From positions 1,054,001-1,118,000 of the forward strand of contig CP166131.1 of assembly GCA_041228345.1 (NCBI GenBank): DNA of 64,000 bases, read 5' to 3'. Under the pieces are notes generated by a model that was not told the origin of the DNA, did not search any database, and worked only from the letters and a program-made list of their open reading frames with translations. This DNA comes from Alphaproteobacteria bacterium LSUCC0396 (GTDB lineage Bacteria; Pseudomonadota; Alphaproteobacteria; Puniceispirillales; Puniceispirillaceae). Positions 1 to 64,000 of this stretch are shown in pieces. Position 1 is the stretch's first letter. Every line of letters starts with the position of its first letter. The position numbers and the translations under genes are program-made.

Positions 1-340
1 TTTCATGAACATGATCTCTCTTGATCCAAATTTCACCAAATTTCATGCCAACATATTCACGTGCAGCTTCATCATGATTGCCCGGAATGAAATATACCTT
101 CGTGCCATGTCTGGCTTTCCGTAAAATTTTCTGAACAACATCGTTATGCGCCTGTGGCCAATGCCATCGCCGCTTGAGTTGCCAGCCATCTACAATATCC
201 CCCACGAGATAAAGATATTCACTGCGTGTATGTTTTAAAAAATGCAATAGGAACTCGGCTTGCGCCCCTGGCGTTCCAAGATGAGTATCTGAAATCCAAA
301 TCGCTCTGTAGGTTAAAACTTGTTGACCGTTTTCATTCAT
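1..340 (-). CDS. PlcP/LpxH-like metallophosphoesterase (3' part outside the window)
   Basis: Only the N-terminal 113 residues are present; the gene runs off the left edge. The calcineurin-type metal motifs are intact: SDTHLG (D18, H20), GDIVDGW (D48, D51) and GNHDE (N88, H89, D90). The alphaproteobacterial members of this family are usually annotated UDP-2,3-diacylglucosamine diphosphatase, but they include PlcP, the phospholipase C that strips head groups from phospholipids during phosphate starvation. I favour a PlcP-like role because a Pho-box-like repeat lies 71-88 bases upstream and the divergent neighbour looks like an ornithine lipid synthase. A lipid A role (LpxH) cannot be excluded from the fragment. 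The ATG at 340 was chosen because the MNEN opening is typical of the family; a GTG near 404 is the next in-frame option. Confidence 0.8.
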   Translation of the reverse strand, partial: MNENGQQVLTYRAIWISDTHLGTPGAQAEFLLHFLKHTRSEYLYLVGDIVDGWQLKRRWHWPQAHNDVVQKILRKARHGTKVYFIPGNHDEAAREYVGMKFGEIWIKRDHVHE

Positions 341-410
341 TAGATCGGCCTGGCCCGTTAGAAGTCCACAATCTGGTAGCGATCTGGTATTACAATTTTG
401 ATACACTTAT

Positions 411-428
411 TTGACAAATGCGTGACAA
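411..428 (-). promoter_or_regulatory. Pho-box-like direct repeat upstream of the PlcP-like gene
   Basis: Read on the minus strand the 18 bases are TTGTCAC-GCAT-TTGTCAA: two 7-mers with a 4-base spacer (11-base period), the geometry of a PhoB box. Each 7-mer matches the CTGTCAT consensus at 5 of 7 positions. It points at the PlcP-like gene. On the plus strand the same bases include TTGACA, which could also be a -35 element, so the call is tentative. Confidence 0.45.
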
Positions 429-557
429 ATTTGTTCAACACGGCTCTGCACAGACATCTCCGCATTGCAAAATCAATACCTTCAGGTGGAACCAAAAAAC
501 TGGTCAATCACCAACTTTGTAATTGAACTTTACCTTTGTCATATTTTTGAAGCATTC

Positions 558-574
558 ATCCGTTAATGACGGAT
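558..574. promoter_or_regulatory. Perfect inverted repeat upstream of the OlsF-like gene
   Basis: ATCCGT-TAATG-ACGGAT has perfect 6-base arms and lies about 95 bases before the OlsF-like start codon. It could be an operator or a small leader hairpin. No protein can be assigned to it. Confidence 0.3.
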
Positions 575-669
575 TTGGTCTTAATTTTTTCACATTTGCT
601 AGAATTCTTTGACTGCATCACAGCGCAGCTAGCAATAACGAAAAGTGCGATTGTCCTGTGGGGGCGCAA

Positions 670-2421
670 ATGCTTGATAATTTCGATTATGTTGTCAAAA
701 AAATTGACACAGGGAAAATTCTGGAAAACCACGTTACTGGTTTCAAAAAATACCCCTCAATTCTTCGCACGATTGTGAAATACTTTTTGAGGGCTTTGGT
801 AAGAGAAAAAGCAATCAACGATTTTCTTGAGGCCCATAAATATACTCGGAATTTTGATTTTATCGATGCCGTCTTCAATAGAATAAAAATTGACTGTCAC
901 ATAAAGCAAAATGAAATCCAAAACATCCCTGCGCGAGGGCGAGTTTTAGTTGTAGCCAACCATCCCTTAGGCGGCATTGATGGGTTAACTCTTTTACGAG
1001 TAGTAGGTATGGTTCGGCGAGACGTAAGGATCGTGGCAAACAACATATTAATGTCAATTGATCCACTCGAAGGGTTGATGTTACCAGTAAACTCTTTCAG
1101 CGGTAACACAAGAAAAGCGGACATTGATCGAATCACGCAAGCACTTGAGAATGATGAGGCTGTAATCATCTTCCCGTCGGGGGAGGTGTCTCGTGCAGGA
1201 GCCAAAGGTATTCGCGATCGAAGCTGGTTACCTGGTTTTCTCAAGATTGCTGAAAAAACTTCAGCCCCAATATTACCGATATTTGTTAAAGGAAGAAACT
1301 CTGCTCTTTTCTATTTAACATCCAGAGTCAGCCAAGTAGCGTCTATGCTTCTACTTCCGAGAGAGATGCTAAATTACAAAGGAAAGATTGAACTTATTAT
1401 CGGGCAATCGATCGAGGCAGAAACACTTTTCAAACTACCACTTCAGCGTAAGCAAATTGCACAATTAGTTAGCAAACATTTGCGGAGTCTTGGGAGCAAA
1501 AAAGCTCCAGTTTTTGAGACAAAAAAGAGTATAATCCATCCTGTTGAAAGACAAAGTTTGCGCAATGCTCTTCAAAAAGCTGAGCAGCTCGGCGAAACTG
1601 CTGATGGGAAAAAAATACTCCTTGCCGAGTATGATGAACGTTCACCAATAATGGATGAAATTGGGCGGCTACGTGAAATGACATTTCGCGCAGTTGGAGA
1701 AGGCACGGGAAAACAAAAAGATCTCGACCATTACGACCGGTATTATCGACACCTAATTCTTTGGGATGACGCTTCTCTTGAGATAGCTGGCGCTTATAGA
1801 TTAGGAGAGGTGTGGCGTTGGTCAGATCAATCCCCTGATCACCTCTACTCAAGCAGTCTTTTTGAATATAAACCCAACATGAAGGCGCTACTCAATGAAG
1901 GGTTAGAGCTTGGCCGTAGTTTTGTTCAACCACAATATTGGGGCCTTAGAAGCCTTGATTATCTGTGGCAGGGCATTGGTGCATATTTACACTCAAACCA
2001 AGAGGTTAGATACTTATTTGGCCCTGTTTCACTATCAAGCAGTCTTCCAAAAAGTGCTCGCGATTTGCTTATTCATTTCTACAAAACCAACTATCCTGAC
2101 CAAGATGCACTCGTAAAAGCGCGGATCCCTTATGTGGTTGAGAAGTCTGTTGAGGAAACTCTTAAAGCTGATTTTCCAGGGCATGACCTTAGACTTGAAC
2201 AAGACCAATTAAAAGAGCGCCTGGAATATGTTGGTGTAAAAATCCCCACGCTGTTCAAACAATACTCTGAATTGTGCCAGCCAGGTGGTGTCAAATTTTG
2301 TGGGTTTAGTATTGATCCGGGATTTAATCACTGTGTTGATGGTTTTATTGTAGTTGACCTTGAAAAGGTTAAAGAGAAAAAGCGAGCTCGATATATTCGC
2401 AACCATAAAGATGAAAATTGA
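670..2421 (+). CDS. Bifunctional acyltransferase with OlsF architecture (PlsC-like plus GNAT-like domains)
   Basis: This protein of 583 residues has two acyltransferase modules. The N-terminal half is PlsC-like, with an NHPLGGID motif (H98, D104) and FPSGE (168-172). The C-terminal half, from about residue 310, resembles the OlsB/hemolysin GNAT-type N-acyltransferase. This order matches OlsF, which makes ornithine lipid alone: the C-terminal domain N-acylates ornithine and the N-terminal domain O-acylates the lyso-lipid. Such phosphorus-free lipids often replace phospholipids when phosphate is short, which fits the divergent PlcP-like gene and the polyphosphate genes downstream. The open frame starts at a GTG at 658, but the ATG at 670 is better because a G-rich stretch at 660-664 lies just before it. 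The exact substrate is inferred; a related aminolipid is possible. Confidence 0.75.
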   Translation: MLDNFDYVVKKIDTGKILENHVTGFKKYPSILRTIVKYFLRALVREKAINDFLEAHKYTRNFDFIDAVFNRIKIDCHIKQNEIQNIPARGRVLVVANHPLGGIDGLTLLRVVGMVRRDVRIVANNILMSIDPLEGLMLPVNSFSGNTRKADIDRITQALENDEAVIIFPSGEVSRAGAKGIRDRSWLPGFLKIAEKTSAPILPIFVKGRNSALFYLTSRVSQVASMLLLPREMLNYKGKIELIIGQSIEAETLFKLPLQRKQIAQLVSKHLRSLGSKKAPVFETKKSIIHPVERQSLRNALQKAEQLGETADGKKILLAEYDERSPIMDEIGRLREMTFRAVGEGTGKQKDLDHYDRYYRHLILWDDASLEIAGAYRLGEVWRWSDQSPDHLYSSSLFEYKPNMKALLNEGLELGRSFVQPQYWGLRSLDYLWQGIGAYLHSNQEVRYLFGPVSLSSSLPKSARDLLIHFYKTNYPDQDALVKARIPYVVEKSVEETLKADFPGHDLRLEQDQLKERLEYVGVKIPTLFKQYSELCQPGGVKFCGFSIDPGFNHCVDGFIVVDLEKVKEKKRARYIRNHKDEN

Positions 2422-2600
2422 TTAATTGTAGAAAACTAGCCTTTGTCATCGGGACATTGTTTTACTTCTATTTTGCAGAGACGCCACCACACAGTGTCTT
2501 TCATTGACTTTTTCCAAGATATTTATTGCACAAAAAGTCAGCCATCCCTCCATCACGAAGAAAATTGGACCCAGCTGGGCTTACACAGAAACGGGAAATC

Positions 2601-2831
2601 ATGATTTCGAAAGTTAACACTTTTTTTGACAGAGCCACCTCTAAAGAGTGGCGTTTAATAACTGTGGGTAAAGATGTGGAGGGAGCCCAGCATGAACTTG
2701 AGTCATTAGACACAGGGGAGCGCGTTATTTTAAACTCATATGAGATAGAGAGGCGCTTTGTGTGCGAAGATTTTTTTGGACCAAAAAATATCAAGCAACT
2801 ACTATTCAGTTCATTCAAAGGTTTTTTTTGA
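2601..2831 (+). CDS. Small hypothetical protein
   Basis: This open frame of 76 codons begins at an ATG preceded by ACGGGAAATC, a weak ribosome site; a TTG start at 2526 would give 101 residues. The product is soluble and of mixed charge, ending in Lys-Gly-Phe-Phe. I recognise no family. An overlapping minus-strand frame (2501-2818) is also open, so coding is not certain. The plus strand is favoured because its product looks more protein-like and follows the OlsF-like gene in the same direction. Confidence 0.4.
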   Translation: MISKVNTFFDRATSKEWRLITVGKDVEGAQHELESLDTGERVILNSYEIERRFVCEDFFGPKNIKQLLFSSFKGFF

Positions 2832-3153
2832 CGGTAAACAGAAATTCAAACTGAGGCAATCATACAGCTGCAGACCATAAAGCACATATTATTAGTCATA
2901 TTTATCGCCCAGCTTTACTCAAATGGAGTGAAGTCCCATAGCCTGCATACGCGACTTTAAGCCATTAAGATCCCCGTGCTGTTCCTCCAGTTCAAACCAA
3001 ATATTCCATTGAGCCACCAATTTATGCAATTGTTGAGATTAACCCAAAAAACACCGGGATAAATTTTAACTGTTTTTTAAACTAAGAGCCTATCGAAGTA
3101 TAGAAAACTGTGACAATTTAAAATAATCAAACAGCCTTTTATCGAGAAAAATC
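2832..3153. other. Intergenic region before ppk2, with a possible coding remnant on the minus strand
   Basis: This spacer of 322 bases is A+T-rich and should hold the ppk2 promoter. On the minus strand, 3038 down to 2919 is an open stretch of about 40 codons ending in a TGA. It translates to plausible protein sequence (including NIWFELEEQHGD) but has no ATG and is preceded by an in-frame stop. It may be the decayed 3' end of a lost gene or chance. Confidence 0.4.
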
Positions 3154-4065
3154 ATGCCCAAAAAACACACTGGCGATAAGCTTTTTGACAACCTCATTGA
3201 CGAAATGCTTGACGATACTTTAGAGCTCGACGCTGAGATTTTTGATTTGCCCAAAGAGTTGCGCGCAGAATTTGAAGCTCGACGGAAACAAACGTTAAGC
3301 AACAAAACATACTACAGAAACCTTTTGTCCTTGCAGGCTGAAATGATCAAACTTCAGGATTGGGTGATCAATACAAAAGCCAAAATTCTAATTATCTGTG
3401 AAGGGCGGGATAGCGCCGGCAAAGGTGGCGTAATCAAACGCATTACGCATCGCATGGACCCACGTGTGGCGAGAGTTGTTGCGCTCCCCAAGCCCAACGA
3501 ACGCGAGGCTTCTCAATGGTATTTTCAACGTTATATGCCCCATCTACCGGCCGGTGGCGAGATGGTGCTATTTGATCGCTCTTGGTATAACCGAGCCGGT
3601 GTAGAGCGGGTAATGGGCTTTGCCTCAAAGAGCCAAGTCGAGCAGTTTTTTCAAGATGTGAAAGAGTTAGAGAAAATGCTGGTCAGGTCAGGAATTATTT
3701 TGTTGAAATATTGGTTTTCTATCACAGATGAAGAGCAACAGTTCCGATTTCAAATGCGTATACATGACCCAATGAAACAATGGAAATTATCACCGATGGA
3801 CCTCGAAAGTCGGATTAGATGGGAACAATATACTAAGGCAAAAGAAGAAATGTTCGATCGCACTTCGACCGATACCGCACCTTGGTTTATTGTTGAGGGC
3901 AATGATAAAAGGCGGGAAAGGTTGAATTGTATGGCACATATCCTTTCACAAATACCGTATCATGAGGTACCACATACAAAAGTTAGCCTGCCTGAGCGCA
4001 AATTTAACCCAGATTATGAGCGGCGTACATTGCCCGACTCTCTCTATGTTCCCAAGATTTATTAA
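3154..4065 (+). CDS. ppk2: Polyphosphate kinase 2 (PPK2 family)
   Basis: PPK2 transfers phosphate between polyphosphate and nucleoside di- or monophosphates. The 303 residues carry a Walker A-like GRDSAGKG (84-91), a Walker B-like region ending in D141 (VLFDRSWYNR) and the following lid segment with conserved Arg and Glu (RAGVERVMGF, 147-156). Length and the acidic N-terminal extension fit a single-domain class I enzyme, so it should make nucleoside triphosphates from diphosphates and polyphosphate, or the reverse. It ends base-to-base against the convergent CYTH-CHAD gene, with both TAA stops in one A+T-rich stretch and no clear terminator. It lies near CYTH-CHAD, Nudix and PPX genes, all tied to polyphosphate. 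Confidence 0.93.
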   Translation: MPKKHTGDKLFDNLIDEMLDDTLELDAEIFDLPKELRAEFEARRKQTLSNKTYYRNLLSLQAEMIKLQDWVINTKAKILIICEGRDSAGKGGVIKRITHRMDPRVARVVALPKPNEREASQWYFQRYMPHLPAGGEMVLFDRSWYNRAGVERVMGFASKSQVEQFFQDVKELEKMLVRSGIILLKYWFSITDEEQQFRFQMRIHDPMKQWKLSPMDLESRIRWEQYTKAKEEMFDRTSTDTAPWFIVEGNDKRRERLNCMAHILSQIPYHEVPHTKVSLPERKFNPDYERRTLPDSLYVPKIY

Positions 4066-5556
4066 TTAATTAGATCTTTGGATTTGCCTAATAATAGCTC
4101 TGACGCGTTTGAACTTTGGCTTGGCTAAGTCATATAATTTATCCATCTCACCAGAGACTATATCGCGTAGTTTGCCATTGACGTTCGTTGGAATTTCTGA
4201 CGGCGTCGCTGTAGACAGTAATTCTAAAGACTTAGAAAGATCGTTGAAATTGCCAAGCAAGCCCTGCAAAGATTTAACCTCCTTGATTAGTCGAACTTCC
4301 TTGACGTCCCTGCCTTGCTGAAAAACTTCCAGCATATACCTCAATTTTTTTGTCCTAATGCGCAGGTCATGGATATTTTTAGAAAAGCTGCGCGCAGGAA
4401 TACGCGAGAGACATTCAAAATTTCTAAGGTCGGCTTTTAATCTTTTATTACGTGCCTTAACCTCATTTTTTGTATCACTTTGAAGGTTTTCAATCCAAAA
4501 AAACAGGTGGGACAACAGCCTGTTATACCGATGGCTATTGTTTATAAACATCGCATCTTTAAGATGGTGATGTGTCTGTATGTCAACATAGCGGTCGAGT
4601 TTCGCAAAATCTCTTTTTAACTTAGGCTGAATAATTGGCAAAGATTCATGCTTCAGAACTTGCCAGTCCCTCGCAGCTCCAAGTTTTGTTTGCGCCCATT
4701 TCAATTCAGCATTAATTCCCTTCCGCTCTAAAAAGTTGAGACAATCTTTATGCCCTCTAAGGAGGGCACGAATACGGCGGATTGCAACTCTTGTTTGATG
4801 GATACTCTCCAACCGGTTATGCACTTGCTCAGGATTGTTTTTTAGTAACTGGAAAAACGCTATTGACAATAACTCCTTAAGACCAGTCTCAGCACTAACT
4901 TCTTCGGAGAGCTTTTCCCACTTAACTGGTCGGAATGCATACCTTTGGGAGGCCAAAGCATATCCATAATCGGCCTTCGAATATCCGTTTAACTTTATAT
5001 TTACGGCTTTATTCAGTTCAAAGCCAAATTGCAGAAGGTTCTCAATGTCCCCATCGATAAGCTCTATCTCGATTTCGTTAAAAGTGCGGCTCCCAACCTT
5101 TCGCCGACAGCTTGCTATTACTCCTTGATCTAGGGCAATATTCAATCGACAGCCATACCACTTAATATCAATACTCCGACGTTTCACTTTTGTCTCAAAA
5201 ACGGGGTGTAAATGCTCCTGTTGAAGCGAGCGAAGTCCATATAGACGTGTCTCTTTCTGGACGAGTGATGTGTCAGGGGACATTTTCTTAACTGATGCTG
5301 TTTTTTCATCCCGAATAAACAATGCTTGCCTATTCTGGCCTCTTGGTTTCAATGTTTGAGTAAATTGTCCCGCTGTGTCACGCACACGGAGCTCTAAACC
5401 TGCATTGCGCAACAGGTATCTCGGCGTATCAAAATAAACTGTGTGCGATATTTTGACCTGATCGCTCAAAATTTTACTACCGAGTTTTCGAAGAACCAGA
5501 ATAATTCGTTCTAGATCATCAGTGGCTATGTTGTATTTTAACTCAATCTCAAGCAT
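4066..5556 (-). CDS. CYTH and CHAD domain protein
   Basis: The N-terminal CYTH (triphosphate tunnel) domain opens with the ExExK signature (E3, E5, K7) and spans roughly residues 1-205. The CHAD domain, a helical, His/Arg/Lys-rich polyphosphate-binding fold, fills about 215-490; a conserved His-Gln-Thr-Arg stretch leads into a basic helix there. CYTH domains hydrolyse inorganic triphosphate or related substrates, and CHAD domains bind polyphosphate and can direct proteins to polyphosphate granules. The ATG at 5556 gives 496 residues and overlaps the upstream XRE gene by 8 bases (ATGCTTGA), implying translational coupling; a longer frame starting at 5589 would put extra residues before the CYTH signature and is unlikely. 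Confidence 0.9.
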   Translation of the reverse strand: MLEIELKYNIATDDLERIILVLRKLGSKILSDQVKISHTVYFDTPRYLLRNAGLELRVRDTAGQFTQTLKPRGQNRQALFIRDEKTASVKKMSPDTSLVQKETRLYGLRSLQQEHLHPVFETKVKRRSIDIKWYGCRLNIALDQGVIASCRRKVGSRTFNEIEIELIDGDIENLLQFGFELNKAVNIKLNGYSKADYGYALASQRYAFRPVKWEKLSEEVSAETGLKELLSIAFFQLLKNNPEQVHNRLESIHQTRVAIRRIRALLRGHKDCLNFLERKGINAELKWAQTKLGAARDWQVLKHESLPIIQPKLKRDFAKLDRYVDIQTHHHLKDAMFINNSHRYNRLLSHLFFWIENLQSDTKNEVKARNKRLKADLRNFECLSRIPARSFSKNIHDLRIRTKKLRYMLEVFQQGRDVKEVRLIKEVKSLQGLLGNFNDLSKSLELLSTATPSEIPTNVNGKLRDIVSGEMDKLYDLAKPKFKRVRAIIRQIQRSN

Positions 5557-5821
5557 TAGTTTCTTCAAGTTGAATTTTAAAAAAGTCACTATCTTTCATG
5601 ACTGGCTGCCCTTTTGGTTGTGTAAAATCCACACATTCAATGCCACACGATATTGCAAAACAGGCCAGTGACACCGCCTTTGGAATTTCTAATGGCTTTC
5701 CCTTCCGTTCGCCTTTTTCATAATATTGTACGGTGCGTAACTTTAGCCCAAGTTTGCGAGCTGCTTTCGTCTGACTGAAACCATGCGCTTTGCGCCACCT
5801 CTTGAACTCTTTAGATTTCAT
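5549..5821 (-). CDS. XRE-family helix-turn-helix regulator coupled to CYTH-CHAD
   Basis: This protein of 90 residues is mostly one Cro/CI-type HTH (about residues 8-42, with GFSQTKAARKLGLKLRTVQ as helices 2-3) and a short C-terminal tail. It has no recognisable effector domain. Its stop overlaps the CYTH-CHAD start, so the two are almost certainly one transcription unit. It is divergent from the Nudix gene with an 81-base gap that contains a dyad at 5846-5860, so it may control itself and the Nudix gene. Its signal is unknown. Confidence 0.85.
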   Translation of the reverse strand: MKSKEFKRWRKAHGFSQTKAARKLGLKLRTVQYYEKGERKGKPLEIPKAVSLACFAISCGIECVDFTQPKGQPVMKDSDFFKIQLEETNA

Positions 5822-5845
5822 TACAAAACCAACCTAATAGAAATT

Positions 5846-5860
5846 ATGCAATAGTTGCGT
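5846..5860. promoter_or_regulatory. Candidate XRE operator between the XRE and Nudix genes
   Basis: ATGCAA-TAG-TTGCGT is a 6-3-6 inverted repeat with one mismatch, 24 bases upstream of the XRE start. A further TTGCAT half-site lies at 5877-5882, closer to the Nudix start. Small XRE proteins commonly bind such dyads in their own promoter. Confidence 0.35.
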
Positions 5861-5902
5861 ATTTAATATGTACATTTTGCATATTTGTGTTAACCTTTCA
5901 AT

Positions 5903-6385
5903 ATGAAAGTTGGAGCAATTGCCTATATAAATAACGCCAATGGCGTCGAATTGTGCTTTGTGAGTAGCCGTCGACACAAAGGCATAATTACTTTGCCTAA
6001 AGGGATAGTAAAACCAAATGAACAGCTGACCAAAGCTGCGACTCGTGAGCTCTTTGAGGAGGCTGGGGTAACAGGCAAAGTGAAGAGGAAATCGTACCCG
6101 TTGTTCTTCACGTCGAACAAAGTAGGGATCGAAGATATTTTGTATTTCTTTGTAAAAATCACCGCTGTTCAGGAAAATTGGCCCGAAGCTAACCATAGAA
6201 ACCGGGTTTTTCTTACTGTAAATGAGGCATCAAGCAGGGCAACCAGCCAAGGCACAAGAGAAGTCCTTAATTGTTTGATGCGCGAACATACAGAAGCAGT
6301 TAAAGGCCCATTAAGCAACACATTCAACATCCCAATTTCACAGTGGGTCCTGTGGCTTGAAAAATTTCGCCTGCTTAAAAATTAA
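5903..6385 (+). CDS. Nudix hydrolase, diphosphoinositol-polyphosphate/diadenosine-polyphosphate type
   Basis: The 160 residues contain a full Nudix box at 34-56: G34, E40, R48, E49, E52, E53, G55 in the GX5EX7REUXEEXGU pattern. The sequence around it (LPKGIVKPNE before the box) resembles the DIPP/Nudt3-like branch, which cleaves diadenosine and diphosphoinositol polyphosphates and, in some members, inorganic polyphosphate. Bacteria generally lack inositol pyrophosphates, so a polyphosphate or dinucleotide substrate is more likely. No good Shine-Dalgarno precedes the ATG. It is divergent from the XRE/CYTH-CHAD operon and faces the ppx gene. Confidence 0.85.
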   Translation: MKVGAIAYINNANGVELCFVSSRRHKGIITLPKGIVKPNEQLTKAATRELFEEAGVTGKVKRKSYPLFFTSNKVGIEDILYFFVKITAVQENWPEANHRNRVFLTVNEASSRATSQGTREVLNCLMREHTEAVKGPLSNTFNIPISQWVLWLEKFRLLKN

Positions 6386-7270
6386 GAATAATTAGAATCA
6401 GGCAAGCAACAGTCGTTAGTGAGGCAACATGTCCAGACCGATAACAAGTAACAGCTAATTGTAACACTGCTACATTGTACTCTTAAAAACGGTCTAGAGA
6501 ATACTGACGAGCAAAAACACAAATCATTACATAATCATTTAAAACAGGTTTCTAAACCAATGGTCCATGGACTATTTTCCAGCCAGAATTTCCTATTGGG
6601 ATTTTTTTGGTTGAGCGTTGTTTGTGGCGGTCGCGCAGTGATTTCGCACTTCCATTTCTTTTTGTTGGCTGATTTATATTCGTCAACCTAAGAGCCTCAG
6701 AATGTTTCTCAAAGTTTATCGAGAGCAAATCAACAGCCTCTGGCGTCAGAAGGTGAATTTCGCTTTTAACGCGCCTTCTCTCTTTCTTTGCCTTTTTGTG
6801 CTTAGACATGCCAGATTTTCTGTGATGCCATTTTCTCGATTTATTGGGAACTCTATCAGGAACACAATTCAAATTGCTATGCATGCCGGCACCAATTCTA
6901 ACTCTGTTTAGGTTAGAGTTACATCGCCATGTTGCATTTTTATAACAAACCTCTGCTTTTGTGACTTCTTATAGATAACACTACTAGCGATTCTGCAAGG
7001 AGCATTGCCTGAAAACAGATTTTGATGTTGGAATTCAAATTTTTTACACAACCTATGATAATTAACGAAGCCACAGCAAAAATTAGCAGTAAAATAATTG
7101 GGGCTTCTTAATACTATAGGTTTTTAGGCCTTAATTTAGACGCGTCTTGGCGTTCACTGATCAAATTTACAAACCAAAAGCGCCCCGTCCTCTTGTGTGA
7201 GGAATTATCATAGAGTGACCGCATGGCTTGGCACTCACAATCAAGACCTTGTGAAAAGTTATCAGAGAAT
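6386..7270. other. A+T-rich spacer between the Nudix and ppx genes
   Basis: Apart from one doubtful small minus-strand frame (6552-6809), I see nothing that looks coding in this stretch. A frame at 7114-7314 overlaps the ppx 3' end and has no supporting feature. No clear terminator hairpin was found for either convergent neighbour. Confidence 0.4.
6552..6809 (-). CDS. Very basic small hypothetical protein (doubtful)
   Basis: From the internal ATG at 6809 this frame encodes 85 residues starting MSKHKKAKKERRR; an ATG at 6884 would give 110. The product is rich in Lys and Arg, especially at both ends, with a more neutral middle (about residues 20-45). I recognise no family. If real it could bind nucleic acid or polyanions such as polyphosphate, but that is a guess from charge alone. 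A+T-rich DNA gives Lys-rich frames by chance, so confidence is low. Confidence 0.3.
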   Translation of the reverse strand: MSKHKKAKKERRRVKSEIHLLTPEAVDLLSINFEKHSEALRLTNINQPTKRNGSAKSLRDRHKQRSTKKIPIGNSGWKIVHGPLV

Positions 7271-8779
7271 TCAACAGAATAAAATTTCTGGATTGCACAT
7301 AGCGCTTGCCGCAAAATCGGAAAAACGGCGCTGACAATTCAAATCAAACAAGCCCCTTACGCCCGGTTTAATATGTAATCGCATCACGCCTGGCTGGCAT
7401 TCAAGCCGAATATTTTTCAACTGTTCACATGTGCCGGCACTAAATATTAGTGCAAACCGAAGAGCAAGTCCGACAGTGATGGCCTCGGCCTGCAGTTTTG
7501 GACCCAGTAAACTTTGCATTTCTTGCGGGTGTGGCTTATTTTGCTTTAATCCCGCATAGCGGTGATACAATGACATTGCCAACCACGTTCTTTCCTTGTG
7601 GGTCATGCAATTAACTGGCAAACCAAGAACGCGGCGTGCCGCCAAGTCGCCACGCATATCACTGTGTTCATGCCAGCACATATCCGCGAGGTTGCACGCC
7701 ACATCCAAAAGCCGTGCAAACTGGGGTTCACGTCCATTTTTCAAAGGGTGCAAAAACTCCATTAGTTCATTCGCAAAACCGGCAAAACGACCGCTAGCTG
7801 CAGAAATTTCCTTGCTAATTGCGACTAAAAAATCTGCGCGCTGAGTGTCACTTAGCTCATTGATTGCAATCACTCCATCACGAATACTCGTTCCGCTGAC
7901 AATGACTCGTCGTACTGCTGAGATGTTGACCAGCGCCCGAATAATCTTTGCTGCCATTGGCATCGTCGCACGACGAGCCAACGGTACACCTGCAAGCGGT
8001 GATGATGGCCGAAGAAAATCATTGCAAAGCATTAACGCGCTGTCACGGTTGATTTTGAGGCCGTGCAACACTGGCAACGGATAGTTCTCGCGCTCTATAA
8101 AAGCTGATCCTAATGCTCTAAAACTGCCGCCAACACCAAATAATTGTTTTGCGCCGAAACTTTCAATCCATCCAACTCCACGTATCGCATTAATAATTTC
8201 ACCCTCTTCCACGTTCGAAAGGTGACCATGGTTAAGACTAACCGAATGCATGACCACGCCATCTTTTAGCGCTACAATTTCGATGCTTCCACCTCCAAGA
8301 TCAGCAACTAAGCCATTAGCCTCTGGTACATTTAAAACCAGGCCTCTCGCAACATGGGCTGCCTCTTCCTGCTGCGATAAAATATGAATTGGCTGACCAA
8401 GAATTATCTCGGCAGGACGGCAAAACTCCTCACCATTTTTTGCGCGCCTCACCGCGGCGGTTGCTACTGGGTAACAGCTATCGACCTGCATCGCGTGGAT
8501 TATTGAAGCAAATCGAGTTAGCGTTTCAAGCGCTGCCTCAATCCGTTCGTTTGCAAGCAAGCCTGTTTTATCGAGACCAGCGCCAAGTTGACAGTTTGAG
8601 CGCTCATCAAACAGCGGTGCCGGATAAGCACCATTCTTCCCATAAATTACCAGCCGAACCGAGTTTGAACCGATATCAATTACCGCAATTCGATCTGTTG
8701 GCGGCACAGCATCCTGATCAGCAACATGCGAGAGCCGTTCAGGCAATTTCATATTTCGTTGTTTAGCGGAGAGGTTCAT
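7271..8779 (-). CDS. ppx: Exopolyphosphatase/guanosine pentaphosphate phosphatase (Ppx/GppA family)
   Basis: This ASKHA-fold phosphatase of 502 residues removes terminal phosphate from polyphosphate or from pppGpp. The N-terminal phosphate-binding motif IDIGSNSVRLVIYG lies near residues 34-47, and the second motif (LVADLGGGSIEIVALKDG) near 155-172. A conserved catalytic-type Glu region (QEEAAHVARG) precedes it. The length, with a C-terminal HD-like helical part, fits alphaproteobacterial PPX. Ppx and GppA cannot be separated safely by eye; the polyphosphate neighbourhood favours exopolyphosphatase. It is transcribed towards the Nudix gene. Confidence 0.92.
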   Translation of the reverse strand: MNLSAKQRNMKLPERLSHVADQDAVPPTDRIAVIDIGSNSVRLVIYGKNGAYPAPLFDERSNCQLGAGLDKTGLLANERIEAALETLTRFASIIHAMQVDSCYPVATAAVRRAKNGEEFCRPAEIILGQPIHILSQQEEAAHVARGLVLNVPEANGLVADLGGGSIEIVALKDGVVMHSVSLNHGHLSNVEEGEIINAIRGVGWIESFGAKQLFGVGGSFRALGSAFIERENYPLPVLHGLKINRDSALMLCNDFLRPSSPLAGVPLARRATMPMAAKIIRALVNISAVRRVIVSGTSIRDGVIAINELSDTQRADFLVAISKEISAASGRFAGFANELMEFLHPLKNGREPQFARLLDVACNLADMCWHEHSDMRGDLAARRVLGLPVNCMTHKERTWLAMSLYHRYAGLKQNKPHPQEMQSLLGPKLQAEAITVGLALRFALIFSAGTCEQLKNIRLECQPGVMRLHIKPGVRGLFDLNCQRRFSDFAASAMCNPEILFC

Positions 8780-9033
8780 TGTCTTTATGCTTAAATCCTA
8801 GAATTGTTAATTTGGTTTTGCCCAACCCACAAAATCTTATGAGATAAAACAACAATAAAATGATTATCAAAGAAAAAGCCTGTTTGATAGGATTTAGAGC
8901 GCACCCAATAAACTTAATGCTGCAAGGCAAAAGAACCACTCTCCGCGAAAACAACAAATCCTTGCGGCGGCAGCTTATATTTAAGCTTCCGCCACCAAAA
9001 CCCGAAGCGAAAAGATCATACCGCTATCCTTTC

Positions 9034-9441
9034 TTAACGTTCGTCACCCTTATCACAGGCTAGCTTATTGATAATTGGGCAATCTGGCCGCGAGTTCCCC
9101 TGACAACTGCCAGCAAGATGCTGCAATTCATCGCGCAAGGCCTGTAGTTCGGCAAGCCTCCAGTCAATCTCATCAATTTTTTCAAGGGTGATCCGCTTCA
9201 CCTCAGCGCTTGGCCGCTGGTCATCTTCATAAAGACTGAGTAGTTCACGGCATTGTTCGATGGAAAAACTATAGCGGCGCGCCCGCCCAACAAAACCCAG
9301 TTTGGCAATATCCGGTTCCGCATAAAGCCGATAGCCAGATCCAGAACGCCCGGCCGGTTCCACCAGTCCGATATCAGCATAATAGCGAACTGTTTTCACC
9401 GTCAGGTCAGCCCGCTTTGCCGCATCACTAATTTTATACAT
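9034..9441 (-). CDS. cueR: CueR-type Cu(I)-responsive MerR regulator
   Basis: The 135 residues have an N-terminal MerR winged helix (about 1-70, with TVKTVRYYADIGL), a dimerisation helix (about 80-110) and a C-terminal metal loop with C113 and C121 spaced C-X7-C followed by Pro-Ile-Ile. S78 sits where CueR-like sensors carry Ser rather than Cys, the mark of monovalent-metal (Cu/Ag/Au) selectivity. The ATG at 9441 is chosen because MYKISDAAKRADL is the normal family start; an upstream frame to 9489 adds non-family residues. No copper exporter or oxidase lies nearby, so its target is elsewhere. Confidence 0.85.
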   Translation of the reverse strand: MYKISDAAKRADLTVKTVRYYADIGLVEPAGRSGSGYRLYAEPDIAKLGFVGRARRYSFSIEQCRELLSLYEDDQRPSAEVKRITLEKIDEIDWRLAELQALRDELQHLAGSCQGNSRPDCPIINKLACDKGDER

Positions 9442-9604
9442 ATCCGCTCTCATCCTGTATTTTGCGCATTTTAAACAGGCCAGCCTCACCCCGTTGGCAA
9501 AACCTTCCTTTTACAAGAACCTTATTTTTAAACTAGGTGCGATTGCCGCCTTGCACAAGGCTCTCAAAGCCGGCGTCTTTTATCAGGTTGCCAAAGCGAC
9601 CAGC

Positions 9605-10591
9605 TTAGACATGGATGATGCGCTGCGACAGATAAGGGTTATCAAACCCGGCCGCCATGCCGCGCAATCCGCCAAGCGGGTCGCTTGAGAGATAGATCGG
9701 CACGGTTTCGAGATAGGAACGCCGCCGCCCATGATCATCAAACCGATCAAAAAAACCACTATCGCCAAGCAGATCAGCCAGTTTCGGCACAATCCCACCA
9801 GCAATCACCACACCGGCCCGCGCCCCTAGGCTTAGCACCGCATTCGCCGCAACCGTTGCAAGGCTCTGCAGCATCAAAGAAACCGCCGCCACTGCAGCCG
9901 CGTCACCGGCAAGAGCCAAGCCACCAATGTCTGGGGCTGGCCGCTTTTCGCCAGTCTGGCTGTAATAGACCGCCTCAAGCCCCGGCCCGCTGATAATACG
10001 TTCCGCCGAAACATGCCCAAACTCTGCGGCCAGATCGGCCAGCACTGCCTGTTCGGCCGCGTTGCGCGGGGCATAACTGACGTGACCGCCCTCACCCTCG
10101 ATTATCTGAACCTGTTCACCAGCCGGCACCAATGCCGCAACACCAAGACCCGTTCCCGGCCCGATAACCAGCAATGGTGTTAAGGGATCACCATCGCCGC
10201 CGCGTAAAATCTGCCGGTGTTTTTGTGGCAACGGGCCGCCTTGCAGCAGGTCGCGCTGCGCCAAAGCCTGTGCGGTAAAATCATTCACCAGCAAATAACG
10301 GCGCGCACCAATAGCGGCGGTTAGCGCAGCAGCATCAAACTGCCAGTGATTATTGGTAATATCGACAGCAGCACCCGTAACAGGACCTGCCACGGCAAGC
10401 CCGAGCAACTCGATATCCAGCCTGTATTGATTGCAATAATGCAACAGCGCATCACCAGCTGTCGCAAAATCGGCGCAGGCCAGCACTTCAGGGTCTTTTA
10501 GCGCTGCCGGATCACAAGTTTGCGCCGCATCAACACGCTGATGCGCAATCCGCACCGACGTGCCGCCAATATCAACAACAAGCCGGGACAT
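9605..10591 (-). CDS. glk: Glucokinase (Glk family)
   Basis: This 328-residue ASKHA sugar kinase phosphorylates glucose with ATP. The N-terminal phosphate motif LVVDIGGTSVRIA, the GPGTGLGVAAL adenosine motif and EGGHVSYAPRN with its conserved Glu-Gly-Gly-His mark the proteobacterial glucokinase family rather than ROK kinases. The ATG at 10591 overlaps the stop of the upstream hyi-like gene (TGATG), so the two genes are one operon. The pairing suggests carbohydrate or glyoxylate/hydroxypyruvate metabolism. Confidence 0.88.
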   Translation of the reverse strand: MSRLVVDIGGTSVRIAHQRVDAAQTCDPAALKDPEVLACADFATAGDALLHYCNQYRLDIELLGLAVAGPVTGAAVDITNNHWQFDAAALTAAIGARRYLLVNDFTAQALAQRDLLQGGPLPQKHRQILRGGDGDPLTPLLVIGPGTGLGVAALVPAGEQVQIIEGEGGHVSYAPRNAAEQAVLADLAAEFGHVSAERIISGPGLEAVYYSQTGEKRPAPDIGGLALAGDAAAVAAVSLMLQSLATVAANAVLSLGARAGVVIAGGIVPKLADLLGDSGFFDRFDDHGRRRSYLETVPIYLSSDPLGGLRGMAAGFDNPYLSQRIIHV

Positions 10592-11367
10592 CACTGCCAG
10601 CCTCTGGCATTAGCAAGCCAGCCAAGCCCAGCCTCGGTCGATGCCACAGGGCGATATTCGGCGCCAATATATCCTTCATATCCAGCCGCATCCAATGCCA
10701 GCAGAATATCTTGATAGCATAGCTCGCCATGATCAGGCTCGCCCCGATCTGGCACCGCGGCGATTTGCACATGGCCAATAAAATCGAGGTTGGTTTCAAT
10801 GCGCCTGATCACATCGCCCTGCATAATCTGGGTATGGTAACAGTCAAACATCAATTTTATATTGCCAAGCCCAACCCGCTTAATGGTCGCAATACCGGCC
10901 TCGATGGTGGATAGATGATACCCCGCAACATCACGCTGGTTAATCGGCTCGATCAAAATGGTTATGCCATGGCGTGCCGCCATCTCGCCAGCATAGGAGA
11001 GCTGTTCGCAATAAGTGGTTTCAGCTGTTGCACCAGCGTCGGTACGGCCGGCCATTACATGAACCGCACCGGTACCAGTCTTGGCGGCATAATCAATCGC
11101 CTCGTCAATGTAGCGGCGCGCCTCGGCGGTGCGTCCGGGACAGGCAGCAACACCAAAATCACCCGCATCAACATCACCGCGCCGAGTGTTTAGCCCCAGC
11201 ATTGGCAATTTGGTGGCGGCCAGCGCGGCTGTTATCTCGGCCGGCGGCACATCAAAGGGCCAATGGCACTCGACCGCGTCAAACCCAGCCTTTGCGGCAG
11301 CCTCAATCGCGGCTGGCAACGGCAATTCAGTCCATAAAAACCCAAGATTGGCAGAAAAACGCAACAT
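10591..11367 (-). CDS. hyi: Hydroxypyruvate isomerase-like TIM-barrel enzyme
   Basis: The 258 residues form a xylose-isomerase-like barrel of the Hyi/OtnI branch: FSANLGFLW at the start, AAKAGFDAVECHWPFD near residues 24-39, and the metal-site segments LIEPINQRD, MFDCYHTQ, and IGAEYRP near the end. Members interconvert hydroxypyruvate and tartronate semialdehyde, or 2-oxo-tetronates. No glyoxylate carboligase or tartronate semialdehyde reductase is adjacent, although the ThDP enzyme at 33.2 kb is a possible functional partner. A perfect FNR-type box lies 42 bases before its start. Confidence 0.8.
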   Translation of the reverse strand: MLRFSANLGFLWTELPLPAAIEAAAKAGFDAVECHWPFDVPPAEITAALAATKLPMLGLNTRRGDVDAGDFGVAACPGRTAEARRYIDEAIDYAAKTGTGAVHVMAGRTDAGATAETTYCEQLSYAGEMAARHGITILIEPINQRDVAGYHLSTIEAGIATIKRVGLGNIKLMFDCYHTQIMQGDVIRRIETNLDFIGHVQIAAVPDRGEPDHGELCYQDILLALDAAGYEGYIGAEYRPVASTEAGLGWLANARGWQ

Positions 11368-11408
11368 AGCCAGCTCCTCAAAAACGCCCGCCGAGAATGC
11401 CGGTTTTA

Positions 11409-11422
11409 TTGATAGAAATCAA
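11409..11422. promoter_or_regulatory. Perfect FNR/Anr/FixK-type box
   Basis: TTGAT-AGAA-ATCAA matches the FNR-family consensus TTGAT-N4-ATCAA at every position. It lies in the divergent gap between hyi (42 bases from its ATG) and pccB (155 bases from its ATG). A TATAAC at 11439-11444 could be a -10 element for pccB, though the spacing from the box is shorter than in a classical class II promoter. Confidence 0.6.
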
Positions 11423-11576
11423 TGCAACTGCACCGCGATATAACACCCCCAACACAAAAACAGATCAATAAGCGGGTGACGTTTGGCTGCGCGCTTTGTA
11501 TGATCTTCGGGTGTGATCATGCAACGGCATTGCCGTGGTAAATAAGATCACAAATGACGCAATGATGGGACAGGGC

Positions 11577-13121
11577 ATGAAACAGACAGGTCAGGACATT
11601 ATCAAGGAATTGCAGGAACGCCGTGAGCAGGCGCGTCTTGGCGGTGGCAGTGCCCGTATCGAACGCCAACACGCCGCTGGCAAGCTGACCGCACGTGAAC
11701 GGATTGATGTTTTGCTCGACCCCGGTTCATTTGAAGAAATTGATATGTTTGTCGTGCATCGTACCCGCGATTTTGGCATGGACGGCAACACGATTGCCGG
11801 TGACGGCGTTATTACCGGATCAGGACGGATTAATGGCCGCCTGATTTATGTTTTCTCACAAGATTTCACCGTTTTCGGTGGTTCGCTATCCGCCGCCCAT
11901 GCCAGCAAGATTGTCAAGGTGCTGAAACTGGCAATCCAGAATGGCGCACCGGTTATCGGCCTGAACGACAGTGGCGGCGCACGCATCCAAGAAGGCGTTG
12001 ACTCGCTGGGTGGCTATGCGGATGTGTTTTTGCAAAATGCGCTTGCCTCGGGCGTTGTGCCACAGATATCGGTGATTATGGGCCCTTGTGCTGGGGGTGC
12101 GGTTTATTCACCGGCAATGACCGATTTTACCTTCATGGTGCGGGGCAGCAGCTATATGTTTGTCACCGGCCCGGATGTGGTGAAAACTGTCACAAGCGAG
12201 GATGTAACCGCCGAACAGCTTGGCGGGGCTGACACGCATACCACACTGTCATCGGTTGCTGATGGGGCGTTTGACAATGATCTTGAGGCGCTTGCCGAAA
12301 TTCGTCGCCTTGTCGGGTTTTTGCCATCGCATAACGCTGCCCAATTGCCGCAGCTTGACCGCGATGATGATCCGGCCCGCACCACACCCGCGCTTGATAG
12401 TCTGGTGCCGGAAAATGCAAATATGCCCTATGATATGCGCGAGCTTGTTACCAGCCTTGCCGATCATGGTGATTTCTTTGAATTACAGGCTGACTTCGCC
12501 AAGAATATCCTGACCGGTTTTGTTCGGTTGAACGGCGCGCCGGTGGGGGTGGTGGCGAACCAGCCGATGGTGCTTGCCGGATGTCTTGATATTGACTCCA
12601 GCCGCAAGGCCGCGCGCTTTGTTCGCTTTTGCGATGCCTTTAACATTCCTGTTCTCACCCTTGTCGATGTTCCCGGTTTCATGCCCGGAACCGCACAGGA
12701 ATATGGCGGCATTATCAAACATGGCGCCAAGCTGTTATTCGCCTATGCCGAGGCCACCGTTCCAAAGGTTACATTGATTACCCGCAAGGCCTATGGAGGT
12801 GCCTATGATGTGATGAGTTCAAAACATCTTCGCGGCGACGCAAACTACGCCTGGCCAACTGCCGAGATTGCGGTGATGGGAGCCAAGGGTGCCGTTGAAA
12901 TCCTCTACCGATCAGAGCTGGGGGACGCCGCGAAAATCGCTGCTCGCACGGCCGATTATGAGGCACGTTTTGCCAATCCTTTTATCGCTGCTGAACGCGG
13001 CTTTATTGATGATGTGATCATCCCGCAAAACAGCCGGTTCCGCATCATTCAGGCGTTTGAGAAACTGCGCGGCAAGCGCCAGCAAAATCCGGCCAAGAAA
13101 TTTGGCAATATTCCACTTTAG
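11577..13121 (+). CDS. pccB: Propionyl-CoA carboxylase, carboxyltransferase (beta) subunit
   Basis: The 514 residues transfer the carboxyl group from biotin to propionyl-CoA, giving methylmalonyl-CoA. The two crotonase-like halves of the carboxyltransferase are clear: [12 protein letters not shown] and [12 protein letters not shown] with [12 protein letters not shown] in the N half, and [13 protein letters not shown] with [14 protein letters not shown] in the C half. The family is PccB rather than MccB by these motifs and by length. The ATG at 11577 was chosen because GGGACAGG lies just before it; a GTG at 11535 gives a longer frame. pccA follows after 71 bases. Confidence 0.93.
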
Positions 13122-13192
13122 CCCGGTTCCACACTGATGATGTTCCCCACTATCAACCGCCATCCCGTGACGCACCAAGCAGAGAGTTTGCC

Positions 13193-15256
13193 ATGTTCGA
13201 AAAAATCCTAATTGCCAATCGCGGCGAAATTGCCTGCCGGATCATGCAGACGGCGCGCAAGATGGGCATCGCCACTGTTGCTGTCTATTCCGATGCAGAC
13301 CGCACGGCAAAACATGTGCAGCTTGCCGATGAGGCGGTTGCGCTTGGCGGCATGACTGCGGCGCAAAGCTATCTTCAATCCGACAAAATCATTGCAGCCT
13401 GCCAGCAAACTGGTGCCCAAGCCGTGCATCCGGGCTATGGCTTTTTATCCGAGCAGGCCGGTTTTGCAACCGCGCTAGCGGAATGCGGCATTGAATTTAT
13501 TGGCCCACCAGCGAACGCAATCGCGGCAATGGGCGATAAGATCGAGTCTAAAAAACTGGCAAAGGCGGCTGGTGTCAGCACGGTTCCCGGGCATATTGGG
13601 GTGATTGCAAGCGCCGACGAGGCGATTAAGATTGCCGATGAAATTGGCTATCCGGTGATGATCAAGGCCAGTGCTGGCGGCGGCGGCAAAGGGATGCGGA
13701 TTGCCCATTCATCTGGCGAGGTCGCCGAGGGCTATGCCACCGCAATGCGCGAAGCGGCATCCAGCTTTGGCGATGATCGGGTATTTATCGAAAAATTCAT
13801 CACCAGCCCACGCCATATCGAAATTCAGGTGCTAGCTGATAAGGCCGGAAATTGCATCCATTTGAACGAACGCGAATGTTCAATTCAGCGGCGTAACCAG
13901 AAAATCATCGAAGAAGCACCATCACCCTTTCTTGATGATGCAACCCGTCAGGCAATGGGCGCCGAGGCCATAAGGCTGGCGGCGGCGGTGGGCTATTACA
14001 GCGCCGGCACGGTCGAATTCATTGTTGATCGCGAACGCAATTTCTATTTTCTGGAGATGAATACCCGCCTGCAGGTCGAACATCCAGTGACCGAATTGAT
14101 CACCGGGTTAGATCTGGTCGAAGAAATGATCAATATCGCGGCGGGCAAGGAATTGCGTTATGCGCAAACGGATATCGGCATCAATGGCTGGGCCATGGAA
14201 AGCCGCCTCTATGCCGAAGACCCTTATCGCAATTTCATGCCGGCAATTGGCCGCCTGTCGCTTTATCGCCCCCCAGCCGAAGACAAGCATGATGATGACA
14301 CGATCACGCGCAATGATACCGGCGTTGGTGAAGGTGACACAATCTCGATCTATTATGATCCGATGATTGCGAAATTATGCAGTTGGGGCAGTGATCGCAA
14401 TGCGGCGATTGGCCGGATGCAGACTGCGCTTGATGCCTTTACCATGCGCGGCATCGGCCATAATATTCCGTTCCTGTCGGCCGTGATGGAACATGAGCGC
14501 TTTATCAGCGGCGCAATCACTACTGCCTTTATTGATGAGGAATATCAGGACGGGTTCAAAGGCGTGATCGCATCAAAGCCGCGTCAACGCCACCTTGGCA
14601 TGATCATTGCCGCCGCCGCATATGGCGAGGCGGCACGACTAGCGGGCAGTGATACAGCCCCAACCCACCCACGCCATGATGACAGCCGTAACCAGCAGAT
14701 TGTGCAATTTACTGATATCGAAACTGGCGCACATGATCGTGAGGCGGATTTGGAACTGACAATCTGCCGGTCGGATGATGCTGGCTATGTCATCACAGTC
14801 GCCGCAGATCCTGATAACGAAATCCGCCTGAATTTGGAACAGACGCCGGGGAGCCCGCGACTTACCGTCCAGATTACCGAGCGTGACGACACCGCCGCAT
14901 ATGTTTGTGAATTATGGCGACAGCAGGATCGCTGGCATCTCTATTATCGGGGAACCAATTTATGCGCGCATGTACGGGCACCGCATATCGCCCAATTGGC
15001 GCACCATATGAAGCCGGTCGAACGTCCCGATACATCGAATATGCTGTTATGCCCGATGCCGGGCAGCCTGATTAAGTTATTCGTCAAAAATGGCGATATT
15101 GTCGAAGCTGGTCAGACCTTATGTATTGTTGAGGCGATGAAAATGGAAAATGCGCTCATCGCTGAAAAACGTTGCAAGGTGGATAGACTGCTTGCTGGTG
15201 AGGGCGATATATTAAGCGTCGATGCCACCATCATGACGTTTGCCCCTGCCGACTAG
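13193..15256 (+). CDS. pccA: Propionyl/acetyl-CoA carboxylase biotin carboxylase (alpha) subunit
   Basis: This protein of 687 residues carboxylates its own biotin with ATP and bicarbonate. The N-terminal biotin carboxylase covers about 1-445 (FEKILIANRGEIACRI; ATP-grasp GGGGKGMR; EMNTRLQVEHPVTE). A linking BT domain follows, and the C-terminal biotinyl domain has the AMKME motif with the acceptor Lys about 30 residues before the end. Together with pccB it makes methylmalonyl-CoA from propionyl-CoA, the product of odd-chain, Val/Ile and DMSP-derived carbon. Its last 45 bases overlap the convergent FAD-protein gene. Confidence 0.93.
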   Translation: MFEKILIANRGEIACRIMQTARKMGIATVAVYSDADRTAKHVQLADEAVALGGMTAAQSYLQSDKIIAACQQTGAQAVHPGYGFLSEQAGFATALAECGIEFIGPPANAIAAMGDKIESKKLAKAAGVSTVPGHIGVIASADEAIKIADEIGYPVMIKASAGGGGKGMRIAHSSGEVAEGYATAMREAASSFGDDRVFIEKFITSPRHIEIQVLADKAGNCIHLNERECSIQRRNQKIIEEAPSPFLDDATRQAMGAEAIRLAAAVGYYSAGTVEFIVDRERNFYFLEMNTRLQVEHPVTELITGLDLVEEMINIAAGKELRYAQTDIGINGWAMESRLYAEDPYRNFMPAIGRLSLYRPPAEDKHDDDTITRNDTGVGEGDTISIYYDPMIAKLCSWGSDRNAAIGRMQTALDAFTMRGIGHNIPFLSAVMEHERFISGAITTAFIDEEYQDGFKGVIASKPRQRHLGMIIAAAAYGEAARLAGSDTAPTHPRHDDSRNQQIVQFTDIETGAHDREADLELTICRSDDAGYVITVAADPDNEIRLNLEQTPGSPRLTVQITERDDTAAYVCELWRQQDRWHLYYRGTNLCAHVRAPHIAQLAHHMKPVERPDTSNMLLCPMPGSLIKLFVKNGDIVEAGQTLCIVEAMKMENALIAEKRCKVDRLLAGEGDILSVDATIMTFAPAD

Positions 15257-16624
15257 CTGTTCGGCAAAATTGCCAGCAACCCTTATCGCGGCCAGTGAAA
15301 CCTCGCTGGCGGCAACAACATCGCCAAGGCTGCTGGCCATCTGGGGACCAATCATCAGCAGGTTTTTACTGGCACTGCCATCAGGCCGGATGATTTGGTT
15401 ATCCGCAGTGACCCGAAGCCCTTTTCCAAGCGCATCAGCAACGCCGATACCGGCTGTTACCAAACTCGCAAGAAACGGGTCTTGGCCTGCACCGGTGCAA
15501 TTAATCACATAATCAACATCAAGGCAGCGCACCTCACCAGCAGCGCCCGTCAGATCAAGCCGCAGCGGCGTATCGTCGCCCGGGTTAATCGCTGTCAGCC
15601 GTGCATGACAGATATCCAGAATACCCGATTGCTGCAGCCGCGTTGCCGCGACGATGGTTTGCGGTGCGGCGCGATAACGGTAGCGCGACCACAGCCATCC
15701 AAGGCGGCGCATTAACCGCCGCCGATCATCATCATTCAATGCCGCCCATTGCTGGTTAATGTCGATGCGCAATTCCTCAAAGGCCGCTTGCCAGCGCGAA
15801 TCTTCTGGCGGTAGATCGGGCAGATAACTGCGGAACCGGCGCAAGATTTTTGACGGGCGTGGCGGTTTTGGCCAAATTGGCGGCCCCTGTTTTACCCAAT
15901 CTGCCTGTACTGGCGGCAGGTTACCATGTGGTGCCAGCAGATAAATCTGCGCCTGATGATTGCGCCGTGCCAACGCGGTAATCGCGTCCAACGCGGTCAG
16001 GCCACTGCCAATAATGGCAATGCGCGATCCGCTGGTTACATGGTCAAGCCAGCGCCCATCCCACGGATTTTGCACCAGCAGTTTTGCCGTCGCTGGCGAT
16101 GCCATAACCGCGTGATTAACCCGGCACGGCCATTGCGGCGTTGGATTGCCAGTTGCCAGAATGACATGATCGGCGGTGATCAGGCGGCCATCATCAAGGC
16201 TTGCTTGCCAGCCGCCGCTGTCGGCCGTGCCAAGGCTGGTTACAATTTGCTGGTGATGGGTGATGCCATTATGCGGCGCGCCAGCATCGGCCAAAACCGT
16301 ATCAAGGCAGCTTTTCACATAACGGGCAAAATCACGACGCCGGTAAAAATTACCGGAATTCTGCACGGCCTCCGGATCATCGGTGATATTCGCTTTTGCC
16401 CAAAGGCCGAAATCATCACGCTTTTCAGGCCATATCCACATCAGTGCGGCACGCACATTCAGCCGGAAATCCTTATCGTCACAGCCATAGGCATTGCCCG
16501 CACCAAGCGCACCCGGCCCGACAATCGTGATCGTGGCCGGTTTTATGCCAGCTTGGACCAGATGAATTACGGTCACCGCAGCAGCAAAACCACTGCCAAT
16601 AATCAGGATATTTTGATCGGCCAC
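15212..16624 (-). CDS. FAD/NAD(P)-binding oxidoreductase-like protein
   Basis: The 470 residues begin with a dinucleotide motif (GSGFAAAVTVIHL, about 11-23), carry a second Rossmann motif (IIGSGLTALDAI, near 208-219) and a late NCTGAG segment. This matches the FAD-NAD(P)-binding family often annotated as hydroxyacylglutathione hydrolase-like or SidA-like oxidoreductase; the substrate is unknown. The best start is a GTG at 16624 after AAAGGAA. It is the last gene of the Fe-S/anchor/flavoprotein/fumarase operon, 43 bases after the fumarase beta gene, so it may handle electrons or a hydroxy-acid of that pathway. It overlaps pccA tail to tail by 45 bases. Confidence 0.7.
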   Translation of the reverse strand: MADQNILIIGSGFAAAVTVIHLVQAGIKPATITIVGPGALGAGNAYGCDDKDFRLNVRAALMWIWPEKRDDFGLWAKANITDDPEAVQNSGNFYRRRDFARYVKSCLDTVLADAGAPHNGITHHQQIVTSLGTADSGGWQASLDDGRLITADHVILATGNPTPQWPCRVNHAVMASPATAKLLVQNPWDGRWLDHVTSGSRIAIIGSGLTALDAITALARRNHQAQIYLLAPHGNLPPVQADWVKQGPPIWPKPPRPSKILRRFRSYLPDLPPEDSRWQAAFEELRIDINQQWAALNDDDRRRLMRRLGWLWSRYRYRAAPQTIVAATRLQQSGILDICHARLTAINPGDDTPLRLDLTGAAGEVRCLDVDYVINCTGAGQDPFLASLVTAGIGVADALGKGLRVTADNQIIRPDGSASKNLLMIGPQMASSLGDVVAASEVSLAAIRVAGNFAEQLVGRGKRHDGGIDA

Positions 16625-16667
16625 AGCCAAATTCCTTTATTGCCCTTCGGCCTGATGCCAACCGTGG

Positions 16668-17345
16668 TCAGATCAATTCATCGCTGCGGTCATCGGTTTC
16701 GCCAAAGCGTTTCAGAACCGCTGGTCGGGTGCCTTCATAGACCTTATCAAGCGATGCCGCGATACGGGCATTTTCACGCTCAAACAGGCTATTGCCGGCA
16801 AGGTCGCTCTCGACAATGAAGGGGCCGAAATTTTCCACCTCAAGAACCCACATGGCCTGCGCAAGCCCAAGTTCCTTTTTCCAGTGAAGATTGCTGACCT
16901 GTTTGACACCGCGGCCCAAAAGCGCGCCCGTTCCATAGCCAACCGTGGTCAGATAAATGGCACCATGCGGCACGAAATGCTCGCGGTAATCCTTGGCGCT
17001 CATTCCGCCTTTACCAATGATCAGCTTGGCCCCGGATGCGGCCAGCCACGGGCCGATCCATTTGGAAAACCGAAAGGATGCGGTTGCTGTTACCGCACCA
17101 AGATCAAAGCTGCCATCATCATGCTGAGTGGCAGCGGGCGAGCAATGAAAATTGGCCGCACTCTCGCCGGGTAACGCCAGCGGCATTGCAACGCCATCTT
17201 CCAGCACGCGTTTATAAACCCCTTCACGCGCGGTATAGACAGTCCCATCAAGATAAACAATATCGCCAATCACCAGACCGGCCAATGCTTCGGCGGTGGG
17301 GTTCGCGCTGAGGCGAATTTTACGCGGTTTGCTCGGCTTTACCAT
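16668..17345 (-). CDS. Class I fumarase/tartrate dehydratase-type hydro-lyase, beta subunit
   Basis: This 225-residue subunit corresponds to the C-terminal domain of class I [4Fe-4S] fumarases (TtdB/FumA-C family). It has the IVYLDGTVYTAREG segment and the KGGMS region typical of the family. The ATG at 17345 overlaps the alpha gene stop (ATGGTAA), so translation is coupled. Together with alpha it should hydrate a trans double bond: fumarate to malate, mesaconate to citramalate, or dehydrate tartrate. The neighbouring succinate-type flavoprotein and C5-CoA enzymes make fumarate or mesaconate the best guesses. Confidence 0.87.
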   Translation of the reverse strand: MVKPSKPRKIRLSANPTAEALAGLVIGDIVYLDGTVYTAREGVYKRVLEDGVAMPLALPGESAANFHCSPAATQHDDGSFDLGAVTATASFRFSKWIGPWLAASGAKLIIGKGGMSAKDYREHFVPHGAIYLTTVGYGTGALLGRGVKQVSNLHWKKELGLAQAMWVLEVENFGPFIVESDLAGNSLFERENARIAASLDKVYEGTRPAVLKRFGETDDRSDELI

Positions 17346-18271
17346 TCGACTGTCTCCCGCCTCTGATAATCGGTAAACCATTCAGGGTCAGTGCGATATT
17401 CAACCCGCCCATCATCAAAAATCCGCGCTACCGCACGGCGCGACGACAAACAAAAGGCATGAACACTCATTTGCATCCCGCCAGTATGGCAATAGCCAAC
17501 CTCGATATTGCAATCAATCACCATTGATTTGCCAACGAACCCCATCGCGCCCATACCGATGTTGTTGCCCAATGTCTTGAACTCATCCTCAAGCGCGGCA
17601 ATTTTCGGATCAGGATTACGGTTGCCAACGACACGCAGACAGGCGGCACGCTTGCCAAGCACCATGCAGCTATCTTTTGAGCCGCCAAGACCAATGCCGA
17701 TAATCGCCGGTTGACAGGCCAGACCGCGCTTGCCAAACGCCACCAGCGAGTCGAGGTAAAACCGCTTGATGCCCTCGATGCCGTCACTTGGAAACAGCAT
17801 CCGGTAATCAGTGCCAAACAGGCCGCCCTTGTGAACAGTAATCAGATCAATCCAATTACCGTTCGGTTCAAACCCATATTCGATTTCCGGCGCCCCAATG
17901 CCGACATTATTATCATGGTCGGTTCGCCATAATGGATGCACCCGGTTTGGCCGCAATGGCACCGATTGTGTTGCGTTTGCGGTCGCACGTCGCAGCGCCG
18001 CCTCAAGCGCGACCGGCCCACCATCAATTTGCGCCTCATTACCCATTTTGACATACCATCGAGGACAGCCAGTATCACCGCACATGGCGCGGCTGTCTTC
18101 TTTTGCGGCTGCGTAATTTTCCAGCATCGCCTCAAGCACAAAACTGGACAGGTCACCATCCTCGTCATTGGCGGCCTGTTGCAAACCGGCAAGGTAATCA
18201 TCGGGAATTTCAATTGCTGCTTTCGCCATCAGGCTTTCAGCGGTTTGTTGAATAAGCTCGATATTGATCAT
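17339..18271 (-). CDS. Class I fumarase/tartrate dehydratase-type hydro-lyase, alpha subunit
   Basis: The 310 residues match the N-terminal Fe-S hydro-lyase domain. VPLRPNRVHPLWRTDHDNN (near 99-117) is the family landmark, and candidate cluster Cys occur in CGDTGC (around 65), GLACQP (around 190) and the C-terminal third. The enzyme contains an oxygen-sensitive [4Fe-4S] cluster. The start overlaps the flavoprotein gene by 4 bases. Class I fumarases that accept mesaconate are known, so the pathway here cannot be settled by sequence. Confidence 0.87.
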   Translation of the reverse strand: MINIELIQQTAESLMAKAAIEIPDDYLAGLQQAANDEDGDLSSFVLEAMLENYAAAKEDSRAMCGDTGCPRWYVKMGNEAQIDGGPVALEAALRRATANATQSVPLRPNRVHPLWRTDHDNNVGIGAPEIEYGFEPNGNWIDLITVHKGGLFGTDYRMLFPSDGIEGIKRFYLDSLVAFGKRGLACQPAIIGIGLGGSKDSCMVLGKRAACLRVVGNRNPDPKIAALEDEFKTLGNNIGMGAMGFVGKSMVIDCNIEVGYCHTGGMQMSVHAFCLSSRRAVARIFDDGRVEYRTDPEWFTDYQRRETVEW

Positions 18272-20025
18272 TGTGCAGCCCCCACCAGCGTTTCGGCCTC
18301 GTCCGCCCCAAGCAGTGACTCGCCCGGCTTGACGATGGTGAATTTCACTGCCTCGCGGGAAACTTCAATGCCCTTATCGCCCGATGTTGCAACAGTGAAA
18401 TAGGATTGGTCAAACGATCCGGCGTCAGGGAAATCTTCGCGGAAATGCGCCCCACGTGAATTCTCGCGCGACAGACCAGCCTTGGCAATCACCTCGGATG
18501 TATCAATCAGGCTTTGCAGACTTAACCAATCATGCCATGATAGGTTAAAGGCCAGATTATCGGCAGCAACGCCAACCGTTTCCATTTCGTCTTTCAAGGC
18601 AGCAATCTTTTTAATGCCGCGCTGAATACCAGCAGCATCGCGCATCACCCCGACATCATCCCACATGATATCCATCAGCTGTGTGCGCAATTCCTGAACA
18701 TTACCCGGTTTCGCCGAGAACGGAATAAGCGCGCGCGCGAGCTCTTCATCAAGAACGGTCTCATCCGGATCATGCAATGCGCCCATTTTCATAGCATCAG
18801 CGCCCATTACATCACCTGCAATACCGCCATAAACAGTAGAATTCGCAACACCATTACCGCCAAGACGATTTGATCCATGCGCTCCGCCAGCATCCTCACC
18901 AGCAACATAAAGGCCGTGAAGGTCTGTGCGGGTATCAACGTCAACAACAACCCCGCCCATCAGATAATGTGCGGTTGGCACCACCTCGACCAAACCGGCA
19001 GCAAGATCAAATCCACTATCGGCGCAGCGCTTGACCATACCTTGGAATTTCTTGGCAACAACGTCCGGCCCAAGATGCGCCATCGAGATATAAACCCCGC
19101 CATAGGGCGAGGTACGACCCTGCCGCATTTCTTCGTAAATAGCGCGGCTGACAATATCGCGTGTGGCGCGTTCGCCCGCATCATCATAATCAAACATAAA
19201 CCGGTTATTCTCGCCATTGATCAGATAGCCACCAGCCCCGCGAAGCCCCTCTTCAAGCACCGTGCCAGTCATTTTTGTTTCGTCACCCGCCATCAGGCCG
19301 GTCGGATGAAACTGCACCATTTCCATATCACGCAGCCTAAGCCCGCGGCGCAATGCCATCGACAATCCGTCCATGCTCTTATCGCCGGATGGGGTGTGAT
19401 ATTTATACATTGTCGGGCCGCCACCGGTTGCCATCAGCACAGTTTTCGCCCGCACTAAACGGAACGTGCCGCGCCGCATATCAATAAACAAAACCCCGGC
19501 AAGCGCGCTGCCATCGCGTGACGGGATCAACCCGATTGCGCGATGTTCCTGCATTTTTTCAACGGGGCGCGACAGCACCTGTTCCATCAGGCGGCCAATA
19601 ATCTCGATACCGGTCAAATCGCCCTTATGGGCGGTGCGGTCAAAGGTCTGTCCGGCAAAGGCCTTTTGATGCAGCGTGCCATCACTGTTGCGGTCGAAAA
19701 AACAGCCGATTTCATTTTCCAGCTCATGAATACGGGTTACTGCCGTGGTGACAAGTCGCCAGGCCATATCCTGATCAGGAAGCCATTTGCCGCCGATGAT
19801 CGTATCCATGAAATGACGCTCGACCGAATCTTGGGGATGTAGCGCCACATTATAGCCGCCCTGCACCATCCGCGTGCAGCCGCATTTGCCGATCAGCCCC
19901 TTCACCGCGATTGTAACTTTTTGATCCGGTGCAGCCTTTTGCGCGTGAAGGGCGGCAAACAGACCCGCCCCACCAGTGCCCAAAATCAGAATATCGGTAT
20001 CATGTCGTTCAATGATTGGTTTCAT
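18268..20025 (-). CDS. Succinate dehydrogenase/fumarate reductase-type flavoprotein without the covalent-FAD histidine
   Basis: The 585 residues start with the FAD motif LILGTGGAGLFAA. The catalytic set is complete: HPTG, GTVLEEGLRGAGG, the Arg of ATRDIVSRAI, the His of PTAHYLMGG and the Arg of GSNRLGGNG. The flavin-linking His of SdhA/FrdA is replaced by Cys50 (GCTRMVQGG in place of SHT-type motifs), so FAD is probably bound non-covalently. In E. coli fumarate reductase, loss of this His keeps fumarate reduction but removes succinate oxidation, so direction or substrate may differ here; methylsuccinate/mesaconate is an alternative. It lies in one operon with Fe-S and anchor subunits and with a class I fumarase. 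Confidence 0.88.
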   Translation of the reverse strand: MKPIIERHDTDILILGTGGAGLFAALHAQKAAPDQKVTIAVKGLIGKCGCTRMVQGGYNVALHPQDSVERHFMDTIIGGKWLPDQDMAWRLVTTAVTRIHELENEIGCFFDRNSDGTLHQKAFAGQTFDRTAHKGDLTGIEIIGRLMEQVLSRPVEKMQEHRAIGLIPSRDGSALAGVLFIDMRRGTFRLVRAKTVLMATGGGPTMYKYHTPSGDKSMDGLSMALRRGLRLRDMEMVQFHPTGLMAGDETKMTGTVLEEGLRGAGGYLINGENNRFMFDYDDAGERATRDIVSRAIYEEMRQGRTSPYGGVYISMAHLGPDVVAKKFQGMVKRCADSGFDLAAGLVEVVPTAHYLMGGVVVDVDTRTDLHGLYVAGEDAGGAHGSNRLGGNGVANSTVYGGIAGDVMGADAMKMGALHDPDETVLDEELARALIPFSAKPGNVQELRTQLMDIMWDDVGVMRDAAGIQRGIKKIAALKDEMETVGVAADNLAFNLSWHDWLSLQSLIDTSEVIAKAGLSRENSRGAHFREDFPDAGSFDQSYFTVATSGDKGIEVSREAVKFTIVKPGESLLGADEAETLVGAAQ

Positions 20026-20029
20026 CAGA

Positions 20030-20371
20030 TTAAATCGCTTTCAAAAAGAATAGTGTCGACACCAGAAAGGCCAGTGCGACGGCCGACGCCGCCATGGTTT
20101 TCTGATGCGGGCTCCATGGCAGAAATTCCAGCGCCATAAGCCGCAGCCCGCCAAAAAGATGGACGGCCAGCAAAAACACCAGCCCAAATTCAGCCAGTTT
20201 AACAATCGTCAAATCGGTAAAACGCAGAAAGCCGTCAAGGCGCACCGGCGCCGACACGGCAAGAGACAACATATAGAAATGAACCGGCAAAAATAGCGCC
20301 AGACTAAGCCCCGATAGCCGGTGCAGCAAAAAGGCAAACCACAGAGGGTGCGATCGGTGCGGCCTTATCAT
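20030..20371 (-). CDS. SdhC-like membrane anchor subunit
   Basis: This 113-residue protein has three predicted membrane helices (about 13-37, 57-80 and 88-111). HRLSG near residue 17 and HLFGG near 71 are the quinone/heme-region motifs of SdhC-type cytochrome b anchors, so a heme b is likely. It overlaps the preceding anchor gene by 4 bases and is followed by the flavoprotein gene after 4 bases. Confidence 0.8.
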   Translation of the reverse strand: MIRPHRSHPLWFAFLLHRLSGLSLALFLPVHFYMLSLAVSAPVRLDGFLRFTDLTIVKLAEFGLVFLLAVHLFGGLRLMALEFLPWSPHQKTMAASAVALAFLVSTLFFLKAI

Positions 20372-20712
20372 AGCCCGCCTCCTGCAAAGGTAACGCTATA
20401 AACCGCCTTGCCGCCAAGCCCCAGCAACGCCGCAAAAACTGCCCAGCTGAAAAGCGTTAGGGCGCGCCCCCTAAGCCCTAGCCATTCAAAGCTGATTACC
20501 CGCACGCCAATGGCCCCATGCACTGACACCGCAACAACAAAACTGCCGTAAAATAAAAACCATGCAACAGAGCCTTGTGTACGGGCCAGAATTTCGGCAA
20601 CCGTCAAGCCGCCCTGAACCGCATAGATCATGACCGCAATATGGCCGATTACTAGTGGCACCATAATCAGCGCGGTTAGACGCTGTGCCATATATAAACG
20701 AATATCCAGCAT
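20368..20712 (-). CDS. SdhD/SdhC-like membrane anchor subunit
   Basis: The 114 residues contain three likely membrane helices, with AQRLTALIMVPLVIGHI at the start of the first and a conserved His in VHGAIGVR in the second. These are the features of the second, smaller anchor of a type with two transmembrane subunits. Its ATG directly follows the TAG of the Fe-S gene. Both anchors keep candidate heme-ligand His residues, so the complex should pass electrons between the Fe-S chain and quinone. Confidence 0.78.
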   Translation of the reverse strand: MLDIRLYMAQRLTALIMVPLVIGHIAVMIYAVQGGLTVAEILARTQGSVAWFLFYGSFVVAVSVHGAIGVRVISFEWLGLRGRALTLFSWAVFAALLGLGGKAVYSVTFAGGGL

Positions 20713-21441
20713 CTAGCGGCTCCGCCGGAACAATGCCTTGGTCGTTTCCCGCTTTAATCCAGCGATCGACAAGGTGGGGTTAAGTTCGTTCGGACAATAT
20801 TGCACACAGCCTTGCTGAGAGTGGCAATTGTGACATCCACCGTTCGAGCCAACCGCCGCCAGCCTTACATCCTGACCGGCATCACGGCTGTCATTCAACA
20901 ACGACCATGACCGGTTCAAGGCTGCCGGACCAAAATAATCGGGGTTCGACTCGACCACATCACACGCCGCATAACAGATCGCACAATTGATACATTCAAT
21001 CGCCTCACTCGCCGCAATGCGCATTGGATCATCGGGCGTAATCGGCGCCATCGGATCGTCCCGGGTGGCACTGGGATGAAACACCGCCTTGGCAGCAACC
21101 CATTTTTCGAAAAACGGATCCATATCGGTTGCCAGATCCTTAATCACTGGTAGGTTCCGCAATGGCGCAACTTCCAATTCATCACCGGCGACAACCTTGC
21201 TGACATGCGTGCGGCAGGTCCAGCGCGGCGCACCATTAACCATCATCGCACATGATCCGCACATCCCAACACGGCAGGCGAACCGGTACGATAAAGTCGG
21301 GTCAATATATTGTTGAACATACGCCACGACATCAAGCACCGTCTGGTTTTCACGCGCCGGCACCTGATATTTCTCAAAGCGGCCATCATCGCCGCTTTCG
21401 CGCCAGATCGACACGGTCATCATTTGCGTTTCATCCGCCAC
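20713..21441 (-). CDS. Succinate dehydrogenase/fumarate reductase-type iron-sulfur subunit
   Basis: This 242-residue subunit has a plant-ferredoxin-like [2Fe-2S] site (C56, C61, C64, C76), then a C-X2-C-X2-C-X3-C set (CINCAICYAAC) and a late CHNC...CVQYCP set for the [4Fe-4S] and [3Fe-4S]/[4Fe-4S] clusters. The start is a GTG with GGAG eight bases upstream; ATGs at 21423 and 21420 are alternatives. It is the first gene of the operon, giving the order Fe-S, anchor, anchor, flavoprotein, fumarase alpha, fumarase beta, unlike canonical sdhCDAB. Confidence 0.88.
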   Translation of the reverse strand: MADETQMMTVSIWRESGDDGRFEKYQVPARENQTVLDVVAYVQQYIDPTLSYRFACRVGMCGSCAMMVNGAPRWTCRTHVSKVVAGDELEVAPLRNLPVIKDLATDMDPFFEKWVAAKAVFHPSATRDDPMAPITPDDPMRIAASEAIECINCAICYAACDVVESNPDYFGPAALNRSWSLLNDSRDAGQDVRLAAVGSNGGCHNCHSQQGCVQYCPNELNPTLSIAGLKRETTKALFRRSR

Positions 21442-21453
21442 CAGATCACTCCA

Positions 21454-21471
21454 TTTGATTAAACTATCAAA
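21454..21471. promoter_or_regulatory. Perfect inverted repeat just before the Fe-S subunit gene
   Basis: TTTGAT-TAAACT-ATCAAA has 6-base perfect arms and ends 13 bases before the GTG start. It would overlap the leader or ribosome site, so it could be a repressor site. The 6-base spacer is too long for a FNR box. Confidence 0.35.
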
Positions 21472-21510
21472 ACTATAAATTTAATTTTTTCTTTAATAAA
21501 ATAAATAATA

Positions 21511-21537
21511 CTTACTAAATATGTAAGAATAACTTAC
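21511..21537. promoter_or_regulatory. Repeated CTTAC/GTAAG dyads, candidate LysR operator
   Basis: CTTAC (21511-21515), GTAAG (21523-21527) and CTTAC (21533-21537) form two perfect overlapping dyads with 7- and 5-base spacers. They lie centrally in the A+T-rich gap between the Fe-S operon and the divergent LysR gene, where LysR proteins usually bind both their recognition and activation sites. Confidence 0.55.
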
Positions 21538-21580
21538 AATACGATCAGCGATTAATCATTAAAGGCCGGATTATCCTAAC

Positions 21581-22468
21581 ATGTCCATCCGCCAGCTCCG
21601 TACATTGCTCGCCATCCAAGATCACGGCTCGTTCAGCGCCGCCGCCGCCGCTTGTCATGTCACCCATGCGGCGGTAAGCCAGCAGATGAAGGCGCTTGAA
21701 ACATTATGGGGTGTCGCGCTGTTCGACCGCAAGGGCCGCCGCCCTGAATTAACCCCGACCGGCCGCGCGCTGGCCGCCAAGGCCGATGAAATCATCCGCG
21801 CTTATGATGGCATCCTTGCATCGGTGATCGGTGATCAGGGGTTTCAGGGCGAATTTGTACTTGGCGCGGTGCCAACAACCCTGACCGGGCTGGTGCCGCT
21901 GGCACTATCGCTGCTGCGCCAGCGCCATGCCGATTTAAGGGTCACGATCTATCCGGGCCTATCACGTCAATTGATGCAACAGCTAGATCGTGGCGCGATT
22001 GATGCGGCGATCATCACCCGCCCGGACTTACTACCGCAAGGGCTGGCCTGCCTTGATATTGCGGCCGAACCGATGCAGCTTTTGGCCCCCCCACAAACCG
22101 ACAGCGGTGATCCGATTGAGCTGTTGCGCACCCGTCCTTTTATCCGGTTTGACCGCAATGCAATTTTTGGTCAGATGGTCGAGGGGTGGCTGCAAAAACA
22201 CAAGATCACTGTCCGAGATTCGATGGAGCTTGAGGGACTGGAGGCAATTTCCAGCATGGTGATGGCTAATCTTGGCGTCTCGATTGTACCGAAACGATGT
22301 GTGCGCAATATGAACCCGTTACCGGTCAAACGCCTTGCCCTTAGCGGCAATCCACCGGCACGCCAGCTTGGCCTTGCCTACCGTGATGGCACGCCGAAAC
22401 TAAGCGTTATCAAGGCTGGCGAAACGGCGCTTCTTGATGCGGTTGCGATTGGCGAATTCTCATCGTAG
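21581..22468 (+). CDS. LysR-family transcriptional regulator
   Basis: The 295 residues have an N-terminal winged HTH (about 1-60, with GSFSAAAAACHVTHAAVSQQ) and a type 2 periplasmic-binding effector domain from about 90. It is divergent from the Fe-S/anchor/flavoprotein/fumarase operon and convergent, 20 bases apart, with the CoA-transferase that ends the C5-CoA cluster. By position it should respond to a dicarboxylate or CoA-ester intermediate and control one or both groups. Confidence 0.9.
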   Translation: MSIRQLRTLLAIQDHGSFSAAAAACHVTHAAVSQQMKALETLWGVALFDRKGRRPELTPTGRALAAKADEIIRAYDGILASVIGDQGFQGEFVLGAVPTTLTGLVPLALSLLRQRHADLRVTIYPGLSRQLMQQLDRGAIDAAIITRPDLLPQGLACLDIAAEPMQLLAPPQTDSGDPIELLRTRPFIRFDRNAIFGQMVEGWLQKHKITVRDSMELEGLEAISSMVMANLGVSIVPKRCVRNMNPLPVKRLALSGNPPARQLGLAYRDGTPKLSVIKAGETALLDAVAIGEFSS

Positions 22469-22488
22469 ACGGGGCCTATTTGCCCGGC

Positions 22489-23619
22489 TTAATCGCCAGA
22501 AAATTCAGCGCGGATAGCATCATTATGCTCGCCCAAATCCGGCACCGAACCAAGCGTTGGCAACGCGCCATTTAGAATTGCGCCCGGTGCCAACAGCTTG
22601 ACATCACCAGCTGAGGTACGCACCGCAACAAACCGGTTTTGCGGGTGTTGGGCAAAGACATCCATATCGTTTAACCGGCCAAAGGCAATTTGCGCAGCCT
22701 GTAATTTATCGGCGATCTTGTCGATTGAATATTGGCTGAACACCCCGTTCATGATCGCATCGAGTGCGGCGCGGTTTTGCACCCGATGCACATTACTGTC
22801 AAATTTCGGATCTTGCGGCAGGTCGGGCTGATCAAGGACATCGCTGCAAAGCCGCACCCATTCGCGTTCATTCTGGATCGAAATCAACAGCATTTTTTCA
22901 TCACCGCAACGATAGGCACCATAGGGCGCAATTGTCGGATGATGCAGGCCCGGACGGCGGATTTCCCGCCCGCCATAATGATGCTGCAAATACGGAACAT
23001 TCATCCAATCGGCTAGCGCATGAAACAGCGAAACCTCAATTGCGCGACCCTCGCCGGTAAGACCGCGCGCCACCAGTGCCTGCAAGATTGCGGCATGCGC
23101 CGTCATCCCCGCCGCGATATCACAAACCGACACACCAACCCGTCCGGGCTCTTCAGGCGCACCTGTTATCTGTGCCAGACCCACCTCGGCCTGCACCAGA
23201 AAATCATATGCCTTCATCTGGGCAAACGGGCCAGACGCGCCATAGCCGCTGATATCACAGGTAATCAGCCGCGGATCAGCCGCGCGTAACGCCGCCATGG
23301 AAACCCCAAGACGGTCCAGCGCACCGGGCATTAAATTCTGGATAAACACATCTGCCTTGGTCAGCATGGTTTTGAAAATCTTTACATCGGCGGGCTGTTT
23401 CAGATCGAGTGCAACCGATTCCTTACCGCGATTCAACCAGACGAAATACGAACTATAACCATGCGCGTCAGCATCATAATTGCGGGCAAAATCGCCTTCA
23501 GGGCGCTCGACCTTGATCACCCGCGCCCCAGCATCGGCCAGACGGCTTGCCGCATATGGTGCTGCTACCGCCTGCTCAAGACTGACCACAAGCAACCCTT
23601 CAAGATCACGATTCCCCAT
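22489..23619 (-). CDS. Family III (CaiB/BaiF) CoA-transferase
   Basis: This protein of 376 residues has the family opening LLVVSLEQAVAAPYAASRLADAG, shown here only in part, and the catalytic-Asp segment MKAYDFLVQAEVG near 160. Family III enzymes move CoA between carboxylic acids. In the neighbouring set (CitE-like lyase, mesaconyl-C4-CoA-hydratase-like, MmgE/PrpD) it probably activates mesaconate, itaconate, citramalate or a related C5 acid, or moves CoA between C1 and C4 of mesaconate. It is the last gene of this group; ATG at 23619 follows AGGAGAGG. Confidence 0.88.
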   Translation of the reverse strand: MGNRDLEGLLVVSLEQAVAAPYAASRLADAGARVIKVERPEGDFARNYDADAHGYSSYFVWLNRGKESVALDLKQPADVKIFKTMLTKADVFIQNLMPGALDRLGVSMAALRAADPRLITCDISGYGASGPFAQMKAYDFLVQAEVGLAQITGAPEEPGRVGVSVCDIAAGMTAHAAILQALVARGLTGEGRAIEVSLFHALADWMNVPYLQHHYGGREIRRPGLHHPTIAPYGAYRCGDEKMLLISIQNEREWVRLCSDVLDQPDLPQDPKFDSNVHRVQNRAALDAIMNGVFSQYSIDKIADKLQAAQIAFGRLNDMDVFAQHPQNRFVAVRTSAGDVKLLAPGAILNGALPTLGSVPDLGEHNDAIRAEFSGD

Positions 23620-23675
23620 TTGCCTCTCCTGCCCCTTATGCCGACGTGCATTAACGTAAAATAACCCGAACCAAA

Positions 23676-24491
23676 TTAGGCCAATGCCTCAAAATCACGA
23701 ATAATCGCCTCGGCCCGTTTGATCACCGGCACATCAACCATCGCCCCATCAAGCTGAACCGCAGACGCGCTGGTCGCAACAGCGGCCATCACGCGCCGTG
23801 CCCACTCATAGTCATCCTGACTTGGCCGAAATACCGATTTCGCTGGCGCAATCTGTTTTGGGTGGATCAGCAGCTTGCCACCAAAGCCCATGTCACGGGC
23901 ACGGCGCGCCTCATTTTCAACGATTTCGGCATCATCAAATCGCACCGCAACCCCGTCAAGCGGCGCTGCCTTTTGCCCCAGACGCGAGGCAACAACGATC
24001 TTGCCACGCGCATAATATAACGATTCCCAATGCGGCTCGGCGCCAATATCAAGCGAGAAATCCAGATGACCAAATGCGCATTGCAGCACTGACGGGTGTT
24101 GCATCATCGCCTCAACCGCCGCCAGCCCGATCGCGCTTTCGATGATTGGCACAATCGGCATATCAGCCCCAAGCGTTTTGGCAATCACATCCAGATGATC
24201 CGCAGATTCGGCCTTTGGCAGCATAATCATCTGCGGTGGATTTTTTACCAACGCTTCCATATCCTTTGCAAACCAGCCGCTGTCAAACCCATTACACCGC
24301 ACCACTAGCGGTACCGGCAAATCAGGCCGGTCACCCAGCGCCGCATGGGCGGCTGGCTTGTCGGCATCAGACACCGCATCTTCAAGATCCATGATCACAG
24401 CATCGGCGCCGCTAGCCGCCGCCTTTGACAGTAATGCGGCGCGATGCCCGGGCACAAACAGCGGAACAGATAGAGGTTTTGCTAAAGTCAT
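23676..24491 (-). CDS. CitE-like HpcH/HpaI family lyase (citramalyl/malyl-CoA lyase type)
   Basis: The 271 residues form a TIM barrel with the Mg-binding MDLEDAVSDADK motif near 34-45 and an Arg in VVRCNGFDS for the substrate carboxylate. Members cleave citramalyl-CoA, malyl-CoA or methylmalyl-CoA to acyl-CoA and a keto acid. With the CoA-transferase and hydratase-like genes the simplest role is (S)- or (R)-citramalyl-CoA to acetyl-CoA and pyruvate. The stand-alone length shows it is not part of a citrate lyase complex. Confidence 0.87.
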   Translation of the reverse strand: MTLAKPLSVPLFVPGHRAALLSKAAASGADAVIMDLEDAVSDADKPAAHAALGDRPDLPVPLVVRCNGFDSGWFAKDMEALVKNPPQMIMLPKAESADHLDVIAKTLGADMPIVPIIESAIGLAAVEAMMQHPSVLQCAFGHLDFSLDIGAEPHWESLYYARGKIVVASRLGQKAAPLDGVAVRFDDAEIVENEARRARDMGFGGKLLIHPKQIAPAKSVFRPSQDDYEWARRVMAAVATSASAVQLDGAMVDVPVIKRAEAIIRDFEALA

Positions 24492-24517
24492 AATTTTGTC
24501 TTTCTACTAATTTGCAT

Positions 24518-25330
24518 CTAGGGGGTGACAGTTGCTGTCATGGTTATATTGCCATCAACGCCGCGAACACAGGCCGCCAGTTTCGCATCTTCAGGATTGG
24601 CATCGACCATAATAGGATCACCGCAGACCAGCGGGCGCACCCCGCGATAGGCCATATGTTGCGGCAGCTTTCCATTTACCGTGCAGGCAAGATTAAGCAT
24701 CAGGGTTGCCTGCAAAGGGCCATGAACCAATAGCCCGCCATGCCCCTCGACATTCATCGAATAAGGCAGGTCGTAATGAATACGATGACCGTTGAAAGTC
24801 AGCGCCGAATAGCGGAACAGCATCACACTATTCGCATCAACCTGCCAGCGATGTGCGGCCTTACTATCCGCAATCGGATCCAGCGGCGGTGCGGCCGTTA
24901 CCTCTTCACGGTAAACGACATCATGGCGTTCGCGCAGTTTCAGCTGACCATCAACCGAAAATTCATGCGTCACTGCAACGAAACACAGATTGCCACTTTT
25001 GCCTGATTTAAAGGTGATATCGTCAATGCGGCTTTGCTTGCTGACATGGTCACCAATGCTGAAATCACCGTGAAATTCCAGCCAGCCACCTGCCCACATT
25101 CGCCGCGCATAGGGGATTTCGGGCAGAAAATCGCCGCGTTTTGGGTGGCCGTCAGGCCCCAGCGCATCCGGATCAACCGCGTCAGGGGCCAGACACCAAT
25201 GCATCCCGGGCGGCACCGCGGTACCGGCAAAACAATGCGCTCCCAGCGTATGTTTGAAATGATTAACCATGCGCGGGGTAATCACATCATTGCTTGTTAC
25301 GCTGTTACCAATCCAGTTGGAAAAATCCAT
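24518..25330 (-). CDS. Mesaconyl-C4-CoA hydratase-like protein (FAS1/HTD2-type hot-dog dehydratase)
   Basis: The 270 residues form a double hot-dog. The N half has a RMWAGGWLEF strand. The C half carries the hydratase signature FRYSALTFNGHRIHYD (about 197-212) and GGLLVHGPLQATLM. This branch includes mesaconyl-C4-CoA hydratase of the 3-hydroxypropionate bicycle and itaconyl-CoA hydratase-like enzymes. The ATG at 25330 has AGGAG nine bases upstream. It lies between the lyase and MmgE/PrpD genes, all minus strand. Confidence 0.82.
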   Translation of the reverse strand: MDFSNWIGNSVTSNDVITPRMVNHFKHTLGAHCFAGTAVPPGMHWCLAPDAVDPDALGPDGHPKRGDFLPEIPYARRMWAGGWLEFHGDFSIGDHVSKQSRIDDITFKSGKSGNLCFVAVTHEFSVDGQLKLRERHDVVYREEVTAAPPLDPIADSKAAHRWQVDANSVMLFRYSALTFNGHRIHYDLPYSMNVEGHGGLLVHGPLQATLMLNLACTVNGKLPQHMAYRGVRPLVCGDPIMVDANPEDAKLAACVRGVDGNITMTATVTP

Positions 25331-25398
25331 CAATTTGCTCCTATGCTTTGACCCGCCATATATCCAAAACCAAATTATCGACCAGATAGGATGACCGG

Positions 25399-26727
25399 CT
25401 AGCGTTGTAGTTTGCTGGCCAGATCCGATGCTGAAACACCGCCAAGATTATTCATCATTGCCCATAAATCATGCGCCGCCGCCGTGCCGATTAACGCCGC
25501 GCCCTTAGCCAGTAGCCGCTGCCCCAGAACCGCTGGATCAATTGGTGATAAAAGATCAAACGACTGGCTAGATGTCTTGCCGTCTTTCAGCCGCACCTCA
25601 ACACGCGCCGCACTATCGGCAATGCTGTCATCGCCGACCACCTTGACCCGTTCAGCAAGCGCCATCAGATATGTGTCCTTGCAGGCCGCATCATGATAGC
25701 TTTCATAAGCGGCAAGGTTGATATTTTGCAGCACCATCGCCGCCAGAAAGACATAGCTGAATTTAATTTCAAGGCCGGTTTGCGGTGTCTTTATATCACA
25801 GACATTCTGCCACCGCGGGGTGATATTGACCCGCACCTCGTCAACATCATCGGCGGCAATCTTGCCACCAGCCTGCAACAAAAGCAGTGCCTCGATCATC
25901 GCATGGGTGCCGTGGCAGCAGGCGTGTAACTTGTGACTGACGCTAGCAAAAAAGAATTTATCAAATGACCAATCAGCAATTTTGCCACTGCCAGCATTGT
26001 CGGCGTGATGTGCGGCCAGAAAGCTTTGCGCGCCAGCAAAGGCATCGGTGCTGGCGGTAAAGCCGCGTTTGGCAAGGCTGGCCGCCTCAATCCCGTTTGC
26101 CGCAGCCGCCCCCGCATTAAACGGTTTGCCCATTGTGCCAAATTGTGATTTAAGCCCCGACGCACGGGTGCTAACCAGACCCAGTGCCGCCGACAGCGCA
26201 TCGCGGTCAAGCTGATAAAGCCGCGCCGCGGCGATGGTGGCACCAAAGGCGCCTGACGTTGCGGTCTGATGAAATCCAGCATCATAATGATCACGCCCAA
26301 GAACCATACCAATCCGGCAGGTCGCCTCGGCGCCAAGCAGAAATGCGTCAACCACATCATCGCCCGATGCCCCCATCTCTTCAGCCGCCGCCAATGCCGC
26401 CGGAAAGATTGCCACAGACGGATGACCGATATAGGCAAAATGCGTGTCGTCATAATCAAGGGCGTGCGAGATCGTGCCATTTGCCAGCGCCGCAGCACGC
26501 GCTGGCACGCGCAATTTACTGCCGGTAACGGCGGCCTTGGCAACCCCACCTTCGGCCGCAACAAAATCACGGATGATGCGCGCCAACGGCTGATCAGCGC
26601 CAGCAAGACTGACCACCATCCAGTCGAATAGTGATAATTCTGCCATCTTGCGGGCATCTTGCGGCAGGCGGGCAGGCCCCATTTCGGCAAGGTCAAGAAT
26701 ATGCGGCAGTAGGGCTGAATCGGGCAT
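25399..26727 (-). CDS. MmgE/PrpD family protein
   Basis: The 442 residues match the MmgE/PrpD fold, with the segment HALDYDDTHFAYIGHPSVAI split by the catalytic region (near 88-107). Members include 2-methylcitrate dehydratase and cis-aconitate decarboxylase, which makes itaconate. There is no methylcitrate synthase or lyase here, and the adjacent C5-CoA genes raise the possibility of a cis-aconitate/itaconate or dimethylmaleate-type reaction. The exact reaction cannot be fixed from sequence. It is the first gene of the four-gene minus-strand group. Confidence 0.83.
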   Translation of the reverse strand: MPDSALLPHILDLAEMGPARLPQDARKMAELSLFDWMVVSLAGADQPLARIIRDFVAAEGGVAKAAVTGSKLRVPARAAALANGTISHALDYDDTHFAYIGHPSVAIFPAALAAAEEMGASGDDVVDAFLLGAEATCRIGMVLGRDHYDAGFHQTATSGAFGATIAAARLYQLDRDALSAALGLVSTRASGLKSQFGTMGKPFNAGAAAANGIEAASLAKRGFTASTDAFAGAQSFLAAHHADNAGSGKIADWSFDKFFFASVSHKLHACCHGTHAMIEALLLLQAGGKIAADDVDEVRVNITPRWQNVCDIKTPQTGLEIKFSYVFLAAMVLQNINLAAYESYHDAACKDTYLMALAERVKVVGDDSIADSAARVEVRLKDGKTSSQSFDLLSPIDPAVLGQRLLAKGAALIGTAAAHDLWAMMNNLGGVSASDLASKLQR

Positions 26728-26899
26728 TGCTGAACCTATAAAATCGTTACCATGTCAACTCAATATTACGTCAAATATTTTCAAATGGTCGGCCTGCCCA
26801 GTCTAACCAGAACAGCCGGCCTTTACCAAGCGCCCGATAGCATTTTACCCATATCAAATCAGGCGATATATGACAGTGGTGTATTTTGGGCAATCGGGG

Positions 26900-27550
26900 C
26901 TAGCCGGGCATTTTCCACGTGGCTGTTGTCATCGCGGCAAGTTTGCCATCGCTGCCCCATAAGCGGCTTTCCATGAAAGATAGCGACCGCCCCTTTTTGA
27001 TAAACCGCCCCTCGACGGTTGCCCGCCCCGTTAAAACAGGGCGCAGATACTGCGTTTTCATTTCGATGGTGATCCCCATGCCAGCGGTTTTGTGCAAAAG
27101 ATGCCCCATCGAAATATCCGTCACCGCCGCGATGATGCCGCCATGAAGCGAGCCTTGCGGGTTCATCAGCATCTCAGTGACCTCAAAGCTGATACGAAGG
27201 TGATCCTTGTCAGCATCAGCCGCCGTTTCTGGGAGATAGTCAAACTCCAACCCGATAAATTTTGACAGGAAGAATTTTTCAAAGACCTGTTCACTGCTTT
27301 CGAGAACAGACTCGATATGATCTCGAACCTGAACTGGATCGACTTTACGTATTTTCGTCAAAATATAATCTCCTAACGGGTCACTTTCATGTAAATATCG
27401 CGCTTGTTTTACCGTCACAGAACACATCACGACGTCTAAAATGGCCGCCAAGAATTGCACTGCATCAGGCGTTTGTCCATAGCGAATGTCGGCTATCATA
27501 CCGCTGATTTCCCTATGGATTTTGATCAGATTATCCGATTGCCAGATCAC
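26900..27550 (-). CDS. PaaI-type hot-dog thioesterase with N-terminal extension
   Basis: The 216 residues end in a hot-dog domain (about 90-215) with the PaaI motif NPQGSLHGGIIAAVTDISMG, where HGG and the Asp/Glu region form the active site. The first 85-90 residues are helical and not part of the usual domain. It probably hydrolyses an acyl- or aryl-CoA ester. It is divergent from the SDR gene and stands alone on its strand. Confidence 0.8.
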   Translation of the reverse strand: MIWQSDNLIKIHREISGMIADIRYGQTPDAVQFLAAILDVVMCSVTVKQARYLHESDPLGDYILTKIRKVDPVQVRDHIESVLESSEQVFEKFFLSKFIGLEFDYLPETAADADKDHLRISFEVTEMLMNPQGSLHGGIIAAVTDISMGHLLHKTAGMGITIEMKTQYLRPVLTGRATVEGRFIKKGRSLSFMESRLWGSDGKLAAMTTATWKMPG

Positions 27551-27760
27551 GCTGGACCGGCGGTGCAGCCGCGCCCGGAAATGTCAAGAAAACCCGCCAT
27601 ATGCCCGAATTTGCGCTGGCCTTTCAAGGGGCAGATGCCTAATCTGGGGCCGGTTAGGTTTGGTGGCAGCATGATCTGACCGCCACGCCCCATCAAAGTT
27701 GATTTCTGGCCCGATTTACGTGCGGTTATCGTCAAAATGAATTTATCAAAGAGGTAGACA

Positions 27761-28510
27761 ATGAGCAGTGGCAACAAGACCGCCCTTATCACCGGATCTG
27801 GTCAAAATATTGGTCGCGGTATCGCCAATCAATTGGCGCTAGCCGGCTTTAACATCATCGTCAATGGCAGCCGCAATCAAGAGGCGGCCGAAGCGGTTGC
27901 CGCCGAGGTGCGCGCGCATGGTGTCGAGGCATTGGTGGCAATGGGGAATGTTGGAATTAAAGCCGAAGCCGAAGCAATCGCCAGCGCCGGACTAGATCAT
28001 TTTGGCCGGATTGATGTGCTGGTCAATAATGCAGCAATTCGCCCGCACGAACCATTTCTAGAGATGCGTGACGATGCGTGGCAAAAGGTCATGGATGTCG
28101 ATCTGAACGCCGCAATCTGGCTATCACGCGTGATTTTACCCGGCATGATCGACAATGGCTGGGGCCGGATCATCAGCTTTTCCGGCATGAATGCACAGCG
28201 CGGTTACCCGGGCGCCTCGGCAGTCTCGGTTGCCAAACACGCGGTCTGGGGGCTGACCAAGGCACTCGCCGTTGAATTCGGCACCAAGGGCGTTACCGCC
28301 AACATCATTTCACCGGGAACATTTCCGCCTAATGACGCCGACATTAAGAGTGATGCAAAATTTTCGGCATTGCTGAAGGCAAACCCATCAGGCCGGCTTG
28401 GCCACACCGAAGATATTGGTGGTATGGTGGCCTATCTCTGCTCGGAAAATGGCGGTTTTGTGAATGGTCAGATGCTGCAAATTAATGGCGGCGTGGTCAT
28501 GCAGTTCTAG
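27761..28510 (+). CDS. Short-chain dehydrogenase/reductase lacking the catalytic tyrosine
   Basis: The 249-residue Rossmann protein has TGSGQNIGRG (11-20), VNNAA (88-92), the active-site Asn (N116) and Ser (S141), and K159. The catalytic Tyr that should precede the Lys by four residues is Val155 (AVSVAK in place of the usual YSxxK). Proton transfer must therefore differ, or the protein acts as a binding or non-canonical member. RBS AGAGGTAG precedes the ATG. It is a single gene followed by a tandem repeat and a terminator. Confidence 0.85.
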   Translation: MSSGNKTALITGSGQNIGRGIANQLALAGFNIIVNGSRNQEAAEAVAAEVRAHGVEALVAMGNVGIKAEAEAIASAGLDHFGRIDVLVNNAAIRPHEPFLEMRDDAWQKVMDVDLNAAIWLSRVILPGMIDNGWGRIISFSGMNAQRGYPGASAVSVAKHAVWGLTKALAVEFGTKGVTANIISPGTFPPNDADIKSDAKFSALLKANPSGRLGHTEDIGGMVAYLCSENGGFVNGQMLQINGGVVMQF

Positions 28511-28533
28511 AATGATTACCAGTAACGCGCCTG

Positions 28534-28598
28534 ATCGGCTGCCAATATTGGGTGCCAGTATTAGGTGCCGATATCAGGTGCCAGTATTAGGTGCCAAT
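28534..28598. repeat. Five-unit 13-base tandem repeat
   Basis: Five consecutive 13-mers follow the pattern AT(T/C)(A/G)GGTGCC(A/G)(A/G)T; four are near-identical and the first is degenerate. They sit 23 bases after the SDR stop and directly before its terminator. Confidence 0.85.
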
Positions 28599-28603
28599 CA
28601 GTC

Positions 28604-28646
28604 TAAAAAAAAACCGTCGCACCCACCAACGGGCGTGACGGTTTTC
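28604..28646. terminator. Bidirectional intrinsic terminator
   Basis: An A-run, then a stem built from AAAACCGTC and GACGGTTTT with inner CCC/GGG pairing, then a T-run. It lies between the SDR gene (+) and the convergent enoyl-CoA hydratase gene (-) and can serve both. Confidence 0.85.
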
Positions 28647-28692
28647 TAATGCTGCATTATCGCCAGATCATGAAAAACATGAGGCTCTAAAA

Positions 28693-29478
28693 TCAGCTGC
28701 CTGTCCAAACCGGCTTGCGCTTTTCCATAAAGGCGCGCCGCCCCTCGATATAATCGGCACTGTCGAAACAGGCCTGCACCATTGCCTCACACGCGGCCAG
28801 ATCGCGCTGGCTTTCATCCATGCGGGTCTGGTTGGCGATGAATTTGACCGCATCAACGGTCAAAGGCGCATTGGCGGTAATCATTGTTGCCATATCGTCT
28901 GCGGCCGTCTCAACCGCGCCATCTTCGGCAACCCGGTTGACCAGTCCCATGATCCGCGCTTCTTCAGCATCAAAGCGGCGCGCCGTGAAAAATATTTCCT
29001 TGGCAAAGGCTGGCCCAACAAGATTGGCCAGCCGGTTAATGCCCAAAAATCCATAGCCAAGACCAAGCCGCGCTGCCGGAATGGCAAAATTAGACCCCTG
29101 ACCACAAATGCGAATATCACAGCAAACCGCCAAGGCAACCCCGCCGCCAACACAGAACCCATCAATTTGCGCAATCGTTGGTTTGGGAAAGGCCTCGACC
29201 TTGTCATAAACGCGCTTGGTGGTGGCGTTATAATGGGCAACCCCCTCAGCACTTGCGCGCTCGCTTTCAAATTTCGATATATCGGCCCCTGACACAAAGG
29301 CCTTGCCACCAGCACCTGACAAAATCAGCACGCGCACTTCGTTGTCAGCGGCAAACCGGTCAAGCGCCACTTCGACCGCTTCCCACATTTCCAGCGACAC
29401 CGCATTCCGCTTTTCCGGCTGGTTAAAGATGATACGGGCGATGGCGCCAGATTGGTTTACGATAATTTTATCTGTCAT
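28693..29478 (-). CDS. Enoyl-CoA hydratase/isomerase (crotonase family)
   Basis: The 261 residues have the CoA/oxyanion segments SGADISKFESER (near 63) and IDGFCVGGGVALAVCCD (near 103). The second acidic position is atypical (AARLGLGYGF), with Gly where a catalytic Glu of true hydratases often sits, so an isomerase or other crotonase chemistry is possible. It shares a direction and likely a transcript with the CoA-transferase 150 bases upstream. Confidence 0.82.
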   Translation of the reverse strand: MTDKIIVNQSGAIARIIFNQPEKRNAVSLEMWEAVEVALDRFAADNEVRVLILSGAGGKAFVSGADISKFESERASAEGVAHYNATTKRVYDKVEAFPKPTIAQIDGFCVGGGVALAVCCDIRICGQGSNFAIPAARLGLGYGFLGINRLANLVGPAFAKEIFFTARRFDAEEARIMGLVNRVAEDGAVETAADDMATMITANAPLTVDAVKFIANQTRMDESQRDLAACEAMVQACFDSADYIEGRRAFMEKRKPVWTGS

Positions 29479-29508
29479 GACGTCGGCTGTCCTTTAACTG
29501 ATTTTTTC

Positions 29509-29542
29509 TGGTATTTGATCGTTTTTGGTATTTGATCTTTTT
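29509..29542. repeat. Two-unit 17-base tandem duplication
   Basis: TGGTATTTGATCGTTTT is followed by the same 17-mer with one change (G to T). It lies 30 bases upstream of the enoyl-CoA hydratase start, in the leader. Confidence 0.75.
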
Positions 29543-29629
29543 GGGTGACGGGCTGATTGATCACGTCCTTCATGTTAAATTGGTACTGCCGAGATGGTCA
29601 TGCGACCAGGCCGGCTTGAGTTTTGGACT

Positions 29630-30859
29630 CTATATGGTTTTGGCCTCACGCAGCGCGGCGATTTCGGCCGCACTATAGCCCAATGTTGATAGAATATCAT
29701 CGCAATGACCACCGGCAAGCGGCGGCGGTGCCGCAAGATGGCTTGGGGTCCGGCTCATCATAATTGGCTGGCCGACGAGATGCGTGTCACCGCGCTCATG
29801 GCTTTTGACCGGCTGTGCCAGCCCAAGATGTTTTACCTGCGGGTTCTCGAACGCCTGACCAATATTATTGATTTCACCAGCTGGAACACCGGCTTCGTTC
29901 AAGATATCAATCCACGCAGCCGTCGTTTTCGTGCCGGTAATCGCCGTGATCGCGGCATTCAGCGTGTCACGATTTTTCGACCGGTCAGGGCCCGTCGCAT
30001 AATCAGGATTTGTGATCCAATCCTCGCGTCCAAGCGCGGCCGCAAACCGTTCCCAGATCAATTCACCAGCAACGGCAATATTCATATACCCATCACTGGT
30101 AACAAAAACGCCGGTTGGAATTGAGGTCGGGTGGTTATTGCCGGCCTGTTTGGCAATGTCGCCATCCATAAGATATCGCGCCGCCTGAAAATCAAGCATG
30201 AACATTTGCGCTTGCAACAGCGAGGTTTGCACCCATTGCCCCCGCCCCGAATGAGCCCGTTCCAGCAGCGCAATAAAGATGCCCTGCGCCGCAAAAAGAC
30301 CTGCACAAAGGTCGGCAATCGGAATGCCAACACGCATCGGCCCTTCGCCCGGCGCACCGGTAATCGACATCAGGCCGCCCATACCCTGCGCGATCTGATC
30401 AAACCCCGGACGCCCGCTATAAGGCCCGTCCTGACCAAAGCCAGAGATTGACGCATAAACCAGACGCGGGTTGGTTTTGGACAATGTTTCATAGTCAATG
30501 CCGAGCCGGTTTTTAACGTCGGGGCGGAAATTCTCAACAATGACATCGGCCTTTGCCGCTAGCTGGCGAAAGATTTTCATACCAGCTTCACTTTTCAGAT
30601 TTAGCGTCAGGCTGCGTTTGTTGCGATGCAGGTTCTGAAAATCTGGCCCGTCACGAGGCCCGCCAAGCTGGGCGTCATCTGCTGGTGTTTCGATCTTGAT
30701 TACATCCGCGCCCCAGTCGGCCAACTGGCGAACACAAGTCGGCCCCGAACGAACCCTTGTAAGATCAAGCACCAGATAATCCTTCAACGCGCTGCTGGCA
30801 GGCGGCGTTCTGGTGCCAATCTGACCGGCATGGGTCAGGGCGTTTGATGGTTCTGTCAT
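29630..30859 (-). CDS. Family III (CaiB/BaiF) CoA-transferase
   Basis: The 409 residues carry the family signature LDLTRVRSGPTCVRQLADWG and the catalytic-Asp motif GRPGFDQIAQGMGG. ATG 30859 has GGAG seven bases upstream and is preferred to the TTG at 30871. The substrate is unknown; a crotonase gene follows it. A dyad at 31088-31115 may control it. Confidence 0.87.
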   Translation of the reverse strand: MTEPSNALTHAGQIGTRTPPASSALKDYLVLDLTRVRSGPTCVRQLADWGADVIKIETPADDAQLGGPRDGPDFQNLHRNKRSLTLNLKSEAGMKIFRQLAAKADVIVENFRPDVKNRLGIDYETLSKTNPRLVYASISGFGQDGPYSGRPGFDQIAQGMGGLMSITGAPGEGPMRVGIPIADLCAGLFAAQGIFIALLERAHSGRGQWVQTSLLQAQMFMLDFQAARYLMDGDIAKQAGNNHPTSIPTGVFVTSDGYMNIAVAGELIWERFAAALGREDWITNPDYATGPDRSKNRDTLNAAITAITGTKTTAAWIDILNEAGVPAGEINNIGQAFENPQVKHLGLAQPVKSHERGDTHLVGQPIMMSRTPSHLAAPPPLAGGHCDDILSTLGYSAAEIAALREAKTI

Positions 30860-30968
30860 TTCAGTCTCCAAAATCAGGTCGGCAAGTTAAAAAAGTAAGG
30901 TTCAGGCTGTCATATCCGAATAACATAGCCTCACCAAAAACGCATCACCCAGCCAAAAACGGGCCGCC

Positions 30969-31010
30969 CAGATTAAATTTACCAGATTAAAGTTACCGGA
31001 TTAGAGTTAC
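30969..31010. repeat. Three-unit 14-base tandem repeat
   Basis: CAGATTAAATTTAC, CAGATTAAAGTTAC and CGGATTAGAGTTAC follow each other without gap, about 110 bases upstream of the CoA-transferase start. Confidence 0.85.
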
Positions 31011-31087
31011 CGGCAATTTCTGCTGACAATTACTGGGCAAAATTGGGCTTTACAAGGTGATAGGCGGTGAAATTGTATTTTAAATCC

Positions 31088-31115
31088 ATATTGTTGTATA
31101 CTATCGGAACAATAT
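31088..31115. promoter_or_regulatory. Candidate GntR-type operator
   Basis: ATATTGT-N14-ACAATAT has perfect 7-base arms. Inside the left half lies TTGTATACTA, close to the TNGTATACNA pattern of FCD-type GntR sites. No GntR gene is in the window. Confidence 0.35.
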
Positions 31116-31196
31116 TCAGGCTTGTCAAATATTGTATTTCGTTTTTTTACGTCAGCTAAATGCGATAAACCCGCCACCAAAACCGCCTGAGCGCGA

Positions 31197-32924
31197 TCAG
31201 GAAAGCGGCGTCTTTGCGCTGTATGGCCGTTTGGTCATAAAGTCGAAATCAACCCCTTCACCGGCCTGATTAACCTGCTCCATATACAGCTTTTTATAAC
31301 CACGATCGGCACGAACCGTATGCGGGGGCTGCCAATGCGCGCGGCGGCGTTCAATTTCATCATCATCCACCAGCAATTCCAGCCTTCGATTGGGCACGTC
31401 GAGGCGAATTTGATCACCCGTTTCGACCAGGGCCAACGGCCCACCGATCGCTGCCTCAGGGCTGGCATGCAGCACGATACTGCCAAAGGCGGTACCACTC
31501 ATCCGGCAATCCGAGATTCGCACCATATCCTTAACCCCAGTTGTCGCCAGCTTTTTTGGGATCGGTATATAGCCCGCCTCGGGCATTCCCGGGGCACCCT
31601 TTGGCCCGGCATTGCGCAGAATTAGAACGCTGTCCTTGGTCACATCAAGATCGGGGGTGTCAATTCGGTTTGCCAGATCTTCTAGCGAGTCAAAAACCAT
31701 GGCTGGCCCCTGATGCACCAATAGATCAGGCGAGCAGGCCGATTGCTTGATAATCGCCCCATCGCCAGCCAGATTGCCACGCAAAAACGCAATGCCGCCC
31801 CCAACGTGAATCGGATCATCAAGACCATGAACAACATTTTGCGGAAACGCGGCGGGCATATCCTCGATCTCGTCGCCAAGCGTGCGCCCGCTTACAGTCA
31901 GGCAATCAAGATGCAACAGCGGCTTTAAGGCACGAAGGATCGGTGCCATACCGCCAGCGCGATGCAAATCATCCATATAGAACTGGCCGTTCGGTTTCAG
32001 ATCGACCAAAACCGGCGTGTCATTGCCAAGCGCATCAAAGGCGGGCAGATCAACCTCAATACCGAGCCGCCCCGCCATTGCCGTTAGATGGATGATGGCA
32101 TTGGTTGAACCGCCGATTGCCAACAGCACCCGAAGCGCATTTTCAAATGATTTTGGCGTCATGATCTGGGATGGGCGCAGCTGTTCTGCGGCCAGCGCCA
32201 TCGCCCGTGCACCGGCTATTTCGGCGTGGCGCAAACGGTCTGCAGCCACCGCTGGGATCGTGGCACCGCCGGGCAACATCATGCCCAATGCCTCGGTAAC
32301 ACAAGCCATCGTGCTTGCAGTTCCCATTACGCCGCAGGTTCCCGCAGTTGGTACCAACTGGCCCTCAATCTGATTAATGTCAGCCTCGGTAATACGGCCA
32401 CCACGATAATCGCCCCAAAACCTGCGGCAATCAGTACAGGCACCGACACGCTGTTCACCAACCGTTCCCGACAACATCGGGCCGGTTACAATTTGAATTG
32501 CTGGCAGATCAGCACTGGCTGCCGCCATTAACTGCGCTGGCACGGTTTTATCACAGCCGCCGATCAGCACACAGGCATCCATTGGCAGCGCCCCGATCAT
32601 TTCTTCGGTATCCATTGCCATCAGGTTGCGGAAATACATGCTTGTCGGAAAGGCAAAGGACTCATGCAGCGAAATGGTCGGAAATTCCATCGGCAGGCCG
32701 CCAGCCAGCATCACGCCACGTTTGACCGCCTCGACCAGCTTTGGCACATTGGCATGACAGGCGTTATAATCGGAATAGGTGTTGGCGATGCCAATAACCG
32801 GACGCGACAACGCATCATCGCTATACCCCATCGCCTTGATAAAGGCTTTGCGAAGGTAAAGCGAAAATGCCTCATCGCCATAACGGGTCAGGCCGCGCTT
32901 CATGCCTTTTTGCTGGTCAGTCAT
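31197..32924 (-). CDS. IlvD/Edd-family dehydratase, sugar-acid type
   Basis: The 575 residues carry three Cys in the right places for the Fe-S cluster: C56 (YNACHANV), C124 (GGCDKT) and C197 (GTCGVMGTASTM). The region GACTDCRRFWGDYRGG and the length fit the sugar-acid dehydratases (arabinonate, xylonate or galactonate type) better than branched-chain IlvD. Such enzymes dehydrate aldonic acids to 2-keto-3-deoxy acids. The ATG at 32924 has a G-rich ribosome site (GGGGGATGAA); a frame back to 33074 adds 50 non-family residues. It is divergent from the ThDP enzyme. Confidence 0.86.
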   Translation of the reverse strand: MTDQQKGMKRGLTRYGDEAFSLYLRKAFIKAMGYSDDALSRPVIGIANTYSDYNACHANVPKLVEAVKRGVMLAGGLPMEFPTISLHESFAFPTSMYFRNLMAMDTEEMIGALPMDACVLIGGCDKTVPAQLMAAASADLPAIQIVTGPMLSGTVGEQRVGACTDCRRFWGDYRGGRITEADINQIEGQLVPTAGTCGVMGTASTMACVTEALGMMLPGGATIPAVAADRLRHAEIAGARAMALAAEQLRPSQIMTPKSFENALRVLLAIGGSTNAIIHLTAMAGRLGIEVDLPAFDALGNDTPVLVDLKPNGQFYMDDLHRAGGMAPILRALKPLLHLDCLTVSGRTLGDEIEDMPAAFPQNVVHGLDDPIHVGGGIAFLRGNLAGDGAIIKQSACSPDLLVHQGPAMVFDSLEDLANRIDTPDLDVTKDSVLILRNAGPKGAPGMPEAGYIPIPKKLATTGVKDMVRISDCRMSGTAFGSIVLHASPEAAIGGPLALVETGDQIRLDVPNRRLELLVDDDEIERRRAHWQPPHTVRADRGYKKLYMEQVNQAGEGVDFDFMTKRPYSAKTPLS

Positions 32925-33195
32925 TTCATCCCCCAAAAAAAATACCGCCGGACTATAGCAATAAATGTCGATTTTGCTTTGCTGTTTTTGATTGTTCAAG
33001 ACGGAAAAATCGGCACCTGTAAGCAAATTCGGACTGGAACTATTTTCGCTTGATAGCGCCTCAGCATTACGCAAAGATTATCCAGCATCATGCAACGATT
33101 AAAAAACCGCCAAGCCTAGACAATAACCTGCCCATATTCCTGTCACCGTGTCCATGCTGTGTTAATTTTATCAACCTTCGTTACCGAGCCTCATC

Positions 33196-34812
33196 ATGCC
33201 ATCAGCTTCTTCTGCTCTTATTCAAACGCTAGCCAATAATGGTGTCGAGGTTATTTTCAGCCTGTCCGGCAACCAGATCATGCCGCTTTATGATGCGTGT
33301 ATTGATGCCGATATTCGCATCATTCATACCCGCCATGAAGGCGCTGCTGTCTATATGGCCGAAGCCTACGCCCAAATCACCGGCAAAATTGGCGTCGCCT
33401 TGGTGACAGCTGGCCCGGGGTTATTAAATGCGGTCTCGGCGCTTTATTCGGCGGCGCGTTCAGAAAGTCCGGTTTTGCTGATTAGTGGGGACGCTGCTGT
33501 GAACATGGACGGGCGGGGCGGCTTTCAAGAACTCGATCAATGTTCGGTTACCGCACCAATCACCAAATATTCAACACGGCCAAATGCGGCGGCCGCGATC
33601 CTGCCCGAATTAGAACGGTGTATTACCGCCGCCCTTGGTGGCAGCCCGGGGCCAGTGCATCTTGCGCTCGCCTTTGATATGTTATCACCAACCACAGATT
33701 TAGAACCGGCTGCGGTAACCGCAATACCCCCTGCATCAGGCGTTAGCCACGATGATCTTGACCATATTATTCGTGCAATTGAGGCGGCGAAATGCCCGCT
33801 TTTCATAACCGGCCCGCAGGCAAATAAAACCCGCCAACCAGCCGTTAATGCCGCGCTTGAGGCGGCGTTGGGACTGCCGGTTATCTGTCTTGAGTCAGCC
33901 CGCGGTCTTTCCGATAGTTTTTACGGCGATCTGACAACCACGCTAAAAGCCGCCGATCTGATCATTCATCTTGGAAAGCTGGCAGATTATTCCACCGGCA
34001 TTCATGCCGGTGGCAGGATTACCGCAGGAACGCCGATTATCTCGATTTTGACCGACGATCAGGCCGCACCAAATCCGGCGCATGACAAAAACCCTATCCA
34101 GCTTATGCGCACTGGCAGCATTCCGGCGGCGATGACCCAGCTTGCCGCCGCAATTACCGATCGTGATATTAATGTAGGCGCCGATCATTGGCCGGCCGCA
34201 ATCAGTGCATCAATTACCCGCCGTCTTGACTGGCAGGCGGACGGCAAAGGCCGGCATCCAGCCGCCCTGACCACGCAGTTACAGGCAGCGATTAACCGCG
34301 CCCCAGCGCCGATTCTAATCGCCGATGGCGGCGAATTTTGCCAATGGGTTCAGGCCGGATGCGTTGCCCCACGCCGCATAATCAATGGCCCATCAGGCGC
34401 AATTGGTGGCGGTATTGCCTATGCGATTGGCGCCGCGATTGCCGCACCGGATGCGCAGATTTTTCTGGTGATGGGCGATGGAACGGCAGGATTTTATCTT
34501 GGCGAGATGCATACAGCCGTGCGCACAAACGCCAATATCACCGCGATCATTGGTAATGACTACCGCTGGAATGCCGAGGTGCAAATCCAGATTGACACCT
34601 ATGGACCGGACCGCGTCTATGGCTGCGAGCTTGATGAAAAAGCCGATTATGCAGCGGCGGCAATCGGCCTTGGCGCCTTTGGCAAAACGGTTGGGCCGGA
34701 CGATGATCTGGACGCCGCCCTTGCCGCCGCCAGCGCGTATCAAGGGCCAGCTTTATTAAATGTGCTAATAGACGGCGTGGCCGCCCCCAAATTTGTGCCC
34801 CTCAAGCTATAG
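33196..34812 (+). CDS. Thiamine-diphosphate-dependent enzyme (acetolactate synthase-like)
   Basis: The 538 residues show three ThDP-enzyme domains. E48 in TRHEGAAVYMAEAYA is the cofactor-activating Glu, and GDGTAGFYLGE leads the GDG-N ThDP/Mg motif (to IIGNDYRWNAE). No FAD-specific feature allows a firm choice between acetolactate synthase, glyoxylate carboligase, benzoylformate decarboxylase-like or a decarboxylase. The divergent sugar-acid dehydratase suggests use on a keto acid of that pathway. No small regulatory subunit lies nearby, which argues against IlvB. Confidence 0.85.
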   Translation: MPSASSALIQTLANNGVEVIFSLSGNQIMPLYDACIDADIRIIHTRHEGAAVYMAEAYAQITGKIGVALVTAGPGLLNAVSALYSAARSESPVLLISGDAAVNMDGRGGFQELDQCSVTAPITKYSTRPNAAAAILPELERCITAALGGSPGPVHLALAFDMLSPTTDLEPAAVTAIPPASGVSHDDLDHIIRAIEAAKCPLFITGPQANKTRQPAVNAALEAALGLPVICLESARGLSDSFYGDLTTTLKAADLIIHLGKLADYSTGIHAGGRITAGTPIISILTDDQAAPNPAHDKNPIQLMRTGSIPAAMTQLAAAITDRDINVGADHWPAAISASITRRLDWQADGKGRHPAALTTQLQAAINRAPAPILIADGGEFCQWVQAGCVAPRRIINGPSGAIGGGIAYAIGAAIAAPDAQIFLVMGDGTAGFYLGEMHTAVRTNANITAIIGNDYRWNAEVQIQIDTYGPDRVYGCELDEKADYAAAAIGLGAFGKTVGPDDDLDAALAAASAYQGPALLNVLIDGVAAPKFVPLKL

Positions 34813-34858
34813 GGAAACTTTTCGGACGATATGCGCATCTTATAGCCTGCGCCTCATC

Positions 34859-35836
34859 CTATCCGGCGAAATTTGCCTCACGCGCCCGCACCAGTGCAAC
34901 CAGCGTATCATTATAGGGCGTCTTAATGCCCATTTCACGGCCAAGCACCGGCACCATGCCGTTGATCGCGTCAATCTCGGATCGTTTGCCAGCCATATGA
35001 TCAAGCCGCATTGACGGATTGGCGTTGGGCATATCGGCGGCAAATTTGGTGCCATAGGCAACTGCATCGCTAAAGGAAAATGCCACGCCACGTGCCCGCC
35101 CGATTTCATAAGCCTCAAGCATACAGCCAAGCGCCACCGCACGCCGGTCATCATCGCTGAACAGCTGGCCGATTGTGCAGTCAAATGCCACTGACGGCGC
35201 ACTGCACATGACATTGCAAATAAATTTTTCCCAGACAAGCTGATGAATATCAGCAAACGCCTTGGCTTTAAAACCCGCCCCTTGCCATAGTGATTCAACC
35301 CAGACCAACCGGTCAGTCATACCGCCATCCATTTCGCCGATCCGAATCTGGCGCATCGCGTTATGATGGATGTGACCCGGCCCCTTGATTGACGCGCCAA
35401 ACCCTTCGGCAACCCCAAGCAGCACGTTATCGGTTGGCATGAATTGGGCAATCCGCTCGCCCGCACCAAGCCCGTTCTGGATTGTCAGAACCAGTGCGTC
35501 TGGCTGCATGATTTTGGCGATTTCAGCCGCCGCGCTGCCGACGCCATTGGCCTTGGTGGCAATCACAAAAAGATCAATCGGGCCAAGATCGGCAATTTGG
35601 TGAACCGCTGTAATGCCGTTGATTATGCGGTCACCACTAGCCCCTTCAAGATGCAGCCCGTTTGCCCCAATGGCGGTGATATGGTCGCCCCAGAGATCAA
35701 CTACCGATGTCTGATATCCAGCCTCGGCGAACAATCCGGCATAGACCGAGCCCATCGCACCCGCCCCAACGACGGCGATGCGTGGCGCGTTCTTTGATTG
35801 AAACCCACGATTGGATTCAGCGCTGGCCTTTGTCAT
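34859..35836 (-). CDS. Ketopantoate reductase-like (ApbA/PanE family) dehydrogenase
   Basis: The 325 residues have an NADP Rossmann motif (VVGAGAMGSVYAGLFAEAG, near 21-39) and the C-terminal helical domain with WEKFICNVMCSA, whose Lys and Asn are catalytic in PanE. Many family members act on other 2-keto acids. Here, beside CoA-transferase and keto-acid genes and far from panB/panC, a catabolic role is likely. RBS GGGGGAGAT precedes the ATG. Confidence 0.8.
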   Translation of the reverse strand: MTKASAESNRGFQSKNAPRIAVVGAGAMGSVYAGLFAEAGYQTSVVDLWGDHITAIGANGLHLEGASGDRIINGITAVHQIADLGPIDLFVIATKANGVGSAAAEIAKIMQPDALVLTIQNGLGAGERIAQFMPTDNVLLGVAEGFGASIKGPGHIHHNAMRQIRIGEMDGGMTDRLVWVESLWQGAGFKAKAFADIHQLVWEKFICNVMCSAPSVAFDCTIGQLFSDDDRRAVALGCMLEAYEIGRARGVAFSFSDAVAYGTKFAADMPNANPSMRLDHMAGKRSEIDAINGMVPVLGREMGIKTPYNDTLVALVRAREANFAG

Positions 35837-35904
35837 TGAATATCTCCCCCTATTTTAAAAACCATGACAAAATGAAAATCTTAGCAACGCGCCCATCAAC
35901 AGCG

Positions 35905-37119
35905 TCAGCCCTCGGCCACGACAATCGTTCCGGCGGCGATCAAGGCATCAATTTCTGCGTCACTAAGGCCCGCCGCCACCAGCACCTCACGCGTATGCTC
36001 GCCAAGCGCCGGCGGTAAGCCAGCAACCCCAACTTCGCGTGACCGGCTGAATTTAATTGGCGAGGCAACCCCCTGATAATCATCCCGCGCAAGCACCATT
36101 TCGCGTTCGGCCGTTTGCGGATGCAGCAGGGCTTCTTCGATATTACGCACCGGGCCGGCCGGCACCCCGGCAGCAAGCAGAGTTTCGGCAAATGATGCCC
36201 CATCGACCTTGGCCAGCGCCGTGGTCAGCAAATCGGTCAAGGCCGCACGATTGACCACGCGGTCGGCATTATCAGCAAAGCGCGGATCATCGGCAATTTC
36301 ACCCTCGCCAAGCGCGTCACACAGGCGGCGAAACGCACGATTATTCCCGATCCCGATAAAAATATCATTGGTCGCGGTTGCAAATTTATCATAGGGCGAA
36401 ATGTTCGGATGCGAATTGCCGGTGGCGCGCCCCGGTTTCTTGCTTAGAAAATAATTGGCATTATGCGGATGCATCAAGGCCAGCGCCGAGTCATAAAGCG
36501 TCATGTCGATATATTGACCAAGACCTGATGTTTGACGTTCGTGAAGAGCCATCAAAATCCCGATCACGCAATATAGCCCCGTTCCCATATCAACGATTGG
36601 CGCGCCAAGACGAACCGATCCGCTTTCGGCCATTCCATTGATCGACATCATGCCAGTCATCGCCTGAATTACCGCATCATAACCGGGCGCACCGCCTAGC
36701 GGCCCGGTCGCGCCAAACCCTGATATGCGGCAATGGATAAGCCGGGGAAAGCGGTCCTTTAAAACATCCTCATAGCCAATACCCCATTTTTCCAGAGTGC
36801 CCGTCTTGAAATTATCAATCAATATATCGGCGTCTTCTAGAAGCCGCAGCAACAGATCACGGCCAGCCGCGCTGGCAAGGTCAATGACAATGGATTTCTT
36901 GTTGCGGTTCACATTGATAAAATACGACGCCATATCACGTGCAAATGGAGGCCCCCACCCACGAACCTCATCACCGCTTGCCGCCTCAATTTTGATAATC
37001 TCGGCGCCATGATCAGCCAGAATCTGCGTGGCATAGGGGCCGCCCAGAACGCGGGTCAAATCAATCACCTTAACCCCCTCAAGCGCGTGCTGACCCAAAT
37101 TTGGTTTTGCTATTGTCAT
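35905..37119 (-). CDS. Family III (CaiB/BaiF) CoA-transferase
   Basis: The 404 residues begin with IDLTRVLGGPYATQILADHG and carry the catalytic Asp in GAPGYDAVIQAMTG. It lies upstream on the same strand as the ketopantoate-reductase-like gene (68-base gap) and downstream of acyl-CoA dehydrogenase, hydratase and HMG-CoA lyase genes, so the five probably form one catabolic block. A dicarboxylic acid such as 3-hydroxy-3-methylglutarate or a branched acid would fit; the substrate is inferred only. Confidence 0.87.
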   Translation of the reverse strand: MTIAKPNLGQHALEGVKVIDLTRVLGGPYATQILADHGAEIIKIEAASGDEVRGWGPPFARDMASYFINVNRNKKSIVIDLASAAGRDLLLRLLEDADILIDNFKTGTLEKWGIGYEDVLKDRFPRLIHCRISGFGATGPLGGAPGYDAVIQAMTGMMSINGMAESGSVRLGAPIVDMGTGLYCVIGILMALHERQTSGLGQYIDMTLYDSALALMHPHNANYFLSKKPGRATGNSHPNISPYDKFATATNDIFIGIGNNRAFRRLCDALGEGEIADDPRFADNADRVVNRAALTDLLTTALAKVDGASFAETLLAAGVPAGPVRNIEEALLHPQTAEREMVLARDDYQGVASPIKFSRSREVGVAGLPPALGEHTREVLVAAGLSDAEIDALIAAGTIVVAEG

Positions 37120-37143
37120 GTTTTACTTAACGCCCCTGATTCT

Positions 37144-37195
37144 TGTCGCCCAACCATGTCGCCCAACCATGTCGCCCAACCATGTCGCCCAACGG
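37144..37195. repeat. Four-unit 13-base tandem repeat
   Basis: TGTCGCCCAACCA occurs three times exactly, with a fourth copy differing only in its last two bases. It fills half of the 99-base gap between the acyl-CoA dehydrogenase and CoA-transferase genes. Confidence 0.9.
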
Positions 37196-37218
37196 GGCCA
37201 CTGGTCAAGGCTGATGCC

Positions 37219-38385
37219 CTAATATGATTTTGGCAAACCAAGCACACGCTCGCCAATATAGTTTAGCACCATTTGCGCACTGACCGGTGCAAGGCGCGGA
37301 ATCAGCGATTCGCGAAGCAGGCGCTCGACATGATATTCCTTGGCATAGCCCATGCCGCCAAGCGTCATCACTGCATTTGTTGCCGCCTTAAATCCTGCCT
37401 CAGCGGCAAAATATTTTGCCGCATTCGCCATACCGCCAGCTGGCGCACCGCTATCATATAAATTTGCCGCCTTGGCAATCAGCAGACTGGCTGCTTCAAG
37501 CTCAATCCAGCTTTCGGCAAGCGGATGCTGAATGCTTTGATTTTGTCCGATAGGGCGGCCAAAAACAAAGCGCTCGCCAGCATAGTCCACAGCCCGGCGA
37601 AGCGCCGTCTTGCCAATGCCAAGCGCCTCGGCAGCGATTAAAATCCGTTCAGGATTCAGACTATCCAGAAGATAGGAAAACCCCTTGCCCTCTTCGCCGA
37701 TCCGTTGCGCCTCTGAAACCATCAACCCATCAATGAAAATCTGATTACTATCAACCGCCGCGCGCCCCATTTTTTCGATCTCGCGCACCTCGATGCGGTT
37801 CCGATCAAGATCAGTATAGAACAGCGTCAACCCGTCAGTTCGCCGCGCCGCAGGATCGGGCTGGCTGGTGCGTGCCAGCAGCAGAATTTTAGAAGCAACC
37901 TTGGCGGTCGATGTCCAGATTTTCTGCCCAGACACAAGATAGCCGCCCTCAACCTTTTCAGCGCGCGTGCGAATATTACCCGTATCCAGTCCGGCATCAG
38001 GTTCGGTCACCCCAAAGCAGCATTTAACCTCGCCCTTGATCAGCGGCGGCAACCATTCGGCGCGCTGTGCCTCGGTGCCATAAACCACAATCGGGTGCGG
38101 TCCAAAAATATTGATATGAACTGCCGATGCCGCCGCCATACCGCCGCCTGTTTCAGCAATTTTCTGCATCATCAACGCCGCTTCGGAAATTCCAAGCGCG
38201 GCGCCGCCATAGGCCTCGGGCATGGCAATTCCAAGCCAGCCACCAGCAGCGATTGCAGCATAGAATTCTTCGGGAAACCGGCCATCACGATCAGCCGCCA
38301 ACCAATAATCATCGCCAAAATCGGCCATAATAGCGGTGATGGCATCAATGATGGATTGCTGGGTCGGCGAATAGGCAAAATCCAT
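37219..38385 (-). CDS. Acyl-CoA dehydrogenase
   Basis: The 388 residues follow the three-domain ACAD fold, with FGVTEPDAG (near 124-132) and WTSTAKVASKILLLART in the FAD-binding middle and GRPIGQNQSIQHPLAE in the C-domain. The usual C-terminal catalytic Glu position reads Pro (RLAPVSAQM); a Glu in NPERILIAAEALG matches the alternative base site of isovaleryl-CoA dehydrogenase and LCAD. Together with the following methylglutaconyl-CoA hydratase and HMG-CoA lyase this supports a branched acyl-CoA substrate. RBS AAGGAG precedes the ATG. Confidence 0.87.
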   Translation of the reverse strand: MDFAYSPTQQSIIDAITAIMADFGDDYWLAADRDGRFPEEFYAAIAAGGWLGIAMPEAYGGAALGISEAALMMQKIAETGGGMAAASAVHINIFGPHPIVVYGTEAQRAEWLPPLIKGEVKCCFGVTEPDAGLDTGNIRTRAEKVEGGYLVSGQKIWTSTAKVASKILLLARTSQPDPAARRTDGLTLFYTDLDRNRIEVREIEKMGRAAVDSNQIFIDGLMVSEAQRIGEEGKGFSYLLDSLNPERILIAAEALGIGKTALRRAVDYAGERFVFGRPIGQNQSIQHPLAESWIELEAASLLIAKAANLYDSGAPAGGMANAAKYFAAEAGFKAATNAVMTLGGMGYAKEYHVERLLRESLIPRLAPVSAQMVLNYIGERVLGLPKSY

Positions 38386-38403
38386 CCTGTTTGATCTCCT
38401 TAA

Positions 38404-38429
38404 TAATCAGCGCCAGTAATCAGCGCCGC
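38404..38429. repeat. Two-unit 13-base tandem duplication
   Basis: TAATCAGCGCCAG is followed by TAATCAGCGCCGC, 18 bases upstream of the acyl-CoA dehydrogenase start. Confidence 0.75.
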
Positions 38430-38618
38430 CTGACACACGCCGCCCTAGCTGGTGCGCGTTCACTGGTACGGATAGCCTGACCAATGAGACGGCCAGAGGG
38501 ACAAAAATATCTGGCACTTACAGTGAAATGTTTTTTGCCAAAACCCAACAATTTTTTCGCCTTACAGTCACAATAAATATAACGCGGATAAAAGGGTATG
38601 CGGTCATGCCAGAATTTG

Positions 38619-39479
38619 TCATTGATCAGCCGCAGGCTTTGCCCATGACGGCGGCCGTTTGGCAAAAAACGCATCAACCCCTTCGCCGGCATCGGGGTGT
38701 TCCCAGCAATCGGCCAATGCGGCAATCGTCATATCAATAACCGCATCATCAATGGCCGGCGTCAACCTGCCGATCAGGCCCTTGGCCGCCTGCATTGCGC
38801 TTGGGCTGGTGGCAAGATATGGGGCAATCATGGCCTTGGTGGCGCTGGCAAAATCTGACGCCGGAACGAGGCTTGTAACCAGTCCAATGCGATACGCCGT
38901 CTGGCTGTCAAACCGCCGTGCCGACATAAATAATGCGCGCGCCGCCGCTGCCCCGATACGCGCCACAACATAGGGGCTGATCGTCGCCGGTATTAACCCA
39001 AGGCGCGTTTCGGTCAGGCCAAAGATAAGATTGTCCGTGGCCAGCACTTCATCACAAACCGCCATCACGCCAATACCGCCACCAAAGGCGTTGCCATCAA
39101 CCGCGCCAAGCAGCGGTTTTGGAAACCTGTTCATCACACGTAACAGATTGGCCAACGTCGCCGCTTCGGCCATGCGTCTGGCGCGCGGCGCATCAATTTG
39201 CTGGCGCATCCATAAAAGATCACCCCCCGCACAAAAACTGCCCACTGCCGTTTGATTGCCCGCCTCTTGCTTGTCTGCCGGGGTGGCTTTCAGGCAAACA
39301 AGCCGGCAATCGGGATCATCCCCAAGCCGGACAAAGGCGGCATGAAGTGCAGCAATCATTTCAGGCGATAGCGCGTTATGCCGATCAGGCTGATTCAAGC
39401 AAAGATAGACAATGCCGCTGGCCTCATGGGTTTCAATAATTGGCCCCGAAATTGGCCCCGAAATTGACGAATAAGACAT
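38619..39479 (-). CDS. Methylglutaconyl-CoA hydratase-like crotonase
   Basis: The 286 residues carry SFCAGGDLLWMRQQ and GNAFGGGIGVMAVCDE for CoA and oxyanion contacts. TETRLGLIPATISPYVV, with the hydratase Glu, is a landmark of the LiuC/AtuE group that hydrates 3-methylglutaconyl-CoA or isohexenylglutaconyl-CoA to HMG-CoA-type products. HMG-CoA lyase lies just upstream in the same direction, so the pair completes leucine or terpenoid-acid breakdown. A 12-base in-frame duplication near the N-terminus gives a repeated ISGP. Confidence 0.85.
   Translation of the reverse strand: MSYSSISGPISGPIIETHEASGIVYLCLNQPDRHNALSPEMIAALHAAFVRLGDDPDCRLVCLKATPADKQEAGNQTAVGSFCAGGDLLWMRQQIDAPRARRMAEAATLANLLRVMNRFPKPLLGAVDGNAFGGGIGVMAVCDEVLATDNLIFGLTETRLGLIPATISPYVVARIGAAAARALFMSARRFDSQTAYRIGLVTSLVPASDFASATKAMIAPYLATSPSAMQAAKGLIGRLTPAIDDAVIDMTIAALADCWEHPDAGEGVDAFFAKRPPSWAKPAADQ
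39439..39462. repeat. In-frame 12-base tandem duplication in the hydratase gene
   Basis: ATTGGCCCCGAA occurs twice in tandem at the 5' end of the methylglutaconyl-CoA-hydratase-like gene and adds four residues (a second ISGP) without breaking the frame. Confidence 0.8.
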
Positions 39480-39527
39480 GATGAAATTCCTTTGGGAAGC
39501 GTAAAATAATCAATGTTTAACCGGCTC

Positions 39528-40418
39528 TCATTTCGCCAGATTTGGCGCTAGCGGGTTCGGCGTTTCCCCGCGAAGGCTGGTGGCAAATTCTGCCGCAACG
39601 CCAAGCGCATCAAGATCAAGCCCGGTCGCAAAACCCGCACCGGCCAGCATATGTGCCACCGCCTCGCTGGCGACATTGCCAGCTGCACCCGGCGCATAGG
39701 GACAGCCGCCAAGCCCGCCAACCGACGCATCAAAACAGCGCAGCCCATAGGGCAGGCTTGCGCTAATATTGGCAACTGCATGACCGCCCGTATCATGGTA
39801 ATGGCCGGCAAGATTTTGCCCGTCAACCGACCGCACACACACATCAAGAAGTCGCCGGATTGCATCGGGTTCGGCCATGCCAATCGTGTCGCCAAGCGAG
39901 ATTTGATAACAGCCCATATCCATCATTCTGGCCGCCAGATCAGCGACAATCTGCGGCGCGATCTGCCCCTCATCTGGGCAATGGACAACCATGCTGATAT
40001 AGCCGCGCACCGCAATTTTATGCGCCCGTGCCGCCGCCATTACCGGTTCGAACCGATCTAGGCTCTGGGCGATGCTGCAATTGATGTTTTTTTGGCTAAA
40101 ACTCTGCGATGCCGCCGCAAAAATACCGATCTGATCAGCACCGGCAGCCACCGCCCGCTCAAAGCCGGTCATATTTGGCACCAGTGCGGCGTAGGAAATA
40201 TTGGGCTGGCGCGCGATTCCGGCCATGACCGCATCACCATCGGCCAGTTGTGGCACCCATTTTGGGCTTACAAAGCTAGTTGTCTCAATATGGCTAAAGC
40301 CGCATTTTGACAGCAGATTAACCAGCTTGATTTTCGCATCAGTCGGGATTGAAACAGGCTCATTTTGCAACCCGTCACGCGGGCTCATCTCAAAAATTCT
40401 GACACCGTCTTGGTTCAC
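39528..40418 (-). CDS. mvaB: Hydroxymethylglutaryl-CoA lyase
   Basis: The 296-residue TIM-barrel enzyme cleaves HMG-CoA to acetyl-CoA and acetoacetate. The signatures are EMSPRDGLQNE (near 10-20), ETTSFVSPKWVPQLAD and the glycine-rich loop with the catalytic Cys, GGLGGCPYAPGAAGN. The start is a GTG. No methylcrotonyl-CoA carboxylase is adjacent; substrate may come from elsewhere or from a CoA-transferase acting on hydroxymethylglutarate. Confidence 0.92.
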   Translation of the reverse strand: MNQDGVRIFEMSPRDGLQNEPVSIPTDAKIKLVNLLSKCGFSHIETTSFVSPKWVPQLADGDAVMAGIARQPNISYAALVPNMTGFERAVAAGADQIGIFAAASQSFSQKNINCSIAQSLDRFEPVMAAARAHKIAVRGYISMVVHCPDEGQIAPQIVADLAARMMDMGCYQISLGDTIGMAEPDAIRRLLDVCVRSVDGQNLAGHYHDTGGHAVANISASLPYGLRCFDASVGGLGGCPYAPGAAGNVASEAVAHMLAGAGFATGLDLDALGVAAEFATSLRGETPNPLAPNLAK

Positions 40419-40550
40419 TTCGATTTTCCATTTGGCTATGGTGCGCGCTTAGGGCTAACATAACCCATCTTAAGGCCAGCGGTCGGCATTTATTTCCGTC
40501 GAACCGGCCAGCCATTACACTTGTTTGACCCACCATCGGAGCATTTTTCC

Positions 40551-41438
40551 ATGAGTAAAATCAATATCCAATTTACCCTTTTTTCGGCCTTCTATTCGCC
40601 GTTGATTTCAACAATGACCGGCGGTTTTCTGAAAGATGAGGGGCTGGATTTTGACTATACAATTGCCGCGCCCGGCGTGACCGCAATCACTGCATTGGAT
40701 GATGGTACCGCCGATGTTGTGCAATCGACCCTTAGTCAGGGGTTTAACACCCTCAATAAGGGCGAGGTTCCGGCTTGTGTACATTTTGCCCAGATCAATG
40801 AAATGGACGGGTTCTTCCTGACCGGCCGTGATGCTGATCCGGCTTTTAGCTGGGACAAGCTTGAGGGTGCAGAGGTTCTTGTTCATCATGGCGGCCAGCC
40901 GATGACAATGTTTAAATATGCTTGTTACAAGGGCGGCATTGATATCAATAAAATCAAAATCATTGATGCTGGCAATGGCGGCGAAATGGACAAGGCCTAC
41001 CGGGCTGGCACCGGCCAATATATCCACCAGCAAGGCCCGGCCCCGCAGCAGCTTGAGGCGGATGGCGTTGGTCATGTCGTCACCGCCCTTGGCCCGACAA
41101 TTGGCCCTTGCGGCTTTTCCAGCCTTGCCGCCAAGCCTGAATGGCTGGAAACCGATGAGGCCAAAGCATTCACCCGCGCCTATATCAAGACCCGCAACTA
41201 TATGAATGATACACCTGCGGCCGAAATTGCCCGCGCTCAAAAACCTCTATTCCCAAATATTGACGAGGCGGTGCTTGCCGATTGCATTGGCACCTATCAG
41301 AATATGGGCGTCTGGACACGCCATATCGACATCACTGACGCGGGCTATGAGGCGATGCTCGATATCTTTGAATATGATGGAATGCTGAAAACGCGCTATG
41401 CCTATGATCAGGTCTGCGCGCGGCCGCCTGTCGTTTAA
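40551..41438 (+). CDS. NMT1/THI5/SsuA-like binding-fold protein without signal peptide
   Basis: The 295 residues match the type 2 periplasmic-binding fold of SsuA/TauA/THI5 proteins, with segments typical for the family (AITALDDGTADVVQS; GGQPMTMFKYACYKGGID). It starts at ATG 40551 with GGAG upstream and shows no signal peptide or lipoprotein box, and no ABC permease or ATPase is adjacent. It may be a cytoplasmic binding or enzymatic member rather than a transporter subunit. It does not show the Cys-rich motif of yeast Thi5. It is divergent from the HMG-CoA lyase gene. Confidence 0.7.
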   Translation: MSKINIQFTLFSAFYSPLISTMTGGFLKDEGLDFDYTIAAPGVTAITALDDGTADVVQSTLSQGFNTLNKGEVPACVHFAQINEMDGFFLTGRDADPAFSWDKLEGAEVLVHHGGQPMTMFKYACYKGGIDINKIKIIDAGNGGEMDKAYRAGTGQYIHQQGPAPQQLEADGVGHVVTALGPTIGPCGFSSLAAKPEWLETDEAKAFTRAYIKTRNYMNDTPAAEIARAQKPLFPNIDEAVLADCIGTYQNMGVWTRHIDITDAGYEAMLDIFEYDGMLKTRYAYDQVCARPPVV

Positions 41439-41472
41439 CTGGCAGAGATACCAGTCTGGCAGAGATATCCAT
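41439..41472. repeat. Two-unit 17-base tandem duplication
   Basis: CTGGCAGAGATACCAGT is followed by a copy identical in its first 12 bases. It begins right at the stop of the THI5-like gene and fills most of the gap to the convergent metR gene. Confidence 0.7.
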
Positions 41473-41495
41473 CTGCAAAGACAATGACACTATTT

Positions 41496-42413
41496 TCAGG
41501 GGCTAAGCGGTTGCCTTTTGGCGTGCGCTTGCCCCTCTTTACCAAGCGCGATAAAGCGTTCCATAAAGGGCTTGGCTTCATCATCGCGGCGCACCGCGGC
41601 ATAGAGCTGGCGCACAAGACCCTGTTTGGTAACCGGCAAGGTGACCAGCCCATCGCCGACATCCGCCGAGCGAATAACCCAGTCCGGCAATACCGCGACC
41701 CCCTTATTCGCCCCGACCAGCATCAGCATCACTGCGGTTAATTCGACTTGCCTGATAAGTTTCGGCTCAATTTTGGCTGGAATTAATAGCTGGCTGAAAA
41801 TATCGAGGCGCGTCCGTTCAACCGGATAGGTGATCAATGTCTCATCACTGAAATCCTGCGCGTCGACATAGTCCTTTCGCGATAGCGGGTTGGCGGTGGC
41901 CGCCAGAAATGTCGGCGCATAGGGAAAAAGCTGATGGAATTCAACACCGGGAATATCCTCCGGGTCAGACGAGATGACGATATCAACTTCCTCATCAACC
42001 AATGCTTTTAATGCCCGAAAGGCCAGCCCCGGCCGAATGTCGATATCAACGTCGGGATAATCTTGGCGAAACAGGTTCAAAACCGGAAACAGCCATTCAA
42101 AACACGCATGACACTCAATCGCAATATGCAGCCTGCCAGCCTCACCACGCTGAAGATTGTCAAATTCTACCTTTAGCAAATCAATCTCGGGCAAGATGCG
42201 CTCAGCCGCCCGCAAAAACCGCAATCCCTCGGCAGATAGCCGCATCGGTTTGGTGTTTTTGACAAAGAGATCAACCCCAAGCTGATCACGGATCGCCTTG
42301 ATCTGATGCGATAGTGCCGATTGCGTAATATGCAGCTGTTCTGCCGCCTGTGCCACGGATCCGGCAGAATGAATTGCCATGATGGTGCGAAGATGACGAA
42401 GCTCAATGTTCAT
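41496..42413 (-). CDS. metR: MetR, LysR-family methionine regulator
   Basis: The 305 residues have a LysR HTH (about 1-60, GSVAQAAEQLHITQSALSHQ) and an effector domain with the MetR hallmarks LHIAIECHACFEWLFP and TYPVERTRLDIF. MetR uses homocysteine as co-effector and controls methionine and folate C1 genes. It is divergent from metF with a matching MetR box (TGAA-N5-TTCA) between them. Confidence 0.9.
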   Translation of the reverse strand: MNIELRHLRTIMAIHSAGSVAQAAEQLHITQSALSHQIKAIRDQLGVDLFVKNTKPMRLSAEGLRFLRAAERILPEIDLLKVEFDNLQRGEAGRLHIAIECHACFEWLFPVLNLFRQDYPDVDIDIRPGLAFRALKALVDEEVDIVISSDPEDIPGVEFHQLFPYAPTFLAATANPLSRKDYVDAQDFSDETLITYPVERTRLDIFSQLLIPAKIEPKLIRQVELTAVMLMLVGANKGVAVLPDWVIRSADVGDGLVTLPVTKQGLVRQLYAAVRRDDEAKPFMERFIALGKEGQAHAKRQPLSP

Positions 42414-42422
42414 GACTATTTC

Positions 42423-42437
42423 TCATAAAGTTTATGA
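42423..42437. promoter_or_regulatory. Perfect palindrome in the metR-metF gap
   Basis: TCATAAA-G-TTTATGA has perfect 7-base arms and the T-N11-A form of LysR sites. It lies 10-24 bases upstream of metR and may be an autoregulatory second site. Confidence 0.55.
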
Positions 42438-42442
42438 TTATT

Positions 42443-42457
42443 ATGAAATTGTTTCAT
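42443..42457. promoter_or_regulatory. MetR box
   Basis: ATGAAATTGTTTCAT contains TGAA-ATTGT-TTCA, an exact match to the TGAA-N5-TTCA MetR consensus, within a perfect 6-3-6 palindrome, about 97 bases before metF. Confidence 0.75.
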
Positions 42458-42553
42458 TATCACATTTCTGGCACAAATTATTTAAGCAAACAAGCCCAGA
42501 TCAATGACGAGACGGGCGTACCAGTTGCGCATAAAGGAATTCTGGAGATATAA

Positions 42554-43426
42554 ATGAGACATCAGCCGCCAAAAATTTCATTTGAGTTTTTCCCTCCAAA
42601 ATCATTGCAGGCGAGTTTTAATCTTTGGGAATCGCTGAATGTTCTGGCGCCATTAAACCCTGAATTCGTCTCGGTAACTTATGGTGCGGGCGGCACAACC
42701 CGCCAGCTTACAAGAGAAATGACCGAAACCATTGGCAAGAATTATGGGCTTGATGTTGCGGCGCATCTGACTTGTGTGAATGCCAGCAAGGTCGAAACAT
42801 TGGCTATTGCCAAAAGCTATGTTGATGCTGGCGTGAAACAGATTGTTGCGTTGCGCGGCGATGCGCCAAAAGGCAGTGGCGGCTTTCGCCCGCATCCAAA
42901 CGGTTTTATAGATTCGGTGGATCTGGTGGCAGGTCTTGCCGCGGCCAACATTAAGACCATCCATGTTGGCGCCTATCCCGAGCCTCATCCAGAAGCCCGC
43001 CATTCCAATGCTGATATTGACTGGCTCAAGCGGAAAATTGACGCCGGTGCCACTTCAGCGATTACACAGTTCTTTTTTGATAGCGAGCTGTTCCTTCGTT
43101 TTCGTGACCGCTGTGTCAAGTCTGGCATTAGCGTGCCGATTATTCCGGGCATTTTACCCATCGAGAACTGGGATAATGTCAAACAGTTTTCCCGCCAGTG
43201 TGGTGCCAGTATTCCAGCCAGCCTTGACGCCGAGTTTGCCATGGCAAAACGCAATGGCGTCGAGGACATTCTATCCGTTGTTGTGGCGACTGATATCTGC
43301 GCCGATTTAATGGATAATGGTATTGATCAGTTTCATTTCTATACTATGAATCGGCCCTATCTGACCCGCGATGTTTGTCTTGCGCTTGGCGTTGTCCCAG
43401 ATACGAAAATAGCGCTTGTGGCCTGA
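42554..43426 (+). CDS. metF: Methylenetetrahydrofolate reductase
   Basis: The 290-residue FAD enzyme reduces 5,10-methylene-THF to 5-methyl-THF. ISFEFFPPKS with the catalytic Glu opens it; SVTYGAGGTTRQLT, VALRGDAPKG and AITQFFFDSELFLRF follow in family order, and the C-terminal HFYTMNR is intact. It supplies methyl groups for methionine and in DMSP-demethylating bacteria can also run on methyl-THF. The divergent metR and its box indicate homocysteine-linked control. A G+A ribosome site (GGAGATATAA) precedes the ATG. Confidence 0.95.
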   Translation: MRHQPPKISFEFFPPKSLQASFNLWESLNVLAPLNPEFVSVTYGAGGTTRQLTREMTETIGKNYGLDVAAHLTCVNASKVETLAIAKSYVDAGVKQIVALRGDAPKGSGGFRPHPNGFIDSVDLVAGLAAANIKTIHVGAYPEPHPEARHSNADIDWLKRKIDAGATSAITQFFFDSELFLRFRDRCVKSGISVPIIPGILPIENWDNVKQFSRQCGASIPASLDAEFAMAKRNGVEDILSVVVATDICADLMDNGIDQFHFYTMNRPYLTRDVCLALGVVPDTKIALVA

Positions 43427-43481
43427 ATAACAATTTTGGCCAGCGCTCGAACCCATTCAGTTCCAATCTGATTTGGTTCAC

Positions 43482-43934
43482 TCATATTCCAAGGTGCAGC
43501 TTTGGTTTCCAGAATGGGCGGAACAACTCAATTTTTGGGCATCTGTCCATTACAACTTTTAGGCCCGCATCTTCCGCCAGACGCGCCGCATCATGATCAA
43601 TGACCCCAATTTGCCCCCATAACACTTTTGCGCCTATTGCAATAGCTTGTTCGGCAATATCATACAAATCTTCTGGCTTGCGAAACACCTCAACCATGTC
43701 AACGGCTCGATCGACTGAAGCGAGGCTGGGGTAAACCTTCAGCCCGCGAATAGCCTGAAGGCCAGGTCTAGGGTTGATTGGAATCATGTCATAACCAGTT
43801 TCGTGCAGAACACGCAAAACGCCGTAGCTAAATTTTGTCTTATCAGGACTGGCACCAACCATGGCAATTGTTTTAACCGAAGAAAGAATATCTTGAATGT
43901 AAGCGTCAGTGTAGGGCTCGTTATGGTCCATCAT
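43482..43934 (-). CDS. CoA-binding (YccU-like) protein
   Basis: The 150 residues form a single Rossmann CoA_binding_2 domain: TIAMVGASPDKTKFSYGV (near 21-38), PINPRPGLQAIRG and WGQIGVIDHDAARLAE with the conserved region before MDRCPKIE. The biochemical role of this family is not established. It starts within the ferredoxin stop (ATGA overlap), so it is the third gene of the SBP56 operon. Confidence 0.83.
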   Translation of the reverse strand: MMDHNEPYTDAYIQDILSSVKTIAMVGASPDKTKFSYGVLRVLHETGYDMIPINPRPGLQAIRGLKVYPSLASVDRAVDMVEVFRKPEDLYDIAEQAIAIGAKVLWGQIGVIDHDAARLAEDAGLKVVMDRCPKIELFRPFWKPKLHLGI

Positions 43935-44293
43935 TTTTTATCCATCAATGTCGCAATATCTGCTTTTAATTCGTGCGGAGCCAATGGGTCAAGAAATGGG
44001 TTACGATATAGTTTGTTGTGACTATCCACACCAACCTCAATGACGCAGTCACTTTTGGCTCGGGCTACACACAAAACTATGTAGCCTTCACTCAATTGTC
44101 GATTGTTTAACGCTACTTGAGACCGCTGATCAACATCACCCTCTATTAATTTTGCTGCACAGGTTATACACCCTCCATATCTGCATCCGTATGGCAAATC
44201 AACGCCCTGATCTATCAGCTCGTCGAGGAGTGGTTTGCGACCGCCAACCTCAAAAACTGCATTATCACGATTGGCAATAGTAATCATTTTCAT
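43931..44293 (-). CDS. Plant-type [2Fe-2S] ferredoxin
   Basis: The 120 residues bind one [2Fe-2S] cluster through C37, C42, C45 and C75 (C-X4-C-X2-C-X29-C). A short C-terminal extension after residue 95 is unlike minimal ferredoxins. The ATG at 44293 overlaps the SBP56 stop (ATGA), and the stop overlaps the next start, so it is translated as part of this operon. It may carry electrons to or from the SBP56-type oxidase or an unseen partner. Confidence 0.85.
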   Translation of the reverse strand: MKMITIANRDNAVFEVGGRKPLLDELIDQGVDLPYGCRYGGCITCAAKLIEGDVDQRSQVALNNRQLSEGYIVLCVARAKSDCVIEVGVDSHNKLYRNPFLDPLAPHELKADIATLMDKK

Positions 44294-45639
44294 AACCAAA
44301 TATCGCTTGTACAATCACCACCTGGATAACGGGCTTCATGGCACCGGCTCGGTCCATTAGGCTCATTGCCAAAATCTACAATGAAATTCGGATTGATGGA
44401 CATGCCACCATTTTCTGGGTCACAATCAACCATCACCATCACTCCACCTTTCTCCCGAATTTCAGGGTAAAATTGGTTGTCCCATGTGCTAAATAACGAC
44501 GTCGTAACATATAGCCGGCGCCCATCCAGCGAAAGCTGAAACATCTGTGGACCACCAGCGACGGTTACACCATTTACAACTGGACCTTTTCCAAGCAATC
44601 CGCCCATCCAGATCTGACCCGTCATTTTTGGATTATGTGGATCAGAAATATCATACTGCCTCATATCCCCATGCAGCCAGTTATTGAGGTATAAATATTT
44701 GTCATCCATCGATATCAAGATCGCTGACATAACTCCTGGGATGGGAATAGGCCAGTCAGGGTGTGGTTCATTTTCAACATCAATAATTTTTTCCCACTGC
44801 CATCTTCCGGTATCGTTTTTCCACCAGTGAATGACGTTTGAGCTCAGCGCAGCTCCGCAAAAGCCATGAGAGCTATCAGGATTATGGTGGAACTTTACCT
44901 CGAGAGGAATCAGTCCATCCTCACCAAGATAAAAGCTCTCTAACGGTTCGCGTTTTTCAAAATCCCAAAAGTGCAGTTCACGTCCATATTTAAGATACCC
45001 GACTTCTTCTAAATCAAACCCAGGCATAAATGTATTTGGCGCAGCCCACTCCGAACTGACCATAACGTTATGACGGGGTTGATACCAAAAATCATAGCCA
45101 AATTTTATATCACCCATGGAATTTTCCCATCGGCCAACAATTTCAAAATTCTTGTTTAATTGCAGATAGCCGCCTGGAGCCTCACCCTTAGCATTGCCGA
45201 GGAAAGAAATAATAATTTCGCTACCAAGACAATGCACCGTGTGCGGGCCAGACAGATTGACCTTGGATTTGATCTCACCACCGTCAATAATGGTGTGAAT
45301 GCGCGGCGCAGTTGGATCTGTACCAGTATCTACAACATATATGTTATTTGAACGCACCCCTGGCAAAAGAAGGTATTTACGTGACATCTCCGCATCGTTA
45401 TGGCAGGACGAACATGCATTCCAGCCCATGTGATGTAGCTCGTCACCAATATTCGGCATTTCAAGCCTATGGATCACCTTGCTGAAAGTTGGGCTGTTAG
45501 GATCCACATCCACAGTCGCCAAATAATCTGGTTTCTGAATTCCGGTGCCAGTGTAAATTGCAATTGTATATAGTAATGACTCGCGTGGAGCTCTTATTGC
45601 ATCTTGTGGGGAAGCATACCCCGGTCCACAGCATTCCAT
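44290..45639 (-). CDS. Selenium-binding protein SBP56 family (methanethiol oxidase-like)
   Basis: The 449 residues form a beta-propeller of the SBP56 family. The family landmarks are ELHHMGWNACSSCH with C76-X2-C79, the His-rich VKFHHNPDSSHGFCG, and the final C-terminal Cys region (RCHEARYPGGDC). Bacterial (MtoX) and human (SELENBP1) members oxidise methanethiol to formaldehyde, H2O2 and H2S with copper. There is no signal peptide, unlike periplasmic MtoX, so this one is probably cytoplasmic. RBS AAAGGAGA is strong. It leads an operon with a ferredoxin and CoA-binding gene, in an A+T-rich stretch. Confidence 0.9.
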   Translation of the reverse strand: MECCGPGYASPQDAIRAPRESLLYTIAIYTGTGIQKPDYLATVDVDPNSPTFSKVIHRLEMPNIGDELHHMGWNACSSCHNDAEMSRKYLLLPGVRSNNIYVVDTGTDPTAPRIHTIIDGGEIKSKVNLSGPHTVHCLGSEIIISFLGNAKGEAPGGYLQLNKNFEIVGRWENSMGDIKFGYDFWYQPRHNVMVSSEWAAPNTFMPGFDLEEVGYLKYGRELHFWDFEKREPLESFYLGEDGLIPLEVKFHHNPDSSHGFCGAALSSNVIHWWKNDTGRWQWEKIIDVENEPHPDWPIPIPGVMSAILISMDDKYLYLNNWLHGDMRQYDISDPHNPKMTGQIWMGGLLGKGPVVNGVTVAGGPQMFQLSLDGRRLYVTTSLFSTWDNQFYPEIREKGGVMVMVDCDPENGGMSINPNFIVDFGNEPNGPSRCHEARYPGGDCTSDIWL

Positions 45640-45917
45640 TCAAATCTCCTTTTGACCGTGATGTGCATTTATTTAATTAATCATATTTTTCTATGGAATA
45701 ATTTCTTACTCAAATGATAGCGCCTTTTAGTAGAGGCATTGAAGCAATTTAAATTAACTTTTGCAAAATCAATTATTGCAGCAAAATGCGGGACACCCGA
45801 TCGATTTTCAAAATCATTACATGCATGGTTAAATTAAGCTATTTCCAATAGCCCTTGGCATTTGCCATCATTTAGTTTTAGATCTTCTAGGCCATCTAAT
45901 AGCTAGAGGATTGATTC

Positions 45918-47864
45918 ATGCCACGCCCTAAGAGCCCAAACAACCTTTTGCACTGGTCGGCAAAACTCGATGTTCATGGCATCGCTTGGTTGTTTATCCA
46001 ACTTCGTGACAAATCAGTGAATGTCTTGACCCATGCAGCTGTAGGCGAGCTCGCATTGCTGGTGGACTGGTTAGAGGAGAATGATAGCATTAATGGCGTC
46101 GCCTTGCTTTCGGGAAAACCGGGCGGCTTCGTTTATGGCGCCGATATCAATGAATTTGAAACCTTGAAGACCGCCGAGGATGTTGCCGACCATATGGAGA
46201 TGGTGCATGGGCTATTTAACCGGATTGCAGGTCTGGATGTGCCTAGCTGTGTTGGCATTGACGGCATTGCATTAGGGGGCGGGCTAGAAATCTCGCTTGC
46301 GTTTGATCGTCTATTCGTTACCGCATCGACAAAAACTAAACTTGGATTTCCTGAGATTAATCTCGGGATTATGCCGGGCTATGGTGGTACTGGCCGCGCC
46401 TATCGACGGGTTGGCACCAAATCAGTCTTGGATATGATGCTTACCGGCCGGCCCGTTGGCAGTAAGGATGCCCTCAATAGCGGCCTTGCCGATGAAATGG
46501 TTGATAGCGCTGATGATCTTGCTGCTGCGATGCGCCGATGGATGCTTGACTGCCGCCGCGTTAAACCCGCGCATATCCAGCGTGATGCCACGGCTGACAC
46601 CGATGCCATTAAAGCGGCACGCGAAACCTATCTGAGACGCGCTCGCGCTGATCATACGCCGGCGCCCTTTGCTATTATTGACCATGTCGAGACCTATGGC
46701 CATAATGCTGCTGCTATGTCAGCCGGCGAGATTGGTATCTTTCCGCAATTAATGGTTGGCACGGCGTCTAAAAATCTGCGCCGCGTTTATTATCTGACCG
46801 ATGCTGTGCGGAAATCGGCACGCGGTGACAGTGGCATTGAGCGACTTCATGTCGTTGGCGCAGGTGTGATGGGCGGTGATATTGCTGCGGTTGGCGCCAT
46901 GTCAGGCCTTGAAGTCAGCTTAACCGACATGAATGCAGCGGCAATTGACTCTGCGATTGACCGCGCCACAAAACTATTTGAACGTAGACTTAAATCTCCC
47001 GATAAAATCGCGGCTGCACTTGGCCGTTTGCGCGCCGACAAACAAGGTCATGGCGTTGCCGACGCCGATCTGATCATTGAGGCAGTTGCCGAAAAACTGG
47101 CAGTAAAGCAGGCAGTATTTCAGGCACTGGAGGCGGGCAGCAAACCGGATGCGATCCTTGCCACCAATACATCGGCTATCCCTCTTGAAGATATTGCCAC
47201 CAGTTTGAAATCGCCTGAGCGTTTGATCGGATTGCATTTCTTTAATCCAGTTCCGGTGTTGCCACTGGTCGAAGTCATCTGGTCAAAATTTTCCAATCAG
47301 GACATGGTCAACCGCGGGATGCAATTTGCTGGCAGGATCGGCAAACTGCCAATCCGCTGTAAGTCGGCACCCGGCTTTCTGGTTAATCGTGCCCTGCTTC
47401 CTTATATCTTCAAGGCTATTGAGGCGGTGGCAGCTGGCCAGTCTGCAGATTTGATTGACGAGTCACTGGTTGATTTTGGGATGCCGATGGGACCGGTTGA
47501 ACTTGCTGACCAGATTGGTCTTGATGTCTGCCTTGATGTTGGCGTTGTGCTGGGCATCGCCCCGGCGGCCAAGGATCTGCTGACCGAAAAATGCGCCGCC
47601 GGAACCATTGGGCGCAAATCAGGCAGCGGGTTTTATGATTGGGATGGCAACCGCCCGATCCGGCCGCGTCAGCCGCACGACGCTGCGAGTATGGCCGCAA
47701 TTGCCAAATCAATGCTGGCACCGATGATTGACGAATGCCAGCAAGCGATTAATGAGGGCGTGGTAGACTCGGCCGAAAGTGCCGATGCAGGCATGATATT
47801 TGGCATTGGCTTTCCCGGTTTTCGGGGTGGCCCGCTAAATTGGGACCAATCTCCAAGTGAATGA
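45918..47864 (+). CDS. FadB/FadJ-like enoyl-CoA hydratase/3-hydroxyacyl-CoA dehydrogenase
   Basis: The 648 residues fuse a crotonase (about 1-200, with IDGIALGGGLEISLA and GFPEINLGIMPGYGGT) to an NAD 3-hydroxyacyl-CoA dehydrogenase (from about 310, VVGAGVMGGDIAAVGAM; IGLHFFNPVPVLPLVEVI). The usual FadB C-terminus continues past GFPGFRGGPL for several dozen residues, but here a stop comes soon after, so the tail is short. Thiolase and acyl-CoA dehydrogenase follow in the same direction; the three give a full beta-oxidation cycle. RBS TAGAGGATT precedes the ATG. Confidence 0.9.
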   Translation: MPRPKSPNNLLHWSAKLDVHGIAWLFIQLRDKSVNVLTHAAVGELALLVDWLEENDSINGVALLSGKPGGFVYGADINEFETLKTAEDVADHMEMVHGLFNRIAGLDVPSCVGIDGIALGGGLEISLAFDRLFVTASTKTKLGFPEINLGIMPGYGGTGRAYRRVGTKSVLDMMLTGRPVGSKDALNSGLADEMVDSADDLAAAMRRWMLDCRRVKPAHIQRDATADTDAIKAARETYLRRARADHTPAPFAIIDHVETYGHNAAAMSAGEIGIFPQLMVGTASKNLRRVYYLTDAVRKSARGDSGIERLHVVGAGVMGGDIAAVGAMSGLEVSLTDMNAAAIDSAIDRATKLFERRLKSPDKIAAALGRLRADKQGHGVADADLIIEAVAEKLAVKQAVFQALEAGSKPDAILATNTSAIPLEDIATSLKSPERLIGLHFFNPVPVLPLVEVIWSKFSNQDMVNRGMQFAGRIGKLPIRCKSAPGFLVNRALLPYIFKAIEAVAAGQSADLIDESLVDFGMPMGPVELADQIGLDVCLDVGVVLGIAPAAKDLLTEKCAAGTIGRKSGSGFYDWDGNRPIRPRQPHDAASMAAIAKSMLAPMIDECQQAINEGVVDSAESADAGMIFGIGFPGFRGGPLNWDQSPSE

Positions 47865-47984
47865 CGTCTTTTGTGTGGGTAGCGTAGATAGAGACCATGC
47901 AAGTAACGGTTAGGTGCTTGGCAATTTTGAAGATAAATCATGCTGAATACGCATGATGATTTATGAGATAGATCGAGGATTACG

Positions 47985-49166
47985 ATGACTGACATTTTTA
48001 TTCTGGCGGCACAGCGATCAGCCATTGGCAGCTATGGCGGCACCTTGAAAGACACCCCGCCTATCGAGCTTGCAGTTCCGGTGGCAAAAGACGCTATTGC
48101 CAAATCAGGCGTTCCAGCTGACGCCATTCAGCACGCTGTTTATGGTCATGTTATCCATACCGAACCGCGCGATATGTACTCACCACGTTGTATTTCCATT
48201 GGTGCTGGCGTCAGTGAAACCGCGCCCGCATTTCAGGTTAATCGCTTATGCGGTAGCGGCCTTCAGGCGATTGTTAGCGCCGCCCAACTGATCCAGCTTA
48301 GCGATTGTGACACGGCGCTTGCTGGCGGGGTTGAGGTTATGAGCCGCGGTGCCTATATCCTGCCCGCCCAGCGCTGGGGTGCACGGATGGGTGATGCGGG
48401 CGTCATTGATATGATGACTGGGGCGCTGCAAGACCCGTTCGGGCTGGGCCATATGGGCATTACCGCAGAGAATATCGCCGCCGATTTTAACATTAGCCGC
48501 AACGATATGGATGCGTTTGCCGCGCAATCACAAGCCCGGGCCGCCACCGCCGATGCTGCGGGATATTTCACTGGCCAGATCACCCCGCTAGATCTGACCC
48601 AACGGCGTAAAACCATTACCTTTGATCGTGATGAATTTATCCGTGGTGACACCACCAATGAGAGCCTTTCCGGATTGCGCCCCGCATTTGCCAAGGACGG
48701 TCTGGTAACAGCTGGCAATTCATCAGGGATTAATGACGGCACGGCATCATTGATTCTGGCAAATAAGGACGCGCTAAAAACGCATAAAGCCGTAGCATTG
48801 GCGCGGATTGTCGCCTATGGATTTGGCGGCGTACCGCCACGCATCATGGGCATGGGGCCGGTACCGGCAAGCAAAATGGCGCTGCAACGCGCCGGACTGA
48901 CGATTGATGATCTTGATCTCATCGAAAGCAATGAAGCCTTTGCCGCACAGGCCTGTGCCGTGTCGCGTGAGCTGGGGTTTGATCCGGCGCGCGTCAATCC
49001 GAATGGCGGTGCTATTGCACTGGGTCATCCGGTTGGTGCAACCGGCGCAATCATTATGACCAAGCTGGTGCATGAGTTGCACCGGATCAATGGCCGTTAC
49101 GGTATGGCAACCATGTGTATCGGCGGCGGTCAGGGCATTAGCGTCATCATTGACGCCAAGCCCTAA
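47985..49166 (+). CDS. Acetyl-CoA acyltransferase (thiolase)
   Basis: The 393-residue thiolase carries the acylated Cys in NRLCGSGLQAIVSAAQ (near 87-102), NEAFAAQA, the GGAIALGHPVGATGA His motif and the second Cys in CIGGGQG. The sequence looks like a degradative/biosynthetic acetyl-CoA acetyltransferase (PhaA/BktB group). It is the middle gene of the beta-oxidation operon. Confidence 0.92.
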   Translation: MTDIFILAAQRSAIGSYGGTLKDTPPIELAVPVAKDAIAKSGVPADAIQHAVYGHVIHTEPRDMYSPRCISIGAGVSETAPAFQVNRLCGSGLQAIVSAAQLIQLSDCDTALAGGVEVMSRGAYILPAQRWGARMGDAGVIDMMTGALQDPFGLGHMGITAENIAADFNISRNDMDAFAAQSQARAATADAAGYFTGQITPLDLTQRRKTITFDRDEFIRGDTTNESLSGLRPAFAKDGLVTAGNSSGINDGTASLILANKDALKTHKAVALARIVAYGFGGVPPRIMGMGPVPASKMALQRAGLTIDDLDLIESNEAFAAQACAVSRELGFDPARVNPNGGAIALGHPVGATGAIIMTKLVHELHRINGRYGMATMCIGGGQGISVIIDAKP

Positions 49167-49225
49167 TACCATGGCGGCATCAGTACCAGAAATAGACCAG
49201 AGCCGAAAATAACGGAGCCAGTATT

Positions 49226-51016
49226 ATGTATAAAGCGCCCCTCGAAGATTATCAGTTTTTGTTAGAGCGGGTCATTGGATTTGATGCGCTGATGCACGCA
49301 ATTGGCAATGACGAGGTCAATCAGGAACTGGCCGATGCAGTTCTTGAAGAAGCTGGCAAGCTGGCCGGTGATGTGATTGCCCCCTTGAACCATAGGGGCG
49401 ATATCATCGGTGCCAAACGACTGGAAGATGGGCAGGTCGTAACGCCTGACGGGTTTCGTGATGCCTATAGGGCGATGGGGCAAGGCGGCTGGACCGCGAT
49501 GGAGGCCGCGGCTGATTTTGGGGGGCAAAATCTGCCAATGACGCTGACCACTGCGGTGAATGAGCTATGGCAATCAGCAAATATGGCGTTTGCCCTTTGC
49601 CATCTTTTAACCCAAGGGCAAATCTATGCTTTGCAGAAATCGGCCAGCCCCCTGTTACAGCAAACCTATATCCCGCCAATGGTCGAAGGGCGCTGGACCG
49701 GCACAATGAATTTGACCGAGCCACAAGCCGGCACCGACCTTGCCGGCATCAAGAGCCGCGCCGTACCAAACGGCGATCATTATCTGATCAGCGGCCAGAA
49801 AATCTACATTACCTACGGCGAACATGACATGGCCGAAAACATCGTCCATTTGGTATTGGCGCGCACACCGGAAGCGCCCGACGGCATCAAGGGTATTTCG
49901 GTCTTTATCGTACCAAAATTCCTGCCCGATGCAGAAGGTAATTTCACCAAGCCGAATGATCTGCGCTGCCTGTCGATTGAAAAAAAGCTGGGTATTAAGG
50001 GTTCGCCAACCGCCGTCATGCAATATGGCGAGGCAGGCGGGGCTGTCGGTTATCTTGTTGGCGCGGAAAATCAGGGTATCGATATCATGTTTGGCATGAT
50101 GAACCATGCGCGAATAGCGGTCGGGTTGCAGGGACTTGCGATTTCCGAGCGCGCCTATCAGCAGGCTAGAACCTATGCGCGTGACCGTGTTCAAGGCGTG
50201 CCACTAGATGGTAAAAAAGGCGATGCGATTGTGCATCACCCGGATATTCTGCGCCTGCTTGGCGGCATGAAATCTGAAATTGAAGCCATGCGCGCCCTAA
50301 TGATGGTTGGCGCCGCCGCGATGGATAAAGCACGCTATGCCGATGCCGCTGAAAAGACCGAACTGGACGCCCGAGTTGGCCTGTTAATCCCGGTGATCAA
50401 GGGATGGATGACCGAACGTGCCCAGCAAATCACATCAGATGCACTGCAAATTCACGGCGGCATGGGGTTTATCGAGGAAACCGGCGCAGCACAGCATTAT
50501 CGTGACGCCCGTATTCTGCCGATCTATGAAGGCACGACTGCAATTCAGGCAAATGATCTGGTGTTCCGCAAAACAATCCGCGATAACGGCGCCGCAGTTA
50601 CCGCGCTGTTTGATGAAATTAATCGCGATATGAGCGCACTTGAACAACATCCGAATACGGCAATTGTCGCAGCGGCAAAAGCTGTTATCGAGGCAAACGA
50701 TACCGCGCGCAAAACCGTTGCCCAAATTATCGCCAGGGCCAATAACCCACGCCGGCCGGCCGCTGCGGCCAGCAATTATCTGATGCTGCTTGGCACATTA
50801 TGTGGTGGCTGGTTGATGGTGCGTGCCGGTGCACGTGCCGCTGATGCGATTGCCGCCGGTGAAACCGGGACGGTTGGCAATGATGATTTTATGGCAATCA
50901 AGATCACCACGATGCAAATCTATATCACGCATCACCTGCCAAAACTCTTTGCGCTTGCCCGCACCGTCGGTGATGGTGATGCGCCAGTATTGGCGATGCA
51001 GCCGGAATGGCTCTAA
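49226..51016 (+). CDS. Acyl-CoA dehydrogenase, DmdC/long FadE type
   Basis: The 596 residues are the long ACAD type with extra C-terminal domain. Motifs are GTMNLTEPQAGTDLAG (near 152-167), YITYGEHDMAENIVHLVLA, a helical GGMGFIEETGAAQHYRDARI and IYEGTTAIQANDL with the catalytic Glu. This family includes DmdC, methylmercaptopropionyl-CoA dehydrogenase of DMSP demethylation, and general medium/long-chain enzymes. The adjacent FadB/thiolase genes favour general beta-oxidation; the SBP56 and metF genes nearby keep DmdC open. Confidence 0.88.
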   Translation: MYKAPLEDYQFLLERVIGFDALMHAIGNDEVNQELADAVLEEAGKLAGDVIAPLNHRGDIIGAKRLEDGQVVTPDGFRDAYRAMGQGGWTAMEAAADFGGQNLPMTLTTAVNELWQSANMAFALCHLLTQGQIYALQKSASPLLQQTYIPPMVEGRWTGTMNLTEPQAGTDLAGIKSRAVPNGDHYLISGQKIYITYGEHDMAENIVHLVLARTPEAPDGIKGISVFIVPKFLPDAEGNFTKPNDLRCLSIEKKLGIKGSPTAVMQYGEAGGAVGYLVGAENQGIDIMFGMMNHARIAVGLQGLAISERAYQQARTYARDRVQGVPLDGKKGDAIVHHPDILRLLGGMKSEIEAMRALMMVGAAAMDKARYADAAEKTELDARVGLLIPVIKGWMTERAQQITSDALQIHGGMGFIEETGAAQHYRDARILPIYEGTTAIQANDLVFRKTIRDNGAAVTALFDEINRDMSALEQHPNTAIVAAAKAVIEANDTARKTVAQIIARANNPRRPAAAASNYLMLLGTLCGGWLMVRAGARAADAIAAGETGTVGNDDFMAIKITTMQIYITHHLPKLFALARTVGDGDAPVLAMQPEWL

Positions 51017-51081
51017 TCTCTCGCACAGGGTATTGAACCATGGGGTTCTGGGCCAAAGGGATCTAGATTATATCTCGCAGG

Positions 51082-51993
51082 CTAGGGCTTTTCGGCATCT
51101 TTAAAAATGACCTTGGCCCACCCCTCCCACAAACGCGATAGCGCCGCATAATCAGCCTCGCCAAGCCCGTTTGCCTCGGCAATTTCATACGGTGTATGCG
51201 ATGCCGAAATGGCAAAAAGCGGTACACCAAGCTGTTGCGCGGTTTCCAGTGCAAGGCACGAATCCTTGCGCGCATTCGTCACTGACATACCGCCGTCAAA
51301 ATCGGCATGTTTCATCCGTTCCTGTACGCGGTGAACAAGCGGGCGCAGCATACCCTCCTCGCGGTTCAGGATCGAAATGAATGTGTCGCTGGAAACCTCC
51401 AGCTTCTTTGACATTGAAAAAGCCTCGATTAGCACCACCATAAGCGCGTGCATCACTGCATTATTAACCACCTTGATGCCCATTCCCGCACCAATCTTTC
51501 CAAGGTCGTAAATGTCTGCCGCAACGGGTTCGAGGACCTGCTTTGCAATGACTTTGGCGGCATTATCTCCGCCCATAAAAAACGTCATCTGGCCGCTTGC
51601 CATGCTGGCAACACCGCCAGCGATGGCAGCATCGACAAACCCGACATCATGCCGCGCGCACAATGCGGCACAATCAATCGCTGTTTGCGGGGTAACCGTG
51701 CTGGTCTCGATAATCAATGGCGGTTTGCGCGCCGTGGCAAGAAGCTGGGTCGTTACCGCCAAAGAGATATCAGGGTGCGGCAATGACAGGATGATTACAT
51801 CCGCCGCCATTGCGACACCGCCAATATCATCATGCGTGATAACGCCATTTGCCGCTGCCCAGTTAAGCCGTTCGACATTCTGATCATGGCCATGAACAGG
51901 CGCCAATGCGGCAAAGGCAGTGGCAATGGCACCGCCTGCATTGCCAAGGCCAATAATACCTATAACAGGGGCTGGATTTAACCGGTCTATCAT
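51082..51993 (-). CDS. 3-Hydroxyisobutyrate dehydrogenase-like NAD(P) oxidoreductase
   Basis: The 303 residues start with the Rossmann motif IGIIGLGNAGGAIATAF and carry the catalytic-Lys helix GMGIKVVNNAVMHA (near 168-181). The family covers 3-hydroxyisobutyrate, tartronate semialdehyde and related beta-hydroxyacid dehydrogenases; the substrate-binding loop (SVTNARKDS near 250) does not decide. ATG 51993 with GAAGAGG upstream is preferred over a 45-base longer frame. It is convergent with the acyl-CoA dehydrogenase and follows the M20 hydrolase on its strand. Confidence 0.82.
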   Translation of the reverse strand: MIDRLNPAPVIGIIGLGNAGGAIATAFAALAPVHGHDQNVERLNWAAANGVITHDDIGGVAMAADVIILSLPHPDISLAVTTQLLATARKPPLIIETSTVTPQTAIDCAALCARHDVGFVDAAIAGGVASMASGQMTFFMGGDNAAKVIAKQVLEPVAADIYDLGKIGAGMGIKVVNNAVMHALMVVLIEAFSMSKKLEVSSDTFISILNREEGMLRPLVHRVQERMKHADFDGGMSVTNARKDSCLALETAQQLGVPLFAISASHTPYEIAEANGLGEADYAALSRLWEGWAKVIFKDAEKP

Positions 51994-52076
51994 ATGTCTA
52001 TCCTCTTCATTTACGCCCCTTGTCTTTGGCTTTGCCATATCAGGCTTTTGCCCATATCAGTCGTCTATAGAGGGCA

Positions 52077-53354
52077 TCAATCACCGCCAATATCATTGAT
52101 CAGGCCAGCCGTTTCGACAACAGCGTGAAACAAGACATTGGCGCCTGCTGCCGCCCAGTCCTGGCTAATTTCTTCGGCTTCATTATGCGACAACCCACCA
52201 ACACAAGGGCACATGATCATCGCGGTTGGCGCAACCTTGCTCATCCAAAAAGCATCATGCCCAGCGCCTGAAACAAGGTCCATATGGCTATAGCCAAGCC
52301 GGTCTGCAGCGCCGCGCACCCGGTCAATACAGGCCCGGTCAAACGCCACCGGATCAAACGCACCGGCAAGCTCAATATCAATCCCCAGCCCAAGCGAGGC
52401 CGCAATTTCACCTGCACCGGCGCGCAGCTCGGCATTCATTGCCGCAATCACCGCCGGATCAGGGCTACGGAAATCGATGGTAAATATGGCCTTGCCCGCG
52501 ATGATATTGGTTGAATTTGGGAAAATTTCGCAATGCCCGACCGCACCGACAGCGTGCGGGGCGTTCTTCATCGCAATCTGATGCGCCAACACGGTAATCT
52601 GCGCCATGCCAAGGCCGGCATTTACCCGTGATGCCATCGGCGTTGATCCGGTATGCGCCTCTTTTCCGGTCAGGGTAATGCGAATCCAGTTCAGCCCCTG
52701 CCCATGGGTAACGACGCCAATATCGATGTTCGAATCCTCTAAAATCGGCCCCTGTTCGATATGAAGCTCAAAAAAAGCAGCAACTGGCCGCTCGCCGACT
52801 GGCGCATCACCGACCCAACCAATCCGTTTCAATTCATCACCAAAACTTGCGCCAGCCGCATCGGTACGCTGATAGGCCCACTCCAGACTATGCACACCGG
52901 CAAAAACGCCCGATGCCATCATTGGCGGGGCAAAACGGCAGCCTTCTTCATTCGTCCAGTTAACAATCTCAATTGGATGGCGGGTTTTCAGTCCCGCCTC
53001 ATTCAGGCTGCGAATAATCTCCAGCGCTGCCAGAACGCCAAGCGGCCCATCATATTTCCCGCCCGTTGGCTGGGTATCAAGGTGGCTGCCAACCATGACC
53101 GGCGGCAGACTGTTATCCAAACCATCGCGGCGGGCAAACATATTGCCCATCTGATCAGTTTGAAGCGCCAACCCCTCGGCCTCACACCATGTCTGAAACA
53201 GCCGCCGCGCCGCCGCGTCATCATCGGTAAGCGCCTGCCGGTTATTACCGCCTGCGATACCCGGGCCAATCTTTGCCATTTCCATCAGGCTGTTCCATAG
53301 CCGGCTTGCGTCAATTCGCAGATTACGGCCGATCATATGCGCATCACTATTCAT
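52077..53354 (-). CDS. M20 family amidohydrolase (N-carbamoyl-amino acid hydrolase/allantoate amidohydrolase type)
   Basis: The 425 residues match the M20 dizinc family: VGSHLDTQPTGGKYDG and WTNEEGCRFAP carry the metal ligands, and ELHIEQGPILED the third set. The dimerisation insert with AHTGSTPMASR lies in the middle. It should hydrolyse an N-carbamoyl-amino acid, ureidoglycolate or allantoate. RBS AGGAGGTAA is strong. No hydantoinase or purine gene is adjacent, though the LIV transporter at 55.8 kb could import such compounds. Confidence 0.87.
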   Translation of the reverse strand: MNSDAHMIGRNLRIDASRLWNSLMEMAKIGPGIAGGNNRQALTDDDAAARRLFQTWCEAEGLALQTDQMGNMFARRDGLDNSLPPVMVGSHLDTQPTGGKYDGPLGVLAALEIIRSLNEAGLKTRHPIEIVNWTNEEGCRFAPPMMASGVFAGVHSLEWAYQRTDAAGASFGDELKRIGWVGDAPVGERPVAAFFELHIEQGPILEDSNIDIGVVTHGQGLNWIRITLTGKEAHTGSTPMASRVNAGLGMAQITVLAHQIAMKNAPHAVGAVGHCEIFPNSTNIIAGKAIFTIDFRSPDPAVIAAMNAELRAGAGEIAASLGLGIDIELAGAFDPVAFDRACIDRVRGAADRLGYSHMDLVSGAGHDAFWMSKVAPTAMIMCPCVGGLSHNEAEEISQDWAAAGANVLFHAVVETAGLINDIGGD

Positions 53355-53413
53355 AATAATGGGTTACCTCCTGCCGGTTTTAAGTCTGTTTGGTCGGTCC
53401 TTGTCTGGTCTTA

Positions 53414-53440
53414 TTTTGGCGCCTCATTTTTGGCGGCTCA
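53414..53440. repeat. Two-unit 14-base tandem duplication at a gene end
   Basis: TTTTGGCGCCTCA then T plus TTTTGGCGGCTCA; the second copy contains the stop codon of the DUF4198 gene. Confidence 0.65.
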
Positions 53441-54355
53441 TTTTAGGGTGGGCACATGAAAGGTCAATGACGCCCATAGCGATTCCCACATTTCATCGCC
53501 CGCATCAGCCCCGCGCAACGGCCGCAAAATCACACTATCAACAAGGTAGTCGCGTCCGGCCAATAGGGCAAAACGCGCGCGGCCTTCCTGATCAGTTTTA
53601 TATTTTGCTGTCTCCACATGACGCGGATTATGCCGGGTGAAAACGGTAATCTGGGCATTGGCCAGCGGCTTGCCGCCTGCATAGAGCCGGATTGGCATCA
53701 TTTCTAAGGGCGGCAATTGATAGGGATTCGCCTCGGCAACAAGCTCGATTGCCAGACCAAGATGGCGGTCATTTCCAGCACCGGCCGTGCCAGCCCCACC
53801 AACATTGATCAGGCTTTTTGCAAAACGTTGATAGCGCTCGGTGATCTTATCCAGCGAAAAGCCGAGGCTTTGATGCTGTTCAAACGCCTGATCAAAGCCT
53901 TTTTCGCGGGCAAAATCATCAAACTTTGTGGGCGATAAATAGACCATACGGATCGGCGCAGTTTGATGCAAAATAATGCCAAGGCCCGCCACACCAGAGT
54001 TGATTTTTCCGGCCGGACGATCACCATAGCGGCCAGAAATCTCTTGCCGTTCCAGTCGATCATCCGGCTTGTCATTGATAGTCGGCCGCAAAAGCGCAAA
54101 TGCCTCGATCTGATCCGGAACATAAATTGCCGATGTCCCCAAAAAATCAGTGCCAATTAGCAAATCTGCCGTTAAGGTTTGATTGGATTTGGGCTGGAAC
54201 GACGATGGCTCAATCCAGAATTCATGGGCCTGTGATGATGCTGATATAGCGATAAGAAACCCGGCAAATGCCAATCCTATTTTAGCTATATTACAGGTTA
54301 TTTTGACGATCTTTCGCGCCGCCACACTCACCATCATAACAGCAGAAATAATCAT
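53438..54355 (-). CDS. DUF4198 (NikM-like) exported protein
   Basis: This 305-residue protein begins with a signal peptide (hydrophobic stretch about 13-36, cleavage near ASSQA-HEF) and continues with the HEFWIEP opening of DUF4198/CbiK-NikM-type domains. The mature N-terminal His and a late LYAGGKPLANAQITV segment, like an Ig-type repeat, follow the family. Such proteins are linked to nickel/cobalt uptake. The ATG at 54355 was chosen over an upstream frame because it gives the signal peptide and has GAGGATGG before it. It is divergent, 34 bases away, from HupE/UreJ. Confidence 0.8.
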   Translation of the reverse strand: MIISAVMMVSVAARKIVKITCNIAKIGLAFAGFLIAISASSQAHEFWIEPSSFQPKSNQTLTADLLIGTDFLGTSAIYVPDQIEAFALLRPTINDKPDDRLERQEISGRYGDRPAGKINSGVAGLGIILHQTAPIRMVYLSPTKFDDFAREKGFDQAFEQHQSLGFSLDKITERYQRFAKSLINVGGAGTAGAGNDRHLGLAIELVAEANPYQLPPLEMMPIRLYAGGKPLANAQITVFTRHNPRHVETAKYKTDQEGRARFALLAGRDYLVDSVILRPLRGADAGDEMWESLWASLTFHVPTLK

Positions 54356-54389
54356 ACCATCCTCAAAAGACCATAAAGTTGAACAATTC

Positions 54390-55622
54390 ATGTTTCGCAA
54401 AGACTTCAGACCATTGATTGCCAATTGTAAAGCCTTATCATGCCATCTTGGCCTGTGCCTTTTCCTGTTGCTAATCAGCCCGTTCAGCATGGCAGCATTG
54501 GCCCATGAAATCCGGCCAGCGGTTGCCGATTTATCACTGTCGAACGCGGCCGGAGGCGACGCCGAAACTGGCACATCCAGCCGCCTTCACATCAGCATTG
54601 ATTTGAATGCCGAGCTGTTTCTTGCCGGCCTTGATGCCAGCCTAGTGCGCGACACTGACGACGCACCACAAGGCGCCGATTATGACGCGCTTCGGCAATT
54701 ACCCGCCGCTGAATTGGCCGCTGAATTCACCCGGAAATGGCTCGAATTCAAACAGAGTCTGACCGGTCTTGCCGGCACTGTAGCGGACGGTGATTTTCGG
54801 CCACTAGATTTTCAGCTTGAAACAATCACCGTTGAGGATAATCCGGCTATCACCCTGCCTAGAAATAGTAGGCTTGCGATATCAGCCATGCTTGACCCCG
54901 CCGATAAAAGCGTCCGCTTTGGCTGGGCTGCTAGCCTCGGGCCATTGGTTGTTCGCCAGCAAGATCCGGCGAAAACGCCTGAAACCCTCTATACCGGCTA
55001 TCTTGAACCGGGGGCGATAACCCCGCCAATTTTAACCAGTGGCACAACGGCTCAACCGGCCCTAACCGTCGCGCTTGATTATATTAAAATTGGTTTTGTT
55101 CATATTGTGCCAAAGGGGCTTGATCACATTCTGTTCGTGCTGGGGCTGTTTTTCTATGCCGCACGATGGCGGCCACTGCTGGGGCAGGTCACGCTGTTTA
55201 CACTGGCACATACGGCAACATTGATGCTGGCAAGCACCGGCTATATTGAGGTGTCGCCGGAAATTATCGAGCCATTAATCGCGGCGTCCATCATTTATAT
55301 TGCCTTTGAGAATTTGCGCAGCACCCGTTTAGGCGGTGGACGGCTGGCGGTGATTTTCGGATTTGGGCTTCTTCATGGGCTTGGCTTTGCCAGTGTGCTT
55401 GGCGATATCGGCCTCGCCAGCAACCAGTTTATGCTGAGCCTAATCAGCTTTAATATCGGTGTTGAGCTGGGCCAGCTTGCTGTTCTTGTGCCTGCCTTTT
55501 TGATATTCGGTGTCGCCGCGGGCAACGCGCTGTGGTACCGGCGCCTGATCGCAGTTCCGGCGTCATATGCAATTGGCGGCATCGGCCTTTGGATGCTGGT
55601 GACACGCCTAATCGGCAGCTAG
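54390..55622 (+). CDS. HupE/UreJ-family membrane protein
   Basis: The 410 residues have an N-terminal hydrophobic segment ending AALAHE-IRP, an exported N-terminal domain of about 190 residues, and a C-terminal HupE/UreJ_2 membrane domain (from about 230) of 6-7 helices. HIVPKGLDHILFVLGLFFYA, FTLAHTATLMLAS and GFGLLHGLGFA give its conserved His and Asp. HupE/UreJ proteins are thought to be metal (Ni or Co) permeases. The divergent DUF4198 gene supports a joint metal-uptake role. The ATG at 54390 gives the signal sequence. Confidence 0.83.
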   Translation: MFRKDFRPLIANCKALSCHLGLCLFLLLISPFSMAALAHEIRPAVADLSLSNAAGGDAETGTSSRLHISIDLNAELFLAGLDASLVRDTDDAPQGADYDALRQLPAAELAAEFTRKWLEFKQSLTGLAGTVADGDFRPLDFQLETITVEDNPAITLPRNSRLAISAMLDPADKSVRFGWAASLGPLVVRQQDPAKTPETLYTGYLEPGAITPPILTSGTTAQPALTVALDYIKIGFVHIVPKGLDHILFVLGLFFYAARWRPLLGQVTLFTLAHTATLMLASTGYIEVSPEIIEPLIAASIIYIAFENLRSTRLGGGRLAVIFGFGLLHGLGFASVLGDIGLASNQFMLSLISFNIGVELGQLAVLVPAFLIFGVAAGNALWYRRLIAVPASYAIGGIGLWMLVTRLIGS

Positions 55623-55821
55623 AGCTCACAATGGAGCATCAAGCCATAAAATTTTGCGAATGCTGAAAAGCGCATTGCGTCACGGCGCGGAATTGGCAAT
55701 GATGGGACAGGGACAAAATGTTTCAAAATGGCACTGATAACGTCAAATCATGCCAGACCATACCACGACAAGAGCGAATAAAATCGGCGACAGGCCAGAT
55801 TGCATTTCGAGGGAGACAAAG

Positions 55822-56976
55822 ATGAAAAAACTTATGACGATTTGCGCTGTCACGGCGGCGATGGCCGCAATGCCGGCAATGGCCGAAACGGTTAAGATCG
55901 GCTATATGACCACATTGTCTGGCGGTGCCGGCATTATTGGCAAACAGATGCAGAACGCAGTCAATCTGGCTATGCAGCACAAGGGCGGCAAGCTTGGCGG
56001 TATGGATGCCGAAATCATCTATGCCGATGATCAGCGCAAACCCGATATTGCCAAACAGCTGGCGAACCGTTTGCTGAAAAGCGATCGGGTGGATATTGTC
56101 GCCGGCGTTATCTGGTCAAACCTGCTGATGGCGATTCACAAGCCGGTAACCCGTGCAGGCAATTTGCTGATCAGCTCGAACGCTGGCCCGTCGCCGATTG
56201 CCGGTGATCAATGCCACGAGAATTTCTTTTCCATGTCATGGCAGAATGACCAAACGCCAGAGGCTATGGGCAAACATATGCAGGATGCCGGCATTAAATC
56301 GGTCTATCTGATGGCGCCAAACTATCAGGCCGGCAAGGACATGCTGTCCGGCTTCAAGCGCTATTACAAAGGTAATGTGGTTGGCGAAGTATACACCAAG
56401 CTGGGCCAGTCTGATTTTCAGGCCGAGCTGTCGGCATTGCGCGCCGCCAAGCCTGAAACAACGATGATTTTCCAGCCGGGCGGGATGGGGATCAATTTTG
56501 TCAAACAGTGGAAGCAGGCGGGTATGGATGGGGTTAGCAAACTCTATCAGGTCTTTAGCGTTGACGGGGTATCATTACCGGCGTTGAAAGATTCGGCGCT
56601 CGGCATCCTTGGCACACAAACCTGGTCACCCGATCTTGATAATCCGATCAATAAGAAATTTGTTGCCGATTACAAAGCTCAGTTTGGCGGCTATCCGTCT
56701 TTCTATGCGGCACAGGCCTATGACACGATCTTGGCGATCGATTATGCAATTGCAAAATCTGGTAGCAAGGACACCGCCAAAATGCGCGCCGCACTGGCAA
56801 CAGGCGATATCCCAACCACCCGCGGCAATCTGAAAATGAACACAAATCATTTTCCGATCCAGAATATCTATCTGCGTGAAACAGTGAAGGATGCTGACGG
56901 CGTTGTCACAACCAAGGTGATTAGCACTGTCTTTAATAATCACGCCGACTCATATGCGGTAAATTGTAAATTCTAA
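55822..56976 (+). CDS. livK: LIV-type ABC transporter periplasmic binding protein
   Basis: The 384 residues have a signal peptide cleaved after AMPAMA (residue 22) and a type 1 periplasmic-binding fold (TVKIGYMTTLSGG; TQTWSPDLDNPINKKF). It lies first in a five-gene transporter operon of the hydrophobic/aromatic-acid family. Pairing with pcaF and paaG suggests an aromatic acid (e.g. phenylacetate or a benzoate) rather than branched amino acids. ATG 55822 has GGGAGAC upstream. Confidence 0.9.
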   Translation: MKKLMTICAVTAAMAAMPAMAETVKIGYMTTLSGGAGIIGKQMQNAVNLAMQHKGGKLGGMDAEIIYADDQRKPDIAKQLANRLLKSDRVDIVAGVIWSNLLMAIHKPVTRAGNLLISSNAGPSPIAGDQCHENFFSMSWQNDQTPEAMGKHMQDAGIKSVYLMAPNYQAGKDMLSGFKRYYKGNVVGEVYTKLGQSDFQAELSALRAAKPETTMIFQPGGMGINFVKQWKQAGMDGVSKLYQVFSVDGVSLPALKDSALGILGTQTWSPDLDNPINKKFVADYKAQFGGYPSFYAAQAYDTILAIDYAIAKSGSKDTAKMRAALATGDIPTTRGNLKMNTNHFPIQNIYLRETVKDADGVVTTKVISTVFNNHADSYAVNCKF

Positions 56977-56980
56977 AAAA

Positions 56981-57013
56981 CCAGCCAGCGGCCGTTTCTG
57001 TGCTGCTGGCTGG
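56981..57013 (+). terminator. Intercistronic hairpin after the binding-protein gene
   Basis: CCAGCCAGC pairs perfectly with GCTGGCTGG across a 15-base loop, starting 4 bases after the livK stop and without a T-run. Such stems usually stabilise the upstream mRNA or lower read-through, so the binding protein is made in excess over the permease. Confidence 0.6.
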
Positions 57014-57062
57014 GAACAAACAGTCTGCACAACGGCGCGGCTAGCGCGACTGGTTACGGCCT

Positions 57063-57983
57063 ATGACCCTTACCCTTATTCTTGAACAGACTTTCAACGG
57101 TCTGCAAGCCGGCGTTACCTTGTTTCTGGTCGCTGCCGGTTTGACCCTTATTCTGGGGATTATGGATTTCGTCTTTCTGGCGCATGGTGCGCAGGTGATG
57201 ATTGGCGCCTACGCAGCGGCGGCGATTACCCAAGCCACGGGCAATTTCTTTGTCGGGCTGGGTCTGGCCATTCCCATTACATTTGCTAGCGGCTATCTTC
57301 TCGAATTATTAATCATCCGGCATCTTTATCGGCGCGATCATATGGAACAGGTCTTGGCGACCTTTGGTCTGATCCTGTTTTTTAACGAGGCTATTCGTAT
57401 TGGCTTTGGCCCGGCCGCGATTTATTCAGATTTGCCGCCATCGCTGTCAGGCTTTGTCGAGATTTTACCTGAAACACCCTATCCGGCTTTCCGGCTTGGG
57501 GTGATCGGTGTTGGCCTTATCATTGCGCTGGGGATTCATTTATTCGTGTCTAAAACCCGTATTGGGGCGATGGTGCGCGCCGGGGCAAACAATCCGGAAA
57601 TGACGGCCGCGTTGGGGGTTAATATCAAAATTCTGTTCCGGCTGATCTTTGCAACCGGTGCGTGCCTTGCCGGTGTGGCTGGCATGATGCTGGGGCCGTT
57701 GACTGCGGTGCAATCGGGCATGGGTGAGCCTTTGCTGATTCTATCGCTTGTGGTGATCATCATTGGCGGTATTGGTTCGGTTCGCGGCGCCTTTGTTGCG
57801 GCGATTATCGTGGGGCTGGTTGATACCCTCGGGCGGGTTTTTCTGCCATCAATTTTGCGGTTATTTGTCGAGCAGGCAACCGCCGACGGTGCCGGGCCCG
57901 CATTGGCGTCAATGCTGGTTTATATTCTGATGGCAGTGGTACTGATTTTCCGGCCAACCGGCCTGTTTCCAGCCAAGGGATAG
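57063..57983 (+). CDS. livH: LIV-type ABC transporter permease (LivH)
   Basis: The 306-residue permease has about eight membrane helices, beginning with an N-terminal AGVTLFLVAAGLTLILG helix; the LivH motifs MVRAGANNPEMTAALGVN (cytoplasmic loop) and the late GGIGSVRGAFVAAI agree. It pairs with LivM next in line. Confidence 0.9.
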   Translation: MTLTLILEQTFNGLQAGVTLFLVAAGLTLILGIMDFVFLAHGAQVMIGAYAAAAITQATGNFFVGLGLAIPITFASGYLLELLIIRHLYRRDHMEQVLATFGLILFFNEAIRIGFGPAAIYSDLPPSLSGFVEILPETPYPAFRLGVIGVGLIIALGIHLFVSKTRIGAMVRAGANNPEMTAALGVNIKILFRLIFATGACLAGVAGMMLGPLTAVQSGMGEPLLILSLVVIIIGGIGSVRGAFVAAIIVGLVDTLGRVFLPSILRLFVEQATADGAGPALASMLVYILMAVVLIFRPTGLFPAKG

Positions 57984-57987
57984 TGAC

Positions 57988-59010
57988 ATGACCGGATTAT
58001 TACAATTTTTTGGTCTGATTCACGCTGGCATCCGCGACAATAAATTGCTGTGGCTGCTCATTGCCGGATTCGCGCTTTTTCCAATCGTCACGCATCTTGT
58101 TGATCTGCCGTTCTGGAACGATGTTGTGATGCGGATCATGCTGCTTGGCATGGCGGCCATGGGGCTTAATCTTGTGCTTGGCTATGGCGGCATGGTTTCG
58201 TTCGGTCATGCGGCCTTTATTGGTATTGGCGCTTATTGTGTTGGCATTGGTCAGTTTTACGGCCTGATGAATGGCTGGGCGCATATCCTGCTTAGCATCG
58301 CGGTTTGCGCCAGCCTGGGGCTGGTGATCGGCTATTTGGCGCTGCGCACAACTGGCATCTACTTTATTATGATCACGCTTGCCTTTGCGCAGATGCTGTT
58401 TTTTCTGTTTGTTTCGCTGGAACAATTTGGCGGCGATGACGGCATGAGCATTGACCGCGCCAAATTTCTGCTGATCGATCTTTATGAGCCATTACGGCTA
58501 TATTTTCTGATCTGGGCGATGTTGGCACTTGTTGCGCTTTTGTTAATGTTTGTCGTGCGATCACGCTTTGGGGTGACCTTGCGCGCCATTAAAAGCAATG
58601 AGTCTCGCGTTGAAGCGATGGGGCTTGTGCCACTTCATTTCAAAATTACCGGCTATGTAATTTCGGCCGTAATTTGCGGGCTGGCGGGAACTTTGTTTGC
58701 CAGTTGGCAGGAATATGTATCCCCCGACATCATGCATTGGACTCGGTCGGGTGAGTTGATGATCATCATCATCCTTGGCGGGCTTGGAACGCTGGCAGGA
58801 CCGCTGCTTGGCGCGATTGTCTTTTTGCTACTTGAAGAATTTTTACCATTAATGCTTGGGGCACTGGCACCAGCCTATGCCGAGAACTGGATGGTGTTAT
58901 TTGGCCCGCTGTTAATCATGGTGGTGCTATTTGGACGCGGCGGATTGGTCGGGCTGATCGACCGCAAGATTCTGCCCCGCCTTGGTCGGGGTAAAACAGC
59001 GGTGAAATGA
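57988..59010 (+). CDS. livM: LIV-type ABC transporter permease (LivM)
   Basis: The 340-residue permease has a family-typical early NLVLGYGGMVSFGHAAFIGIG region and GVTLRAIKSNESRVEAMGL in the cytoplasmic loop (near 190-210), ending with the GGLGTLAGPLLGA motif. It starts 4 bases after livH and overlaps livG by 4 bases (ATGA). Confidence 0.9.
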   Translation: MTGLLQFFGLIHAGIRDNKLLWLLIAGFALFPIVTHLVDLPFWNDVVMRIMLLGMAAMGLNLVLGYGGMVSFGHAAFIGIGAYCVGIGQFYGLMNGWAHILLSIAVCASLGLVIGYLALRTTGIYFIMITLAFAQMLFFLFVSLEQFGGDDGMSIDRAKFLLIDLYEPLRLYFLIWAMLALVALLLMFVVRSRFGVTLRAIKSNESRVEAMGLVPLHFKITGYVISAVICGLAGTLFASWQEYVSPDIMHWTRSGELMIIIILGGLGTLAGPLLGAIVFLLLEEFLPLMLGALAPAYAENWMVLFGPLLIMVVLFGRGGLVGLIDRKILPRLGRGKTAVK

Positions 59011-59759
59011 TGACAAATCCGGTTCTAGAACTTCGCAACCTAACAAAATCATTCGGCGCATTGACCGCGACAAATGACCTGTCATTAACCGTAATGCCGG
59101 GGGAAATTCATGCGTTAATTGGCCCGAATGGCGCTGGGAAAACAACCTTGATCCAGCAGATTTACGGCGCATTAAAACCTGACAGCGGTCAGGTGCTATT
59201 AAATGGGCGCGATCTAACCGGCCTTTCGGTGCCAGCGCGTATCCGCGCCGGAATTGGCCGATCGTTCCAGATCAGTAATGTCTTGATGGATTTTACCGTT
59301 TTGCAAAATGGGATCATTGCCGAGCAGGCGCGCCGTAGCCAAAGTTTTCGATTTTTACAACCGGCTTTCGCGGACCGTCAATTGATTGACGGTGCCATCG
59401 CTATCCTTGATCGGGTTGGGCTATCCGGCCGCGCTGATGTGATGGTTAGTGATCTGGCGCATGGTGAACGGCGGATGCTAGAACTGGCGCTGGCAATGGC
59501 CGCGGCGCCCAGCCTTTTATTGCTGGATGAACCAATGGCCGGTGCCGGGCCTGACGATGGCCAGCGCATGACCGAAATCATTGATGGGCTTCGCGGCGAT
59601 GTGGCGATTTTACTGATCGAGCATGATATGGATGCGGTGTTCCGCCTTGCCGACCGCCTGACAGTCTTGGTCGAGGGCAGTGTCATTGCCGCTGGAACCG
59701 TCGACGAAATTAGTAATAATCAGGCGGTGAAAGCGGCCTATCTTGGCGATGAGGACTAG
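59007..59759 (+). CDS. livG: LIV-type ABC transporter ATPase (LivG)
   Basis: The 250-residue ATPase shows Walker A GPNGAGKTT (near 38-46), a signature LAHGERRMLELALA, and Walker B LLLLDEPMAGAGP. The signature begins Ala-His-Gly-Glu rather than the common Ser-Gly-Gly-Gln, as usual for LivG. Confidence 0.92.
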   Translation: MMTNPVLELRNLTKSFGALTATNDLSLTVMPGEIHALIGPNGAGKTTLIQQIYGALKPDSGQVLLNGRDLTGLSVPARIRAGIGRSFQISNVLMDFTVLQNGIIAEQARRSQSFRFLQPAFADRQLIDGAIAILDRVGLSGRADVMVSDLAHGERRMLELALAMAAAPSLLLLDEPMAGAGPDDGQRMTEIIDGLRGDVAILLIEHDMDAVFRLADRLTVLVEGSVIAAGTVDEISNNQAVKAAYLGDED

Positions 59760-59762
59760 GCG

Positions 59763-60467
59763 ATGCTGCATCTTCACAATGTTCAGTCAGGCTATGGTGC
59801 GGGGCAGGTTCTATTTGGTGTATCGCTGGCGGTTCCGGCTGGCAAGGTTGTCTCACTGATGGGCCGCAACGGCATGGGCAAAACCACCACCATCCGCACG
59901 ATCATGGGGCAGTTGCCCTTGATCGCGGGGCGTATTGAACGCTTTGGCGATGACCGGCCAGATCAGCTGCCATTTCAGATTGCGCGCGCCGGTATCGGGC
60001 TGGTGCCTGAAGGGCGGCAGATTTTTTCCAATCTGAACGTCGCTGAGAATTTACAAACCTTTTATCTGCCACCGCGTGATGATACGGCATCGCACTGGCA
60101 TTATGACCGTGTGCTGGCATTATTTCCGAGGCTTGCCGAACGACGCGATCATGCGGGCAATCATCTATCAGGTGGTGAACAGCAAATGCTGGCAATTGGA
60201 CGCGCGCTGATGACCAATCCAAAACTATTGATCCTTGACGAGGCAACCGAGGGGCTAGCCCCGATCATCCGCAATCAGATATGGGATTGTCTTGCCACGC
60301 TAAAGGCCGAGGGGCAGTCGATCCTGATTATTGATAAAAATGTCAAAGCCATGGCTAGGCTGGCCGATTACCATTATATTCTGGACAAGGGGCGAGTTGT
60401 CTGGCACGGGGATTCAAAAACATTGCTTGGAACCGATGGGCTGACCGCGCGTTATCTTGGAGTTTGA
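59763..60467 (+). CDS. livF: LIV-type ABC transporter ATPase (LivF)
   Basis: The 234-residue ATPase has Walker A GRNGMGKTT (near 35-43), the signature LSGGEQQMLAIGRAL and Walker B LLILDEATEGLAP. It completes the livKHMGF operon and is followed 36 bases later by pcaF, probably on the same transcript. Confidence 0.92.
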   Translation: MLHLHNVQSGYGAGQVLFGVSLAVPAGKVVSLMGRNGMGKTTTIRTIMGQLPLIAGRIERFGDDRPDQLPFQIARAGIGLVPEGRQIFSNLNVAENLQTFYLPPRDDTASHWHYDRVLALFPRLAERRDHAGNHLSGGEQQMLAIGRALMTNPKLLILDEATEGLAPIIRNQIWDCLATLKAEGQSILIIDKNVKAMARLADYHYILDKGRVVWHGDSKTLLGTDGLTARYLGV

Positions 60468-60503
60468 GGAAGAAAACAACCGGTGAGCCGGATAGGATTT
60501 AAC

Positions 60504-61706
60504 ATGAATGCCTTTATTTGTGATGCTGTTAGAACTCCGATTGGCCGCTTTGGTGGCGCACTCTCATCAATGCGCCCAGATGATATGGCCGCGCATGTGA
60601 TCGAGGCATTGCTTGCGCGTTACCCAGATTTAAACAAGGGCGCCATTGACGAGGTGGTTTTTGGTGCGGCCAATCAGGCTGGTGAAGATAACCGCAATGT
60701 CGCGCGGATGGCGTCGCTGCTGGCAGGGCTGCCGGTTGAGGTGCCTGCAAGCACGATTAACCGCCTTTGTGCATCGGGCATGGATGCTGTTGCCACGGCA
60801 GCACGAGGCATTCGGGCAGGTGATTATCATCTGGCCATTGCGGGCGGTGTTGAGAGCATGAGCCGCGCCCCCTTTATCGTGCCAAAATCTGAAACTGCCT
60901 TTGCGCGTAAGGCCGAGATTTATGACACAACGATTGGTTGGCGGTTTGTAAATCCGGCAATGAAGGCCGCTTATGGGGTCGATTCAATGCCCGAAACAGC
61001 CGATCATGTTGCAGCTGATTATCATATCAGCCGCGCCGATCAGGATGCGTTTGCGCTGCGCTCGCAGCAACGCTGGGCAGCTGCGCACGCCGCCCAGAAA
61101 TTCGCTGACGAAATCATTCCCGTGCCAGTTCCTCAACGCCGCGGTGATCCGGTTATATTCGATACTGACGAGCATCCCCGCCCCGATACCAAAGCTGAAC
61201 GGCTTGCTAGCCTTGCCGGGGTAAATGGTGACGGCTCAACGGTAACCGCTGGCAATGCATCGGGCGTCAATGACGGGGCAGCGGCGCTGTTGCTGGCCTC
61301 GGCCGAAGGGGCCAAGATGCATGGTTTGCGGCCAATGGCGCGGATCGTGGCAACAGCTGCCGCTGGGGTGGCACCGCGCGTTATGGGAATTGGGCCGGTG
61401 CCTGCCACCAGAAAAGCGCTGGAAATGGCCGGTCTTTCGATTGAGGATATGGATGTGATCGAGATCAATGAGGCCTTTGCGGCGCAGGGGCTTGCCTGTC
61501 TTCGCCAGCTTGGCATTGCTGATGATGCGCCGCACGTAAACCCGAATGGCGGGGCGATCGCGATTGGCCACCCACTTGGCATGTCTGGTGCACGGCTTGT
61601 GCTGACGGCAGCTTATGAGTTAAAGCGGCGCGGCGGACGATATGCGCTTTGTACCATGTGTGTTGGCGTTGGTCAGGGCGTCTCGATGATTATCGAGGCC
61701 GTCTAA
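60504..61706 (+). CDS. pcaF: Beta-ketoadipyl-CoA thiolase (PcaF/PaaJ)
   Basis: The 400-residue thiolase matches PcaF almost throughout: [32 protein letters not shown]-like [17 protein letters not shown], the active Cys in [10 protein letters not shown] and CVGVGQG at the end. It splits 3-oxoadipyl-CoA to succinyl-CoA and acetyl-CoA at the end of phenylacetate or protocatechuate breakdown. ATG 60504 lies 20 bases inside the longer frame and has GATAGGATT before it. Its stop lies inside a 12-base duplication. Confidence 0.93.
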
Positions 61707-61722
61707 CTGCCCGTCTAACTGC
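61699..61722. repeat. Two-unit 12-base tandem duplication across the pcaF-paaG junction
   Basis: CCGTCTAACTGC occurs twice in tandem. The first copy holds the pcaF stop (TAA) and the second the paaG stop (TAG on the minus strand), so the junction of two convergent genes was duplicated. Confidence 0.8.
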
Positions 61723-62494
61723 CGGTAAATTCTGCTGGGCGCTTGGCCAGAAACGCGCGCACCCCTTCAGCATAATCATCTGATCTGCCGCACGCCTGCT
61801 GCATGACTGCCTCATCATCAAGATGCCCATCAAACGGATTGCTGGCAGCGGCTTGCATCAATTTTTTTGTCCCTGCATAGGCGGCGGTCGGGCCAGATGC
61901 AAATTTTGTTACAAGGTCATGCGCTGCCAGCATTAGTTCGGCATCATCATAGCTTTTCCAGATAAGCCCCCATTCAGCCGCTTGCGACCCGGATAGCGCC
62001 TCACCGGTTAGCGCCAATCCCATGGCACGCGCCATGCCAAGACGGCGTGGCAAGATCCAGCTACCACCGGCATCAGGCACCAGACCAATTTTCGAAAAGG
62101 CCTGAATAAAGCGGGCATTATCTGCCGCCAGAACAACATCACAAGCCAGCGCCAGATTAGCACCTGCCCCTGCCGCAACCCCGTTCACCGCACAGACCAC
62201 CGGCACCGGCGATCCGGTAATCAGCCGCACCAGCGGATTGAAATAATCATTTAATGTCTGCCCCAGATCAGGCGGCCAATCGCCAGTATCAGGATTGCGA
62301 TCGCCAAGATCCTGACCCGCACAAAAACCACGCCCCGCACCGGTAATCAATATTGCGCGCGCCGTGCCGACATTTTCCAACGCCGCCCGAAACGCACGAT
62401 GCATTTCGATATTAAGCGCATTTAACCGGTCGGGTCGGTTTAGGGTAATTTTGACCCAATGATCGCGCTTTTCAACAATGATTGTATCGCTCAT
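61715..62494 (-). CDS. paaG: PaaG, 1,2-epoxyphenylacetyl-CoA isomerase
   Basis: The 259 residues match PaaG closely: GRGFCAGQDLGDRNPDTGDW (as the CoA segment), YFNPLVRLI, VICAVNGVAAGAGANLAL-like VVCAVNGVAAGAGANLALACD and FSKIGLVPDAGGSWILPR with the Asp-Gly-Gly region. PaaG opens the ring epoxide to an oxepin-CoA and also isomerises later intermediates. The ATG at 62494 has GGGATG upstream and is preferred to 62545. It is convergent with pcaF and divergent from the hydratase/dehydrogenase gene. Confidence 0.9.
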   Translation of the reverse strand: MSDTIIVEKRDHWVKITLNRPDRLNALNIEMHRAFRAALENVGTARAILITGAGRGFCAGQDLGDRNPDTGDWPPDLGQTLNDYFNPLVRLITGSPVPVVCAVNGVAAGAGANLALACDVVLAADNARFIQAFSKIGLVPDAGGSWILPRRLGMARAMGLALTGEALSGSQAAEWGLIWKSYDDAELMLAAHDLVTKFASGPTAAYAGTKKLMQAAASNPFDGHLDDEAVMQQACGRSDDYAEGVRAFLAKRPAEFTGS

Positions 62495-62754
62495 ATCATC
62501 CCTGCCATTTGCTGTTATTTGGTTTCTCTTAAGGGCGCGCGCCATGACCTATTTTTTTTAGATATATTTTGCCAAAATGACGCGAAACAGGTCTTTGTTG
62601 CGGCGTGATAATCTTGCATGATCACAAGCGACCTTCGCAAGCATTCTGGCACTAGTTTCGTCAGTTTAGGTGAAGATAATCATTTGCATAGATCGGCATC
62701 CACAAACGGCCCTCATGAAAATGCGGCGCCATTGCAAACCCAAAAGGAACAGCC

Positions 62755-64000
62755 ATGACGGTAAAATTCTGGCGCGATGATAATGTGTTTTTTGTCGAGC
62801 TTGCCAACCCGCCGGTCAATGCTATCAATCTGGCTGTACGCAGTGGGCTGCATAACGCGCTGATGGCGCAAAAGGCCGAAGCCGGTATTGACCGTGTTGT
62901 GCTGATGGGAAGCGATAGAATCTTTGCAGCCGGAGGTGATGCACGCGAATTTGATACCCCGCCGGTGGCACCACATTTGCCCGATATTCTGGCGATGATT
63001 GAGGCATCTGAGGTTCCATGGATTGCACTGATAACCGGGGCCGCGCTTGGTGGCGGGTTGGAACTGGCGCTGGCCTGCCGCTATCGGATCGCTGTAACAA
63101 AGGCCCAGCTTGGCCTTCCCGAAGTGCTGCTTGGCGTTGTTCCGGGTGCTGGCGGTACCCAGCGCCTGCCACGTCTGATCGGGTTTTCTGCCGCGCTGGA
63201 AATGATCACCAGCGGCAAGCCCATGACCGCACAAATCGGGCTTGCGGCGGGGCTTATAGACCTTATTGATGATGCGCCAAAGGCCGCCGCAATCGCGATT
63301 ACCGCCGATGATCTGCGCGCCATAACGCCGGTTGGCAATTTGCCAAACAGCACAAGGGATGACGCCGTATTGGTAAAAATCCATGCTGCCCTTAGCCGCC
63401 GCGCCGCTGGCCAGATTGCACCGGTAAAGGCGGCCGAGCTTGTTACCCTCACCAGCCATACATCCTTTCTTGCCGGCATGGCCGCCGAACGTGATTGCTT
63501 TCTTGCACTTCGTCAATCCGCACAGGCACGGGCACTTCGGCATCTGTTTTTTGCCGAGCGCGGCGCAAGGGCACCAGCTGACCTTGCCGCGCATCGTTCC
63601 ACCATTGGCGAGGCCGTTGTCGTTGGCGGCGGCACGATGGGGGCGGGTATTGCCCATGCCCTGATCAGTGCCGGCATCAAAACGGTAACAATTGAGAATA
63701 ATGACGTCGCTGCCACTGCGGCCATTGCACGCGCTGAAGGCCTTATCGAAACTGGGATGAAACGGGGCCTAATCACGCCGGCGCGCGCGGCTGAAATGCG
63801 TGCCCGCCACAGCGTCTCAACCGATTATGCCAGTGCTGGCAACGCCGATATCGCCATCGAAGCGGTGTTTGAAGATATGGCGGTCAAGCAAGCCGTTTTT
63901 CAGCAATTGCAGATGGTCATGCCAGCCACTGCCGTTTTGGCAAGCAATACATCCTATCTTGATATCAATGCGATTGCCGGTGTGCTTGATGATCCATCAC
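62755..64000 (+). CDS. Fused enoyl-CoA hydratase/3-hydroxyacyl-CoA dehydrogenase (3' end outside the window)
   Basis: The first 415 residues are present. A crotonase domain comes first (GAALGGGLELALACRY; GLPEVLLGVVPGAGGT, with the hydratase Glu), then the NAD motif VVVGGGTMGAGIAHALISAG near 290 and SNTSYLDINAIAG, as in FadB/FadJ. In phenylacetate catabolism PaaF (hydratase) and PaaH (dehydrogenase) do these two steps, so a fused protein beside paaG and pcaF could replace both. AAAAGGAAC precedes the ATG. Confidence 0.87.
   Translation, partial: MTVKFWRDDNVFFVELANPPVNAINLAVRSGLHNALMAQKAEAGIDRVVLMGSDRIFAAGGDAREFDTPPVAPHLPDILAMIEASEVPWIALITGAALGGGLELALACRYRIAVTKAQLGLPEVLLGVVPGAGGTQRLPRLIGFSAALEMITSGKPMTAQIGLAAGLIDLIDDAPKAAAIAITADDLRAITPVGNLPNSTRDDAVLVKIHAALSRRAAGQIAPVKAAELVTLTSHTSFLAGMAAERDCFLALRQSAQARALRHLFFAERGARAPADLAAHRSTIGEAVVVGGGTMGAGIAHALISAGIKTVTIENNDVAATAAIARAEGLIETGMKRGLITPARAAEMRARHSVSTDYASAGNADIAIEAVFEDMAVKQAVFQQLQMVMPATAVLASNTSYLDINAIAGVLDDPS

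Follow-up and report, generated by a model that had tools for sequence, protein, structure and literature searches.

In the window, a 64,000-nucleotide stretch of the genome of the marine Alphaproteobacteria bacterium LSUCC0396, six genes on one strand (16668-21441) encode an SdhA-like flavoprotein, two membrane anchors, an iron-sulfur subunit and a fumarase-like pair, in agreement with an earlier note on this DNA, which had placed these partners in the operon of the flavoprotein (Table 1). The flavoprotein gene starts with ATG and encodes 585 aa, including ...GLIGKCGCTRMVQGGYN.... By its FAD_binding_2 and Succ_DH_flav_C domains, together with the iron-sulfur and anchor subunits, the complex belongs to the complex II superfamily; its score for TIGR01812 was 412.2 bits, below the cut-off of 567.3. 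The 12 Cys of the SdhB-like subunit fall into three groups of four and exceed the usual 11 ligands by one. An AlphaFold model of the flavoprotein had a mean pLDDT of 74.9, with values below 50 in the active-site loops (44-65, 116-138, 239-250 and 383-391).

Table 1. Genes of the operon and its divergent regulator (positions in the window).
Feature	Position	Strand	Basis and assignment
Class I fumarase-like hydratase, beta; TATASFRF replacing GPTTxxRM	16668..17381	-	PF05683 above cut-off; TIGR00723 below cut-off
Class I fumarase-like hydratase, alpha; CGDTG replacing CQDTG	17339..18271	-	TIGR00722 above cut-off; predicted sulfoacrylate hydratase
Flavoprotein subunit (SdhA-like); Cys50, Lys134, Glu258	18268..20025	-	PF00890, PF02910, alignments, tree; predicted 3-sulfopropionate dehydrogenase catalytic subunit
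Membrane anchor, cytochrome b556 (SdhC) type	20030..20371	-	PF01127 above cut-off; TIGR02970 just under (50.9 vs 52.3)
Membrane anchor, SdhD type	20368..20712	-	PF01127 above cut-off; TIGR02968 below cut-off (26.5 vs 41.8)
Iron-sulfur subunit, SdhB-like	20713..21441	-	TIGR00384 above cut-off (189 vs 88), PF13085
Divergent LysR-type regulator	21581..22468	+	ORF list, profile match

Conservation of the operon was followed in 100 loci, comprising the 80 best matches of a scan and 20 loci of a class sample; close relatives of the window are over-represented in this set and some contigs are short. Neighbouring genes were named from BLAST best hits (E <= 1e-12, at least half of the query) among stop-to-stop ORFs. 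The SdhC-type anchor was present in 98 of these loci, the SdhD-type anchor in 95, the SdhB-like gene in 94, and the hydratase alpha and beta genes in 95 and 88, respectively; the hydratase is always seen with the SDH-like complex because the loci were fetched that way. A LysR gene with the window's LysR as best marker match occurred in 54. Among loci of at least 19 kb, 63/68 carried all six core genes. The conserved unit comprises the four complex genes (SdhB, two anchors and SdhA) and a class I fumarase-like hydratase of two subunits, whose pocket is altered. Its distribution covers three proteobacterial classes (Alpha-, Beta- and Gammaproteobacteria) as well as Rhodococcus and haloarchaea. 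In nine annotated plasmid records of relatives, the genes are labelled 'FAD-binding protein' and, if the hydratase is there, 'fumarate hydratase'.

When the flavoprotein was aligned with FrdA and SdhA of E. coli, Cys50 fell exactly on the FAD-linking His, as the earlier note had proposed. We gathered 147 distinct full-length members of the clade by a motif in which position 50 was free and T51, R52, M53, Q55, G56 and G57 were fixed, so the invariance of these six residues is uninformative, while E258 and the other positions are unaffected. Cys50 was present in 147/147 members, in contrast to His in 20/20 canonical SdhA. Retrieval by whole-protein similarity gave the motif GCTRMVQGG in 64 of 65 loci, the 65th (L050) being without its N-terminus, and the motif was kept in 11/11 plasmid loci as well, so that Cys50 is more than chance; Rhodococcus and haloarchaeal plasmid relatives also carry it. 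With such conservation, an accidental loss of the His in a single genome is rejected.

The active-site account of that note stood with respect to the catalytic residues H240, E259, R262, R289, H353 and R387, each position of the set (FrdA H232, E245, R248, R287, H355 and R390) being kept in 147/147 aligned members. It had overlooked a change in a substrate-contacting residue: the position of FrdA T244, a substrate-binding Thr in 20/20 canonical SdhA, is Glu258 here and Glu in 147/147 members. The clade signature of C50, H133, K134 (Arg in one member), E258 and G392 was found in 147/147, against H, A, A, T and S in 20/20 canonical SdhA. According to the passage cited from PMC5773532, T244 binds the dicarboxylate and twists it; its loss thus argues against plain succinate as the substrate. 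The Glu replacing T244 does not by itself favour an anionic sulfonate.

As had been suspected, this is a different complex from the housekeeping SDH. The window's genome also encodes a canonical sdhCDAB with SHTVAAQGG (contig C1, approximately 1403.4-1406.8 kb), and canonical SdhA was present in 20/20 clade-bearing genomes examined, so the operon does not hold the only SDH of its genome. In the phylogeny of the flavoprotein, the relatives formed one clade (support 100/100, stem length 3.06) apart from SdhA, FrdA and NadB, of which FrdA and NadB are long branches. The tree comprised 43 rows without the window's own copy (L021) and L034, and the window is represented in it by L030, which is 84% identical.

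The hydratase has diverged in a parallel manner. Its alpha domain belongs to TIGR00722 (205.4 bits, cut-off 100.65), and the beta domain, at 113.6 bits, falls below the TIGR00723 cut-off of 145.15. The CQDTG and GPTTxxRM motifs of this family have a role in substrate handling. Among 127 ORFs matching CxDTG, the former reads CGDTG in 108 and CADTG in 10, and at least 104 of 113 FumB rows have TATASFRF where the family has GPTTxxRM.

Sulfonate-related genes recurred around the operon in relatives, among them those for TauE/SafE exporters, Tct transporters, a sulfolyase resembling SuyAB and sulfolactate dehydrogenases. Within the 100 loci, TauE/SafE was present in 49, TctC in 32, TctA in 30, a TPP enzyme in 26, a YeiH-type exporter in 5, and SuyA and SuyB each in 3. 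The SuyAB assignment derives from a pair of UxaA-family genes and their surroundings; no curated model carries that name, and for the TPP enzyme no family scored above its cut-off among the matches listed (25 of 51 families). Of the 68 loci of at least 19 kb, 40 had TauE and 44 had some listed sulfonate marker, the latter count including SorA-named matches. TauE occurred in 36/51 of these loci from the genome contigs and in 4/17 from the class sample, so the association with TauE is at its strongest around the subclade to which the window belongs. Within the diverse class sample, a sulfonate marker lay near the clade operon in 5/20 genomes (TauE 4, SuyAB 2; SorA-named matches again counted) and near the canonical SDH in 1/20 (a 40% SlcC-like match; TauE, YeiH, SuyAB and SorA 0), a modest contrast. 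The SorA-named matches (10/100 loci), at 29-33% identity, are probably other molybdopterin enzymes.

Among the diverse loci, those with sulfonate genes directly at the operon are a minority; some of these clusters are tight. L089 and L096 carry, on one strand, SuyA-SuyB-SdhB-anchors-TauE-SBP-FumA/B-like-SdhA-(TPP-like in L096)-SlcC-ComC, and Methylobacterium plasmids have similar gene sets. In M. nodulans, SorA above its cut-off lies approximately 5.6 kb from the operon. On two haloarchaeal plasmids the clade flavoprotein is accompanied by TauE, a UxaA/SuyAB-like pair and a gene that carries the annotation argH; no fumarase was found in the stretch around the flavoprotein on them. In the window, no sulfonate genes were found beside the operon and no TauE was found. 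TauE is common in the window's genome (10 matches). The neighbours in the window encode a CoA-transferase, a CitE-like lyase, a FAS1-DH-type hydratase, an MmgE/PrpD protein and an acyl-CoA carboxylase.

The association extended to whole genomes. Across 387 genomes of the class, which are not independent, the clade and SuyB occurred together in 21 genomes against 3.35 expected (OR 31, p 7e-16); absence was called at E-limits of 1e-120 for SuyB, 1e-180 for Xsc and 1e-100 for the clade genes. SuyB or Xsc was present in 29/36 clade genomes and neither in 7/36. PaaA, a catabolic gene used as negative control, likewise showed a weak association with the clade (OR 3.3, p 0.004), so lifestyle accounts for part of the signal; for this reason we also give the odds ratio of SuyB stratified by PaaA, which was 25. 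The window's genome encodes Xsc and ComE, each above its curated cut-off, and no SuyB was found in it at E <= 1e-120.

We favour, with moderate confidence, the reading that the complex is a 3-sulfopropionate dehydrogenase and the fumarase-like pair a sulfoacrylate hydratase. The products of the six genes would then be a membrane-bound complex II paralogue linked to quinone and a dedicated hydratase. The complex would dehydrogenate 3-sulfopropionate, that is, succinate with one carboxylate replaced by a sulfonate, to 3-sulfoacrylate, passing electrons via the Fe-S clusters to ubiquinone, and the fumarase-like pair would add water to give 3-sulfolactate. In many relatives SuyAB may desulfonate sulfolactate; in organisms such as the window's host, sulfolactate may be converted to sulfopyruvate (ComDE) and on to sulfoacetaldehyde (Xsc), the sulfite then being exported or oxidised. 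According to a passage of PMC11489063 (2024), which cites a thesis and names no genes or enzymes, Roseovarius nubinhibens ISM breaks down 3-sulfopropionate by way of sulfoacrylate and sulfolactate, the same intermediates as predicted here. That organism carries the operon: it has two PF02910 proteins, one canonical and one of the clade, and no other non-canonical SdhA-type protein was found among the PF02910 proteins of its genome.

Non-covalent FAD, if that is the state here, has a low potential, which would make dehydrogenation harder. A covalent Cys50-FAD bond would restore the raised potential on which dehydrogenation depends, and would account for the presence of Cys at this position to the exclusion of any other residue among the members seen here. 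Such an 8-alpha-S-cysteinyl linkage is found in monoamine oxidase, and to our knowledge is not known from complex II. That the complex is a new complex II subfamily, a 3-sulfopropionate:quinone oxidoreductase holding its FAD by this bond at Cys50, is a tentative proposal that we consider possible, though on balance doubtful.

The same sulfonate surroundings and co-occurrence would suit another sulfonated or bulkier succinate analogue, such as sulfosuccinate, which we regard as unlikely. It would be oxidised to sulfofumarate and hydrated at the sulfonate carbon, giving an unstable bisulfite adduct that decomposes to sulfite and a 2-oxo acid. Tct transporters, which often take multi-acid substrates, lie beside the operon in relatives, and in Pseudomonas sp. 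MPC6 a CoA-acylating MMSDH gene (TIGR01722, above cut-off) adjoins the hydratase and would suit a semialdehyde product. However, the tightest clusters contain SuyAB, SlcC and ComC, which indicates a sulfolactate product; 3-sulfopropionate would give this directly. In addition, the word sulfosuccinate was found in no paper among the literature matches for the term.

For the substrate, the earlier note had looked in the right direction in proposing an alternative dicarboxylate-like compound; its candidates methylsuccinate/mesaconate are less supported. Methylsuccinate would be oxidised to mesaconate, hydrated to citramalate, mesaconate being a possible substrate of class I fumarases, and split to acetyl-CoA and pyruvate by the CoA-transferase and CitE-like lyase. 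Genes for these two (the lyase being RipC/CitE-like), for the neighbouring hydratase and for the PrpD protein do adjoin the operon in the window, the curated matches of the CoA-transferase include succinyl-CoA:mesaconate CoA-transferase (176 bits, cut-off 700), and L094, L097 and L233-L236, all SAR116-type, have the same set next to the operon. Yet, of the 100 loci, 4 had the CoA-transferase and 3 had CitE. The operon diverges from LysR and the CoA-transferase set is convergent with the operon, so the two look like separate units. In genus g2 of the same family (L221-L224) TauE lies beside the operon, with no CoA-transferase match in the stretches read, and in L089 and L096 the CoA-transferase and its neighbouring hydratase come after the SuyAB/SlcC/ComC cluster. 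Among the literature matches listed for methylsuccinate/mesaconate and SDH, nothing named such an enzyme. We consider a methylsuccinate dehydrogenase with a mesaconase very unlikely.

Fumarate reduction with non-covalent FAD, which had been proposed from E. coli His44 mutants, is less supported still and appears highly improbable. In the passage cited from PMC5773532, loss of the covalent ligand abolishes succinate oxidation in complex II variants and leaves fumarate reduction in place, and the best-scoring curated family is thiol:fumarate reductase TfrA (487.5 bits, cut-off 718). Against it, the substrate-twisting Thr is Glu, Gln55 (fixed by the gathering motif) is as in SDH where E. coli FrdA has Glu, and the distribution is sulfonate-linked; with the hydratase in the same gene run, the catabolic direction is likelier. 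The recurrent sulfonate-related neighbours in relatives make both this and the methylsuccinate reading less likely. A merely divergent backup succinate dehydrogenase with its fumarase would fit the six retained acid/base and Arg/His catalytic positions, and is hardly credible given the canonical SdhA in all 20 clade genomes tested and the clade-wide pocket changes in dehydrogenase and hydratase alike.

If the 3-sulfopropionate reading is true, these six genes are those of the aerobic 3-sulfopropionate route, a TCA-cycle pair (SDH and fumarase) has been reused for a sulfonate isostere, and the step can be tested in cultures of R. nubinhibens ISM and Sulfitobacter. It would also supply marker genes for the cycling of organosulfur compounds in the sea and a natural test of complex II flavin tuning without the histidyl bond. 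According to passages of PMC11489063, Enterococcus gilvus forms 3-sulfopropionate when it breaks down dihydroxypropanesulfonate, and as of 2024 the degradation of 3-sulfopropionate had, one thesis apart, not been reported before; a passage of a 2026 review (PMC12890257) describes the mechanism in Bilophila as still unclear.

Compared with known systems, L-aspartate oxidase NadB is a homologous flavoprotein that is also without the His (Ser in E. coli). However, NadB works without Fe-S and anchor partners and retains the Thr, and our flavoprotein scored 351.5 bits against TIGR00551 (cut-off 452.75). TfrA (NF004900), the best-scoring curated family, belongs to TfrAB, which lacks membrane anchors, whereas the complex here has two. 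With two-subunit class I fumarase and L-tartrate dehydratase, the hydratase shares the family domains, CxDTG and the Arg and Lys of the beta-subunit motifs; the Gln of CQDTG is lost in most members and the GPTT loop is TATA. With complex II (SdhCDAB/FrdABCD), the complex shares four subunits, namely FAD and Fe-S subunits and two small anchors, and the catalytic His, Glu and Arg. It differs in Cys for the FAD-linking His, Glu for the substrate Thr and Lys for Ala at 134, and in its gene order of Fe-S subunit, anchors and flavoprotein, followed by the hydratase.

The flavoprotein gene lies fourth in a run of six genes on one strand (16668-21441) that, as the earlier note described, also encodes an Fe-S subunit, two anchors and a class I fumarase. 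The LSUCC0396 genome (G000), a single contig (C1) of 2,592,803 bases, also encodes a canonical sdhCDAB with the motif SHTVAAQGG at ~1403.4-1406.8 kb. In a phylogeny of the subunit, it fell with its relatives in a clade that a branch supported at 100/100, its stem measuring 3.06 changes per column, separates from same-class canonical SdhA and from SdhA, FrdA and NadB of E. coli; NadB and FrdA form long branches. Both results bear out the suggestion that this complex is distinct from the housekeeping SDH. A third FAD_binding_2 protein is encoded at L003 (G000:C1:804441-808748) with an adjacent Fe-S/membrane protein and a regulator, a gene set that we take to be reminiscent of tricarballylate dehydrogenase TcuAB.

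Operon of the Cys50 flavoprotein and its divergent regulator gene
Feature	Position	Strand	Remarks
Flavoprotein, 585 aa	18268-20025	-	ORF; PF00890 + PF02910
Fe-S subunit	20713-21441	-	first gene of the same-strand run
Two anchors	20368-20712 and 20030-20371	-	between Fe-S subunit and flavoprotein genes
Class I fumarase-like alpha	17339-18271	-	3' of flavoprotein in the run
Class I fumarase-like beta	16668-17381	-	last of the run
LysR gene	21581-22468	+	divergent from Fe-S subunit gene

The Cys that the earlier note reported at the position of the FAD-linking His was found clade-wide. The motif GCTRMVQGG is present in 64 of 65 loci fetched by whole-protein similarity, the exception (L050) lacking its N-terminus, and in 11/11 plasmid loci. 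Cys50 is invariant across 147 distinct full-length aligned members; position 48 is variable in the same members (116 C, 29 S, 2 T). At E <= 1e-100 the clade occurs in 32/61 genomes of the family, 36/387 of the class and 11/348 of the phylum sample, and 18 plasmid records matched, including Cupriavidus, Pseudomonas, Rhodococcus jostii RHA1 and two haloarchaea. The closest named relative among the matches listed is 'uncultured SAR116 cluster alpha proteobacterium' (91% identity), and L030, which is the window's nearest row in the tree (84% identical), grouped with Roseovarius nubinhibens, Paracoccus and Bradyrhizobium. The operon is also present, at 73% identity, in a record titled Oceanobacillus (L146, WNWL01000001.1), an assembly that may be alphaproteobacterial and either mixed or wrongly labelled.

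In class I fumarases, the CQDTG and GPTTxxRM residues touch the substrate. Among 127 CxDTG-matching ORFs we observed CGDTG (108), CADTG (10) and CQDTG (7), the remaining two being probably unrelated, and TATASFRF replaces GPTTxxRM in at least 104/113 FumB rows; E. coli fumarase A and tartrate dehydratase retain the standard motifs. The seven CQDTG cases (L089, L091, L096, L182, L185, L245, L255) represent a second, distant FumA with 32-35% identity, which takes the place of the usual alpha subunit beside the Cys flavoprotein.

Gene neighborhoods were compared across 100 loci, comprising the best 80 matches of a longer list and 20 from the class sample. Core genes were the flavoprotein (100), anchors (98 and 95), FumA (95), SdhB (94) and FumB (88), with all six in 63/68 loci of at least 19 kb and 81/100 overall. 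Flanking genes were LysR (54), TauE/SafE (49), TctC (32), TctA (30), a TPP enzyme (26), nitroreductase (17), a YeiH-type exporter (5), CoA-transferase (CoAT; 4), CitE (3), SuyA (3), SuyB (3) and PrpD (1). Any of TauE, YeiH, SuyAB, SlcC, ComC, SorA or SoxC was found at 5/20 clade loci of class-sample genomes (TauE 4, SuyAB 2) versus 1/20 canonical SDH loci, a 40% SlcC-like match, so that the contrast in this diverse sample is visible yet modest; it is far stronger in the subclade to which the window belongs, with TauE in 36/51 long loci on genome contigs. On plasmids, the operon lies near TauE, TctCBA, LysR and TPP genes (Sulfitobacter), YeiH, NIPSNAP and TauE (Paracoccus, Pseudorhizobium), SorA (695.9 bits, cut-off 600) and soxC (Methylobacterium nodulans), MMSDH, TauE, YeiH-type and sulfite oxidase genes (Pseudomonas), or a UxaA pair, hydroxyacid and Ldh-family dehydrogenases and TauE (Methylobacterium radiotolerans, M. 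oryzae). L089 and L096 carry SuyAB, SdhB, anchors, TauE, FumAB-like, flavoprotein, SlcC and ComC genes on one strand; Rhodococcus L245 had no match to the sulfonate markers. On the Haloarcula and Natribaculum plasmids (L183, 8284-9786; L246, 8218-9720), TauE and a UxaA/SuyAB-like pair are present, fumarase is absent from the stretch, and the gene adjoining the Cys flavoprotein is annotated as argininosuccinate lyase (argH), possibly a non-homologous sulfoacrylate hydratase. In Pseudomonas sp. MPC6 (L181, 13409-14899), the hydratase beta gene directly adjoins one for a CoA-acylating methylmalonate-semialdehyde dehydrogenase, a hint that some lineages may form malonate semialdehyde. The TPP enzyme near the operon in 26/100 loci (L177 5404-7005) is acetolactate-synthase-like, fell below the curated cut-offs among the matches listed, and may act as a decarboxylase on sulfopyruvate or a different 2-oxo acid; a related enzyme is encoded in the window ~12 kb from the operon (33196-34812, +).

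Across 387 class genomes (clade 36, SuyB 36, Xsc 51), clade and SuyB co-occurred in 21 versus 3.35 expected (OR 31, p 6.8e-16) and clade and Xsc in 17 versus 4.7 expected (p 1e-7), in tests that assume an independence these genomes do not have. The non-sulfonate control PaaA (52 genomes) coincided with the clade in 11 versus 4.8 expected (OR 3.3, p 0.004), and after stratifying by PaaA the SuyB odds ratio was 25. SuyB or Xsc is present in 29/36 clade genomes, the other seven counting among the misfits. By family, the clade occurs in 20, SuyB in 23, and both within one genome in 13. The SuyB name is supported by two small genomes (G234, G309), in which SuyB-like genes adjoin Xsc.

3-Sulfopropionate is succinate with one carboxylate swapped for sulfonate. 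SDH-type chemistry would convert it to sulfoacrylate, which a fumarase-type hydration would turn into sulfolactate. We consider it rather probable that the operon encodes a functionally new form of complex II, a predicted 3-sulfopropionate dehydrogenase with its own hydratase. According to PMC12330013, cleavage of (R)-sulfolactate by SuyAB yields pyruvate and sulfite; no SuyB was found in G000 at E <= 1e-120. With Xsc (C1:1774237-1775967) and ComE (C1:615403-615942) over cut-off, and a 165-aa ORF directly upstream of ComE that fits ComD by position and length only, the sulfopyruvate-sulfoacetaldehyde route looks open in this genome. PMC11489063 states that 3-sulfopropionate degradation had not been reported, except in a thesis on homotaurine use by R. 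nubinhibens ISM via 3-sulfopropionate, sulfoacrylate and sulfolactate. This strain is among the clade loci (L122). Of the two PF02910 matches in its genome record, one is canonical (SHTVAAQGG) and the other belongs to the clade and adjoins TauE, LysR and Tct genes. We found no gene-level report in the available portions of the open-licence literature, including PMC11489063, PMC12890257, PMC11659671, PMC5592240, PMC5320631 and PMC12330013.

One neighboring unit does not fit a 3-sulfopropionate pathway. Convergent with LysR, the window encodes a CoA-transferase III, a RipC/CitE-like lyase, a FAS1-DH-type hydratase and an MmgE/PrpD protein (22489-26727, -), a set that resembles a degradation route for itaconate or citramalate. 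This unit and an acyl-CoA carboxylase flank the operon in the window and five same-genus long-flank loci (L094, L233-L236). CoAT had no match in the other 12 same-family loci compared, several of them short, and the four loci of genus g2 (L221-L224) have TauE in its place; among the same-family loci viewed, those of the window's genus alone have the unit beside the operon. CoAT and the hydratase are seen again in L089 and L096, where they follow the SuyAB/SlcC/ComC cluster.

Variants without the covalent FAD ligand are reported to keep fumarate reduction and lose succinate oxidation, and the covalent bond to raise the flavin potential, which is -145 mV without it and -55 mV with it (PMC5773532). 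The former result, in E. coli, was cited in the earlier note, which suggested that the complex may reduce fumarate or use methylsuccinate/mesaconate and could be distinct; the distinctness stood, and either activity appears unlikely beside the sulfonate genes that accompany the clade. The same mutant result favors non-covalent FAD; alternatively, Cys50 could form a cysteinyl-FAD bond, for which its invariance speaks, as does a role that is likely oxidative. For the predicted dehydrogenase, alignments agreed with the earlier note that the catalytic His, Glu and Arg are kept, all six positions being conserved. The clade has Glu258, versus Thr in canonical SdhA and in E. coli SdhA, FrdA and NadB; T244 of FrdA is described as forming a hydrogen bond with the substrate and twisting it (PMC5773532). 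Gly392 stands versus Ser in SDH, and His133 with Lys134 (Arg in one member) versus Ala-Ala in SDH, although NadB, like the clade, has His at position 133. Gln55 of the clade is common to SDH and NadB, whereas E. coli FrdA has Glu.
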